Shown: in pieces, positions 1 to 64,000 of the stretch
How the letters are laid out: the number at the start of each line of letters is the position of its first letter
Position numbering within the stretch: the stretch's first letter is position 1
From: Haliotis asinina
Lineage: Eukaryota; Mollusca; Gastropoda; Lepetellida; Haliotidae
NCBI RefSeq assembly: GCF_037392515.1
Contig: NC_090283.1
Location: forward strand, 32,876,249 to 32,940,248
Direction of reading: 5' to 3'
Length of the DNA: 64,000 nucleotides
Notes under the pieces: model-generated
Told to the model about the DNA's origin: nothing
Database searches by the model: none
Seen by the model: the letters and a program-made list of their open reading frames with translations, nothing else
Program-made: the position numbers and the translations under genes

Positions 1-757
1 AAACGTGTTTTATCCACGACTTTGAGGAACATGACTATTACGTTGAAGCGGTGGAAGGGGGTTTATTTTAGAAATTGAGACGCGTCGGTACAATAAAATG
101 TCTGTGTGTTCGAATGTGAAATTTTGTCGCAAAATGCTATCATAACCTGGATACTTCTTGCCTGGTATTCATTAAAATGATTGATCAGCTTTACCTGTGC
201 CTTCAAAATAAATACTTGGTATTCACCTACTATTGGTCTTGCTGTTTTAATTGTTTCTTATTTATCACTAAGGGAAGGCGATTCACTCCTCGTGTCTTAC
301 CCTCATGTTGACGTAGCGGTGTTTGGATTTTGTGTACGACCCTAAGTACGACCTTGTGTGATCGGGGACCACCTCTTGGTATGAATCACATTAAATTAGG
401 AGATAAACGTCATGTGTTGGCGAAGTTCCGAGTGTTATTTAGTGTTTGAAGCACGAGAATTCGTTTGAAAACGACGGCGTTGACGTCATGTGTTTTCCAA
501 TTTCCGGAAATTGAAACATGGGTTTCACTGTCTGCACCCATTCACATCGAGTACGGGTACAGCAGTAAAGGGTCCTCAGCTAGCCGTTTCAGCTGGTTTC
601 ATGCATGCATGTATGTTCTTTACTTCCTCCAATAATGTCGAAGAGTACAGAGACCTATGACATTAATACGAAAATGTGTGATTATGTACAGATCATTTAA
701 CAGTGGAAAAGAAAATTAAGCAAACGTATGTATATTACATTGGGTGACTGAATGAAG
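1..757. other. Intergenic, nothing recognised
   Basis: No open frame with protein-like composition, no RNA gene and no repeat that I recognise. The sequence is unique-looking and moderately AT-rich. Confidence 0.5.
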
Positions 758-1330
758 TCATAGGTTTTGTAGGTTCCATGAGCTAATGCTCCTGGCAACA
801 ATGTCGATGAAATGGGCTCTCATGTGGGTATGGATGTTCTCTATGATAGGGGTGATGCCACCAAGTAGAGTAGTAACTCTCATGTCATCAGTGCTGTTCT
901 CCAGATTGATGTATGTCTCTAATGGCAAGATATAGAACAATCGTTCATGCATGTTATTTCTGTACCTGAACAGTTTATCGTAGTATAAAAACTGGTGCTG
1001 CACAATATCATCTGTCTCCTCGTCATACATACAGCAGAGTCCAGCACTGACCACCAGGGCGTACACAGGCGTACTGTACAGGTCAAACAGCTAACACATG
1101 TTCCACAGTCTGTGGGGCAAAAGGTTCGTGTGTATATCTCTATAAACCGTTGTAAGACGGGCCGTACGGATAACTGCTGTCTCCATATTGATATCTCTCT
1201 TGTATAAACTGCTTTATTACATATAGTTTTCCACACACATTTCGATGGAAAGAATCCCGTATCAATATACTGAAGCGGATATTGATACAGCAACCAAGTC
1301 ATAAATAACAGCTTTATTGAAGCTACCACT
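758..1330 (-). pseudogene. Unidentified coding-like fragment
   Basis: On the minus strand a 102-residue open frame (ending at 758) has balanced, protein-like composition, including the stretches HQFLYYDKLFRYRNNMHERL and GGITPIIENIHTHMRAHF. Coding-like sequence seems to continue upstream to about 1330, where a splice-acceptor-like TTTATTTCAG precedes it, but not in one continuous frame. I do not recognise the family. It could be a decayed host gene exon or an old integrated element. It looks broken rather than whole. Confidence 0.3.
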
Positions 1331-2522
1331 TAAAAACTGTCCACATCTGAAATAAAACAGTAGGTTAATCATTTGTGTGGAGCTCGCGCGACATATTCTG
1401 CCGAAATAACTCAGAGTAAGTCAGAGCGTTTGTGTGGTAGCAGCAGTTGGAGATCGAACATGGAATCCTTGAACCAGAAAACAGAACAAAACACCTGTGA
1501 TGGCATTAATGGGCGCAGGTTTATTACTTGATATTACAGAGGCGGAAATCGAGAGAAGTTTTGGAACGCCGACCCTTAAGGTAATGACATTTCAGGTCTC
1601 CTATGACAGCTTTTCCTGCACATATCATTAGAGAATCAATCAGTAATGATTGTGGCACCCAAGGGGTACTGCACCAAGTGATGCCATCAATCAATTATAG
1701 GAATCAGGCAGCAATGATTGTGACAACCAAGTGAAGCATAAATCATATAGCTATAGCAATTGTGACAACCAAGGGTACTGCACTTAGTGATGCCACAAAC
1801 CAATCATGTCCTTAGCCTACTCACAGTTCATTTCACCTCTGTGGGTTTGGTCACACCAAGATGTCGCTGTAAGAAGGCGTCCAGACTTGGAAAGCAGACC
1901 TACAGGGTCGATAGCACAGCAATATTTCCATCAACACTTTACGAGCTCGCCTCGAAATCCACCATCCGAATTCAAAGCTGCACCTGATGTGAATATTGAA
2001 ACCACTTGCATCGATGGATGCTGAAATGAAGAGGACACAACCAGCAGAATGGTGCACAGAAGTATAGAAAACCAAAACAAAGTGTAAATGTAATATCACA
2101 ACACTAATGATAATGGTTCAGACAATGAAAACAAGTTCAGAACTTGCGTAGCATATCATATAACATGAAATCCATACAATAATGAAAAATTTAACACCAA
2201 CCAATTCTTTAATATGTCACCAAAGAAAAAGGGGTGGGAGAGGTGGGGTTGAACTGTAGACGTCTGGTCAGTTTGCTTGCCGGCTTCAAAATGGCCGCAG
2301 CTATCACGTGATCACTGACACTTGTCAAAGGGAGGCAACTCCTGTAAGATGTCCTAATCACGCCCATTCCTTCACTTAAATTAATTTATTAAATATAAAA
2401 TTGAATAAATTGTATTATTCTTGCAAAGTATGTTTGCAACCTAATTCTAATTCTTCTATTTTTAGTCTTGTGATGTTAGCAAGTGCCCTTTATTAATGCA
2501 AACTGTGGGCTAAGATGATACG
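1331..2522. other. Intergenic with a diverged short tandem repeat
   Basis: No gene seen. At about 1636-1810 three diverged copies of a roughly 60-bp unit share the pieces AATGATTGTG, ACAACCAAG, GGTACTGCAC and AGTGATGCCA. At about 2330 there is GGGAGGCAACTC, a short word common in mollusc repeats. The rest is unassigned. Confidence 0.45.
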
Positions 2523-3275
2523 TTGCCAGATTTTAGCACAGACAACTGGGTTCAACTTTCCTGCCCGAAGACCAACATCTTTGAGAGATGTTATTTTCCT
2601 TCTAGCAGAAGAAAACGGTCGTCACGTTCTCTCATGATGCAGCTGTTGTTTCACTTTTTAAATCTGCTGACGTTGACTAAAAAAATGAAGTATCTAAGTT
2701 TACAAATTGGTGTAAAGACAACTTTACTAAGAAATACTAAGAAAACAAAAGAAATGATTATTGATTTCAGAAAAACTTGTGATCATTTGGCCCAGATTTC
2801 AATCAACAACGAAGATATTGAAATTGTACACACATACAAGTATTTGGGCACTGTTCTTGATTCAAAATTATCCTCGAACGATAACGTTGATTATGTTTAC
2901 AAGACAGGTCAGCAGCGGTTGTACTTCCTTCGTCGTTTAAACACTTTTATAATTGATTGTTCACTCACGGTTATTTTCTAAAAAACTTTTATACAAAGCA
3001 TTTTAACTTTTAATCTTCTTTGTTGGTTTGGTAACCTGTCTGTTCAAAACAAAGCTAAACTCAACAAACGTGTTGACACAGCGCGCAAAATCATTGGCTC
3101 GGAATCAGTAACTCCCATCGGCCAAACTTACGAGCAGCAAATTGTTAAAAAAGTGCAGAAAATTGTAAATGGCAGCTCTCACATTCTCTTTTTTGATTTT
3201 GAATTTCTTCCTTCAGGACGCCGTCTGCGCATGCCTATAGCCAGAACAAACAGGTTCTGGGTCGTAGCACAACCT
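2523..3275 (+). mobile_element. LINE reverse-transcriptase 3' fragment
   Basis: A 152-residue open frame ends at 2981. It carries KTKEMIIDFRK, then TYKYLGTVLDSKLS, then GQQRLYFLRRLNTF. These are hallmark strings of the C-terminal reverse-transcriptase/thumb region of non-LTR retrotransposons of the Rex1/Babar-CR1-L2 group. Downstream, in another frame, FYKAF, LLCWFGNLSVQNKAKLN and TARKIIGSE follow the usual order for such ORF2 C-termini, so the copy is frameshifted. The endonuclease and the first half of the reverse transcriptase are absent, the usual 5' truncation. The clade assignment is from memory of motif patterns. Confidence 0.75.
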
Positions 3276-3289
3276 CCATAGGCACGAAT

Positions 3290-4765
3290 AATCATGTACA
3301 ATGTTCAGTGAAGCCTACAGTATATAATTTGCTGTACTGATCAGGGTCGTGACGTCTGCTAACACCATTGAAGGCATATGAAATCGTCCAATCAACGCTC
3401 CCCAGTTTGAGTTTGTTGAGTTGGGTGATCAGATCGTTGATGTAAAGTAGGAACATGCAAGCAGATAATAGTCTTCCTTGTCCCACTCCCTGTCTGATTA
3501 GGAAAACAAGACTCGTCATGCCGTTATATTGTAATACGCTATCGTCTCTTTCAGTATATGGAGAGCTGTGATTGCACCGCGTTCTTTCCTAAATCCAAAA
3601 TGAGTTTGTTTGGAAATTCAGGATTAGTTACATGTACATGATCTACAACTTTGCCTAGCAATATCTTTTCAAACAGTTTACCGAGGACTGAGGTTAATGT
3701 GATCCCCCTATAACGGGTGGTCAGGCTCGCTGACTTGGTTGACAATGGTCATCAGTTCCCAATTGCTCAGATCGATGCTCATGTTGTTGATCATTGTATT
3801 GTCTGGTCCAGGCTCGATTATTTACAGACCGTCTCCATGCAGCTGGAATATTGGTGAGTGCGGCGTAAAACTAAACTTACTCATTCTCTCTTTGAGTCTT
3901 TATAGTCAGTGTAAGACTGGTTACATCCTTGTCTTGGTTTTCCTTGGGATACCCAGTGACGCTTTGCGTGTCTCATCTGGAAGTGGTAATAGTTCAGGTT
4001 TGATCCTTTCCAGTAGGGTTTAAGGTATGGCCTATGCACACCACGCGGGAGATAGGCAGCCGCAGCTCAGTGTAGCCATGTTGTGATGGTATCCAGGTAC
4101 TTGTCAATAGCATCTTTTGTCACAGTGGTCGTACTGGGGAGTATCCTACCCAACCGTTGAGCCACTTCAGTCTCATACATCGTTACATCTGTCGTGTTAG
4201 CCTTACTCCACTTTAGGGAACTACACTTCCGTGATATTGTTCCAGTGAGAAAAGAATAAATCGTTAACGTCACAGTCACTTGAACATGATCGGATACATT
4301 ACATGGAATGGTATCATCAGTGACAGTCTCTAGCAGCGATGAGTGTATTGACCCTGGAATGAAGACGTACAGTTGACCTCTTGGTCTTGGATATGTTTCG
4401 TTATGTCGGTGGTATATTGTTCATATCCTGTTGTGTTGGAATCATAGCGCGATCTGATAAATACTTTTTGAACAACAATGAGGTTCGTTGTAAATATCCG
4501 CATTCACATCTCCACACAATAGTGTTACACTAGTGTTAGAGAGCTCATGCACAGTGTCGAACATGCATTTTACACGATATCTTCATACACATCGCAACTC
4601 TTTTTTTTTGAAGAGCGCAGATGTGCGCAAACAATAGACAGATCAACGCAGTGTTCACGTTGTATTCTTTCAGCACACAATCTGTCACTTACGGTGTCAT
4701 GTACACACAAATTCTGACTTAATGCTTTCTTCACTAGTATTGCCACTCCTTCACTTCTCATGCTG
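3290..4765 (-). mobile_element. Broken LINE (endonuclease plus RT pieces), minus strand
   Basis: Read on the minus strand, three pieces appear in the normal order of a LINE ORF2. At 4761-4570 is an endonuclease-like piece (GVAILVKKALSQ, SIVCAHLRSS). At 4279-4067 is a linker piece. At 3745-3292 is reverse transcriptase (RGITLTSVLGKLFEKILL, then RQGVGQGRLLSACMFLLYIN). Frames change between pieces, so this is a dead copy. It is not the same family as the LINE at 2523. A SINE sits inside it near 3714-3893. Confidence 0.7.
3714..3893 (+). mobile_element. 5'-truncated SINE inserted in a LINE
   Basis: The sequence matches the second half of the common SINE seen at 18718 and 20173: TCAGGCTCGCTGACTTGG, GATCGATGCTCATGTTGTT, CTCGATTATTTACAGACCG, then AGCTGGAATATTG and GTAAAACTAAAC with a short CACT-like tail. 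It interrupts the minus-strand LINE between the linker piece and the reverse transcriptase, so it inserted later. Confidence 0.7.
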
Positions 4766-4800
4766 TTTTGTGAGGACTTAACGGTTACAGCGCAATCTTA

Positions 4801-5275
4801 ATGGCCTTTCATTTGTTCACAGTAACACTTAGTGTTTTCCGTTCACCACCAGTATTCTGTTATAGCCAGAATGTTTCGTGGAATATTCCATGTGGAAATG
4901 CAAAGCATGATGATGTAGTGTATGAGAATATGGTGAATACTTTTTATGCACTGCTTTGTCCTGACTTAGTCCTGAGTAAGGTATGCACTCTCTCATTTTG
5001 TGTTATCAGTTTTGCATCAATGCTGTCTACGTTCACTCTTAAAGTGTAAGTTGGTGTCGGACCCTCCTAGAGTTTCAGTAGTCTTACACTGGTCACATGC
5101 ACTCCACGTTCCTTAGCGTAGTCTCAGTTTGCGTCTTGAATCACATTAACCGGTTCGTCAGCACGCATAGATGATAACACAAGTCTCTTTGTTTGAAATC
5201 TAGGCGTAATACCGTGGAAAGCTCTCGACCACTCGTTGTTAAATGTAACTGACCTTTTGTCACAGTTATCTATTG
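4801..5275. other. Unassigned spacer
   Basis: An 82-codon open frame here has no recognisable domain and no splice context. The stretch may include more of the 5' part of the minus-strand LINE. Nothing else was recognised. Confidence 0.35.
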
Positions 5276-5578
5276 TATGTATGTATGTACGTGTATGTAT
5301 GTATATATGTATGCATGTATGCATGCATGCATGCATGCACGCACGCACGCACGTATGTATACGTACGTACGTACGCATGCATGGTTCTGTGTGTGTGAGT
5401 GCGTCTGTGAGTGTGTGCATGCGTGCGTATATGTATGTATTAGTGTGTGTGAGTGCGTGTGTGAGTGCATGCGCATATGTATGTATTAGTGTGTGTGCAT
5501 GCATGCGTATTTGCATGCGTGTACCTAGGCGTGTTCTTGTGTGACTCCATACATACATACATACATACATACACACAT
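5276..5578. repeat. Compound GTAT/GCAT/GTGT microsatellite
   Basis: Long alternating purine-pyrimidine tract of ATGT, ATGC, ACGT and GTGT words, ending in (CATA)n. Open frames rich in Cys/Val/Met or His/Thr on both strands here are products of the repeat, not genes. Confidence 0.9.
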
Positions 5579-5820
5579 GTATACTCAAACCTCATTAATT
5601 ACAGCTACTTCCTAGTCACACCCTGCTGGCGATATCATACGACGAGCGTTTCATTGCATCAAATGTGAAAGTAGGACTACTTGGAAATGAATGTGAAACT
5701 AGACCAGTCACAGTAGTGATATGTAATCTGTGAAGTGGTTCGAGGAATGTGAGGCCAGTGTTACTCACGTTATCCCAACATGTCCGGGGTCACAAAGACC
5801 TCGCTGCCAGAACTATATTT

Positions 5821-6156
5821 ACATACCTGATCAACACTGTGAACACTCGTGAGTATTACATACCTGATCAACACTGTGAACATTCGTGAGTATTGCATAC
5901 CCGATCAACACTGTGAACATTCGTGAGTATTGCATACCCGATCAACACTGTGAACATTCGTGAGTATTGCATACCTGATCAACACTGTGAACATTCGTGA
6001 GTATTGCATACCTGATCAACACTGTGAACATTCGTGAGTATTGCATACCTGATCAACACTGTGAACATTCGTGAGAATTACATACCTGATCAACACTGTG
6101 AACATTCGTGAGTATTACATACCTGATCAACACTGTGAACATTCGTGAGAATTACA
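5821..6156. repeat. 37-bp minisatellite, about 9 copies
   Basis: The unit begins ACCTGATCAACACTGTGAAC and continues ATTCGTGAGTATTGCAT, repeated head to tail with few changes. All copies contain the palindrome TGATCA. There is no open frame through it. The stretch 6157-6450 after it shows nothing recognisable. Confidence 0.93.
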
Positions 6157-6462
6157 GTATTTGTGTGCATCAGTTTGAGTCACATACGAACCGTCTTACG
6201 TATGACGTCATAATTATATACCGGGTGACATACTGTCCATGAAAAAACGTGACAGTGCTTCGGTGCCCTAAGGCTAGAAAAACCTATATGATACAATGTT
6301 ACCTGATTAATCTACTCGATATGCTGGTCACGAAGGCGCTTGTCACTATATATAGGTAGATTGAATCTGGTGACGTTCATTTCCCAAACTGTTCATGATG
6401 TTGTAAATCGCAATCTGTACTTAACACAAATTAATTGTGAGTGACTGTAATAACAGTCATGA

Positions 6463-6732
6463 GTGAGTGAGTGAGTTTAGTTTTACGCCGCACTCAGCAA
6501 TATTCCAGCTATATGGCGGAGGTCTGTAAATAATCGAGTCTGGACAAGACAATCCAGAGATCAACAACATGAGCATCGATCTGCGCAATTGGGAACCGAT
6601 GACATGCGTCAACCAAGTCAGCGAGTCTGACCACCCGATCCCCTTAGTCGCCTCTTACGACAGACTTAGTCGCCTGTTATGGCAAGCATGGGTTTGCTGA
6701 AGTCCTAATCTAACCCGGGACCTTCACGGGTA
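6463..6732 (-). mobile_element. Full-length SINE with target-site duplication
   Basis: An approximately 270-bp copy reading GTGAGTGAGTGAGTTTAG at the left and CCCGGGACCTTCACGGGT at the right. This is the reverse complement of the family orientation used here, with the (CACT)n tail as 3' end. An 11-bp direct repeat, AACAGTCATGA, flanks it at 6452-6462 and 6733-6743. It looks complete. The head has no clear tRNA A/B boxes, so its RNA origin is uncertain. Confidence 0.85.
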
Positions 6733-6743
6733 AACAGTCATGA

Positions 6744-7427
6744 AGGCACTGTTATTCATAAAATCATCTTTTGGAAATATTCATTTTCTTTTATCTAGTA
6801 GCACCTGTAATCTCTACTGCAATATACTTTCCGAAACTTACTCCTAATGACAGATGGCGCATATCTATTAACAGGACCATGAGCGTGTATTGACAAAGCT
6901 GTATGACATTTACTCTTGTAGCATTCATCCAATCCCCAGTCTCCAATTTGAATCGGACGAATATCCTAGATCTGGATTTGATGTATATAGACCATTTAAG
7001 ACACTGGTCGAACTTGAGACATAGCTTACAAATATTACAAGCAAGCAAAATCTGAGCTTTTGCCCTGTCTGTATGGCGGACGACTATTATCTGTTATATA
7101 TGTGCGACGCGTATGCCGATTGGAAACAGGAGTCCATTCCCCAGAAATATCAGGTTCACGCTACAAGGGAATCAGTTATAAGAATTCTCTCATCAAAAGG
7201 CGAATCTGACCATGTTAAGTTGGCCCTGTTTTTACACATTCGATGTCGTTAAGGAAGAGTCTTATTTCTCCTGTCAACTAATTCCACAATGTCGCTGTTT
7301 TCTACAGTTTGCAATGTCCATAATTTGCCTGGCATCATAATAGTATGCACACGGGCAAGAGGTCTTATGTACAATAAACAATCTTGATCTGCTCTTGTAG
7401 TAAGCCCGAAAAATGATTCAGAATAGT
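6744..7427. other. Unassigned spacer
   Basis: An 85-codon minus-strand open frame at 6791-7048 has no recognisable domain and no neighbours in the same frame. I do not call it a gene. Near 7365, TTATGTACAATAAAC resembles the 3' end of some mollusc LINEs, but no coding part is attached. Confidence 0.4.
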
Positions 7428-7512
7428 TTGGCGCCGCCTTTTAGTACTATTCAAGCAATATCATAGCTTGGGCTTTGGCTTTACACATTGGGAAATCGAA
7501 CCCGGGTCTTGG
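7428..7512 (-). mobile_element. tRNA-derived SINE fragment
   Basis: The reverse complement shows AAGACCCGGGTTCGATTTCC, a tRNA-like B box, followed by ACATTGTGTAAAG-type sequence and the GATATTGCTTGAATAGTACT tail. This matches the order of the tRNA-derived SINE seen more completely at 52812. It is truncated and diverged. Confidence 0.55.
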
Positions 7513-7520
7513 GCGTCGAG

Positions 7521-8116
7521 GAGGAAAATACCATTGCATACAACAGGTATTATGATCAGTTATATTGTGCAGCTTTATTGTATGCACAGTGCACACTGCA
7601 CAGAGTCAGTATACTCCAGGACACATCAACATGATATTACCGAGTTGGGAGACAGCCAAAGACTATAAATAGGCTCAACGTTATCAACGGATCGATTGCT
7701 GACAAAGGCGTCCTCTGTTTGCGTTTAGCAGTCCTAGAACGAAGCACATGACTTATTCAGAGTAGGCAATTAGATCTACAGGTAGGGATTTTCATGAAAC
7801 TGATTCAGGTAGTTAGTATTTCCAGTGTAGCACACTGTTCTCCTGCACTCAAAATCGGTTGAATTTTATGCAGCGATACCTTGTTTTGTTCAAAGATATT
7901 TTACAGACCAAATCCACAGTATCAACTGCCGAACAGAAGGTATTCAGGTGTCTACAATATAGATGTGGGATCATTTGAACCTTTTTAATCATAAGCATGA
8001 GGGATATGTGTGAAGTTGACAATGAACGAGAAGGCAAAACGACCTGCTGTCATATAACCACTGAAGTATTTGACGATGTATTGTTTTGTATTGTTTAATG
8101 CGTTGATATCTTTCAG
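7521..8116. other. Upstream region of gene A
   Basis: No coding exon was recognised. The first non-coding exon and promoter of the gene that starts at 8186 are expected in or before this stretch, but I cannot place them. Confidence 0.35.
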
Positions 8117-8185
8117 ATTGTTGAGCGTCATGACCGTGCTGCTGGGGTACTAATGTAGGGCAAGAGACTTCACAACACGGTCAGT
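8117..8185 (+). promoter_or_regulatory. 5' UTR part of gene A exon, with two short upstream ORFs
   Basis: GATATCTTTCAG ends at 8116 and is a good splice acceptor, so the exon probably starts at 8117. Between it and the main ATG lie two upstream starts. One is a seven-codon ORF at 8130-8153 (MTVLLGY then stop). The other is a minimal ATG-TAG start-stop at 8153-8158, which shares its first base with the end of the first. The main ATG at 8186 has A at -3 and G at +4, a strong context. Such upstream ORFs usually lower translation; that they do so here is inference. Confidence 0.5.
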
Positions 8186-11100
8186 ATGGAGGAGTTCCCG
8201 CCACTGATGTCTGAAGCCAGGGCTGGAAAGAAGACCAGAGGTAAAGTGGAAAAGACGAAAGAAAAGCCTAAACCTGCACATGGGAAACTCTGCTTGAAAG
8301 ATGTGGCAAGCGTTTTGGAACAGAGGGAAACTAATGACAGTTATGAACAGCTTTCAGATGAATGTGACGACACAGCAAAACAAAGCCCTATTCATATCAA
8401 TATACCACCCCTATCAACAGTTCCACAGGAAATTCGAGGAACTGGGGCGAAGACCACAACCTCAAAACCATTGATTAAAGCAAAACAGAAAAAGAGAAAG
8501 TATTTTACTCTGGACTTTAACCTTCCACCAGCTTATCCAGAAACTCGCCATGAGCTGTATGGGAGCAACCCCTATGGAGCCCAAGGACGCGAAACAGCCA
8601 TCAGAGATTCTTTGTGGTTGAAGCCTGTTTATGAACATGAAGATGTCGCTGCAACACCCAAATTAGAAAACCTTGATAACTCCAACAGGGTGATGACAGG
8701 ATGGATACAGAAATTGGAAAAGCAAAATCAGAGTTCAAATTTGTGCGATAATCTTACTAGTACAATCCAAACTGTTGAAAATCCCTTCATGCATGACCGA
8801 GGCAGTGTGAAGAAGGGTCTCACATATAATCCAGGCTTTCAGCAAGGAGGACCATGTGCAGGCAATAGGTATGACTGTAATACTAGCATCATCCAAGCAA
8901 ATTGCATGCCAACAGTCGAGGTAACAACTGTTTCTGAGACACACGCCCTTGAGAATAAACTACCAGAAGACCAAAGAAATAACAAACCTCCAAAGAAGGG
9001 TAGGAAACATAAGACCCACATGGTGCCAGCTCCTGTTGAGATACTGGGGTTTAAAACAAAGAATCCCAGTCGGAACACAAAAGGCCATAAAGGAAATACA
9101 ATTTCTAGAGATTTAAACAATAAGCCATTGCCTAAACGTCCAGCTCAACGAAAGCTTCAAAGGCGAGTCATTCCAACTATCCACCCTGATGACACGGACA
9201 GTTCAGATGAACTGGTTGAACGAGACTATAATTGGATCCATCAAGGTCTTACTGAGAGAAAGATTTCCGAGCCTCTCCTGATGACTTTACAATGTCAGCC
9301 ATCCCCTGTAATAGCTTTGACTCTGGCAAGGAATGTAGATCTGGACGATCTTTTGAATGATGAAGCATCTGACATAGAAAACTGTCTTCTACTTGTGTCT
9401 CTGATATCCAGAGGATGTGAATGTCAAGTTGTCCCAAAGACTGGATTGCAAATCCTGACAAAGATGACAGGGTTTGTCGCAAAACATATACACTCCTTAA
9501 CTGCACGAGTTGCAGAAAATGTTCATACAGTTGGGCCAATGACAATTCAAAACTTTTTCAGAGACATGGTGACCATATTAAAAGAGATGGTACAAAGGGT
9601 GCTGGACACAGGTACTGATCCAACAGCAATACCCACTCTGATTCTTATTGCTGCAGCTAAACAGTTGACAACAATTCCTGAAGAGTCACGACAGGCGATT
9701 CTTATGGATTTGATGTCATTGAAAGATGCAAGATTCAAAGTGTGTGAAGATACGTTCTTGCATAAGGATGACAATTTCCGACAAATCAAGCTCATGCCCA
9801 CAAATGATGACATAAACCCCGCCATGAAACCACTCCTAAAGAAAAACAAGGCAGTCGGCAAATACACAGACGTTGATGAATATTTAGATGTTCAGTACAG
9901 GCTCCTCAGGGAAGACTTCATTCAGCCTTTACGAGAAGGTGTTTCAGAGTATCAAGACCTATTGGCAAGGAAGGACAGACGAACAATACGTCTGTATCAG
10001 AATGTACTAGTCAGGCGCTTCTTCTGCTCAGAAGATGGAATCGTATACAGGTTACAATTTGACGTGAGCAAACTTTCACATGTTGACTGGGGTAATACAA
10101 AGAGACTCATGTATGGATCAATGGTATGCATCTCAACTGACAACTTCCAGACAGTTCGGTTTGCAATAATTAGTGATAGAAAACCGGAGAAACTTCAGCA
10201 TGGGAGAGTAGATATCAAGTTTGAGTCTAAAGTAAAACTGGACCCGCTAACAAAGTTTACGATGGTGGAAACTCCAGCTCTGTTTGTTGCATATCGACAT
10301 GTGCTGATCGGAATTCAGCAGATAGGGAGCAACAAACTTCCAATGTCTGAGTACTTTGTGGAATGTCGTGCAACACTGGCACCTCCAAAGTATTTGACCA
10401 ATGATGATGCTATCAGTTATGACATGAGTGGTCTTGCAATGACGTCAGGGGACGGCAACAGCGCTTCATTTAAGTCTGTATGTGTACACCAGGAAGTAGA
10501 ATGGCCCATTGCTAGCGATCTGGAAATGGACGAATCCCAGTTCAAGGCATTTCATACAGCTCTTACGAAGGAACTTGCCATCATTCAAGGGCCTCCTGGA
10601 ACAGGCAAGACATATGTTGGACTGAAGATCGTCAAAGCTTTGATGCAAAACAGACATGCATGGAACCCTGATAACTCGAAGCCATTATTGGTTGTTTGCT
10701 ACACCAATCATGCACTCGATCAGTTCTTGGAAGGAATTTTGACATTTTTCAAAACAGAGGTTCTTAGAGTTGGTGGGCGTTCAAAAAGTGCAATATTGGT
10801 AAACCATAACCTCAACCAGAAAAGATCTGAGCTGTTCAAGAAAAAAGCCCACCTGGATGAAGACATCAGTACAATTCTGGAAATACGACAGGAATTGAAA
10901 GAGGACTTCCTTGTATGCCAAAGGGAGATAGAGGAGTATGGACAACAAGTGGATGCCACAACGGAAGGTGTCCTTCATGAAGACTATTTAAGGCCTTTTA
11001 TGAAGCAGCATTTTAGGAAGATTACCAAAATATTTGGTAAGAAAGACCGTTTTTCTGCCCTTCTGGAATGGCTTGAGATTAAAGGAATAGGCAAGGAGGT

Positions 11101-14100
11101 CTCATTGCGCCCAACTGATACAGCAACCTCCAAGGGAAACGTACAAGTGGATAACAGCAAACAGGTCGATGGACACGAAGAGGAGGATGAGACAGAAAGG
11201 GAAAGGAAGCTTGATGACATTGATGAATACCTGCAATTACAAACAAGGAATTTGTCCATGTATAGGAATCGGTGTCTTGCTGTTAGTCTTCTTGATTGCG
11301 ACTTGACAGATGAGGAATGGAAAACGAAACACAAAACTTCCATGAAAAAAGACAGCAGACAAACCCTGAAAACTCGTTTGAGAAAGGAAATTTTGTCCCA
11401 CGCAAAAATGGAAGAACATGAAGCATCTAGCGTAAATGATGCAAGTGCTCTGACCATAGCTGACCGATGGCGATTGTATAGGTACTGGGTTGACCAGTTT
11501 TGCCAAAAGATGCACCACCTGATGGGGCCTCTGAGAACATTGTGCCAGAATGCTGCTGATAGATACAAAGAAGCCAATGCTTTGGTCGACAAATACGTAT
11601 TTGAACATTCCTCGGTGATTGGCCTAACTACAACAGGTGCAGCAAGGTATCAGAACCTGTTGACTGATATACAACCTCCTGTTGTGATTGTGGAAGAAGC
11701 TGCTGAAGTATTGGAAGGACATATCATTACATCCCTTAGTCCAGGGTGTCAGCACCTCATTCTGATCGGTGACCACAAGCAACTTAGGCCAAATCCAAAC
11801 GTGTATGAACTAGCCAGGAGATATAACTTAGATTTGTCTCTATTTGAACGGATGATCAACAATGGTTTACATTGTGATTGTCTGGAACTACAGCACAGAA
11901 TGAGGCCCTCCATCTCGAAGGTGTTACGACACATCTATGACAAGTTGAAGGATCATGAATCCGTGTTTGGTTATAAGGATGTTCTTGGAATTTCAGAAAA
12001 CATTTACTTCATTAACCACTCTGTCCAGGAGTCAGAAAACAAGGAACTCATGAGTCATCTGAACGACTTTGAAGCAAAGTATATCACAAAACTATGCCAG
12101 TATTTACTGAAGCAGGGTTACAGTCACAGACAAATAACCGTCCTCTCAACATATTCCGCTCAGATATCACATTTGAGGTCAATGATGAGAGAAGAGAGAC
12201 AAGAAGGTCTGCTGATAACAGCTGTTGACAATTACCAGGGAGAGGAAAATGACATCATTCTTTTGTCCTTGGTACGCAGCAACCAGGAAGAAAAGATTGG
12301 GTTTTTGAGGACTGACAACAGAATATGTGTCGCACTATCAAGGGCAAAGATAGGGCTGTATGTTATTGGGAATTTTGATCTACTATCTCGTCACAGTGAA
12401 ACTTGGAAAAATATCACTCAAGACCTTAAAGATTCAAATCAATTCGGACCAGGTTTGGAACTCTACTGCCAGACCCATCCGAGAGCAGAGGGCGTCGTTG
12501 TCACAGATCCAAAAATGTTTCAACTGGTCCCTGAGGGTGGATGCTTGAAGCAGTGTCATTATATGTTGGACTGTGGACATAGTTGTACTCTAAAATGTCA
12601 TGCATATGATCCAAATCATGTGTTGTTTTCTTGCAAACAACAATGTCAGAAGCAGATTTGCAAACTTGGCCATCCATGCCCTGCTGCTTGCTCAGAGAAA
12701 TGCCCTCCCTGTGAGTTCCCAGTCGTCAAAACTATTCCTAAATGTCAGCATACACAGCAGATACCATGCAGCGTGGATCCGGAGTTGCATGTCTGCCTCA
12801 ATGCGTGTGACGAAATATTAGAATGTGGCCATAAATGTGGAAATCTTTGTGGGTATGAACACATCTGCTATGAGACTGTCCCGAAAACCTGGCCATGCGG
12901 TCACACAGGAGAGGTACTCTGTTCAGAACAAGATCATGCACCTTGTCTTGAACGATGTGAAGCAACACTGCATTGTGGGCATTCATGCGAAGCATTGTGT
13001 TATGAATGCAACGAAGGACGACTTCATATGCCCTGCAAACGGAAGTGTGACAAGATTCTTATTTGCGGCCATGCATGCAAAGCCTCTTGTTCTAAATGCC
13101 CACCTTGTACTTTTGACTGTGAGAAGGCTTGCTCTCATGGAAAATGCCAGAATCCCTGTGGCCAGCCATGTCAGCCGTGTGAGAACCCATGCAAATGGGC
13201 TTGTGCACAATTCAAATGCACACAAATGTGTGGAGACATTTGCGACAGAGATCGCTGTGACAAACGTTGTCGACGAAAACTCGAGTGTAAACACACCTGT
13301 ATCGGGCTTTGTGGGGAAACCTGCCCCCGCGTCTGCAGAATATGCCACAAAGATGATGTGTCAACTTTTCTTACTGACTCAGAAGACATTTCAACAGCCA
13401 GGTTTGTTCTCCTTGAAAACTGTGGACACATCGTCGAGGTACACTCTTTGGACAGAATAATGGAGAAATGTAAAGCCAGCAAACAGATCCAACTTCCAAG
13501 CTGCCCATGGTGTTACACACTTATAAGACGTAATGCCAGGTATGGGGTTCAACTAAATCAGACACACAAACAAATAGAAATAGGAAAGGCTTTCCTGGCT
13601 GAGATGACAACAGGAAGACTCAAAACCCTAAAGAATGTGATGCACACTGACATAGATAGTCTTGAATGTCACGATGATGTATGTAAATTGATAGCCAATG
13701 CTGGAGATGATGAAGCTCGCCTCGTAGCCGTTAAAAACCAGAAGACCTTTCTCATTGGACTGGAAAAGCTGAAGGCACGAATGCGTGAACAAGGGGAGGT
13801 GGACCATCAAGAAGAAATCTGGCAGGATATCACGAGTTTTGAGCAATGGCTTAAACTCCAGCGGGATGTCTTTACTGAGCAGGAAATCTCAGACGCTCGG
13901 AACGAATTCCACAGGATTACCATTTGTGTGTTTTTACATGACTTGTTATCACACGAAACTAAAGACGGTTTTCTACCTCCACCCATGGTGCTGCTGCAAA
14001 AGGTCAGGGCTGTCATCAAGGCGAAGAAACAATTTACTGAAGACGAATATCAGCTTGTTACAAAACTGAAGCAGGGGGTTTCCGATGATTACCCCGAATG

Positions 14101-14808
14101 TGTCATGTTTTATGAGAATACCATGAAAGAAAAACTGTGTGTCTGGAGACACTTGAAAGCAGCACAAAAACATTGGTTCAAGTGCCAAGTCTGTGAGTAT
14201 AGGACAGTTGACAGTAATTACTTAAAAAAGGAATGCAAGCATGCATTGCCGTAAATGTACTTAGGGAGCATTGCTTTTTTTCAGGCTTATGCAAGTTGAT
14301 GCACATTCTAATGAACTAATTTATGCTTTAGTAGTCTTGCAAATTTCTTGCTCTTTCAGAATGCTTTCCTGTGATAGTGTGATTTGTAAATTTATGACTT
14401 ACTAACAAGTGTCATAGACATTTTAGAAGCTGGAAAATTCAATTCAATGAAGTTGTATTAATAAAGTGTAAAGTATTTTGAACTTGAATGATAAATGGTG
14501 ATGTTCCTGGTATGGAAAGGTTGTATGTACCCTGTTGTAGCGAAAACTTCCTGGTATGAAAAGGTTGTAAGTACCCTGTTGTAGCGAAAACTTCCTGGTA
14601 TGAAAAGGTTGTATGTACCCTGTTGTAGCGAAAACTTCCTGGTATGAAAAGGTTGTATGCACCCTGTTGTAACGAAACCTTCCTGGTATGAAAAGGTTGT
14701 ATGTACCCTGTTGTAGGTGATGACCACGTTTACTATGCTGAAGACGGCGAGGTGGAACACGAATGTTATATGTGCGTTCGTGACAGAGCTTTATTAGAAG
14801 ACATGTAA
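8186..14808 (+). CDS. ZNFX1: ZNFX1-like RNA helicase with NFX1 and RZ zinc fingers (gene A)
   Basis: Two coding exons, 8186-14192 and 14717-14808 (phase 1, donor GTGAGT, acceptor TTGTAG), give 2032 residues. Residues 1-340 are basic and probably disordered. About 355-560 is a helical region like the one preceding the ZNFX1 helicase. The UPF1-like SF1 core has Walker A GPPGTGKT at 802-809, VVCYTNHALDQF after it, VEEAAEV at 1169-1175, GDHKQLRP at 1195-1202, QGEEND at 1351-1356 and ALSRAK near 1383. NFX1-type Cys/His fingers span about 1453-1720. The RZ finger starts HWFKC (1996-2000) and is finished by the last exon (DDHVYYAEDG..ECYMC). Vertebrate ZNFX1 binds viral double-stranded RNA and signals through MAVS; nematode ZNFX-1 works in germ granules. 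It is the most divergent of the three paralogues here. If the donor is not used, the frame stops at 14254 (2022 residues, no complete RZ finger). Confidence 0.93.
14460..14465 (+). terminator. Possible intronic polyadenylation signal of gene A
   Basis: AATAAA lies 205 bp after the read-through stop at 14252-14254 and before the last exon at 14717. A transcript that ignores the donor at 14193 and is cleaved after this signal would encode a protein without a complete RZ finger. The hexamer is visible; its use is inference. Confidence 0.35.
14505..14716 (+). repeat. 44-bp minisatellite ending exactly at a splice acceptor
   Basis: About 4.8 head-to-tail copies, phased at 14521, 14565, 14609, 14653 and 14697. 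Each contains TTGTATGTACCCTGTTGTAG or a near variant. The last copy stops after GTTGTAG at 14716, where the terminal exon of gene A begins. In the earlier copies the same GTTGTAG (GTTGTAA in one) is followed by CGAAA instead of coding sequence. Confidence 0.92.
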
Positions 14809-15121
14809 AGGTAGATACTCATCTGTGCATGCGTATTTAAGTAGAAAGCTGTTCAAGATTCATAATGCTGATTATGATTAATAATGGAGTTAATTTGGTT
14901 GAACTTCCTTTTCTGTTCTTAAAGTTATAAAGCTATGACACCCAGGCCTGATCAATCTGCGCTAATCTGTATCACCGGACGCTTGATATATTTTTAATTT
15001 CAGACTAAGAGGAATCATGCGCAGATGTTTTCATCGATCGGAAATGCATGGATCGCAGACCGTGAACTGTGCTGTTGGTTGTACTCTTCCATCAGGAATA
15101 TAACAACATGGACTTGGACCA
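14809..15121. other. 3' flank of gene A
   Basis: Probable 3' UTR and downstream DNA of gene A. No AATAAA was noticed close to the stop at 14806-14808, and nothing else was recognised. Confidence 0.35.
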
Positions 15122-15190
15122 GTGAATGAGTTTATTTTTACGCCGCTTTTAGCACTATTCCAGCAATGTCACGACGTGGACACATGGAAT
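15122..15190 (-). mobile_element. SINE tail fragment
   Basis: GAGTTTATTTTTACGCCGCT, then TTTTAGCACTATTCCAGCAATGTCACGACGTGGACA. This is the reverse complement of the 3' part of the tRNA-derived SINE at 52812. The tRNA-like head is missing. An open frame across it is chance. Confidence 0.6.
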
Positions 15191-15428
15191 GTGAAGAATT
15201 TAATCGCGACGAACAAACGGTTTAACCACAAGGCTACGCCTACCACCAAAGAATGTGCTTTCCCTTATGTATTTGAGGAACAGAACAACTTGTATACAGT
15301 TGTACACGCGTGGATGTCGAGTATGTCAGGCTCATGATGTGATCCTTTACTATACAGACATGTGTTGTGTCACTTCGTTGTCCTTGAATTGTAAATCGGG
15401 CAGTGTTTTGTTTCCCTCAGACTGATTG

Positions 15429-15617
15429 ACTCAGCAATATCCCAGCTATATATCGGAGGTCTGTAAATAATAGAGTCTGAGACAGTCAATACAGTGATCT
15501 ATAGCACGAGCATTGGGTCAACCAAGTCAGCGAACCTGACCACCCGATCTCGCTAGTCGCCTCTTACGACAAGCATGGGTTACTGAAGACCAATTCTACG
15601 CCGGATTTTCACGGGTC
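15429..15617 (-). mobile_element. Diverged SINE copy
   Basis: CTCAGCAATATCCCAGCTAT, GGAGGTCTGTAAATAATAGA, GTCAACCAAGTCAGCGAACC, GACCACCCGATC and GTCGCCTCTTACGACAAGCA occur in the family order, ending TTTTCACGGGTCT. It is the same family as the copy at 6463 but older, with several small deletions. Confidence 0.75.
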
Positions 15618-17775
15618 TATGACCTTAGAAATTATTGTTTTTGTAGTATGTTTGCTATATGTTTGGAACAACAATGTTGTTTAAAGATATTGGTTACCAT
15701 GATAGTAACATAACTGCATAATGATTAATGATGTCTGTATATAGGTTTGTCATTTATAAGATTTCGATAGGTTGAAAATGTGCATTAATGACGCTGCACA
15801 ATTGCTCTTTCACCATTGACATAACACTTGGCTGTGTGATTGAAAATGTTGCTTGAAGGACGTAAATGTACATGGATGATTTGAAGGTGTTCTCATGGCA
15901 GATTCATGGATCATGACAACCATTGGAGTTGATTGTATGCCAGGGATATATATCATTTACTGGCCGTTCTAACTCATTAATACAAGCACCATGTGCGGAG
16001 TCCTGTAAAGTCCAGTACACACAAGAATTTGGTTAAGTCAGAGATAGCTCTACTTAATACCGGATGAAACAGCTCTCCACTTCCGGATATGTATAGTCTG
16101 TTTCCCGAATGAACAGGCTTTTCCATTACAGTGTCGGTGTGGCAATATAACATGCTCATAACAAAACCTAAAAACACGCAAATTCCTTCATTGACAATGG
16201 ATCCATTACATTACTAGCGTGGTATCCCTGCTCATGCTTGTATAATAAAGTAAAAATATTATATATAAGTACCCCAGGCTGACGTCCAAATATTAAACAA
16301 AGCTTGTCTCAGGTGATATTTGTAATTCTTACGTTTTAACTCGAATGTAAATCCTACATTCTAAAACCTTCCAACATTTATTGAATATGGTCATCCAGAC
16401 CACCATGGTCACGACGTGGACACGACGTGGACATAACGTGGACATGACATGGACATGCGTATTTATACCTGGGTCTTACAGAATACGATTAGTTGAAGAT
16501 GCTTTTATACAACGGCATTGTGTTAGCAAGCTAAATCTCAGAAGAATGTTAGTAAGTTAAAGTGAGAGAAAAAATTCGGTTATAGTATTTTAATATAATA
16601 TAATATATAATAATAGTCTTTCGAAAGTATATTTTGAAAATATATTTTCAATTGCGATGCAGTACGGTCTCTCTATATATTCATGTACGTATAGTATACA
16701 CAAATCAGATGTCCCCCAGTGATAAATATCATCAGTATCACTGTATAATGTGAGTTCTTTTTGAAATAGTTACGTTTCATAAATGACGTGACTATCAAGT
16801 GTATATAATAATATTTATCTTAGGAAGGATGCACGTATTCACGCTTAAATTCATTGATGTGAAAGCAATACCTAGAAGTTAGACTAGTAAATAAAGTTAT
16901 TGATTGAATGTGACTATATGATCAAAACAACACGTCAGTAAAAATTTGGATCTATCGATCCAAAATAATATGGAACATTGCTTTATCGGCAGACTATTTC
17001 AGGTTGATTATTCGCTACAACAAACATTGTGTTATTGACGTGTCTCATGACGACTACCGGGGACAAGCCATTTTGGGTTAGCGCACATCAAATAACACGT
17101 GTCCTGATGCAGATCTGAACAGTATGATGAGGTGTATGATGGGGACAGCTAAAATGTGCCATCAATTGTAAGCTGGTCTTCGCATGGTTCTTGTCCAAAT
17201 ACAGAACTGAACTATGTATAGACCCTTGCGACACCAAGGTGAGTGGGCTAACTCTGAAAATACTACATGCCAGGGGCACAAAACCGTGATCATCATTCAT
17301 TTTTACCTGAGACAAAACGACATTCACTGTCTCTCCTAATGTTTTCATAAAAGTTATCCACATTGGGTCACGTTAGGGGTTAGATCAATAAAGAATTGGG
17401 TAAAATGTTGTTGGGCGACGATGATTTTGTACTTGCCATCCAAGTAATCCTGACCCGCTTCCAGCTAGGCGCCATGCAGGTAGCAAAAGTACTGTAAGTC
17501 CCCATGGTCCCTAGTATGGTGATCTACCTTCAGTTGTTGGCAATCTATAGCCTGTTTTTATAGTGTATTGCCTTCTCTCATTACAGTATTTTAGTTTTAC
17601 ATGCTAGTTTTATGTTCAATTCTGTGATAGTCTAGTATTTTTACTGTCCATTGTCGACAGGTTTTACTCCTCCAGATGTTTTCATTGTATTAAGTGAACT
17701 GTTCTTGTCATAAGTGAATTGTTCTCGTCACGATAACCATTTTATTAAATATCGACTTGGTTTATTAGACCTTGT
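15618..17775. other. AT-rich spacer
   Basis: No gene recognised. At 16407-16457 there are about four copies of a 12-bp unit ACGTGGACATGA and variants. At 16580-16660 the sequence is very AT-rich (TATAATATATAATAATAG). A 91-codon minus-strand open frame at 17088-17363 has no recognisable domain. Confidence 0.45.
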
Positions 17776-18190
17776 CGAAAATAATGGAAAAATGTGTCCA
17801 TTGCAAAATCGAAACGAATTTGTCATTTATGCAATGTAGAAATGGAGAATGAAATTCACTTTGTGTTCGTCTTTCCATTTTATAGTGACCTTCGAAAGAA
17901 ATATATTAAAGATCATTTGATAAAGATGCCACCATCGCATGCTTTCGTATATGTTTTAACTGCTAAGAACGAATCTCAAATGTTAAACCTTTCACTATAT
18001 ATTAAACATACATTAGTTAAAAGAAATGAATTGCTTAAAGAATGTAATACTCTCTGTGCGTAACTTTTTGTTATATACATACTCTCTTGTATATGGGCCG
18101 GAGGCCTTTTGTACAATACACCTATTGACTATGACTTTGATATGGCTGCAATATTGCCGATGTGACGGTAAATATTAACTCACTCACTCC
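17776..18190 (+). mobile_element. LINE ORF2 C-terminus and 3' UTR
   Basis: An open frame ends at 18063 and includes KRICHLCNVEMENEIHFVF and FPFYSDLRKKYI. This is the CxxC..H zinc-knuckle-like end typical of non-LTR retrotransposon ORF2 proteins. The 3' UTR has GGGCCGGAGGCCTTTTGTAC and then GGCTGCAATATTGCCGATGT..TAAATATTAACTCACTCACTC. That end resembles the tails of the SINE families in this window. The copy is strongly 5'-truncated. Confidence 0.7.
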
Positions 18191-18255
18191 TGAACTGCTA
18201 TATCAGCGTAGCCTTAATCGTTAAGGTCACGCCGATGACCCTTGTCCACAGAAAG

Positions 18256-18523
18256 TGAGTGAGTGAGTTTAGCTTTACGTCGCACTTAGCAATATTCCAG
18301 CTATATGGCGACGGTCTGTAAATAATCGAGTCTGGACCAGACAATCCAGTGATCAACAACATGAGCATCGATCTGCGCAATGGGGAACCGATGACATGTG
18401 TCAACCAAGTCAGCTAGTCTGACCACCCGATCCCGTTAGTCGCCTCTTACGACAAACTGAGTCGCCTTTTATGGCAAGCATGGGTTGCTGAAGGCCTATT
18501 CTACCCCGGGACCTTCACGGGTC
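18256..18523 (-). mobile_element. Full-length SINE with target-site duplication
   Basis: Starts GTGAGTGAGTTTAGCTTTAC and ends GGGACCTTCACGGGTC. The 11-bp direct repeat TCCACAGAAAG flanks it at 18245-18255 and 18524-18534. It is close to the copies at 6463, 18718, 20173 and 39764, so it is a young insertion. Confidence 0.87.
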
Positions 18524-18570
18524 TCCACAGAAAGAAACATGTTAATACATACAGGCAAAAAAGCAAATAC

Positions 18571-18680
18571 TCACTCACTCACTCACTCACTCACTCACTC
18601 ACTCACTCACTCACTCACTCACTCACTCACTCACTCACTCACTCACTCACTCACTCACTCACTCACTCACTCACTCACTC
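18571..18680. repeat. (ACTC)n microsatellite
   Basis: About 27 perfect ACTC units. The same tetramer forms the 3' tail of both SINE families here, so the array may have grown from a SINE tail, although no SINE body is directly attached. Confidence 0.97.
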
Positions 18681-18717
18681 TGATCATAGTGCAAATATTG
18701 ACACCTCATCTCATATT

Positions 18718-18973
18718 GACCCGTGAAAGTCCCGGGGTAGAATAGGCCTTCAGAAACCCATGCTTGCCATAAAAGACGACTATGCCTGTCGTAAGAGGCG
18801 ACTAACGGGATCGGGTGGTCAGGCTCGCTTACTTGGTTGACACATGTCATCAGTTCCCAATTGCGCAGATCGATGCTCATGTTGTTGTCTGGTCCAGACT
18901 CGATTATTTACAGACCGCCGTCATATAGCTGGCATATTCCTGAGTGCTGCGCAAAACTAAACTCACTCACTCA
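18718..18973 (+). mobile_element. Full-length SINE with target-site duplication
   Basis: Runs from GACCCGTGAAAGTCCCGGGG to the (CACT)n tail. A 13-bp direct repeat CTCATCTCATATT lies at 18705-18717 and 18974-18986. A small internal deletion (about 16 bp) sits near 18885, between GCTCATGTTGTT and GTCTGGTCCAG. Confidence 0.87.
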
Positions 18974-18986
18974 CTCATCTCATATT

Positions 18987-20065
18987 TCAATCCCCATGTA
19001 ACGGAACGTTTCTCTGTTTCCGTGCGTCATAATTAGAAATCCAATATGGAAGCTTCCAATGTCCATAGCCATTATTAATTTAAATCACATACAGTTACTA
19101 GTGTCCTCCAACAAACAATCAAGCAAACAAACAAACAAACCTACATACATACACACCAATGCACACACACATTCCTGCATAAGGACACACGTACATACAA
19201 ATAAAAACACCCACGCACACACATCTCCGCCACTCAGTGATAGATAGTGCGTGAATCATGTTCGACTTGACTACATTTGCACAGCATATCATGTGGTCTC
19301 TCGATCTTTAGCCGTGAAGATAATGTGTTGATTATTCAACACACGTACATACACGCATACTTTCACCCTCATTTCATAACCCTGGATTTCCTTTAACAAA
19401 TATACTCATATCACCGAAAGCAGTCACGGGGACAGACAGACTACACTTATTCACCCATGACAGCAATACTGCTTGTTGACGAAGCCTTGAACGTCTGAGT
19501 CGGCCCACGACAACAAATGGCCAACCACTACGTGTCTAGTTTCCCTTTCCTTTTCCCGGAATTTCCAACTATGGCCGACAAAGAAAAAATACCTTTCACT
19601 AGTCAAATACAGTATAGGAAAAGAAACGTATTGTATCATAAACGTTTACACGAGTATGTAAGCTGGCATTAAAGGAAAGGTGTTCAGAGTCTGCTTCATG
19701 GTAAGTCATCCTTTACCCTTCTTCACACCGGTAAAGCAAAAGCTACACACATAAACATGAATGTCATTAACATAATTATTGACAATGTTAATACTGCCCA
19801 CAGCTAAGCTAATGCGTAAATCGGCAGTTGATTTTATACATTGTGGCCATATAATTTCTATAACAAGTGCTATTTACAAACAGTTACTGGAAAACACCTC
19901 TGACGTATGGTCAGTGTTTTCGTGATGTATTTCCGCACCTAAATACACGGTGTAAGGGAGAGCACTCTATCGAGACCGGTTTGAATGTATGTAGAAAGTG
20001 TATGAACTCGGAAGGGTGAAAATAAATATCATATATACCTTCTACTGGGTCTTATGAGGTTATTT
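18987..20065. other. Spacer between genes A and B
   Basis: At 19120-19225 there are CAAA, CATA and CACA simple repeats. The rest is unassigned, with no convincing exon on either strand. Confidence 0.45.
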
Positions 20066-20560
20066 TTCGGCGCGCTCATCAGTGTCTAAGCTAAGTGGCT
20101 GGGGTCTGCAAATAATCGAGTCTGGATCAGACGACAGTCCCGTGGTCAACAGCGTCCATCTACGTAGTTGCTGACCCGTGAAGGTCCCGGGGTAGAATAG
20201 GCTTTCAGCAACCCATGCTTGCCATAAAAGGTGACTATGCTTGTCGTAAGAGGCGACTAACGGGATCGGGTGGTCAGACTAGCTAACGTGGTTGACACAT
20301 GTCATCGGTTCCCAATTGCGCAGATCGATGCTCATGTTGTTGATCACTGGATTGTCTGGTCCAGACTCGATTATTTACAGACCGTCGCCATATAGCTGGA
20401 ATATTGCTAAGTGCGACGTAAAACTAAACTCACTCACTCACTCACGTAGTTGCTATACGACGACACTGACTGAGGCTGACAGCTCGATCCCGTTGGTCGC
20501 CTCTTACGACAAGCATGGGTTACTGTAGATCAAAACTAACACGGATTTTCACGGGTCTAA
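20066..20560 (-). mobile_element. Old SINE split by a younger SINE
   Basis: The left part (about 20066-20172: GGGGTCTGCAAATAATCGAG, TCTGGATCAGAC) and right part (20444-20560: CGATCCCGTTGGTCGCCTC, TTACGACAAGCATGGGTTAC, TTTTCACGGGTCT) are the two halves of one diverged copy. They are separated by the complete SINE at 20173-20443. Confidence 0.75.
20173..20443 (+). mobile_element. Full-length SINE nested in an older SINE
   Basis: Complete copy from GACCCGTGAAGGTCCCGGGG to a CACT tail. The 11-bp direct repeat ACGTAGTTGCT flanks it at 20162-20172 and 20444-20454. Confidence 0.88.
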
Positions 20561-20772
20561 GGTTATAGTAACTAGACGTGGTATAACGTTGTTTAGTAAA
20601 ACGGTATGAAGACGTACAATAATATCGATGATAGACAGATCTACAGTGAGGTAAATGCTTGGTTAGATGATGTATGCTACTATCGTCGGAGATGTTCTAT
20701 GGAATACTCTATACTTCATGATTTCTTACATTTTCAAAATGCAACATCATTTACATCAGCTGATATTTTCAG

Positions 20773-20824
20773 GAAACGTTAAACAAGAGCGCAGTGAAAC
20801 AAAACAGGCATACCATCTGCTGAA
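20773..20824 (+). promoter_or_regulatory. Probable 5' UTR piece of gene B
   Basis: GATATTTTCAG ending at 20772 is a good splice acceptor, so the exon bearing the start codon of gene B probably begins at 20773 and an upstream non-coding exon exists further left. An in-frame TGA at 20795-20797 makes an earlier start in this exon impossible. Confidence 0.45.
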
Positions 20825-23800
20825 ATGTCCATGCGTGATGTAGGTGAATCAGTGTGTGAAGTAAGTGATGCTTCCCATGTCATGTTCGGACCAAAGAACA
20901 CTCTCAACCACAGCCCATGTTCTATTGATGTGGAGTGTGCCGTTGAGTCACCAGATGCTTGCCCTGAATGTACAGTGGGTGAAAGCGCATCTTCAAACAA
21001 CACAGAGTGTATTGACTTGAAAGAGAGGTTTCAGGAAAACACTGAAACAGACGGTGCATGTTCTACACAGGAGTGTCATATTCCAGAAGAGAGTTTTGAT
21101 TTGGGAAGTGAGGCGACTACCTCTGGGCTTGATGATGAGGATGCAGATGAGGACGATCAAGCTAACACGACATCAGTGGTCATGGTTGGGTCGTCAAATA
21201 CCCTTAATGTCATGCTACCTGGAGGCAAAGTCCGAAGCTTCTACATGGAACGGAATACAAAGGTCAACATTAAGTACAACACTTCTGCAGAACCTTTAAC
21301 AGAACGTGAGTACATTGTAATCCAGTTATGGAATTATATTTCAGAATTTCATGAAAATTAAGGAACGGTACGATTGCTTGTGGATAAATATAGGATTTGT
21401 TATCAATAGAGCGCCATAACTTTTCTAAGTATGTAATAGTTTTCTGAAGCAAGTGTTTAATGGGATTACACCAAACCGAAGAAAGGAGCACCTAAGGAAA
21501 GCATCAATGACAGTTTTTCAATGTGTAAATTTCAGGCGTTCAAATATTCATGATGAACAAATATTTTCAAATCAGTAACACGTCCACACGCTCACGCATG
21601 TGATCTTTTGATTTTAAATTTCAGCGCACAAAGAGAAAGTCAGGATCACAATAGATATCGAAGGAAATCAATCAGCAATGGATGCCGTGTTTGCCAATTA
21701 CCACCGCCCTAGGACAGGACTCCAGCAAAACCTACACAACCTTTTTGATCGGTTAAACTACGCCATTGACTTGATAACACCAGGGTCCATTGTAATAGAG
21801 TTACGGCCAACAACGAGTAATTCTGTGCAAACACTGCTAGAATCAATTGAAAATGGACAGTTTGATAACATTGTCAAAGAACTATTAAGCGAAGAGTCTG
21901 TATTCAAGATGATTGCTGGTAAAGAGGTTACTGTTACTGTTGAACTGAGCATTCCAGAGGAGATGATCCAGAAGGCTGGGACATCCCTCATCGACCCGGC
22001 TCCTGTAGACTGTCGCGTACTGCCAGATGTGAACGTGAGCGTGCGAGAGGAGGGCACCGAGGATGATGACAGCAGCCACTCTTCATCGGTTGATCCTCCT
22101 GATCCACAAGAGGCTGAAGACGATCCATCCTCCAGTGTTGACCCAGAGTCAACAGGTAGAATTATCTTTTCACCATGATATTCATTTTGGGATGATTAAA
22201 CATCATCAGTTAAGATATTACGAGATTTATCATTTTGTTTTCCATTTTCTCTACTAATCCATAAGGGTAAAAATCTGACGCATTTAATTGTTACATGGAA
22301 TAATGGCATCTGTTCAGTTCAGTTTTTTCTCAATCTAGATTCCCAGGGTGGTGCAGACTTCAGAATGTCACGTTCAAGGTAAGAAAAACAATACACAAGT
22401 TCGAAAGTAAACAAATCTAGAAGTAGCAAATATCAATAATAAACATGGAATGATTCTTTTCACATTGTCATTAAAAATGGTGTTCAAAGTCAACGGTCTC
22501 TGTCAGGAATCAGTAACAAATCACTCAACTGTTCACTCCTCAATTTGATAATGCATCTAAACATTTGTCTTTCAGTCAAATTCATGGTAGACCACGAAGG
22601 CTGACTCTTTCTTCACTGAAGGGATTGCAGGACTGTGAACCATTAGTAATAATAACACATATCAATCAGGACGTAAAAGGTTTTAAAACTTTGCTCTGCA
22701 GAAAGGACCTGTCGCCAAAAGACTTCAAACTGATTGTGTCTAGTTTGAGTAAAGTAGTTCACTGTGAATCAATGCCAGAGTGGATCAATGACATACTTAG
22801 TAAAGTTGTTACTACCCCATTTTTTCGAACATCGTACGCAAATGTTCTGCCACGTATGGATCCAAATGACATAAGACGAGTGACTTTTGAGAGTTTTCCG
22901 ATCTTCAGAGAGATTTTGAAACGTATGCCATCTGACGGGTGGCCGGTTGTGGACACCCTTGCTCTACTGTCACGTGGCTTGATGGTAAGAAATGGCATAA
23001 AAGATGTTAATGTCATTAAATGTGCAGAGGAATTAGATGAACTTCTGCTGTTAACTAAACCAGAAACACTTGAAATGAATGCATCAACATCCAAGCAGGA
23101 CATGGATGAAGATGAAGAGTTTGGCACCCCTCCAGAAAGCTTCCGTGATCTTCCAGTCATCCCGAGAAAGGAGGAACTCGACGGAACTGAGGAGATCTTC
23201 CTTCTGCGCAATAAAGTGGGAACTAGATTCAAAGATCTGGAACACTATCTTGAATGCCAGTTCCGCCTCTTCAGAGCTGATGTCATTATGCCTCTGAAGA
23301 AAAACATTCAAGCATTCAAAAGGGCCGACACGGACACTTTTACAGACTATAGGACATATGTCGATGTACACATTTTGCGTCCTGTCTGTTCATCCAATGG
23401 TCTTTGCTATAGGCTTGCCTTTTCCACCACACATCTGAAAAGGGTCAAGTGGGAATCAAGTCAAAGATTGATCTATGGCTCCCTGCTGTGTTTGTCATCA
23501 GATAGATTCACTGACGATGTCCTCTTTGCAACTGTTGACAGTCGAGATCCTGAAAGTCTAAAACAGGGACTGGTTGATGTGAGGTTTCTGTCAGATGTAC
23601 CATATTCCGCATACAGATCAAGAGGTGTTTGCTTTGATATGGTAGAATCACCTGCATATTTTGAAGCTTATAAGGATGTTTTGATTTGTATGAAAGATCT
23701 GTCTGGAAGTACCCTGCCTTTCCAGGAATATATAGTACAATGTGTAAACATTGTGAAGGAACCTCTCTATTTGCAAGAACAAAAAGATGCTCTGTATGAT

Positions 23801-26800
23801 CTTCAACCCCTTTTAGATGAGGCGTTCAAAGTCTCCGACAGAAGGGAGAGAGACAACACTGAAACATCTTTGAAAAAATCAAAGTGTGCTCGAAATGTGA
23901 AGATTCAGGATAAAGGCTCTTGGCCTCAGATTGATGGATTAGATGCTTCCCAGTTAAAAGCATTACATAATGCTCTGACTAAAGAGTTTGCGTTGATACA
24001 GGGGCCTCCTGGAACCGGAAAAACCTACCTTGGCACACACATTTTGAAGACTCTTCTACATAACTCAGACGTCTGGCTTCGTGGGCAAAAACATCTACCT
24101 GTTCTTGTAGTATGTTACACCAATCATGCCCTGGACCAGTTTCTGGCAGGACTGTTGAAAGTTTTTGAGGGTAAACTTATTCGTGTCGGAGGGCGTTTCA
24201 CGACAGAACTGATGAAGAGACACTCTCTTAAATATGCCAGGGATGGAATAAAGAAACAGAAAGCAGTGCCATCTCATATCCATGAAGCGAAAATGGCCAT
24301 ATTAAGAAAGATGAAATCTTTGAAGAGGACAATTCATTTAAGTGCAGCTAAACTTGAGGTAGCCAAGCGAGAAATCCTTCACGAGAACTGTTTGAGAAGC
24401 TTCATGGACGAGAAGTTGAGAAGGCAATTTCCACAAGAGGATCTGTCACCAAGAGGGCCTATCATACTGAAGTGGCTTCGCATTGATGCTGATTTAGCCT
24501 TAACAGACAGGACCAGCGATCAGAGTTGCAGAACGGAAGATGACAGTGATGAGGAAGATAGTGGTGAAAAGGGGGTCAGTTTATCTGACTATGACTTGCC
24601 AAGAAACAGACACCAAATAGTTCAAGACTTACTACAAATATTAGATCTTGACTTCGACTTTGACACAGAAGACACCATGGATGAGAATGAACTACCTGAG
24701 ACAGAAGATCAAGTTACACAGAAATATGTAGCCTTCAATGTCACAAAACTAGGAGACGGCACGGTGTCTCGGTTTTACTCAGCACAAGAGAGAAGAAAGC
24801 AGGTGGAAACACTTCAAAAGAAAAGGAAACTTAAACAAAGTTTAATGGAGAAAATCACATCATTTGACTCAATGACAAGGGATGAAGAAACAAGTCTCAA
24901 CGACATATGGAAGCTACCGCACAAAGACAGGTGGCGTTTGTATCGGTTTTGGGTTGATCTATTTTGTGAACACGCGTGGGAAGAAATTACTCTGAAAGAA
25001 GAAGAATATGAAAACTGTTCTTTTCGATTCCAGGAAGTTTCGTTGCAAGGTGATAAACTCATATTAGCAGAGACTGACGTCATTGGAATGACCACAACAG
25101 CTGCGGCAAGGTATCAAAAAATACTGAATGAGATAGGACCCAGGATAATCATCATTGAAGAAGCCGCTGAAGTTCTAGAAGCCCATGTTATTGGTACTTT
25201 GAGTAAAGGGTGTGAACATCTCATACTGATTGGAGATCACAAGCAACTTAGACCCAACCCCACAGTGCATGAGCTTGCAAAAAAGTACAACCTTGAAATT
25301 TCATTGTTTGAAAGGATGGTAAAATCTGGTCTACACTGTGATACTTTAGAATGGCAGCACAGAATGCGGCCCGAGATAGCTGAAATTATTCGGCCTATAT
25401 ACCCACAGTTGAAGGACCACGATGTTGTGAAAGCATATGGCAACGTAAGGGGAGTAAGCAGAAATATCTACTTCATTGAACATCAACATCCACATTCCTT
25501 CGATGAGGAGACTAAAAGCTTTGAGAACTCTCATGAAGCAGAATACCTCGCTGGCCTCTGCAAGTACCTCTTAAAGCAAGGCTATCAAAACGAGCACATC
25601 ACCATTCTCTCCACTTACTCAGCGCAAATAGGTCGCCTCCGATTCGCATTGAAGAAGCAACAAATAACAGATGTGAGCGTTGTAGCAGTGGACAGTTATC
25701 AGGGAGAAGAAAATGACATAGTACTCTTGTCACTAGTAAGAAGTGGAAACAAAGGCTCTATAGGATTTCTGAAAGAAGAGAATCGTGTCTGTGTTGCATT
25801 GTCAAGGGCAAAGATTGGTCTTTATGTCATTGGCAACTTTACACACATTGCGGAACACAGTGACCTATGGAAGGAAATATGTAAAAAGGCAATGATTTGT
25901 GATTACCTTGGCCCTGCCTTGGTCCTGAGCTGTCAACGACACCCGGAAACGGCTTGCATTGAGGCTCTTGATCCAACAGACTTTGCAAGTGCTCCCGAAG
26001 GTGGATGTGAGAGACAGTGCGATTACCGACTACCATGTGGTCACGTTTGCACGAAGATGTGTCATTCAAATGACCCTCATCACATTGAATCGCCTTGTTT
26101 AAAACCATGTGGGAAAGTTTGCAAGAATGGGCATTCAGGCTGCAGTGAGCTTTGCTACAAACCATGCCCTCCATGTGAAGTTCCCGTGCAGGTGAAACTA
26201 CAAGCATGTGGACACACACAGGTGATTCCTTGTCATACTGATGCTGGACGGTACCAATGCCTTGAGCCTATCACTGTTACTAAACCATGTGGCCACTCTT
26301 CTTCTGTTGCCTGTGGAAGGAAGGATACTGAACCATGCAACTATCCCTGTAAGGTCCAACTGACTTGTGGCCATATATGCCAAGGCACATGCGGATCCTG
26401 TCACAGGGGGAGGCTACACCAGCCGTGTACTGCAAAATGCACAGAAATCCTAATATGTGGCCATGAATGTCTGTCAACATGCAACAGTTGTCCTCCATGT
26501 GAGACACCATGTGAGAATAGATGCAGTCACCGTACATGCACTTTAGCCTGTGGAGATCCGTGTGTTCCCTGTTCAAAACCCTGTGACATAGCATGTAGAC
26601 ATTCCAAATGCACGTCAACCTGTGGAGACATGTGCAAGAGGGAAAAGTGCAATGCCATATGTAGGAAGAAATTAAAATGTCGTCATCCTTGCATTGGACT
26701 TTGCGATGCCCCGTGTCCAAACGTATGCAAGGAATGCAACCCAGAAGAAATATCGAAAGCTCTGGAAGCCTTTGGAACCGAAATCTCAGGGAACAACAGG

Positions 26801-28100
26801 CTCATTCAACTGGAAGAGTGCTCTCACATATTTGACGTGAAAGCCATGGATAAATACATGGAAGGAGATTCGGGAGACGTCGAAAAAACTGTTGTGGAAC
26901 TTAAAAAATGCCCAATCTGCAAGACTCCCATTAGGCGGAACCAGCGTTATGTGAACATCATCAAAGGAACTCTTTCAGATATTGAAAAGGCCAAACTGAA
27001 GGTCAGAGAAAATGGACGAAGAGTGCGGGATTTGCAACAAATGATTTTGTCGATGCGAAACAGATTTCAAGGCTCAGACAGGGTAATCGTAGAACGATTG
27101 ACAACTACCAGTCTTTTTCCGTCGGAGGGTCACTTGTCGGCACAGGTCAGTCAGTTGCGAATCATGGAGAGAGTACTTGGCCTAGAGAAACTTGTAAGAT
27201 CAGATGCCGCCAAGAATAGCTCTCATCTGTATGAGCAACTTCTAAGAGCCATACATGCCTTCAAGGAATGGCTTCTAGTTCCAAGGTCTTGTTTTGGGAA
27301 GCAGGAGAGGCAGGATAGTGATGGCGAGATGAAACGACTATCTATGAGCCGATACCTCATTACAGCATCCCACTTGATTGACTCAGACAGGAAGGGTAGT
27401 AGTGCTGACATGAATATGCGGATTCACGATATGATTCAGCGCCTAGCCTCTTCGGAGACGCACGAATCAGTTCTGTCCGATGCCAAGGTACTGGTGGAAG
27501 AGGTCAAGGGCCATGTATCAGAATCCAAGATTGGAGCATGTGATGAAGAGAGGGTCGTGATTGTAGAAGCGATTGACATGAAACAGGGTCACTGGTACAA
27601 ATGCAAAGAAGGTCGGTATATTGTGTGTTTTGTATATTTGTACAACTTGTATAGAGCACATGTTCTTACTTTTCTTGTTTGTATTGGAGTATGTCTTATG
27701 ATGATGTTTACACATTGTCAGATGTCGTCTTTAGTGGACTGACTTTAGTAGATTCTAACTGAACAATGATAAAAACTAACCAAGTTTAAACTATCGAACA
27801 AGAGTGGACTACATTATTGGTTATTGTTGGTTACATTACTGTTGGTTACACTTGTGCAGACACCATAATGTATGGTTGTATTACCTTTACCCAGGCCATG
27901 TTTATGCCATGAGTGAGTGTGACAGACCTCACGAGGAGGTCACGTGTCCCGAGTGTGAATCATCTACAGGAGGGTCTGCCTGTGGAATAACAGAAGACAA
28001 TGTCTGGGCTCCGGATATAGACGATCCGGAGGACCCGCCGTGGTCTGATAAGAGAGACTATGAACTTGCATGGAAGCTACACGAGGAACTTAACGGATAA
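20825..28100 (+). CDS. ZNFX1: ZNFX1-like RNA helicase with RHIM-like and TRADD-N-like N-terminus (gene B)
   Basis: Five coding exons: 20825-21305, 21625-22155, 22339-22378, 22576-27611 and 27895-28100. All junctions are GT-AG and in phase, giving 2097 residues. Exon 1 has two related motifs, VMFGPKNTLN (19-28) and VMVGSSNTLNV (119-129), like the RHIM core. Exon 2 holds a TRADD-N-like domain (about 179-275; GSIVIELRP, ENGQFDNIVKELL, VTVTVELS). The giant exon has a helical region, then Walker A GPPGTGKT at 827-834, VVCYTNHALDQF, EEAAEV from 1212, GDHKQLRP, QGEEND from 1393 and ALSRAK. NFX1-type fingers span about 1495-1738. The RZ finger runs from GHWYKC (2022-2027) into the last exon (GHVYAMSEC..CPEC). 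One NFX1 finger present in gene C is missing here. It is closest to gene C. A role in antiviral RNA sensing is inferred from the family, and a death-type signalling output from the N-terminus. Confidence 0.92.
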
Positions 28101-28155
28101 GACGTTATTCGTTATGCGTAAGACGTTATTCGATTATCATATAGCTTCACATACT

Positions 28156-31100
28156 CACCTATACACTCAATAACGGACCCTACCACTTCTAATCTCATTG
28201 ACAACGCCTACCAATCACACTGTACTGACTAACAGGAATCATCACCTATACACTCAATAACGGACCCTACCACTTCTAATCTCATTGACAACGCCTACCA
28301 ATCACACTGTACTGACTAACAGGAATCATCACCTATACACTCAATAACGGACCCTACCACTTAGAATCTCATTGACAACGCCTACCAATCACACTGTACT
28401 GACTAACAGGAACCATCACATATACACTCAATAACGGACCCTACCACTTCTAATCTCATTGACAACGCCTACCAATCACACTGTACTGACTAACAGGAAC
28501 CATCACATATACACTCAATAACGGACCCTACCACTTCTAATCTCATTGACAACGCCTACCAATCACACTGTACTGACTAACAGGAACCATCACATGTACA
28601 CTCAATAACGGACCCTACCACTTCTAATCTCATTGACAACGCCTACCAATCACACTGTACTGACTAACAGGAACCATCACCTATACACTCAATAACGGAC
28701 CCTACCACTTCTAATCTCAATGACAACGCCTACAAATCACACTGTACTGACTAACAGGAACCATCACATATACACTCACTAACAGACCCTACCACTTCTA
28801 ATCTCATTGACAACGCCTACCAATCACACTGTACTGACTAACAGGAACCATCACCTACACACTCAATAACGGACCCTACCACTTCTAATCTCATTGACAA
28901 CGCCTACCAATCACACTGTACTGACTAACAGGAACCATCACCTATACACTCAATAACGGACCCTACCACTTCTAATCTCATTGACAACGCCTACCAATCA
29001 CACTGTACTGACTAACAGGAACCATCACATATACACTCAATAACGGACCCTACCACTTCTAATCTCATTGACAACGTCTACCAATCACACTGTACTGACT
29101 AACAGGAACCATCACATATACACTCAATAACGGACCCTACCACTTCTAATCTCATTGACAACGCCTACCAATCACACTGTACTGACTAACAGGAACCATC
29201 ACATATACACTCAATAACGGACCCTACCACTTCTGATCTCATTGACAACGCCTACCAATCACACTGTACTGACTAACAGGAACCATCACATATACACTCA
29301 ATAACGGACCCTACCACTTCTAATCTCATTGACAACGCCTACCAATCACACTGTACTGACTAACAGGAACCATCACCTATACACTCACTAACAGACCCTA
29401 CCACTTCTAATCTCATTGACAACGCCTACCAATCACACTGCACTGACTAACAGGAACCATCACCTATACACTCACTAACAGACCCTACCACTTCTAATCT
29501 CATTGACAACGCCTACCAATCACACTGTACTGACTAACAGGAACCATCACCTATACACTCACTAACAGACCCTACCACTTCTAATCTCATTGACAACGCC
29601 TGCCAATCACACTGTACTGACTAACAGGAACCATCACATATACACTCAATAACGGACCCTACCACTTCTAATCTCATTGACAACGCCTACCAATCACACT
29701 GTACTGACTAACAGGAACCATCACCTATACACTCAATAACAGACCCTACCACTTCTAATCTCATTGACAACGTCTACCAATCACACTGTACTGACTAACA
29801 GGAACCATCACATATACACTCAATAACGGACCCTACCACTTCTAATCTCATTGACAACGCCTACCAATCACACTGTACTGACTAACAGGAACCATCACCT
29901 ATACACTCAATAACGGACCCTACCACTTCTAATCTCATTGACAACGCCTACCAATCACACTGTACTGACTAACAGGAACCATCACATATACACTTAATAA
30001 CGGACCCTACCACTTCTAATCTCATTGACAACGTCTACCAATCACACTGTACTGACTAACAGGAACCATCACATATACACTCAATAACGGACCCTACCAC
30101 TTCTAATCTCATTGACAACGCCTACCAATCACACTGTACTGACTAACAGGAACCATCACATATACACTCAATAACGGACCCTACCACTTCTAATCTCATT
30201 GACAACGCCTACCAATCACACTGTACTGACTAACAGGAACCATCACATATACACTCAATAACGGACCCTACCGCTTCTAATCTCATTGACAACGCCTACC
30301 TATCACACTGTACTGACTAACAGGAACCATCACCTACACACTCACTAACAGACCCTACCACTTCTAATCTCATTGACAACGCCTACCAATCACACTGTAC
30401 TGACTAACAGGAACCATCACCTATACACTCACTATCAGACCCTACCACTTCTAATCTCATTGACAACGCCTACCAATCACACTGTACTGACTAACAGGAA
30501 CCATCACCTATACACTCAATAACGGACCCTACCACTTCTAATCTCATTGACAACGCCTACCAATCACACTGTACTGACTATGAGGAACCATAACATATAC
30601 ACTCAATAACGGACCCTACCACTTCTAATCTCATTGACAACGCCTACCAATCACACTGTACTGACTAACAGGAACCATCACATATACACTCAATAACGGA
30701 CCCTACCACTTCTAATCTCATTGACAACGCCTACCAATCACACTGTACTGACTAACAGGAACCATCACATATACACTCAATAACGGACCCTACCACTTCT
30801 AATCTTATTGACAACGCCTACCAATCACACTGTACTGACTAACAGGAATCATCACCTATACACTCACTAACAGACCCTACCACTTCTAGTCTCATTGACA
30901 ACGCCTACCAATCACACTGCACTGACTAACAGGAACCATCACCTATACACTCACTAACAGACCCTACCACTTCTAATCTCATTGACAACGTCTACCAATC
31001 ACACTGTACTGACTAACAGGAACCATCACCTATACACTCACTAACAGACCCTACCACTTCTAATCTCATTGACAACGCCTACCAATCACACTGTACTGAC

Positions 31101-34100
31101 TAACAGGAACCATCACCTACACATTCAATAACGGACCCTACCACTTCTAATCTCATTGACAACGCCTACCAATCACACTGTACTGACTAACAGGTACCAT
31201 CACATATACACTCAATAACGGACCCTACCACTTCTAATCTCATTGACAACGCCTACCAATCACACTGTACTGACTAACAGGAACCATCACATATACACTC
31301 AATAACGGACCCTACCACTTCTAATCTCATTGACAACGTCTACCAATCACACTGTACTGACTAACAGGAACCATCACCTACACACTCACTAACGGACCCT
31401 ACCACTTCTAATCTCATTGACAACGCCTACCAATCACACTGCACTGACTAACAGGAACCATCACATATACACTCACTAACAGACCCTACCACTTCTAATC
31501 TCATTGACAACGCCTACCAATCACACTGTACTGACTAACAGGAACCATCACCTATACACTCACTAACAGACCCTACCACTTCTAATCTCATTGACAACGC
31601 CTACCAATCACACTGTACTGACTAACAGGAACCATCACCTATACACTCAATAACGGACCCTACCACTTCTAATCTCATTGACAACGCCTACCAATCACAC
31701 TGTACTGACTAACAGGAACCATCACATATACACTCAATAACGGACCCTACCACTTCTAATCTCATTGACAACGCCTACCAATCACACTGTACTGACTAAG
31801 AGGAACCATCACATATACACTCAATAACGGACCCTACCACTTCTAATCTCATTGACAACGCCTACCTATCACACTGTACTGACTAACAGGAACCGTCACC
31901 TACACAATCACTAACAGACCTACCACTTCTAATCTCGTTGACAACGCCTACCAATCACACTGTACTGACTAACAGGAACCATCACCTATACACTCACTAT
32001 CAGACCCTACCACTTCTAATCTCATTGACAACGCCTACCAATCACACTGCACTGACTAACAGGAACCATCACCTACACACTCAATAACGGACCCTACCAC
32101 TTCTAATCTCATTGACAACGCCTACCAATCACACTGTACTGACTAACAGGAACCATCACCTATACACTCAATAACGGACCCTACCACTTCTAATCTCATT
32201 GACAACGTCTACCAATCACACTGTACTGACTAACAGGAACCATCACATATACACTCAATAACTGACCCTACCACTTCTAATCTCATTGACAACGTCTACC
32301 AATCACACTGTACTGACTAACAGGAACCATCACATATACACTCAATAACGGACCCTACCACTTCTAATCTCATTGACAACGCCTACCAATCACACTGTAC
32401 TGACTAACAGGAACCATCACATATACACTCAATAACGGACCCTACCACTTCTAATCTTATTGACAACGCCTACCAATCACACTGTACTGACTAACAGGAA
32501 CCATCACCTATACACTCACTAACAGACCCTACCACTTCTAATCTCATTGACAACGTCTACCAATCACACTGTACTGACTAACAGGAACCATCACCTATAC
32601 ACTCACTAACAGACCCTACCACTTCTAATCTCATTGACAACGCCTACCAATCACACTGCACTGACTAACAGGAACCATCACATATACACTCAATAACGGA
32701 CCCTACCACTTCTAATCTCATTGACAACGCCTACCAATCACACTGTACTGACTAACAGGAACCATCACATATACACTCAATAACGGACCCTACCACTTCT
32801 GATCTCATTGACAACGCCTACCAATCACACTGTACTGACTAACAGGAACCATCACATATACACTCAATAACGGACCCTACCACTTCCAATCTCATTGACA
32901 ACGCCTACCAATCACACTGTACTGACTAACAGGAACCATCACCTATACACTCACTAACAGACCCTACCACTTCTAATCTCATTGACAACGCCTACCAATC
33001 ACACTGTACTGACTAACAGGAACCATCACATATACACTCAATAACGGACCCTACCACTTCTAATCTCATTGACACCGCCTACCAATCACACTGTACTGAC
33101 TAACAGGAATCATCACATGTACACTCAATAACGGACCCTACCACTTCTAATCTCATTGACAACGCCTACCAATCACACTGTACTGACTAACAGGAACCAT
33201 CACCTACACACTCACTAACAGACCCTACCACTTCTAATCTCATTGACAACGTCTACCAATCACACTGTACTGACTAACAGGAACCATCACATATACACTC
33301 AATAACGGACCCTACCACTTCTAATCTCATTGACAACGCCTACCAATCACACTGTAGTGACTAACAGGAACCATCACCTATACACTCACTAACAGACCCT
33401 ACCACTTCTAATCTCATTGACAACGTCTACCAATCACACTGTACTGACTAACAGGAACCATCACCTATACACTCACTAACAGACCCTACCACTTCTAATC
33501 TCATTGACAACGCCTACCAATCACACTGCACTGACTAACAGGAACCATCACCTATACACTCACTAACAGACCCTACCACTTCTAATCTCATTGACAACGC
33601 CTACCAATCACACTGCACTGACTAACAGGAACCATCACATATACACTCAATAACGGACCCTACCACTTCTGATCTCATTGACAACGCCTACCAATCACAC
33701 TGTACTGACTAACAGGAACCATCACCTATACACTCACTAACAGACCCTACCACTTCTAATCTCATTGACAACGCCTACCAATCACACTGTACTGACTAAC
33801 AGGAACCATCACATATACACTCAATAACGGACCCTACCACTTCTAATCTCATTGACACCGCCTACCAATCACACTGTACTGACTAACAGGAACCATCACA
33901 TATACACTCAATAACGGACCCTACCACTTCTAATCTCATTGACAACGCCTACCAATCACACTGTACTGACTAACAGGAACCATCACATATACACTCACTA
34001 ACGGACCCTACCACTTCTAATCTCATTGACAACGCCTACCAATCACACTGTACTGACTAACAGGAACCATCACATATACACTCACTAACGGACCCTACCA

Positions 34101-36460
34101 CTTCTAATCTCATTGACAACGCCTACCAATCACACTGTACTGACTAACAGGAATCATCACATATACACTCAATAACGGACCCTACCACTTCTAATCTCAT
34201 TGACAACGCCTACCAATCACACTGTACTGACTAACAGGAACCATCACCTATACACTCACTAACAGACCCTACCACTTCTAATCTCATTGACAACGTCTAC
34301 CAATCACACTGTACTGACTAACAGGAACCATCACCTATACACTCACTAACAGACCCTACCACTTCTAATCTCATTGACAACGCCTACCAATCACACTGCA
34401 CTGACTAACAGGAACCATCACCTATACACTCACTAACAGACCCTACCACTTCTAATCTCATTGACAACGCCTACCAATCACACTGCACTGACTAACAGGA
34501 ACCATCACATATACACTCAATAACGGACCCTACCACTTCTGATCTCATTGACAACGCCTACCAATCACACTGTACTGACTAACAGGAACCATCACCTATA
34601 CACTCACTAACAGACCCTACCACTTCTAATCTCATTGACAACGCCTACCAATCACACTGTACTGACTAACAGGAACCATCACATATACACTCAATAACGG
34701 ACCCTACCACTTCTAATCTCATTGACACCGCCTACCAATCACACTGTACTGACTAACAGGAACCATCACATATACACTCAATAACGGACCCTACCACTTC
34801 TAATCTCATTGACAACGCCTACCAATCACACTGTACTGACTAACAGGAACCATCACATATACACTCACTAACGGACCCTACCACTTCTAATCTCATTGAC
34901 AACGCCTACCAATCACACTGTACTGACTAACAGGAACCATCACATATACACTCACTAACGGACCCTACCACTTCTAATCTCATTGACAACGCCTACCAAT
35001 CACACTGTACTGACTAACAGGAATCATCACATATACACTCAATAACGGACCCTACCACTTCTAATCTCATTGACAACGCCTACCAATCACACTGTACTGA
35101 CTAACAGGAACCATCACCTATACACTCACTAACAGACCCTACCACTTCTAATCTCATTGAGAACGTCTACCAATCACACTGTACTGACTAACAGGAACCA
35201 TCACATATACACTCAATAACGGACCCTACCACTTCCAATCTCACTGACAACGCCTACCAATCACACTGTACTGACTAACAGGAACCATCACATATACACT
35301 CAATAACGGACCCTACCACTTCTAATCTCATTGACAACGCCTACCAATCACACTGTACTGACTAACAGGAACCATCACATATACACTCAATAACGGACCC
35401 TACCACTTCTAATCTCATTGACAACGCCTACCAATCACACTGTACTGACTAACAGGAACCATCACATATACACTCACTAACGGACCCTACCACTTCTAAT
35501 CTCATTGACAACGCCTACCAATCACACTGTACTGACTAACAGGAATCATCACATATACACTCAATAACGGACCCTACCACTTCTAATCTCATTGACAACG
35601 CCTACCAATCACACTGTACTGACTAACAGGAACCATCACCTATACACTCACTAACAGACCCTACCACTTCTAATCTCATTGAGAACGTCTACCAATCACA
35701 CTGTACTGACTAACAGGAACCATCACATATACACTCAATAACGGACCCTACCACTTCCAATCTCACTGACAACGCCTACCAATCACACTGTACTGACTAA
35801 CAGGAACCATCACATATACACTCAATAACGGACCCTACCACTTCTAATCTCATTGACAACGTCTACCAATCACACTGTACTGACTAACAGGAACCATCAC
35901 ATATACACTCAATAACGGACCCTACCACTTCTAATCTCATTGACAACGCCTACCAATCACACTGTACTGACTAACAGGAACCATCACATATACACTCACT
36001 AACGGACCCTACCACTTCTAATCTCATTGACAACGCCTACCAATCACACTGTACTGACTAACAGGAACCATCACATATACACTCACTAACGGACCCTACC
36101 ACTTCTAATCTCATTGACAACGCCTACCAATCACACTGTACTGACTAACAGGAATCATCACATATACACTCAATAACGGACCCTACCACTTCTAATCTCA
36201 TTGACAACGCCTACCAATCACACTGTACTGACTAACAGGAACCATCACCTATACACTCACTAACAGACCCTACCACTTCTAATCTCATTGACAACGTCTA
36301 CCAATCACACTGTACTGACTAACAGGAACCATCACATATACACTCAATAACGGACCCTACCACTTCTAATCTCACTGACAACGCCTACCAATCACACTGT
36401 ACTGACTAACAGGAACCATCACATATACACTCAATAACGGACCCTACCACTTCTAATCTC
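28156..36460. repeat. 87-bp minisatellite, about 95 copies
   Basis: Head-to-tail units of 87 bp over 8.3 kb, each with CCCTACCACTTCTAATCTCA, TTGACAACGCCTACCAATCA and CACTGTACTGACTAACAGGA. Two main sequence types alternate, ATATACACTCAATAACGG and CTATACACTCACTAACAG, with rarer single-base markers. Although 87 is divisible by three, every frame is closed by stops, so it is not a coding repeat. It begins about 55 bp after the stop codon of gene B. It is not a CRISPR array: there are no unique spacers. Confidence 0.97.
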
Positions 36461-36685
36461 ACACACAACACAACACGGACCAATTACGCACCACAGTGCC
36501 TAACAGGCCTCACTAAATACACACTCACTAGCAAACCGTGCCACCCCTACTCTCACACACAGCACCTGCCAACCACACACCACATTGACTAAGAGGCCTC
36601 ATTACCTACACATTCAATATCAGACCCTACCACCTTTACTCTTACTGACAACACCTACCAATCACACACTACACTGACATAACTT
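36461..36685. repeat. Decayed edge of the 87-bp minisatellite
   Basis: About two and a half strongly diverged units follow the array, still showing ACACTCACTAGCAAACCGTG, CATTCAATATCAGACCCTAC and TGACAACACCTACCAATCAC. They differ far more from each other than array units do, as expected at an edge that no longer homogenises. Confidence 0.8.
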
Positions 36686-36865
36686 TAGCTACAGTGCATT
36701 GTGCCACTAACCGTATCACTCCCTGCCTCGGGTACATATGAACCTATTAACGTCAAACAATGACAACATTTTACCTACATGCAATCCACCTACAACCAGT
36801 TTGAGAGTCTTCCTTTAATTGTCGTCATTTTCCTTTCCATAACAATTTCATTTCTTTTTTTGCAG

Positions 36866-37140
36866 CCCTTTCTTCCAGAGTCACATTCGTGAAAACAGAA
36901 TCCTCCAAAGATGTTAGCAGCACGGTTGCACCCGATTTTAGCTACTGAGAGCATGACTGCAATGGACAGAGAATTTGTATTCCTGGGGCAAAACTGGCCA
37001 GGTGTCTCTCAAATCCTACGAAACGAGATGTTATCGAGTTTCCAGTGAACTTCTTATGTGATATGTGTGTGTAATGTGTAACTTTTTCTAAGAAGTATTT
37101 ATTATTTGTGTATCATGTAACTCAAGAATAATTGTTATCT
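36866..37140 (+). other. Possible 3' UTR exon of gene B
   Basis: TTTCATTTCTTTTTTTGCAG ends at 36865 and is a strong splice acceptor. No long open frame follows, and no perfect AATAAA. It might pair with the GTAAGA donor at 28118, 17 bp after the gene B stop codon, which would place the whole minisatellite in a 3' UTR intron. It could equally be chance. Confidence 0.25.
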
Positions 37141-37546
37141 TGTCGTTATTATTCATATTCTGCTTTATTAGGAACATGGAACATGGATGTGTTTAAAGTG
37201 TAACATTGCTTGCTGTTGGATGAAGTCGAATTTCCATCGCAAAGCTATGTAAATTAGTAAACATTTGAATGTACAAATATTCTCCAGTTAGCATTCCAAA
37301 TGTATCAGAATGGTATTGTAAACATGTTGAGGTCAAATACTTTGTTGTTTTGTTTGTTTTTAAGAAAAGAAAACCTGATGTATGACTCCTCTTGCATCAA
37401 TATTCACTAAACCATTACCAACTTCTACCCCCATATGTGATGTGGCATATTATGCTCTGGAGTTGCTGAAGGTTTGAGCTCCCGCTTGCAATCCGAGTAT
37501 ACGTATGACTCAAGCACGTACGCGCTCATACACACAGACACATACA

Positions 37547-37613
<67 letters not shown>

Positions 37614-38849
37614 CATACTCCATACATACACACCTACAACGGATACACTTATACATGCACACATACCATGCACACGCACATACATTCACAAACAATCATG
37701 GATGCATATATACATAGATACACATACCTGTCATGCACACATACATGCACACACACACCATTCGTGAATGCGTACATAAATACGAGTACTGCGCTAATCC
37801 GAAGCACGGTAATCCCATGTTTTCATAGCAATTCGCTTGCCCGGCGCTTCTAGCGCAACTCTAGAGGGAGAAGGAAATGTTGTAACTTCGCGCTCCACGG
37901 CCCATACCCCACCAACATCTTCACGAATATATTATGTAATAAGACGTATGCATATCTAGAATAAACGTGTGTGTGTGAGTGAGAGAGGGAGAGAGAGAGA
38001 GGGTGTGGGGAGACACGAGGTGTTTAACAACATGTAATATAGTAGGGGTCTGTATAGTAAACCGGGATTTGCGACTCGCAGGAGTTTCATAATAATTTGT
38101 CTTTTGCACTATGTAGACTGTCAACTTTATCATTCACGTTCATCAGAAATGAACTTTCACTCCTAGAAATCTGTTTTGGTCGAATCACACCAAAACGTAG
38201 CTCAAACCGAAAGAGAAACAACTTTTCCCATCAGTCGCGATTCCACGGTTTCCGATATTCTCGAGCGGGTGGCATTTTGAAAGGAACTGTACTCGGGGAA
38301 AAAACACATTACAGGAACATTAACTTATTTCTCCGGCTTTAAAGCCAAACAGTACACAAAAGCTTAGTGCATTCAAAAAATATAAAGCAATACTATATAA
38401 TGTATGTGGAAATATTTGGTTTTGTTTGAACGCACACGCACTTTAACGTACGTCAACGATTGACTAATGATGTCGTTGAAAGATAACATGCCTTAAAGGG
38501 ACACTGATTTTAAGAAATTACCCGGGACTTGTTGTAGCTCTTGCTATTGTTTTTCTTCACGACTACCCGGATGATATCTCAGAATTCTTAATCAGACAGC
38601 GTCCTCCAAACGGAAAACGCAGTTGGTAGCAGAAGTATAATACATATACATGTCCTTACATTGATCAAGAAATATGAGATACTGTTTCGTCTTGAAATTA
38701 ATTGAAAAAATGTAGCCATTGTTTCTACTCATTACTATTTGCATTATTTATGATAACAACTGAAACACATTTTGAAGTTTAACTTCATCTGTATATTATG
38801 GTAAAGTGTTAGGATTGAAAACAGAATTGTATGATTATTACTGAACGAC
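37141..38849. other. Spacer with simple repeats
   Basis: (CA)n of about 65 bp at 37548-37612, then further CA/CATA-rich sequence to about 37760, and GTGTGTGAG/GAGA at 37967-38010. Thr/His or Cys/Val open frames over the CA tract are artefacts. An open frame at 38097-38342 has no recognisable domain. Confidence 0.6.
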
Positions 38850-39064
38850 GCACTCAGCCATATTCAAGATTCATGGAGGCGATCTGTAAATGATCGGGTC
38901 TGGACCAGACAATCGTCTTTGATCAACATCATAAGGATCTGTCTACACAGATGGGATACGACGGAATGGGTTGACCATGTCGGCGACTCTCACCACCCGA
39001 TCCCTTTAGTCGTCTCTTACGAGGAGGATGGGATACTGAAGAGCAATTCTAACCCGGATCTTCA
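38850..39064 (-). mobile_element. Old, strongly diverged SINE copy
   Basis: ACGCACTCAGCCATATTC, GGCGATCTGTAAATGATCGG, GTCTGGACCAGACAATC, CACCACCCGATCCCTTTAGT and CGTCTCTTACGA follow the family order with many substitutions. It abuts a second copy at 39068. Confidence 0.7.
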
Positions 39065-39067
39065 GAG

Positions 39068-39312
39068 ATGAGTGAGTTTAGATTTACGCCGCATTCACAA
39101 TATCCCAGCTATATGGCTGCGGTCTGTAAATAATCGAGTCTGAACCAGAGAATTCAGTGATCAACAGCATGAACATCAATCTGCACAATTAATGTGTCAA
39201 CCAAGTCAACGAGCCTGACCACCCGATCCCATTAGTCGCCTCTTACGACAAACACAGTCACCGTGCATGGCAAGCATGTGTTGCTGAAGGCCTATTCTAC
39301 CCCGAACCTTCA
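39068..39312 (-). mobile_element. Diverged SINE copy
   Basis: GAGTGAGTTTAGATTTACGC, AGCTATATGGCTGCGGTCTG, GACCACCCGATCCCATTAGT, CGCCTCTTACGACAAACAC and GTTGCTGAAGGCCTATTCTA in order. It is nearly full length, with no clear target duplication left. Confidence 0.78.
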
Positions 39313-39763
39313 TGCATCCGTCACATAGACAATGTATGTCTTCATACTTTTATCTGCTAATCCTACTTAATCTATTAAGTACACATGCATTTTGTAACGT
39401 CATAAAAATACACGATCTGTTTAAGTGAATTTATAGCATGAGATATCATATCTGGGCCTTTTACAGATAGCCTTCGTGAATCATATTCCACACAAAAGCC
39501 CTATGTGCTATTTAAAACAACAACAAGAACAACCCACCCCCAAAACAAACAAATATCTTAAAACCCACATATTCAGAAAATATTTGAGCTCTGAATCCTC
39601 GATCGCCCCATATTCATCATTTTAACTTTTACTGTCTTTCCTGTCTTTCCAAATGATGTAATCGTTCCGTGAAGTGGTGCTGAGTAGACAGTGACGTGGA
39701 GTTTAGGCGTTATGCAAATCATTTGTCATTCTATATAAATCAGTTGCCATTCATGTAGTGTAT

Positions 39764-40036
39764 GACCCGTGAAGGTCCCGGGGTAGAATAGGCCTTCAGC
39801 AACCCATGCTTGCCATAAAAGGTGACTATGCTTGTCGTAAGAGGCGACTAACGGGATCGGGTGGTCAGACTAGCTGACTTGGTTGACACATGTCATCGGT
39901 TCCCCATTGCGCAGATCGATGCTCATGTTGTTGATCACTGGATTGTCTGGTCCAGACTCGATTATTTACAGACCGTCGCCATATAGCTGGAATATTGCTA
40001 AGTGCGACGTAAAACTAAACTCGCTCACTCGCTCGC
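39764..40036 (+). mobile_element. Full-length SINE with target-site duplication
   Basis: From GACCCGTGAAGGTCCCGGGG to a tail that has changed from CACT to CGCT units. The 13-bp direct repeat TCATGTAGTGTAT flanks it at 39751-39763 and 40037-40049. Very similar to the copy at 20173. Confidence 0.87.
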
Positions 40037-40049
40037 TCATGTAGTGTAT

Positions 40050-41199
40050 ACTGTTTGTACTATCGATCTTCACGGCGAATTTGTCTGGTGAAAAATGAAT
40101 AAAAACGAAATACACATACTAAAATTAAAACCAGCTAACGTTAAATCAATAATATCTGTCTATTACCTTTTAAGAATGAATCCATCAATATTGATATAGA
40201 AAAAGGATAAGCCATTCATCTGCAGCTGACAAAGTAACCTGTTTTACGTCATGTACATGATTTACTGTCTAACATGCAAATAAATATATAATGTGATATG
40301 GCTTCTCAGTAGTGATATGGCTTCTCAACTGGTCAGGTGACTGTTATATAACTGAAGTTCAAAACAATGATGAAATTACATAACAGCTCACGCAACTAAC
40401 TTCTGCCACCAATGAAATTCCTAGTTTCGGTTTCTGTACGGGGAAATCCCTGCTGTTCCGAGAAGAGATCATTAGAACCGTACATGTCGCAGAGCAATGG
40501 CGACTGCGGGGCAAACACAGTAAGTGTTGATTGTTCAATCCGTCTTGGTAAAGGTCGTATATCGCTTTGATCAAATATATCTTTGTCGTGCATAGAACTG
40601 GCTTCAGAGATCACAAGCTCAAGGCATTTGTGATGTAGAAATGTTTCGTCATGCTATTAGAATGTATTTTTTGTGTACTTGAATTGTCGGAATGACGGTC
40701 TAGAGATAGCGATGTCATGATTCAGTATTGGGTGTTTAACGTCAATATATGTTGAATGATGTCCACCTTTAGAAACCAGCCATGCGTCAAGGAGTGTACG
40801 TGATAATGTGATAGTATGTATATTATTGCGTATTACGTATTTCTGTTTCGATCATGGATAGTTGCAAAGGTGGGATGATTGGTAATGGTGTGATTGCTAA
40901 CATAAATCAACGTCGAAATAGAAACTGTTTTCCACTGTCCGCTCTTGAAGCTCATGTCGCTATGCATTCATGCAAATTATCTCGGAAGAGTGTTGAAGTA
41001 TCAAGGGAGTTAACTCGTGCAGCGCTGTTGTAAGTGAAAGCCAATATTTATGTCAACGAAACGCATCCATGTCAGTTGCACGTTCGAAACTGATAGTGGA
41101 TTCGCTTTATTAATATATTTTTATATGCTTACTTTTGATATTTGAGTGATGGCATGGTTGATTCGCTCAACAATGTCGTTATTTGTGTTTTTACGTTAT
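40050..41199. other. Upstream region of gene C
   Basis: No coding exon recognised. Around 40980-41035 (ending CGCTGTT before GTAAGTGAAAG) a good donor could close a non-coding first exon of gene C. A diverged copy of this stretch, including CAAGGGAG.TAACTCGTG, lies at 41575-41640. The assignment is tentative. Confidence 0.35.
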
Positions 41200-41500
41200 T
41201 GTGTAAAGTATTTACCGTTTATCTGCCACGGAGATAAAGCATTTGCCATTTATTTGACACGATAATACAGCTACAATGTATTTACCACTTATCTGTCGGA
41301 TAGTTACACCATTTCCCTTTTATTCGATACAAAGACACAAGTAATTACCATTCATCTGCCACAATGACACAAGTACCTGTCATATATGTGACACGATGAC
41401 ACAAGCATTTACCATTTATTTCACAAGACGATACAAGTATTTACTATACATTTCACACGATGATACACTTTTCCCTTTCAGTGTTAAAGATACTTAATCA
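41200..41500. repeat. Diverged short tandem repeat, first block
   Basis: Seven or eight loose copies of a roughly 35-40-bp unit built from GATACAAG, ATTTACCATTTAT and TTTGACACGATGA. The same words return at 42165-42365, so the two blocks bracket the first coding exon of gene C. Confidence 0.6.
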
Positions 41501-41776
41501 ACCCTCGCTTGTAAGAATTGGTGACATCATCTGGGCTTGATTGGCTACATTAAGTTCATTTGGATCTCTCAATGCAAACTGTTTTCAGAATGAATGTTGC
41601 AATGTCAAGGGAGATAACTCGTGTGGCTCTGTTTTCAGAGAAGCTATCTAGGTGGCGGAAGCGGGCACTATGCATTTCAGTTACATGTTCATTCGCTCAA
41701 CAATGGCATTATGTGTTTATTGCCTTGTGATTTGTGTGTGTTGTGTTTGTTTAGTGTGTGTGTGCATGCAATTCCT

Positions 41777-41779
41777 CAT

Positions 41780-41866
<87 letters not shown>
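41777..41866. repeat. (TTTA)n microsatellite
   Basis: About 22 units of ATTT, just upstream of the first coding exon of gene C. The Leu/Ile/Phe/Tyr open frames over it are artefacts. Confidence 0.97.
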
Positions 41867-42035
41867 GAAAGAGAGCAAGCAAGTTATTCAGGTAACATAA
41901 CGTGCAGTTACTTGTCTCACCTACAACTCATACCGCTCTGGGTTGAGTCTTTGGATTTGTACTCAACCAGAATATGCTTCACATTTAACTTTTTTTACAG
42001 GTTGTAAATACCAAGCGAAGACTGACACTGAAACT

Positions 42036-45000
42036 ATGGACGAAGAAAGCGCTGACGACCAATCATTGCCAAAGCAGAGGTAACTATGGCCACTCAGAGA
42101 CGTGTGATACATATACGTAGAATCGGTACTTCTGAGGGCGAAAATGCTTATTATACTAATATTACACAAGAAAAATATACTTGTATACCTCCTGTTTCCT
42201 ATTTATTTCACACGTGAATAAAAATATCTGCCTTTTATTTTTCACGAGGATACAAGTATTTTCTGTTTGTTTGAGTTGATGATACAAAGATTTGCCGTTT
42301 ATTTGATATTCTGATACAAGCATTTTCTGTTTAAAGAACAGGCAGATATACGTATTTTCCATTACATATGTAAGTGTCTGTGGGGGTACCTGGCGTCAGG
42401 GTTTTATTTGGCAACCCTCGCTTGTAAGTGTCGGTGGCAGCACCTAGTGTGAGGGTTGTATTAGGCAGCCTTTGCTTGTAAGTGTCGGTGATACCATCGG
42501 GTGTTGGGGTTGTATTAGGCAGCCTTCGCTTGTGTCAGTAATAACATCGGATGTCAGGGTTGTAATAGGCAACCCTCGCGTGTGTAAGTGTCGGCGATGG
42601 CTCCTTGTGAAAGGGTTGCAGTAGGCAGCCTTTGCTTGTAAGTGTTGGTGATAGCATCGGCTGTCAGGGTTGTATTAGGCAAAGCTGACTTGTAAGTGTC
42701 GGTGACGGCATCTGGTGAAAGGGTTGTATTAGGGAACTCTCACTTGTGTCAGTGACAGCACCTTGTTGGCGATGACACCTTGTGAAAGGGTTGGATTAGG
42801 CAGACTTTGCTTGTAAGTGTCAGTGATAGCATTGGATATCAGGGTTGTATTAGGCAACCCTCGCGTGTGTAAGTGTCGGTGACGGCACCTGGTGTCAGGG
42901 TTGCATTAGGCAGTCCTCGCTGTGTTGTTGACGGCACATGGTGTCATGATTGTATTAGGGAGCCCTCGCTTGCGTCGTGATGGCACAAGGTGTTAGGATT
43001 GTATTAGGCAGCCTTCGCTTGTAAGTGTCCGTGATGGCACCTGGTGTAAGGGCTTGCTAAGTGTCTTTTGTCGTCTTCAAAATGCATAGATTTGCCCTCG
43101 TGATGTCAAAGACTCGATTGTCTGACCCAAATCATTTGCCGACAGCCTTAATTAAAACCTGCCTGGTTAAACATCCATCAAGAAAAACTATCTTTTCCTG
43201 AAAGTAACAAATAAAACTAAATAAAGTATTAAAAAGCATCTGCTCAATGTGAATGTGAATCTAAGGTCTGTTATATGTACATATATTGTTACACAAAAGT
43301 ACCCCGGACAATATTGAAACCCGAAATTACATTTATTTAGACAGCGAACACCGGGGGAGATTGTTTAACCGTAATATTTCTGTTTTGCAATGTTTACAGG
43401 GGTGGCACTCGTGGATATGCGGGCAGGGGAAGAGGAGGTAGGCAGACCAGATCAAGGGGTCCCTCAAGGATTACAGCTGACACTCTAAGAAACATGTTAT
43501 CTCAGGATCCTGCTGAAGTTCTCACCCGGCTTAGCAGGCCTAACAGTGGACTGATGGAATTTCTGAAGCGACAGGATCTCAGTGTCGATGAAACCAAGTT
43601 AGCACTAGCTGCACTAAGCAAGGCCTGTTTGTGTGAATCGATGCCCGAGGGATTGAATGCGGTTATCATGAACATCCTTCTCACACCATTTTTAGATTCT
43701 ACTTTACTTCGTCTCCTCACTCAGCTGATCATGGAAGCAGGTGGCGACAATGGTGTTGTCAGAGACTGTTTACCCCTTATGAAGGAGATGTTGAGTAAAA
43801 TGCCAACTGAAGGTTGGGGCAAAGTTCAGACAGTTGCTATCTTAGTGCAGAGACTGTGGGACAGGGGAGGCATGAAAGACGAAGATCTTAATAAACACAT
43901 GCTTGAAATATCCGACCTCCTTGTGAAGTCAAAACCCCCTCCTCCCTCACAAGCAGTTGGATCATCAGGTGGTTCAGCTGCCAATGCACACAATGAAAAC
44001 CAACCACCGCCTGAGAACTTTCGCGAACTACCTATTATTCCTCGGAAAGATGAGCTGGATGGGACAACAGAAGTTTTTCTTCTGTCAAATAAAGTGGAAG
44101 GTCGTTTTAGAGATCTAGAACATTACCTTGAATGCCAGTTTCGCCTCTTCAGAGCAGATGTGATCATACCATTGAAACAAAATATTGTCGACTTTCAAAC
44201 TGTTTCTGAAAACACATCAGTTGGATACAGGATCTACACAGATGTTCAGATTATCAGACCGGTTTGCACACACAATGGCCTTGGGTACAGGCTAGCCTTT
44301 GACACCAAACCGCTACGGCGTGTTAAGTGGGATGCCACTAGAAGGTTGATATTCGGATCGCTACTTTGCCTGTCCTCGGACAATTTCAAAGATAACATTT
44401 TCTTTGCTACAGTTGATCAGAGGGAGAAGGAAAACCTACAGAATGGACTTGTTGACGTGCAGTTCATCTCCCAGCATGATGAGGTGGCAAGGATAACTCG
44501 GGATGAAAGGTTTGCAATGGTGGAGTCTCCTGCCTACTTTGAATCCTATAAATATATACTAGAGGGAATGAAAGATCTCACAGACAGAAACTTTCCATTC
44601 CAGCGGTACATTGTAGAGTGTCAAAATGATGTAGAGAAACCGCGGTACTTGAGGGAACAACAAAATGCTGTGTATGACTTGCGACCGCTTCTGGATGAAG
44701 ATCACAAGATAACTGATTTAGGGGACACGGCTAGTGCAGAGAGGGGTTTTCCACAAGGATCAGATATAGCAAAGGATGTGAATGTTGACGACATTTCAAC
44801 TTGGCCAATGCCAGAGTTTCTACATCTCAACGTCTCCCAGCATACAGCCTTGAGAAATGCCTTGATGAGAGAATTCGTTCTCATACAAGGACCTCCAGGT
44901 ACAGGCAAGACATACCTTGGAATAAAAATCATGAAGACTCTGCTGCATAACTCACATGTGTGGCTTCAAGGACAGGCCAATCTGCCAATTCTTGTTGTGT

Positions 45001-48000
45001 GCTATACCAACCATGCATTGGATCAGTTCTTAGAAGGGATTTTGAAGTTTTTCAAAGGTAGACTCATTCGTGTTGGTGCTCGAAGTAAGAGTGAAACCAT
45101 GCAAGAATATTCCTTGAGGAATGCAAGGCAGAGAGTGAGAGATCTTAGATCCCTGCCTGTGGCTGTTCATTCAGGGAAAATGGAGACGTTAAGAGCAATG
45201 AATAGCCTGAAAGCAGAAATACATACCACGGCAGCCAAACTTGAAGTGGCAGAGAGAGAAATTTTACATGAGCGTTGTTTGAAAGACTTTATGACCGAAA
45301 CCATAGCAAGCTGCTTCACTGTTGGGAATGACTATGAAACATGCCAGATAGCTACTTGGTTAGGGATCAAGAAGCGACTGTTTGATATTGAAGAGACAGG
45401 TGAACACGTACTGGAAGAGCGAAAGTTGGCAGATGAAGAGGAGGAAGAAGAGTATGAAGAAGAAGAGATGATTGATATTGAAGTACATCAGAGTCAGAGA
45501 AGGCTAGAGGAAGACTTGTTTGACTCGGATGATGAATATGCTGATGATGATGTACTTAGCAAAGCACAATCATTAGATGCTGATATACAGCATGTTCGCA
45601 AGGAATGCATAGGGTTAAACATAAGCAACCTTGATGCTTCAACAGTTACAATGTTTATGTCACCACAAATGAAGAAAATCCATGAGGACAAACAGAGGCA
45701 GAAGAGATCCCTGAAAGTCAGTCTCATTAAGAAACTGCGATCAACTGACAGAATGACTTCACGTGAAGCTGAGAACGTGCGTAACATCTGGAGACTGCGC
45801 ATAAAAGACAGGTGGAGGTTGTACAGATATTGGGTGGATGTACTTTGTCGACAGGCCAAAGGTGAAATTAGAGACAAAGAAGGTGATTACAGGCGTCTGA
45901 CTAAGCAATACAAAGAGGTCTTAATGCAAGAGGACAGAACTATCCTTCAGAACTGCTCCATTATAGGGATGACAACAACAGGTGCAGCAAGATATCAGAG
46001 GGTTCTGAACGAAATTGGTCCCAAGATTATTCTTGTAGAAGAAGCAGCCGAAGTACTTGAGGCTCATGTTATAGGAACTCTCAGTCGGAGATGTCAACAT
46101 CTTATTCTCATAGGTGATCACTTACAGCTGTTCATGAGCTTGCCAAGAGGTACAACTTGGAAATATCCCTGTTTGAGAGAATGGTGAACTCTGGTATTCC
46201 ACATGATACGCTTCTTTGGCAACACAGAATGCGCCCTGAAATAGCGGACGTTGTACGGCCACTCTATAAAGATCTGAAAGATGACAAGTGTGTTAAGACG
46301 TATGACAATGTGAAGGGTATTGCACACAATGTGTACTTCATCGAACATCAACACCCACATGAATATGATGAAGAGACAAAAAGCTTTTTGAATGAATATG
46401 AAGCTCAATATCTAATAGGTCTTTGCAAATACCTCTTAAAGCAAGGTTATCATGCGGAGCAAATTACAATATTGACAACATATTCCGCCCAAATGCATTG
46501 CTTAAAGAATAGGATGCCAAAAGCACAGTTTGAAGGAGTGAGGGTTGTTTCTGTTGACAGCTATCAAGGAGAAGAGAATGATATTGTACTTCTGTCACTT
46601 GTCCGCAGTGGAGATGAAACGAAAATTGGGTTCTTGAAAGAAAGCAACAGGGTATGTGTTGCACTGTCAAGGGCTAAGAAAGGACTATATGTTATTGGAA
46701 ATTTCAATCACATCACTACATACAGTCCACTGCTAAAGGACATTGCTGCAAATGCATCTGCAAGAGGATGCTTCGGCCCTGCACTGCCTCTGTCGTGTCA
46801 AAATCACCCGGATGATATGGGAGTTGCCGTAAATCATCCAAGTGATTTTGAAAGAGTCCCCGAAGGAGGCTGTACGAAACCATGTCTTTTCCGACTTTCA
46901 TGTGGTCATGTGTGTCCACGAGTTTGTCACGTGATAGATGCAGAACACAAATCCATCATCTGTTCAAAGAAATGTAAACGACAATGCCAGAAATGTAAGA
47001 GTTACCACTGTGATCTCCCTTGTTACAAGCCATGCAGACCCTGTCCTGTACTCGTACAGAAAACCCTACCCAGGTGTGGTCACGCCCAAATGATTCCTTG
47101 TGAAGAGGACGAGGGGAACTATCAATGTCAGGAAACTTGTAAAGAGCGTCTGCCATGTGGCCATGAATGCCAGGGCAAATGTGGACAGCCTCATCCGCCA
47201 TGTGCCATACCTGTAGAAGTCTCCAAGCCATGTGGTCATACCATAGCTGTTGCATGCAAAGATCGAGACACAGCTGCCTGCAATCATGAGTGTGGTGAAA
47301 CTCTCAGCTGTGGTGACCCATGCATGGGTACGTGTGGTACATGCCACCAAGGGCGTCTGCATCAGCCTTGTCCTTCGGAATGTAAGCGAATTCTCATATG
47401 TGGACACGAATGTCAGTCGTCTTGCAGTAACTGTCCACCGTGTACCAGGAGGTGCGAGAACAGATGCAACCACAGCAAATGTCCTAGGAAATGTGGAGAT
47501 CCTTGTGCTTCCTGTAAGGAGCCATGTCAGTGGAAGTGTCGCCACTTCAAATGCAACATGCCGTGTGGGGATGAGTGTGACAGACCCCGATGCAATGACT
47601 GGTGCAGGAATAAACTACCATGTGGTCATTACTGCATTGGCATTTGTGGAGAGCCATGTCCAAAGCTGTGCCGAGATTGTGACAAGGAGAAGATGCCTGA
47701 TGTGTTCCTCGGTAGGGAAGATGAGCCAAAGGCCAGATTTATTGAACTGGAAGATTGCAAACACATTTTTGAAGTCAGAGATTTGGACTTGTTCATGGAC
47801 GGACCAAGTGAAGACGAGGACAAGACACTAGTCAAACTGAAGGAATGTCCTAGATGCCTCACACCAATCAGAAGGAATCTCAGATATGGCAACGTCATTA
47901 AGCAGGCACTGGCATGTATAGAGAAAGCAAAGAGGAAGGTTATTGGCGATAACAAGAATGTGAAGGAACTCAGAGACTCCATGGACAGGATGAAAAATAG

Positions 48001-49113
48001 GCTTCGTCCAGATGACTTGGGTCCTGTGAATGATCTCATGAATTATTTTCCGGTTGATTCAGTTACTATCCTGTCAACCCAAGATCGACAGATCCGTATC
48101 ATTAAGCAGATATCCAGCATTGAAAGGACAGTGAAGGAGAGCCTTGGAAAATTTAAACGAGCTGGTAGTGAAAGCTATGGAAATTTATCAAAGTGTTTGA
48201 AAGACTTCAGAGCTTGGGCCCTTCTTCCAAGGTCCTGTTTCAGCAAACAAGAGGCTCAGGATGCACAGATAGAACTTGAGCGCTTGAGTCTACTGAAGTA
48301 CCTTATAGACGCCAGGGAATGGATAGATCTTGATGAGAAGGATGTTGCTGTACGGATTATGAGGAACTTGGTAGCAACGATCAGGAGGCTCGAATGTCCA
48401 GCAAAACTAGAGGATGGCGAAATGGAGGATGCAAAGAAAATGAAGGAGGATGTAAAGGAGTTTGTCCCTGGGTCAGGGATAGGAGTGACGAATGAGGAAC
48501 GACTCATGATTGTAGAGGCTATGGGACTCAACACAGGACATTGGTACAAGTGTAAGAGGGGTGAGTCGTTGCATAGCTACGTTTTTAGCGTCTGACAAAG
48601 AGGATTAGAAATATATGTAAAATTTTCACTAGATTTTTCACTGATTTGACACTCAATATTAAGCTACACAGACAGATCTTCTAAAACGCATTTGAAAATT
48701 GACTAAGATAAATCTTCATCGCAATAGCTGGTCTGCAAGTTTGAGTCCTTTAGTTGCACAGGTAGGCAGTGTTTAGGATTCGAATCACATACGTGCCGAA
48801 ATTAGAATAGGTTCAACCAAGTGTTCATGAGCTTCACCGTGACTGTAATGGAGAATTATCCTTTTTTCATGTATGCTGACATTTAATAGTAGCTACATGT
48901 TTTTACCCAGGTCATGTCTATGCTATCGGTGAATGTGGCAGAGCGTATGAGGAGGCCACGTGTCCCGAGTGTGGGGGATCTATAGGAGGGACTGCTCACA
49001 GACTGACAGAGGACAATGCCTGGGCTCCTGAGATGGACGATGCAGATGACCCGCCATGGTCTGAGGAGAGAGACTATATGCTGGCTCTGCAACTTCAGTT
49101 TGGTGGCCGTTGA
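42036..49113 (+). CDS. ZNFX1: ZNFX1-like RNA helicase, frame broken in the helicase core (gene C)
   Basis: Exons 42036-42079 (exon start about 42001 after TTTTTTACAG), 43400-48560 and 48911-49113, with GT-AG junctions in phase. The N-terminus is short and Arg/Gly-rich (GGTRGYAGRGRGGR), then the ZNFX1 helical region (LSQDPAEVLTRLSRP). Walker A GPPGTGKT lies at 512-519, VVCYTNHALDQF follows, and EEAAEV starts at 895. Right after IGDH (residue 922) the coding sequence has 8 bases (46122-46129) where genes A and B have 24. The motif KQLRPNP is lost and the frame shifts by a net -16 bases, giving a stop at 46185-46187. The other frame then resumes perfectly (ELAKRYNLEISLFERM) through QGEEND, ALSRAK, the NFX1-type fingers and the RZ finger (GHWYKC..GHVYAIGEC..CPEC). 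No other break is seen in about 1800 residues, so it is either very recently inactivated, polymorphic or a sequence error. Confidence 0.85.
42165..42365. repeat. Diverged short tandem repeat, second block
   Basis: GATACAAGTATTTTCTGTTT, GATACAAAGATTTGCCGTTT, GATACAAGCATTTTCTGTTT and similar words, related to the block at 41200-41500. It lies at the start of the first intron of gene C. Confidence 0.6.
42370..43050 (+). repeat. About 54-bp diverged minisatellite in gene C intron
   Basis: About a dozen imperfect units with CTTGTAAGTGTCGGTGA, GGCACCTGGTGTCAGGG and TTGTATTAGGCAGCCCTCG. At least eight units keep GTAAGTGT, a near-perfect 5' splice-site word, in the transcribed orientation. The array lies in the intron 42080-43399. 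A related lone piece is at 41497-41530. Confidence 0.85.
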
Positions 49114-51540
49114 ATGTGAAGTGCAGGACATATGACTGCACCATCATATACTCAAGTCACTGGTTATACCACTTTCATGTTTCACTTTGACGTCAGTTAT
49201 CAAAAAAGACTCGACAGTTTTTTAGGTGAACAGAAATCGAAACTGTCTTCAAGCGTTACTGTTATTGTCAGTATGTAAATATATAGGTAACAGTATTATT
49301 TCACAATATATCTTATACTATAATTGAACTGGATTGTTTGACAAGGAGCTATAACAATGCCTCTACCAACTTCCTGTATTCGATGTATTGAAATTGTGAG
49401 GTTGAACATGGTGTAATGTATGCTGCATAGTAATTATGGATATATGTTAAATTGATAATTCATTTTCAACTTTGTGGATTATGTCAAATGGTTTATAAGC
49501 CACTCCTCATGCATTTCATTGTTTTGTTACATTATGCAAACTGTTATTCTAATTAGTACCGCTTGTCTTCCCAAGCTTGCTTTTGTTTATAATTTCTTGT
49601 TCCTTTTATCCATTTTATTACAAGAAATTTTCTTCCTTGTGACAGCAGGACAATACATTGCCATGTCATTTCTTAAACCGTTGAACAAATCTTAGAAATG
49701 TGAATGGCGGTTCATACGCTTAAATTTCTCTCATTTACTAAATAGAATCTATCTTTGCGGATAGTCAGTGAATTCTACTGCACTTACTGTATGTTTAGAT
49801 CTACATGTATTTTGTTTTGACCACTCGACTGTGTTTTTTGATGAATAGTGTATATGTAACCTTATATGGTGAACAAAATGATGTTGTTTTAGAAGGTATA
49901 GATAAGTTTATGAGCATATTTTAAGATCAGAGAAAGGATGTTTGATGCGGTACATACGATCTGCTATTGATGGGATAAGACGCCATGTCTGATCGACCTC
50001 AGTGCTATATATGTCGTTGAGACAGTTACTTTACTACACCCAAATGTTGATACTGGCGAGTATGTTCATTTTTCGGTTCTTGATTATGCCCCTTTGTTCA
50101 CTCTACCGATGTAACGGATATGGCCAACGTGACTCTTTACTTTGATAATCATGTTTTGGTAAAATGATTATTTTGTGAGTGAGACATTCATAGTTTTAAT
50201 TTTTGTAATATATTAGCCTTGTGTGTTTCATTTAAGATATCTATAATGTTTTTTTAATATTTCAGTTTCATTTGTACACCTATACCGACTAACTGTTCTT
50301 TCCACAATAGGTAACAGGGTCAGTAATCTGGATGTTGTATGTCTGAATAAGAATTTGACATTGTTATCACATTTTAATTATTATTATTTTAATTATTATG
50401 GTGCGAGTGTTCATGACTCGTGATTGGAGGCAATTAAATTTAGTAGTGCAATCAGCGACCTTGTTTCAAAATGATCGTTCTCAAGATCTCGGTAATTTCC
50501 GGATGCATCGTGAAAACTGGAACCTCTTCCCGAGTGCGATACTCAAATGTTTCTTCTAGACAGAACTCAGTCATGTCATATTTGTTTCTCCACATTGCTT
50601 GCATTTTTCAAGTTGAATCTAGGTCGATGTAACACGTGTTCTCATTGGACAGAAAAAAAGGAAATAAATCTGCTGCCATTTTTTGCCGCAAAGGGATTTT
50701 ATGAGAACCGCGAATTATGGCCGTATTAGAACAGAGGTTCCTAGGAAGATATGACAAGTAACCTCTGTGGGAAGAGAATGCCTGAAGACGTGATGACGAG
50801 TAATCCTATAATGTCGATGCTCTTTAAGGCAAATGACAGTACAGTTTTCAGAGAGTATACTTTTCATTGAAAAGACGAGTGTTGTTTCATGATAAATAGA
50901 ATTTCACACTAGTGCCTTCTAATATCAAATCTTTCAACACTTGTTCATAAAAGTAGAAATATTTGTAACTTCATAGCACCTTATGGTGATATATTTGATA
51001 TCAAAAGACAGTGGGGTGATATTCTCATTATACTTGAACAATAATGGTTCGCTACATACATTTTTACAGAATAGCTTCTTCGGTGACAGTTGGAAAGGAT
51101 GCCCTCGAACATACTGAGCAATATTATGGTTTCTGAGCGGAAAATGTTCAGGTGAGCTAATCGTCACGTGAGCTTATCATTTGAGCGTATATTTCCTGAT
51201 AAAGCCACACATATAACAGGTGTAAACCTGTAACGGATGTAGACACACGTGTAGGAGCACCTGAAACTGTGAATGTTGTCGATGTTTTGATTCTTGTAAT
51301 GTTTACACTCCTCCTATTTCGATCTCCGGATAACTCGATATGGTCATTATGATTTTTGACTGAGGGAGGTTGTTCGGTTCGATTGGGTTCAAAACGTCTC
51401 CGATTTACCAGCTCTTTGCTTAAAAGAGTTTTAGTTTTATGTGATTGTAATCTGTATGCATTATTATCATTACTTCTAAAGTCGGAGTTAAATATCAATC
51501 GAAATAAAGGTTTTTACCCAAACAACTAGTCGGTTTTATT
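49114..51540. other. 3' flank of gene C and spacer
   Basis: AT-rich probable 3' UTR and intergenic DNA. Open frames at 49474, 50547 and on the minus strand at 50934 and 51157 have no recognisable domain and no splice partners. I call no gene. Confidence 0.4.
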
Positions 51541-51549
51541 GGTGTTCTG

Positions 51550-51790
51550 AATCAGTAAGCCTCCGTGGTGTAGTGGTTACAGCGTCCGCCCGGAGACAGG
51601 AAGGTCGTGGGTTCCATCCCCGGCCGCGTCATACCAAATGACGTACAAATATGGTTCTCGTTGATCCCTCTCTGACGCTCGGCTTTAATGAGTGCAACAA
51701 GGACTGGTCGGCTCGGAGTCAGAATAATGTGTCTGACTCACGTTATTTATGCTAAACTGCGGTATGATATTTCAGCCAGCAATAAAAACT
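51550..51790 (+). mobile_element. tRNA-derived SINE, second family
   Basis: The head GTGGTGTAGTGGTTACAG is a tRNA-like A box, and CGTGGGTTCCATCCCC a B box about 35 bases on. The body has CGCTCGGCTTTAATGAGTGC and AACAAGGACTGGTCGGCTCG, ending near AATAAAAACTAG. The body matches, in reverse complement, the copy at 57590-57775. It is not a working tRNA: the anticodon arm and acceptor stem do not close. Confidence 0.75.
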
Positions 51791-52811
51791 AGCTTATGTA
51801 TGTAATTCAGAAAAGGAAACTTTGTCTCGTCAAACCAGCATCCCAAGGTGTCTTCCGACGCAATAGTGTTAGAATATTTATTAACGTGAAAATTGGAGAA
51901 AGTTTTACCAATATTTTTTAACGGTATGGGTTAATGAAAACTGGAAATTTACAGACCAACTGACCACGTTCCTCAATGTTAAACTTGTGAAGGGTCACAG
52001 TGATAACGACCATCGGACTTACTCCGTGATCAGGAATAAAGCTAACAGAGCCAAGACTCAATGCATGTATCCGTCTATACGACAGTTAGATATATAATAC
52101 GGATGACAGTAACAAATCTAGTAAATTTTATCTATGGCATTACGTTGTGAATACTATGCTGGTTTGTAATAGTGTAAAATATTCATATAGATTGTACAAA
52201 CGCCTTTGGCTTGATGTGTAGAGTATTTAACAATGACATAACGTTGTATACTTTTGAATGTGTATCGTGATTAATGTAGTATGTATAACGAATCTAAATA
52301 TGATGTTCATGTTCTTTGCAAGCTGATTGATAACTATAATTGTAACATATTATTATTGAATTATCATGTAAAATGATCCTGTTACTGCTGTACATTAGAC
52401 TCCATATTTATTTACTTAGGTTCTGTGTTGTGCGTGGGTTGCTATAGTCATAACTCTTGCCAAGCGAGCCAATTCCCCGAACTCGCGATTTAATATATTG
52501 TTCAAATCGACCTGAAACCATGCTCACTTACTTACCGTGAAACACAAATTCACAAGCCTTGACGATGCCCTTGTCCCAAATTTGCTCGGAATTCAATAAC
52601 AGACCATAACGGAAGAATGTGTAGTCATAAGACGGTAACTGACCAATATTTAACCAAAGTCATCAGGGTGACAGGATGATACACGAATGTCTGTATTGAC
52701 TGGTGTTATGTCTCAGTGAGAATGAGCAACGATGCACGCGGTAATGGGTTTATATGATCAGTCAGATAACACGGAAAACGTGATCATAAAATGCCATCCC
52801 ATTACACTGCG
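51791..52811. other. AT-rich spacer
   Basis: No gene, RNA gene or family repeat recognised. Confidence 0.4.
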
Positions 52812-52965
52812 GATGTGGAGGAATAGCCCAGTGGTTAAAGCCTTCGTTCCCGTGCTCGATTCCCAATAAGGGTACAGTGTTTGAAGCCGATGTGTGATGA
52901 CCCTCGCCGTGATGTTGCTGGAATATTGCTATATGCGGAGTAAAATTAAACTCAGTCAGTCAATG
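52812..52965 (+). mobile_element. tRNA-derived SINE with LINE-like tail
   Basis: ATAGCCCAGTGGTTAAAGCC is a tRNA-like A box, CGTGCTCGATTCCC the B box. Then come GGGTACAGTGTTTGAAGCCG, CCGTGATGTTGCTGGAATAT, GGAGTAAAATTAAACTCAGT and a CAGT tail. The tail is shared with the larger SINE family of this window; the head is not. Confidence 0.8.
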
Positions 52966-53566
52966 GGATTAAGAATCTGTGGCAAAGATGTACTTCTGAT
53001 CAGGACCATACGGTTGACTCACACAAGGCGTTGCAAATTGGAAAGAACCCTCCTGAAAGAAGAAGATGTGAACAAAAACTTTTAATACAAGGTCTGCAAT
53101 GGTAGTCTGTGTTTTCTCTCGGTTTACAGTGTATTCGGCAGTCTTCTGTGCATGCACAATAGTGATTGGGTCTAGTTGTTACGCCACTTTATGCAATATT
53201 CCAGCAATATCACGGCGGGGTACACACACATTTTACCACCGTCGGGTATGGAACGACTTTTGCGGACAGCTCAGACGATTGTACTGCACAGCATGTGAAC
53301 GATCAAATGGACGTCAAATGATTTTTTTGACATCTCGTCTCGATTTCTGCTACTGCTCGATTTTAGACCTGTTTTTCCTTTCGATCGAGATCGGACGCCA
53401 AAAGCAACTGCAAGTTAAAAGTGGTTACTGATTGGTAAATTAGTAGAACATAGAAGGGACATAATTCATAACAGCCTCCGAAGGGTGGAATTGGATAATG
53501 TAATCCAGTCACTCCAGCACACATTAAAGGAGGAGATATCTCCTCTGTTTTCTCATCCCTGCCCGA
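52966..53566. other. Spacer with a SINE tail fragment
   Basis: At 53171-53225 a reverse-complement SINE tail (TACGCCACTTTATGCAATAT, TCCAGCAATATCACGGCGGG) is visible. Otherwise nothing is recognised. The left end holds the 3' UTR of the minus-strand transporter gene. Confidence 0.5.
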
Positions 53567-56500
53567 TTAGTCTGTATTTCTCTTTGCTGTTGGAAGAAGT
53601 AACAAGAGCAAAGCCGACATCAGTTGACATGTTCCCAAAAAGTGGAAGGAGGCAGCGTAACTCCCTGAGAAATTTCTAAGGACACCTACAAAACAAACAA
53701 GGAAACTTTATGTTTATGCGAGGGTAATGACAAACATGGAAAGAAAATGGTTTATTTAACTTTGCCCAGTTAATGGCAATGAGTTTTAGAACTATCTTTA
53801 TTTGGATATATCAAAAGACAAGCCTAATTCCTGCGTATTCAGACCTCAGTGTACGTCTAAACAGTTACCCTCCACACAGTATATATGTTAGCTGTGTATC
53901 CTTAACGTCAACGTATTGATGCAAAAATATTGTTTTGAGATGATCCTAAAGATATCAGGCTTTAAAACTACATTTCAGCTGTTTGCGTGGAAAAAGTTGG
54001 TACTTACCCATAATTGGATAACAAACTGCCATCATTGCACCATGGAATACCTGAACATAGCCCAATACTTTTGAAAAATGTTCCATTCCAACAAAGTCTA
54101 TAATCACGGCTGGATGGAGTGCTGGGTATATCCCATTAAGAATTCCAAATACTGCAATATAGGACAGGATAAGTCCAAATCCGTTGAGATATCTTGTTAT
54201 GTGGTTTAGTGTGCCTAGTGCAACCATACTGAAAGCAATAAGATGATGTCTTTTTATAAAGGGCAACTCTGAAACTACGCCAGACAGAAGCCGGCTTACC
54301 AGTTCCAAGCCATTGAAAAGAGTCAGGAGCATTGCTGCTTGCATTTCGCTCAGACCTTTCTCCTTCGCCAGTGGTGGCACAAATGTCTGAAGTAAACCCA
54401 CACCAAGGAACCCAAAAGCTGTAAATCCAAATATCAGAAGGTACAGTGGCTTTTTAAAAAATGATAGGTTCATCGCTTTGTAGCAGCTTGATACAACAGT
54501 ACACGCTGTCGTGTCCATTCCATGCTCAGTTTCAGAAGGAAGAAAGCTATCCAGCTCTGACTGTTCAGGAACAGACGTTTTTCGGTACATATCTCTCTCC
54601 GAATGGTCGTCATTGCCAAGGTGACCACGTAATTCACACTTCGTGCCCTCATCAGGTACCTCAGCAACAGTGGAAACCGGACTATTTTTCTCACTCGACC
54701 CACACGGTATAATAGAAGAAAAATCCTGATCTGTCTCCTTCGCTTCAGAAGCAGTGGACGTCAATGGTCGATAGAGACTCACAAAAGTTAGAATCTGCAG
54801 CATCATGCCTGTGATGATGAGGAATGCTCCTCTCAGTCCGTACTCTTGGATGAGGAACTGGACAAGTGGCGGCAGTAGCATCCCACCAGTGCTGACGCCA
54901 CAACTGCATATTGCTGTTGCTAGAGCTCGTCTTTTTGTGAAGTATTTGCCAACCATAACCAAGCCTGGCCCGTAGAGCATTGCCGCTCCAATTCCTGAAA
55001 CAATGGTGAACGGTGATCATTTCTTAATGTTTGTGAAGTTATTCTGCAATGCTAGTGAGCATACTAATTCCAGGAGTCCAATTGTAACCGGAAACAATCG
55101 GGGTTCTATAAATAGCAGGGATGGCAGTCAAAAACAGAAACTAACCTGCTAATCCTCCTTGGGAAAAGATCAATACATAGACGTTACTTGCGAAGGAGTT
55201 GGTCAAGACGCCGATGGCAAGTATGAACACTCCTAGTATAGTCGTTGTCCGGATGGTGATTTTTTCCAGAACGACGTTCAGGACGAACAGTGCTGGAACA
55301 GAACTCAGTATGTGAGTATATCAGGTATAAGCAAGAGGCAAATGCAAGTCAGTGATGTTACACTCTAGCAGAAACCTGTCCATGATCAAGTGAAAAAGGG
55401 AATCAAACCTTCGAGCCGAAGACATGGGCATGACACGGGGAAGTTACTAACTGAGCTATCTTTGAACTCTTTTGAATAAGTAAGTGAACAAGTTTAGTTT
55501 TAATGCTCTTCAAACTTAACAAATATTCCAATACAACGCAGCAGATTTTGCCCAAAATCTTTAACTCTCAATTCTTTGACTGAAACTCATGTGGCGTTTT
55601 TTTTATGAAACATAATAATGACGGTGTTATTATCCTACCACAAGTTGCATATGTATTGATTTGAAATATCTCCTAATTTCACCAGCTACTGGGATGAGTT
55701 GAGTTGAGTTTACCCATCGGCATAATTTCAGTCAGCGACGAGGACCAAGTCTAAATACTTGGATACGGTAAGTACAAAGCTGAAATGCTTAAATAAGCTG
55801 TTTTTGAAAAACATATTTTCGTCATATTATTATAGCTTATATAAGCTGAAAAACGGAATAGCACCAAATTTAAAAACATCCAATCCATCATTCACATTAC
55901 TTAATTACAATTGATGTCACAGGTTGACTTCCCTCAGGTACTATCTGACCAACAACGTCATGCATACCTGCGACGCTGTAAGCAGCCGCGTTGACACCCA
56001 TCAGCAGCGATGCAACAGACGCTGATGCATTGAACTTTTTCTCCACCTCCACAAACAATATCCCGAAGCATTTGATGTACCCGGCGTTGAGAACGTTCAT
56101 GAAGAAACAAGCTGAAAAAGACTGGCGTAAGTGAGTTTGGTTTTAGGACGCTCCCAGTAATAATCCAGCTACATGGCAACGGTCTGTAAATGATCGAGTC
56201 CGGACCAAATAATCGAGAGATCAACATCGGCATCGGTTTACGCATTATTGGAAACTGACGACACGAGTCAACCTGTCACATATGTCATATCTGGGTTTAC
56301 ACTTTCTTAGTAAAGTATAAATTCTAGTACTTTTTGGGTTCAGTCCCATCCGACCACGGACTTGTCAGAGGGGTACACACAGTATGCAGTCTAGACTACC
56401 AGTTATCCTACTTCCATATTTGTGGAAGACACGCTGGCTTAGCGGCCTAGGTGGCTGACTTTGTCTGCTGGCGATTAGGTACCTGACTACTGATGGTGCT

Positions 56501-58902
56501 GGTTCGAAATCCCGGATGGGACTCAACCAACAGTGTAGTAGATTTGTACTTTACTAAGAAAGTGTAATCCCATATATAACACGTTACATTTGATCACTTT
56601 CTAATTGACATGCAGCTCATCACTGGATTGCCTGGTCCAGACTTCGTTATTAACAGACAGTCGCCACATAGCTTGAACATTGCTGTGTGCCCTGTTAAAT
56701 GACCACTCGATCCCTTTAGTCGCCTTATATGACAAGCATGGTTTGTAAAGAAGACATTCATAAGTCCTGTCTGAAGAATCAGTAACATAAATGATTTCCT
56801 GTTTCAACGAAGGGTTCTGCTTTACAGAGTTACCACCTTTCTGACTGCTAATCGCCCTGAGCGGTTGCAGCAGTTGTACAAATTGTTATTCTCACGGCGT
56901 AACGATATAGCTGAACTACTGCTGCTGTGGCTATGGACTTTAACGCCCTATTCTCGCGGAGTCAGCATTATCACCGTGTCGCTCCATCCAACGTGACGTG
57001 ACTCAAATACTTTCAAGATTCCAGGACCCGTATTCGTGGCGAAATGTCTCCTTTCACAAAATGAAATGCTGTTTTTTGAGAGGCTCTCTATAATATTTTT
57101 ATATTATAATGTGCGCATTGTCTGCAACTAAGATGTAGCCATCAAACCCATAGCAGTAGTTGCCATCAAACCTGTAGAAGTAGTTGCCATCAAACCTATA
57201 GAAGTAGTTGCCATCAAACCCATAGCAGTAGTTGCCATCCAACCTATAGAAGTAGTTGCCATAGCAGTAGTTGCCATCCAACCTATAGAGGTAGTTGCCA
57301 TCAAACCCATAGAAGTAGCTGCCATCAAATCTATAGAAGTAGTTGCACCTCACAGTAACCTTGCTCTAGCACTGTACTGAGTGCTAAGCCCATGTTCTGT
57401 AATTCTAGTACAGTGAAGTGAGGTGAAATGGGGTTTAACGTCGTACTTAAGAATATTTCGCTCATATGATGACGTGCATGCGTGTGCATGTGTGGGTGCT
57501 TGTACTAGCCCAGACTTAAGGCTGGTTTCATAGTGCAAGCTCACTGAGACACCATGCCTCATGAATACCCAATTCAGACACACTTATTGGCTCCGAGCCG
57601 AACAGTCCTTGTTGTACTTATGAATACCGAGCGCTAGACAGGGACCAAGAAGCACCATATTTTAACGTCTTTTGCACGTCTTTTGGTGCATCGTTTGGAC
57701 AAGGTTGGGGATCGACCCCGCGATATTCGGCCTCTGCGCGGAGGCTCTAACTCGCGGTCTCCAGTACAGAACAGAAAAGATCCTAGCCTAAGGACCCCAG
57801 TCTGATATTTATATTTTATTCTAGAAATTATCAATCAAGTATTAATCGTAACCTTAGAGACTTGTGCAAGTCTAACCTAACACCTGCCCAGCAAATTATT
57901 GGAACGATCATCAAGGGTCACGGTCAGGTTAGTTATATTTAGAATCCATGTCAGTCAGGTGGGGCTGGCTATTCCGTTTGCCTGACCGACGGTCATTTTA
58001 CAGACCATCAAGCCACTTCATGTCACTTCGCCCAAATCCACTCGTTCAAATTCATTTACATAGCCCCTCAGCCAAAGTCAACAAAGTGATCACCATTCGT
58101 AAATATACTGGACAAGAATAGCTAGGGATATTTGTAAATTTTGAAAGTATGGATAATGATGCATTGATTCATTGACACACTGATAAAATATCAGTCATAA
58201 AAATACCAATATCCCCAACTTATTTTGCCCAGTATACAAAACATTTCGCTGGGCGGGTTATTAATTTTTCTTAGATTTATAGGTATATGTGATAATCATT
58301 TTCTGCGTGTGTTACATGATCACTGTATTGTATCTTTTGAACAAACTTCCCTTTGTCATTCATCGGTGAAGATCCCGGTGAGAACTGATCTCCAATAACC
58401 CATGCTTGTAATGGGCGACTAACGGGACTGGCGGTCGCTGACTTGTTAACGCATCAGAAGAATATGAAGGAGAAATTATTTACTACAATGTGTCACACCC
58501 TAGCACATGGTCCGTGCATGTTTAAGCCTATGAGACACGTCAAAACAAAGATAAAAAGCATGATAATATTAAAAAATTAAAATGACATACCTCAAACAAC
58601 AACCATCATACAATGGCACAACCAACACACACAGTTACTGATATGGGTATATAATACCTCACTGCACAACATATACCATCTTATCCCACTTGAATAAATC
58701 GATGATGCTGATGTTGTCCATTGTACTGTCTGGTCCAGCCTGGATTATTTACAGACCGTAAGCTGGGGTATTGCTGTGTTCGGGGTAAAAATCACGGTGA
58801 TGTTATTGCAAAACAGAGATGCTACATCAAATCACAAATTATACAGCCTTGACATCTCTTACCTGCCAGTACTACCCACGACCATCCCTCATCTGAAGCC
58901 AT
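53567..58902 (-). CDS. Monocarboxylate transporter-like protein (SLC16 family)
   Basis: Minus-strand gene with five coding exons: 58902-58863, 56111-55968, 55292-55146, 54994-54008 and 53685-53567. All junctions are GT-AG and phase 1, giving 478 residues, a normal length for the family. The protein begins MASDEGWSWVVLAACFFMN, a variant of the [DE]GGWGW signature of helix 1. It continues with GYIKCFGILFVE, then YGPGLVMVGKYFTKRRALA, the second family signature (helix 5). A hydrophilic Ser/Glu/Asp-rich loop of about 95 residues separates helices 6 and 7. The last exon gives the final helix (NFSGSYAASFHFLGT..LLLLLLP). Members are proton-linked or facilitative plasma-membrane carriers of lactate, pyruvate, ketone bodies, aromatic amino acids or thyroid hormone; the substrate cannot be told from sequence. 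Intron 1 (56112-58862) is full of repeats. Confidence 0.9.
56128..56270 (-). mobile_element. Diverged SINE fragment in transporter intron
   Basis: AGTGAGTTTGGTTTTAGGAC, ATGGCAACGGTCTGTAAATG, ATCGAGTCCGGACCA and AGATCAACATCGGCATCGGT follow the family order, with the far half missing. Another scrambled piece with both orientations lies at about 56610-56760. Confidence 0.65.
56276..56582. repeat. Inverted-repeat (fold-back) element with tRNA-like centre
   Basis: The left arm (about 56276-56355: ATATCTGGGTTTACACTTTC, TTAGTAAAGTATAAATTCTA, GGGTTCAGTCCCATCCG) is the imperfect reverse complement of the right arm (about 56511-56582: CGGATGGGACTCAACCA, TACTTTACTAAGAAAGTGTA, ATCCCATATATAAC). Between them GGCTTAGCGGCCTAGGTGGC and GGTGCTGGTTCGAAATCCC resemble A and B boxes of a Leu/Ser-type tRNA. 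It could be a SINE with an inverted second copy, or a small fold-back DNA element. Confidence 0.6.
57128..57350. repeat. 24-bp minisatellite in transporter intron
   Basis: About nine imperfect units of the type GTAGTTGCCATCAAACC plus TATAGAA, one of them shortened. The period is divisible by three, so the minus strand stays open for 85 codons with an eight-residue repeat NYFYRFDG / NYCYGFDG. It lies in intron 1 of the transporter, on its sense strand, with no splice context, so I read it as non-coding. Confidence 0.85.
57580..57775 (-). mobile_element. tRNA-derived SINE, second family
   Basis: TTGGCTCCGAGCCGAACAGT, CCTTGTTGTACTTATGAATA and CCGAGCGCTAGACAGGGACC are the reverse complement of the body of the SINE at 51550. 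The tRNA-like head follows at the right (GGGGATCGACCCCGCGATAT, GCGGAGGCTCTAACTCGCGG). Confidence 0.75.
57776..58366. other. Intronic DNA of the transporter gene
   Basis: Between the two SINE pieces of transporter intron 1. No repeat or exon recognised. Confidence 0.4.
58367..58790 (+). mobile_element. Diverged SINE split by about 250 bp
   Basis: The first half is at 58367-58455 (GTGAAGATCCCGGTGAGAAC, TAACCCATGCTTGTAATGGG, CGACTAACGGGACTGG). The second half is at 58700-58790 (GATGCTGATGTTGTCCATTG, TGTCTGGTCCAGCCTGGATT, ATTTACAGACCGTAAGCTGG). The DNA between them is unrelated and unidentified. Confidence 0.65.
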
Positions 58903-59207
58903 CCTCAGCGGACACACGGCCAGTCCAAATTGCTATGATTCTATGCTGGTGGGTCATGCGCTCTCTGTCTAACTCCTATGTTGTGCACAGTCGACAGCAT
59001 GCTCTGTGATTGTGCATAAGCTGATTATCGTGCATTGCAGCAGCACAAGGTCAGTGTTTACCTTTCTTGTTGTCGTTTACTTTGAGATTGACTCCCTCAG
59101 CTAACTCTGCAATGGCGTAGAATACATAAAAATAAGTCACGCGGGTCTAACTTGTTCAACTTGCGTTTCGAGATCCATACATTTTAATTATCACAGCAAA
59201 AATAACT
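58903..59207. other. 5' flank of the transporter gene
   Basis: Should contain the 5' UTR and promoter of the minus-strand transporter. No TATA box or other defined site can be assigned. Confidence 0.35.
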
Positions 59208-59530
59208 TGGTTTCCGTTCTTGCGGAAACCTGATGGATACTGGGTAATGTAGGTTTCCGCTAGGTTTCAGTTTCAGGAAACGCGCAATGAGAGTTTCCGC
59301 ATAGTTTCCACAACTGAAACTAACAAGTCTTAGTTTCCGTCATGTTTCCGTCAACTGAAACTGTAGTTGGAAGTTTCCATTTAGTTTCAGTTTACTGAAA
59401 CCTTTATAGCTGGAGTGAGTAAGTTTCTGGTCTTGCGGAAACCTTGTGGATCTTGGGTAATGTAGGTTTCCGCTAGGTTTCTGTACAAGGAAGATGACAA
59501 TGAGAGTTCGCTTAGTTTAGAAAGCTGAAA
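59208..59530. repeat. TTTCCG-rich cluster with an internal direct repeat
   Basis: Two copies about 220 bp apart (from about 59212 and 59430) share TCTTGCGGAAACCT, TTGGGTAATGTAGGTTTCCG (CTGGG in the first) and CTAGGTTTC. In and between them GTTTCCG, GGAAAC and AACTGAAACT recur on both strands more than a dozen times. GGTTTCAGTTTCAGG near 59262 fits the interferon-stimulated response element core TTTCNNTTTC. It lies just upstream of the transporter gene. Confidence 0.6.
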
Positions 59531-59694
59531 TATGTTGTATTATCTTGTTATATTTATTACATATTTATTTGAACAAAAAACAAACGCTGGAAATATTATG
59601 ATCCAACTGTTTCATTTCTTAGAAAAGCTCACATTTTAATGCAACAGGGCAGTTGCAGTAGTACACAATTCGCTGTATTAAGAAACTGGGGCGC

Positions 59695-60479
59695 TCAGAG
59701 AAGAGTAACAGAATTCTCTGCACACAAGCATTGCTCAGGAAGTAGGCACACTGAATGAAGACGAGCTAGCCAGTACACAAAGTGCTTTGTTCTTCTGTAG
59801 ATGTTTGTTGGTGTATGCGAGTCCTGGTTAATATCTGGTGAAACATCTGAATCCGAATCAATCAGGCTCTCACATTGTGGTGGTAATAGCTCGCAAACCT
59901 TGAATGTGCTGTTAATATCTTGGTCACTGTCAGTGTCTGGAAAGGAAAAGGACATTCAGTTTGAATCATCAATTCAACTGAGAGACAATTCAATGAATGA
60001 AACACAGCAATATATATGATAATGCAGATAACATGTATTACAAATATTAAATACGTATTACCATTTGCTCACTTTCAGTTATTACAGTTACATGTATGAT
60101 ACATACATTAAATATATTAAACATGGATAGCAAAGTGACAGTGCAAACTCGATTTTTAGTGAAATCTAAAAATTCTTTGATGACTAACCTGATGAAACAT
60201 TTGTCATTCACCCGAAAAATCTTTACAAACTAACAAACATCTTGTTACGGAGATGGAGATAACGTGTTTTTCTTGAAACAGACGTCTGGCAGTGAGGACA
60301 GAAAAGCCGTATTTCTCCTGGAATTTAAAATATATGTATATATTATGCTTGAATCCATGTACAGTTACACTTTGAGTGAGGTCAAAAAGGTTTGTTGTAT
60401 GTATTAACATAGTGTCAGCTTCATTATAAAGCTATATGAATAATATTGTTATAAAAGAGATTCCCTTACCGGGCATCAT
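59695..60479 (-). CDS. Small CPHC zinc-motif protein, unidentified
   Basis: Proposed minus-strand model: coding exons 60479-60470, 60317-60249 and 59936-59695, all with GT-AG borders, summing to exactly 107 codons (106 residues). The protein starts MMPGEIRLFCPHCQTSVSRK. It has a CPHC..H.H zinc-binding pattern (YLHLH), then an Asp/Ser-rich part (TDSDQDIN, DSDSDVSPD) and a C-terminus with FVYWLARLHS. The layout, CPHC-SRK then an acidic Ser/Asp tract then an aromatic helix, recalls the N-termini of transposase-like proteins related to CACTA/EnSpm elements, so it may be a captured or truncated transposon gene. A non-coding first exon may end at 61527 (donor GTAAGT on the minus strand). The second donor (GTAACA) is weak, so the model is tentative. 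Confidence 0.4.
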
Positions 60480-60509
60480 TCTCCGAGTTTGTTGGTCCAC
60501 AATCCATAT

Positions 60510-61527
60510 CTGTAAATCAAATAACTGACACAACGATTCTTTCAGAAATATGAAACTTGAGGTGTGATGTCAATGCATTGTAGGGCTAACACATGCAACA
60601 TGTACTGATGGACAAGGTTTTAATGGTTATAAAACAAATATCAAACCATGAAACTGATTAACTGGTACAACTGGATACACAGAACTGACACAGAACATAA
60701 GATACTAGATAATTTGATGAACTAATAAATGTATGATGTGACTTGGTTGAAATATTTCTGGAGTACAGATTATATGAATAGATATAACGAAGACATATAT
60801 GCGGAATATCTCTGGGTACCCATGTTAAAACAAATACTGTAGAAACCAACCATATTTCAGAAACGTATTTCTCGTGATTTTAGGCTGTTTTTCTTGACAA
60901 TTACTTGTCGCAATGTCCACAAAGAACTGTGTCCCTGCAGCAGAAAGTGCCACGAATAGTCTGCAGAAAATATGCATGTACAAATCATAGCCAAAGGGTA
61001 AGTGGGATTGTGCTTCATTCTTCATTCACATTGACAAATGAATTAAGGTTTCAAAGAAATTGTGACACATTACCAAATTATATTAGTAATAGTAGTAAAG
61101 TTAACTTAAAGGGTAGATAGGGATAGTAGATCTGGGCGTATACCTGAAAAGAACAAACAATGTTAATATTTCTAACCCCCGTGCATGTTGTGAGCACAGT
61201 GCGTAAATTACTTACATGGTACGTGGTGGAAGGGGGGGGGGGGTCCATCCAGCAGAAATATATCCGGATACTACCTTCTCCTGACAGGATTTTAGAAAAT
61301 AAATTATTTGCCACAATAAAGTTTCCCATGAGTGCTAAATCAGTAGGACTCATGACGCTCGAGCATGTTAAAGTAAGGTGAACATGTTTTCACAATTAAT
61401 CACTGTTAATAATCACAAGGTCTACATATTGATGCTTGACACTGAGAAAAAGCAATCAGTGACGCTAATGCGATGAAAAGACTGCTAAAACCATAACTGC
61501 TCACTGTTGTCACTTTGAGTACTTACA
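60510..61527. other. Unassigned, possibly intronic DNA
   Basis: Lies between the proposed first and second exons of the small minus-strand gene. At 60905-61000 a short + frame before a GTAAGT donor and at 61078-61146 a minus-strand exon-like piece are seen, but no consistent model emerges. A run of 11 G lies near 61231. Confidence 0.35.
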
Positions 61528-61865
61528 TTCAATCCGCTGAATTCCACTTTTCACACTCCCCTTTGATGTCGGCAATGTAAACAAATAAACGAATGGCGAC
61601 AGGATCACGTCCACGCGAGACTATCTAATTGTTAACAAAACAACTCACAACAGGGTGTACCTTCCTCTTTTGTTGTAGAACGAGGATATCTACTGTCAAA
61701 TGGTCACATTAGATTTATTTAAAAAAACACAATAACAAAACTGTCTATTTCCCGTGAGTGTTAGCGAGACGCCATCTTGTTTGGCGGGTAGGAACAAATT
61801 TGTTTTCCTAGCAATTATTTTTCAAAACTTTAAGCATAAGATGGCTGCGTCGTGTAAACTTTGCC
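61528..61865. promoter_or_regulatory. Candidate bidirectional promoter region
   Basis: The region separates a probable first exon of the minus-strand gene (ending at 61527) from the first coding exon of the plus-strand gene (61866). No TATA box was recognised. This is inference from gene orientation only. Confidence 0.3.
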
Positions 61866-63732
61866 ATGGCCACCTCACTTTCCCCAAAAGCACTCGACGA
61901 AAGAATTCGCGACTTGGAGAAGAAAGCAGAGAACGGATGCGAGCAACTCGGAGTACCTCGGATGTGTCAGGTAAGACCGAGGGTATTTTATTGTAAATAA
62001 CGTTTAAAGAAATATTGCGTTAATGACAGAAATCCGGATAGATTATAATGTTTATCCCGCGAATGTATATTTTCGCTCGTATTATTTTTAAATGTTATCG
62101 TGAAATCTCAGTAAAATAGGCCTGAAAAATAAGTTTGTTTATATTCCATTTCAATAGATCGACATGGTATAGAATACACCAAGCTTGTATTTGTAAGTAA
62201 CTATCTTAGTACTAACCACAAGTATTTATTTAAGTTTAAAGGGGCAGACTTTTGATTTTAGTGCTCCTGTTAATAGTTTGCAAATTTTAGCGTTGCAACT
62301 CGGTTAACACTTGTACAAAAGGTGTGTGTGTGTGTGTGTGTGTGTGTGGGGGGGGGATGAATTACGATCTGCATCGAAAAGATCCGCCATATGTAGTGGT
62401 TCACTCATGGGTTTACTGGGTATTGCAAGATGTATTTCACCAATTCAGATATATTTTAAAGAATGATAAAAATGATGGGCTTTTACAATGGCAACATTTC
62501 GGTGTAATTTATTAAATGCAATCCTGGATCATTAGTGAAATGAAATTGTTTACCCCCAAATTCGCTCAGAGGGGTCAGATGTGTTTCTGAACTATTTGAG
62601 GCAAACACTAAATTCATATAAGAAACTGTTAGCTCTGCGTAGGATACATTTAAAATTTCATGTAATTTTTCAATAATTTAATACATACGTGTTGAGCATA
62701 ATCATATATATATATCTGTTATATTTAACGTATTTGATTTAATCTTTTAGGCTGTTGTGAGAAAAATCTGGACACGACTGCTCCTGGAGGATCACCCTTG
62801 TCTATCGAAGGTATGTGCTCATGTTACTAGGTAATTTCACTTTGAATATTTCATTAATTCACTTCCCTACGTACGTTTTCTCAAAATGAAAAATACATGA
62901 AAGTATCATTTGCAAATGGATTTGAATAGCCGGTAAACTAAATCAGTTTAATATTACACCTGTGTGAAATTGCCATCAAACTGACCCCTTGATTTTACAA
63001 TGCTTAATTGCTGCAAGGTTATGTCATGTGATATAACTAAACTTCTTTTATCATGATCTTTATGTCAGTTGTTCACTTACCGGTTGCATAACTTTGGCAA
63101 ACAGGATGTACATAGAATTTGCACGAAATAACACAAAGGATGGTTAGCCTTTTTGGAAGTTATTTTAAATCATTTAACTACAAAATGGTAAACTTTCAGA
63201 ACAATATATGTATTCAAAGTTATAAATCTGCAGTTTACTTGGTTGTATAATTTTCACTGACGATCGTTAATTTTAATAGACATTGTGTTGAATGCATGAT
63301 TGAATGAAGTGCAAGAAAAATGACATTTGTTTTTATTTCAGTAAAGCCGATGACGAGGACTCTATGAATATAGTAGTCAAAGAAACAAGTGACTATATCA
63401 CGACCAAGGATGGTCAATAGGATCTTGTGAAGGTAATTTTCACTCACCTGCCTGTCATTATAAATAGTTAATGATTTAAATAATAGTGTAAAGACAGATT
63501 TATGGATGTTAACTTCAGTAACCAAGCCAGCATGGCATATATAAATACCTTTGCCTAACAGATGAACTAAAATGTGTGAAACATGCTGTATAGTACTTTA
63601 AACATTTATTTTCAGAAGCGCTTTGTAGAGTGTGGCGGAACAGGCGTGATGATCTCAGTAGACAAGAAACCGGAAAGAAAGTGTCACACAGAACAGCAGC
63701 AAAAAAAAACAAAAACAAAAAGAATGAAATCC
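61866..63732 (+). CDS. Unidentified gene, 5' part only (runs off the window)
   Basis: Three exons, 61866-61970 (35 codons), 62751-62810 (20 codons) and 63616-63732 (39 codons), all phase 0 with GT-AG borders and no stop. They encode MATSLSPKALDERIRDLEKK, then AENGCEQLGVPRMCQ, then AVVRKIWTRLLLEDHPCLSK, then KRFVECGGTGVMISVDKKPE and a Lys/Gln/Thr-rich end. The first part looks like a short amphipathic helix or coiled coil. I do not recognise the family. A second frame through exons 1-2 is also open from the ATG at 61841 (MAASCKLCHGHLTFP, a CxxC..H pattern) and could be read instead. An extra exon-like piece at 63342-63430 may be an alternative exon. The gene continues to the right. Confidence 0.4.
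62322..62349. repeat. (GT)n microsatellite followed by a G run
   Basis: About 13 GT units and then about nine G, inside the first intron of the plus-strand gene. Confidence 0.9.
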
Positions 63733-64000
63733 GTAAGTATATCTATTCGAATAATAACATGTAACAATTCTTCTCATTACAATGTGTGACAGATTCTAAG
63801 TTCCGGAAATATACATTTAAAATGTTTATGGATTATTGCTTTTTACATTCTTAAGATATGTAACACATGATTCAGATCATAATTTCATAAATCATAACAT
63901 AAGAATCAAGTCAGTTAATGGTGATATATAAACATGTTATTACACTTCAGTGACTTCATGTCACTTCAGAGCAACAGATTGTGTGTCCATAAGAAAATAG

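Follow-up and report, generated by a model that had tools for sequence, protein, structure and literature searches.

A ZNFX1-type RNA helicase of abalone with RHIM-like motifs and a TRADD-N-like domain at its N-terminus

In the abalone Haliotis asinina, a gene for a ZNFX1 RNA helicase (gene B) begins with two extra exons that look like parts of cell-death signaling proteins: two short motifs that resemble the RHIM, and a domain that resembles the N-terminal domain of TRADD (TRADD-N). The same module occurs on one other gene of this species, here called the C9 gene, and this suggests, but does not prove, a sensor and effector pair. We interpret gene B as the fusion of an RNA-sensing ZNFX1 helicase to a homotypic signaling module and, as the leading mechanism, we propose that it and the C9 protein communicate through the module common to them, a reading that we place somewhat below even odds (roughly 0.45). 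A first-pass annotation of this DNA had drawn attention to the front exons and had described them as a death-signaling type of N-terminus. The presence of the fused exons on gene B is confirmed. The death-signaling interpretation, taken as a whole, is partly supported; both likenesses on which it rests, to RHIM and to TRADD-N, survive testing chiefly because a glutamine missing from gene B is present in the module of the second gene.

Gene B and its N-terminal exons

Gene B occupies positions 20825–28100 of the window (the whole stretch of 64,000 nucleotides that was analyzed) and, in a spliced model of the window DNA, consists of five exons with GT–AG splice sites. Exon 1 (20825..21305, + strand), defined by splice sites and frame, starts with ATG, ends at the donor gtgagt and encodes residues 1–160 plus the first base of codon 161. 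It holds an acidic linker between the two RHIM-like motifs, is the same in the NCBI protein of H. asinina (P0001), and is conserved in that of H. rufescens (P0002). Exon 2 (21625..22155, + strand), from acceptor ttcag to donor gtagaa, encodes residues 161–337, namely the TRADD-N-like domain and then an acidic linker; it is joined to exon 1 in phase 1. Exon 3 (22339..22378, + strand), placed by frame and splice sites, is a linker. Exon 4 (22576..27611, + strand) encodes the ZNFX1 domain, an SF1 helicase (GPPGTGKT), and Cys-rich zinc fingers of the NFX1 type, these last being called from the sequence together with the NCBI name. Exon 5 (27895..28100, + strand), assigned by frame, provides the C-terminal end and the stop codon, and probably an RZ-type zinc finger: PF20173 is precomputed for P0001, and we take this family to be the RZ-type finger and exon 5 to be its location. 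Membership of the ZNFX1 family is clear from exon 4, in which PF25396 (E 3.8e-29, 101 bits), AAA_11 (E 1.4e-28, 101 bits) and AAA_12 (E 3.5e-39, 135 bits) all exceed their cut-offs, and the NCBI name agrees.

The front exons belong to this gene in the predicted models of two species. The spliced model is the NCBI entry ‘NFX1-type zinc finger-containing protein 1-like [Haliotis asinina]’ (P0001, 2097 residues), with 100% identity over the searched residues 1–340. The same fusion is found in another gastropod, H. rufescens (P0002, 2113 residues), at 57% identity over 98% of residues 1–340 and 71% overall; the evidence in both Haliotis species consists of gene predictions. That exons 1 and 2 form a separate gene, or are a misreading, is ruled out by the reading frame, the match to the NCBI model and the H. 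rufescens fusion. The front exons had been described as absent from two other genes of the window, A and C, and this holds: tblastn of the window with the 337 residues of exons 1 and 2 finds no counterpart in either, the other matches being one of E 0.014, inside the coding region of gene A, and one of E 7.4.

The window lies on contig C4 of a 1.14-Gb assembly, and a near-identical copy of gene B occurs on contig C17 (97.7% identity over 16.7 kb). This copy may represent the second haplotype or have arisen by recent duplication. Exons 1–3 are identical in the two copies, and elsewhere in the coding sequence four codons differ synonymously and six non-synonymously. Because introns 1, 3 and 4 are likewise unchanged, no conclusion about selection follows from the identity of exons 1 and 2. 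The copy annotated by NCBI is the one on C17.

The RHIM-like motifs and the TRADD-N-like domain

Exon 1 contains, as originally reported, the strings VMFGPKNTLN (motif 1; residues 19–28, 20879..20908, + strand) and VMVGSSNTLNV (motif 2; residues 119–129, 21179..21211, + strand). A DNA pattern for this M-type motif matches the window at these two places and nowhere else. Their counterparts in H. rufescens are IMVGTMNTIN and VMFGNSNTLNI, respectively. When all 11-mers were scored with BLOSUM62 against the RHIM cores of RIPK3 (VQVGDNNYLTM) and RIPK1 (IQIGAYNYMEI), motif 2 scored 22.0, the highest of any 11-mer in the 2097-residue protein (the next scored 13.5). Only two of 44,765 background 11-mers reached this score, motif 2 itself and the motif of the C9 gene. 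Motif 1 is only weakly RHIM-like; its score of 11.5 is equalled by 67 of the same 44,765. In P0002 the two H. rufescens motifs outscore every other 11-mer, but they are weaker than H. asinina motif 2, with 8 (VMFGNSNTLNI) and 14 (IMVGTMNTINY) of the 44,765 background 11-mers as good. Shuffling the 337 residues of gene B produced the pattern [IV]x[IVF]GxxNx[LM]x[IVLM] in 34 of 100,000 trials, and the looser [IVL]x[IVLF]GxxN twice over in 67 of 100,000, counts that understate chance because the patterns were picked after the motif was seen. In both motifs and both species M-G-x-x-N-T-x-N is kept, though much of the intervening linker differs.

The conserved RHIM tetrad, V/I-Q-V/I-G, is absent from gene B. 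Its tetrads are VMFG and VMVG, those of H. rufescens are IMVG and VMFG, and M thus replaces Q in all four. The Q belongs to the conserved tetrad (PMC12119088). The same study describes five natural tetrad variants introduced into human RIPK3, of which TQIG and VQSG lost NF-κB activation and the others were reduced in it, while all kept cell death; the plasticity documented there lies at positions other than Q, and no variant that replaces Q is among those described. Pfam RHIM (PF12721) does not match the N-terminus of gene B, a Pfam scan of the motif peptides from eight proteins returned no family, and a genome-wide search with the RHIM profile gave 11 matches, from which gene B and the C9 gene are both absent. 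Canonical-looking RHIM exons do occur elsewhere in the H. asinina genome, at loci L188 and L185. The alignment with RHIM cores that the first-pass annotation offered for motif 2 is borne out in that this is the most RIPK-RHIM-like 11-mer of the protein; motif 1 is weak, and the profile match and the glutamine are missing. On the sequences, ‘RHIM-like’ is a supported description of the gene B motifs, and membership of the RHIM family is not established.

Exon 2 contains GSIVIELRP, ENGQFDNIVKELL and VTVTVELS, the elements from which a TRADD-N order of strands and helices had been proposed by eye. The domain spans approximately residues 165–272 (21636..21959, + strand), as judged by an hhalign match to bacterial TRADD-like_N domains and a low-confidence structural model. 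A pair of residues within it, Gly214-Ser215 (21783..21788, + strand), is invariant in all nine aligned abalone domains and coincides in the alignment with a Gly-Ser in the bacterial TRADD-like_N domains; the tripeptide IPE is also invariant between the domains of gene B and the C9 family. TRADD-N domains show strong conservation of Gly-Ser, and TRADD itself contacts the MATH domain of TRAF2 through the conserved Ser (PMC8195603).

A profile of the nine abalone sequences was aligned by hhalign with one of 32 bacterial TRADD-like_N loci, drawn from among the matches listed (2 of 5 genomes plus 40 of 148 genomes). The probability was 56% and P 1.1e-4, with Gly-Ser placed on Gly-Ser and the G-x-L/F-x-E/N that follows it also in register. 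None of 300 column-shuffled decoys matched this score, the best reaching P 1.2e-3. Adding DEDD2 gave a probability of 44.9%, and splitting the abalone profile gave P 0.0014 for gene B alone and 0.0065 for the C9 family alone. With an HMM of the bacterial domains, exon 2 ranks first of 844 H. asinina ORFs (overlapping loci being counted repeatedly) at 9.1 bits, but 5 of 5000 shuffles do as well, and the full-length gene B protein obtains 5.7 bits. The abalone has a DEDD2-type TRADD-N of its own, to which the gene B domain is weakly similar, the similarity being equalled by 720 of 5000 shuffles for H. asinina and 59 of 5000 for H. rufescens (hhalign P 0.07), and comparison with the NCOA6-type locus of the genome gives P 0.73.

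Curated resources do not recognize the domain. The profiles PF09034 (TRADD_N), PF20694 (TRADD-like_N) and PF13820 (NCOA6_TRADD-N) find no match in the N-terminus of gene B at E up to 10, a range in which the HMMER filters remove most weak matches. The search of exons 1 and 2 with the Pfam TRADD_N and RHIM profiles that had been put forward for these family names therefore yielded nothing. NCBIfam returns one match, of E 0.1 and 12.8 bits where the cut-off is 180, and sequence searches of the PDB return no convincing match, the best (E 0.025) being the delta chain of chloroplast ATP synthase. The structural model has a mean pLDDT of 32. Its order is strand–helix–helix–strand–helix–helix–strand, one strand fewer than expected for the RRM-like β-α-β-β-α-β fold, and there is no strand ahead of Gly-Ser, where TRADD-N would have the β2–β3 turn. 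The hhalign alignment (P 1.1e-4) and the Gly-Ser point toward the proposed TRADD-N identity; no curated profile matches, and the confidence of the fold model is very low. We consider that exon 2 probably encodes a divergent TRADD-N. ‘TRADD-N-like’ is supported by the sequences, and membership is not established.

A second carrier of the module

A six-frame search of the 1.14-Gb assembly with the 337 residues of exons 1 and 2 finds gene B itself (on C4 and C17; E 1.6e-108) and the C9 gene. The latter is 30% identical to the exon 2 domain of gene B (E 3.5e-7; reverse search 4.7e-8). All candidates were scored in these genome searches (8 of 8 forward and 7 of 7 reverse), and no further locus appears below E 1; three extra matches of the reverse search, L030 and L031 among them, have E values of 6.5–8.9. 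Gene B and the C9 gene sit on different contigs. The model of the C9 gene is the NCBI ‘uncharacterized protein’ P0003, of 405 residues, and it has six more relatives in Haliotis: three in H. rubra, two in H. rufescens and one in H. cracherodii. The gene thus goes under the label ‘uncharacterized’ in four species of the genus. These seven were the matches at E up to 10 among 8000 scored candidates, and all are from Haliotis. Protein searches, confined to a limited length range and to sequences sharing exact 5-residue words, found no relatives of the module outside this genus.

In five of the seven C9-family proteins the N-terminal exon encodes two RHIM-like motifs; the predictions P0007 and P0009 have other or shorter starts, without this exon. 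As in gene B, the intron between exons 1 and 2 of the C9 gene is in phase 1. Motif 1 is the most RIPK-RHIM-like 11-mer in each of the five proteins that have the exon, and it keeps the Q in all of them: IQAGNNNRMVV, IQAGNNNKMLV, IQAGNNNKTVV, IQVGMDNKMTV (H. rufescens) and AQVGSGNEMII. The tetrads are IQAG in P0003–P0005, IQVG in P0006 and AQVG in P0008. Motif 2 is poorly kept (LQMG, LQMG, RQMG, RQTG and EQKE). Comparison of the motif 2 region of gene B with exon 1 of the C9 family by hhalign gives a probability of 11% and P 0.0029, and none of the Pfam profiles RHIM, TRADD_N, TRADD-like_N and NCOA6_TRADD-N matches any of the seven proteins.

Behind the domain, the C9-family proteins have a Gly-rich hydrophobic stretch flanked by charged regions, with 19-residue hydropathy maxima of 2.08–2.57 in all seven. 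On this hydropathy we call the C9 gene a putative membrane-protein gene; that its product forms pores is a guess. The stretch is reminiscent of apolipoprotein L, in which, too, such a segment lies between charged regions, and P0007 comes close to the ApoL family PF05461 (E 2.5e-5, 24.3 bits; cut-off 25.9). None of the seven exceeds the cut-off, however; the other six have no ApoL match at all, the RHIM-like and TRADD-N-like N-terminus sets the family apart from apolipoprotein L, and the 27 ApoL matches in the genome do not include the C9 gene. The C9 protein is the natural candidate for a partner of gene B, because the sole other protein found with the module has a hydrophobic segment.

A possible sensor and effector, and its relatives

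Under the proposed mechanism, binding of viral RNA would cluster the gene B helicase and bring its N-terminal modules together. The clustered motifs and TRADD-N-like domain would next act on the matching N-terminus of the C9 protein, by nucleating or recruiting it. Clustering of the C9 protein at a membrane would produce the output, for which the formation of pores together with death of the cell or damage to organelles is most likely. The difference between M in gene B and Q in the C9 protein may set the direction of this process or make gene B a brake. We infer every step beyond the presence of the same module on two proteins, including an amyloid or death output of gene B. The first step has a parallel in the proposal that ZNFX1 is a sensor of long dsRNA that acts via MAVS (reviewed in PMC11959080). 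A bolder form of the mechanism, which is possible but which we hold with more doubt, is a two-gene amyloid death circuit against RNA viruses, in which a ZNFX1 sensor and a membrane-disrupting protein would act through their common RHIM-like and TRADD-N-like module without an intervening kinase. As part of that same doubtful reading, the circuit would have arisen independently of ZBP1–RIPK–MLKL.

Some of the evidence can be accommodated without amyloids. The helicase might signal solely by way of a TRADD-N-like adaptor that binds a TRAF/MATH-type or other partner, the RHIM-like strings being flexible linkers or short β docking peptides. We think this unlikely, though it is the most serious of the competing explanations. 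It is consistent with the M in place of Q, the weakness of motif 1 and the missing Pfam RHIM match; of what gene B shares with the C9 family, the domain, with its invariant GS and IPE, is the clearly homologous part, and TRADD-N is known to bind the TRAF2 MATH domain through the conserved Ser (PMC8195603). Against it, M-G-x-x-N-T-x-N persists in both copies and both species, across a linker that differs in much of its length, and motif 1 of the C9 family is near a textbook RHIM core.

The M has also to be weighed in another way. If the gene B module caps or poisons assemblies of the C9 protein rather than seeding them, the helicase would restrain death until RNA is bound. M stands in all four gene B motifs and Q in all five C9-family versions of motif 1, vertebrate ZNFX1 is reported to inhibit NLRP3 (PMC11959080), and tetrad variants tune the output of RIPK3 (PMC12119088), all of which would suit a brake. 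The substitution by itself cannot separate a seed from a cap, however, and we regard a brake as improbable. Slightly less probable again is that exon 2 is an unrelated, lineage-specific α/β domain that serves in localization or in docking to a small-RNA pathway, and that the motifs are coincidental. The lack of a curated family match and the low confidence of the model fit such a domain, and the N-terminus of C. elegans ZNFX1 does bind LOTR1 (PMC11959080). The profile–profile match to TRADD-like_N (P 1.1e-4, GS on GS, none of the 300 decoys as good) argues against it, and so does the joint occurrence of RHIM-like motifs and domain in two separate genes. Communication of sensor and effector through a common module remains the reading we prefer.

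In its plan this preferred pair is similar to ZBP1–RIPK3/RIPK1–MLKL, in which, likewise, a nucleic-acid sensor with RHIM-like motifs is connected to a membrane-acting partner, for which the C9 protein is the abalone candidate. The two differ in that both abalone genes lack a kinase, the abalone sensor has M for Q, the C9 membrane protein itself carries the motif, and the abalone pair is known from sequences alone. Fungal NLR/HeLo pairs with PP (RHIM-like) amyloids resemble it in having matching motifs on a sensor and a membrane-active protein, but their sensors are NLRs and the named examples are gene-clustered, whereas the abalone genes lie on different contigs (PMC12881547).

Fusions of TRADD-N with helicases are already known. 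Kaur et al. (2021; PMC8195603) describe them for DDX60, Mov10 and RLR-like helicases, and also with a Piwi partner, for TRADD-N domains of the DEDD2 clade in cnidarians and brachiopods, and report that TRADD-N is expanded in sessile or aggregating marine invertebrates. Gene B is similar in that a TRADD-N-type domain with the Gly-Ser signature is joined to an RNA-handling enzyme in one chain, in a marine invertebrate. It is dissimilar in that TRADD-N is usually combined there with DED, and in abalone with RHIM-like motifs, and in that the molluscan expansions named there are bivalve, and gene B is gastropod; the main text of that paper, as distinct from its supplementary architecture lists, mentions neither ZNFX1 nor RHIM. 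Gene B shares with ZNFX1 the ZNFX1 domain, SF1 helicase and zinc fingers. Human ZNFX1, as outlined in PMC11959080, comprises an ARM-type fold, helicase, zinc fingers, coiled coil and RZ finger, an outline that contains no such N-terminal module, and ZNFX1 and TRADD are treated apart in PMC9334734. In the literature searched, which covered metazoan ZNFX1 and RHIM in part, we found no fusion of ZNFX1 with RHIM or TRADD, no combination of RHIM with TRADD-N or with apolipoprotein L, and no report of RHIM or of ZNFX1 in Haliotis. As far as this search extends, what is new is ZNFX1 as a partner in a TRADD-N-like fusion, and a second gene for the module in the same genome.

If the preferred reading is true, a conserved animal RNA sensor would be tied directly to homotypic, death-type signaling in a single chain, and, since this genome also supplies its likely partner, the idea could be tested with two proteins. 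Fusions of TRADD-N with helicases would then extend to ZNFX1, and RHIM-type signaling in gastropods would be extended by a route that involves neither the sensors nor the kinases of vertebrates.

RHIM-like, TRADD-like and ApoL exons elsewhere in the genome

Among the exons outside the window that the Pfam RHIM model picks up, two carry a canonical-looking RHIM core. One, with the core VQIGSDGKMII (positions 1495-1821 of locus L185), scores 21.8 bits in the genome search, above the 20-bit cut-off, with a genome E-value of 0.28; the other, with the core IQIGNFNRMFV (positions 1420-1719 of locus L188), scores 18.6 bits, below that cut-off, with a genome E-value of 3.05. A TRADD-like_N exon (PF20694, 53 bits) occurs on contig C1 of the H. 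asinina assembly, G000, in an abalone gene that spans loci L001, L003 and L004. Upstream of it, in the same gene, lies an exon that we take to be DED-like, and the gene itself is presumably of the DEDD2 type. Matches to ApoL (PF05461), the family considered for the hydrophobic, Gly-rich protein of the C9 gene, are spread over several contigs of the assembly. Of the 27, 22 lie above the cut-off, three of these only when joined with in-frame neighbors, and several matches are grouped in clusters on contigs C7, C8 and C10.

Surroundings and second copy of gene B

About 55 bases beyond the stop codon of gene B, an 87-bp satellite begins (window 28155-36461; ~95.5 copies, 96% match), with very strong strand skew. 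A second copy of the gene B region, 97.7% identical, is present on contig C17 (2818000-2837800), and may represent the other haplotype or a recent duplication.

Reading frame of gene C

The helicase of gene C switches frame at window 46118-46187, within the conserved helicase region, where the open reading frame ending at 46187 overlaps that starting at 46118. An intron could explain the switch, as could an indel in the assembly or a gene copy that is broken.
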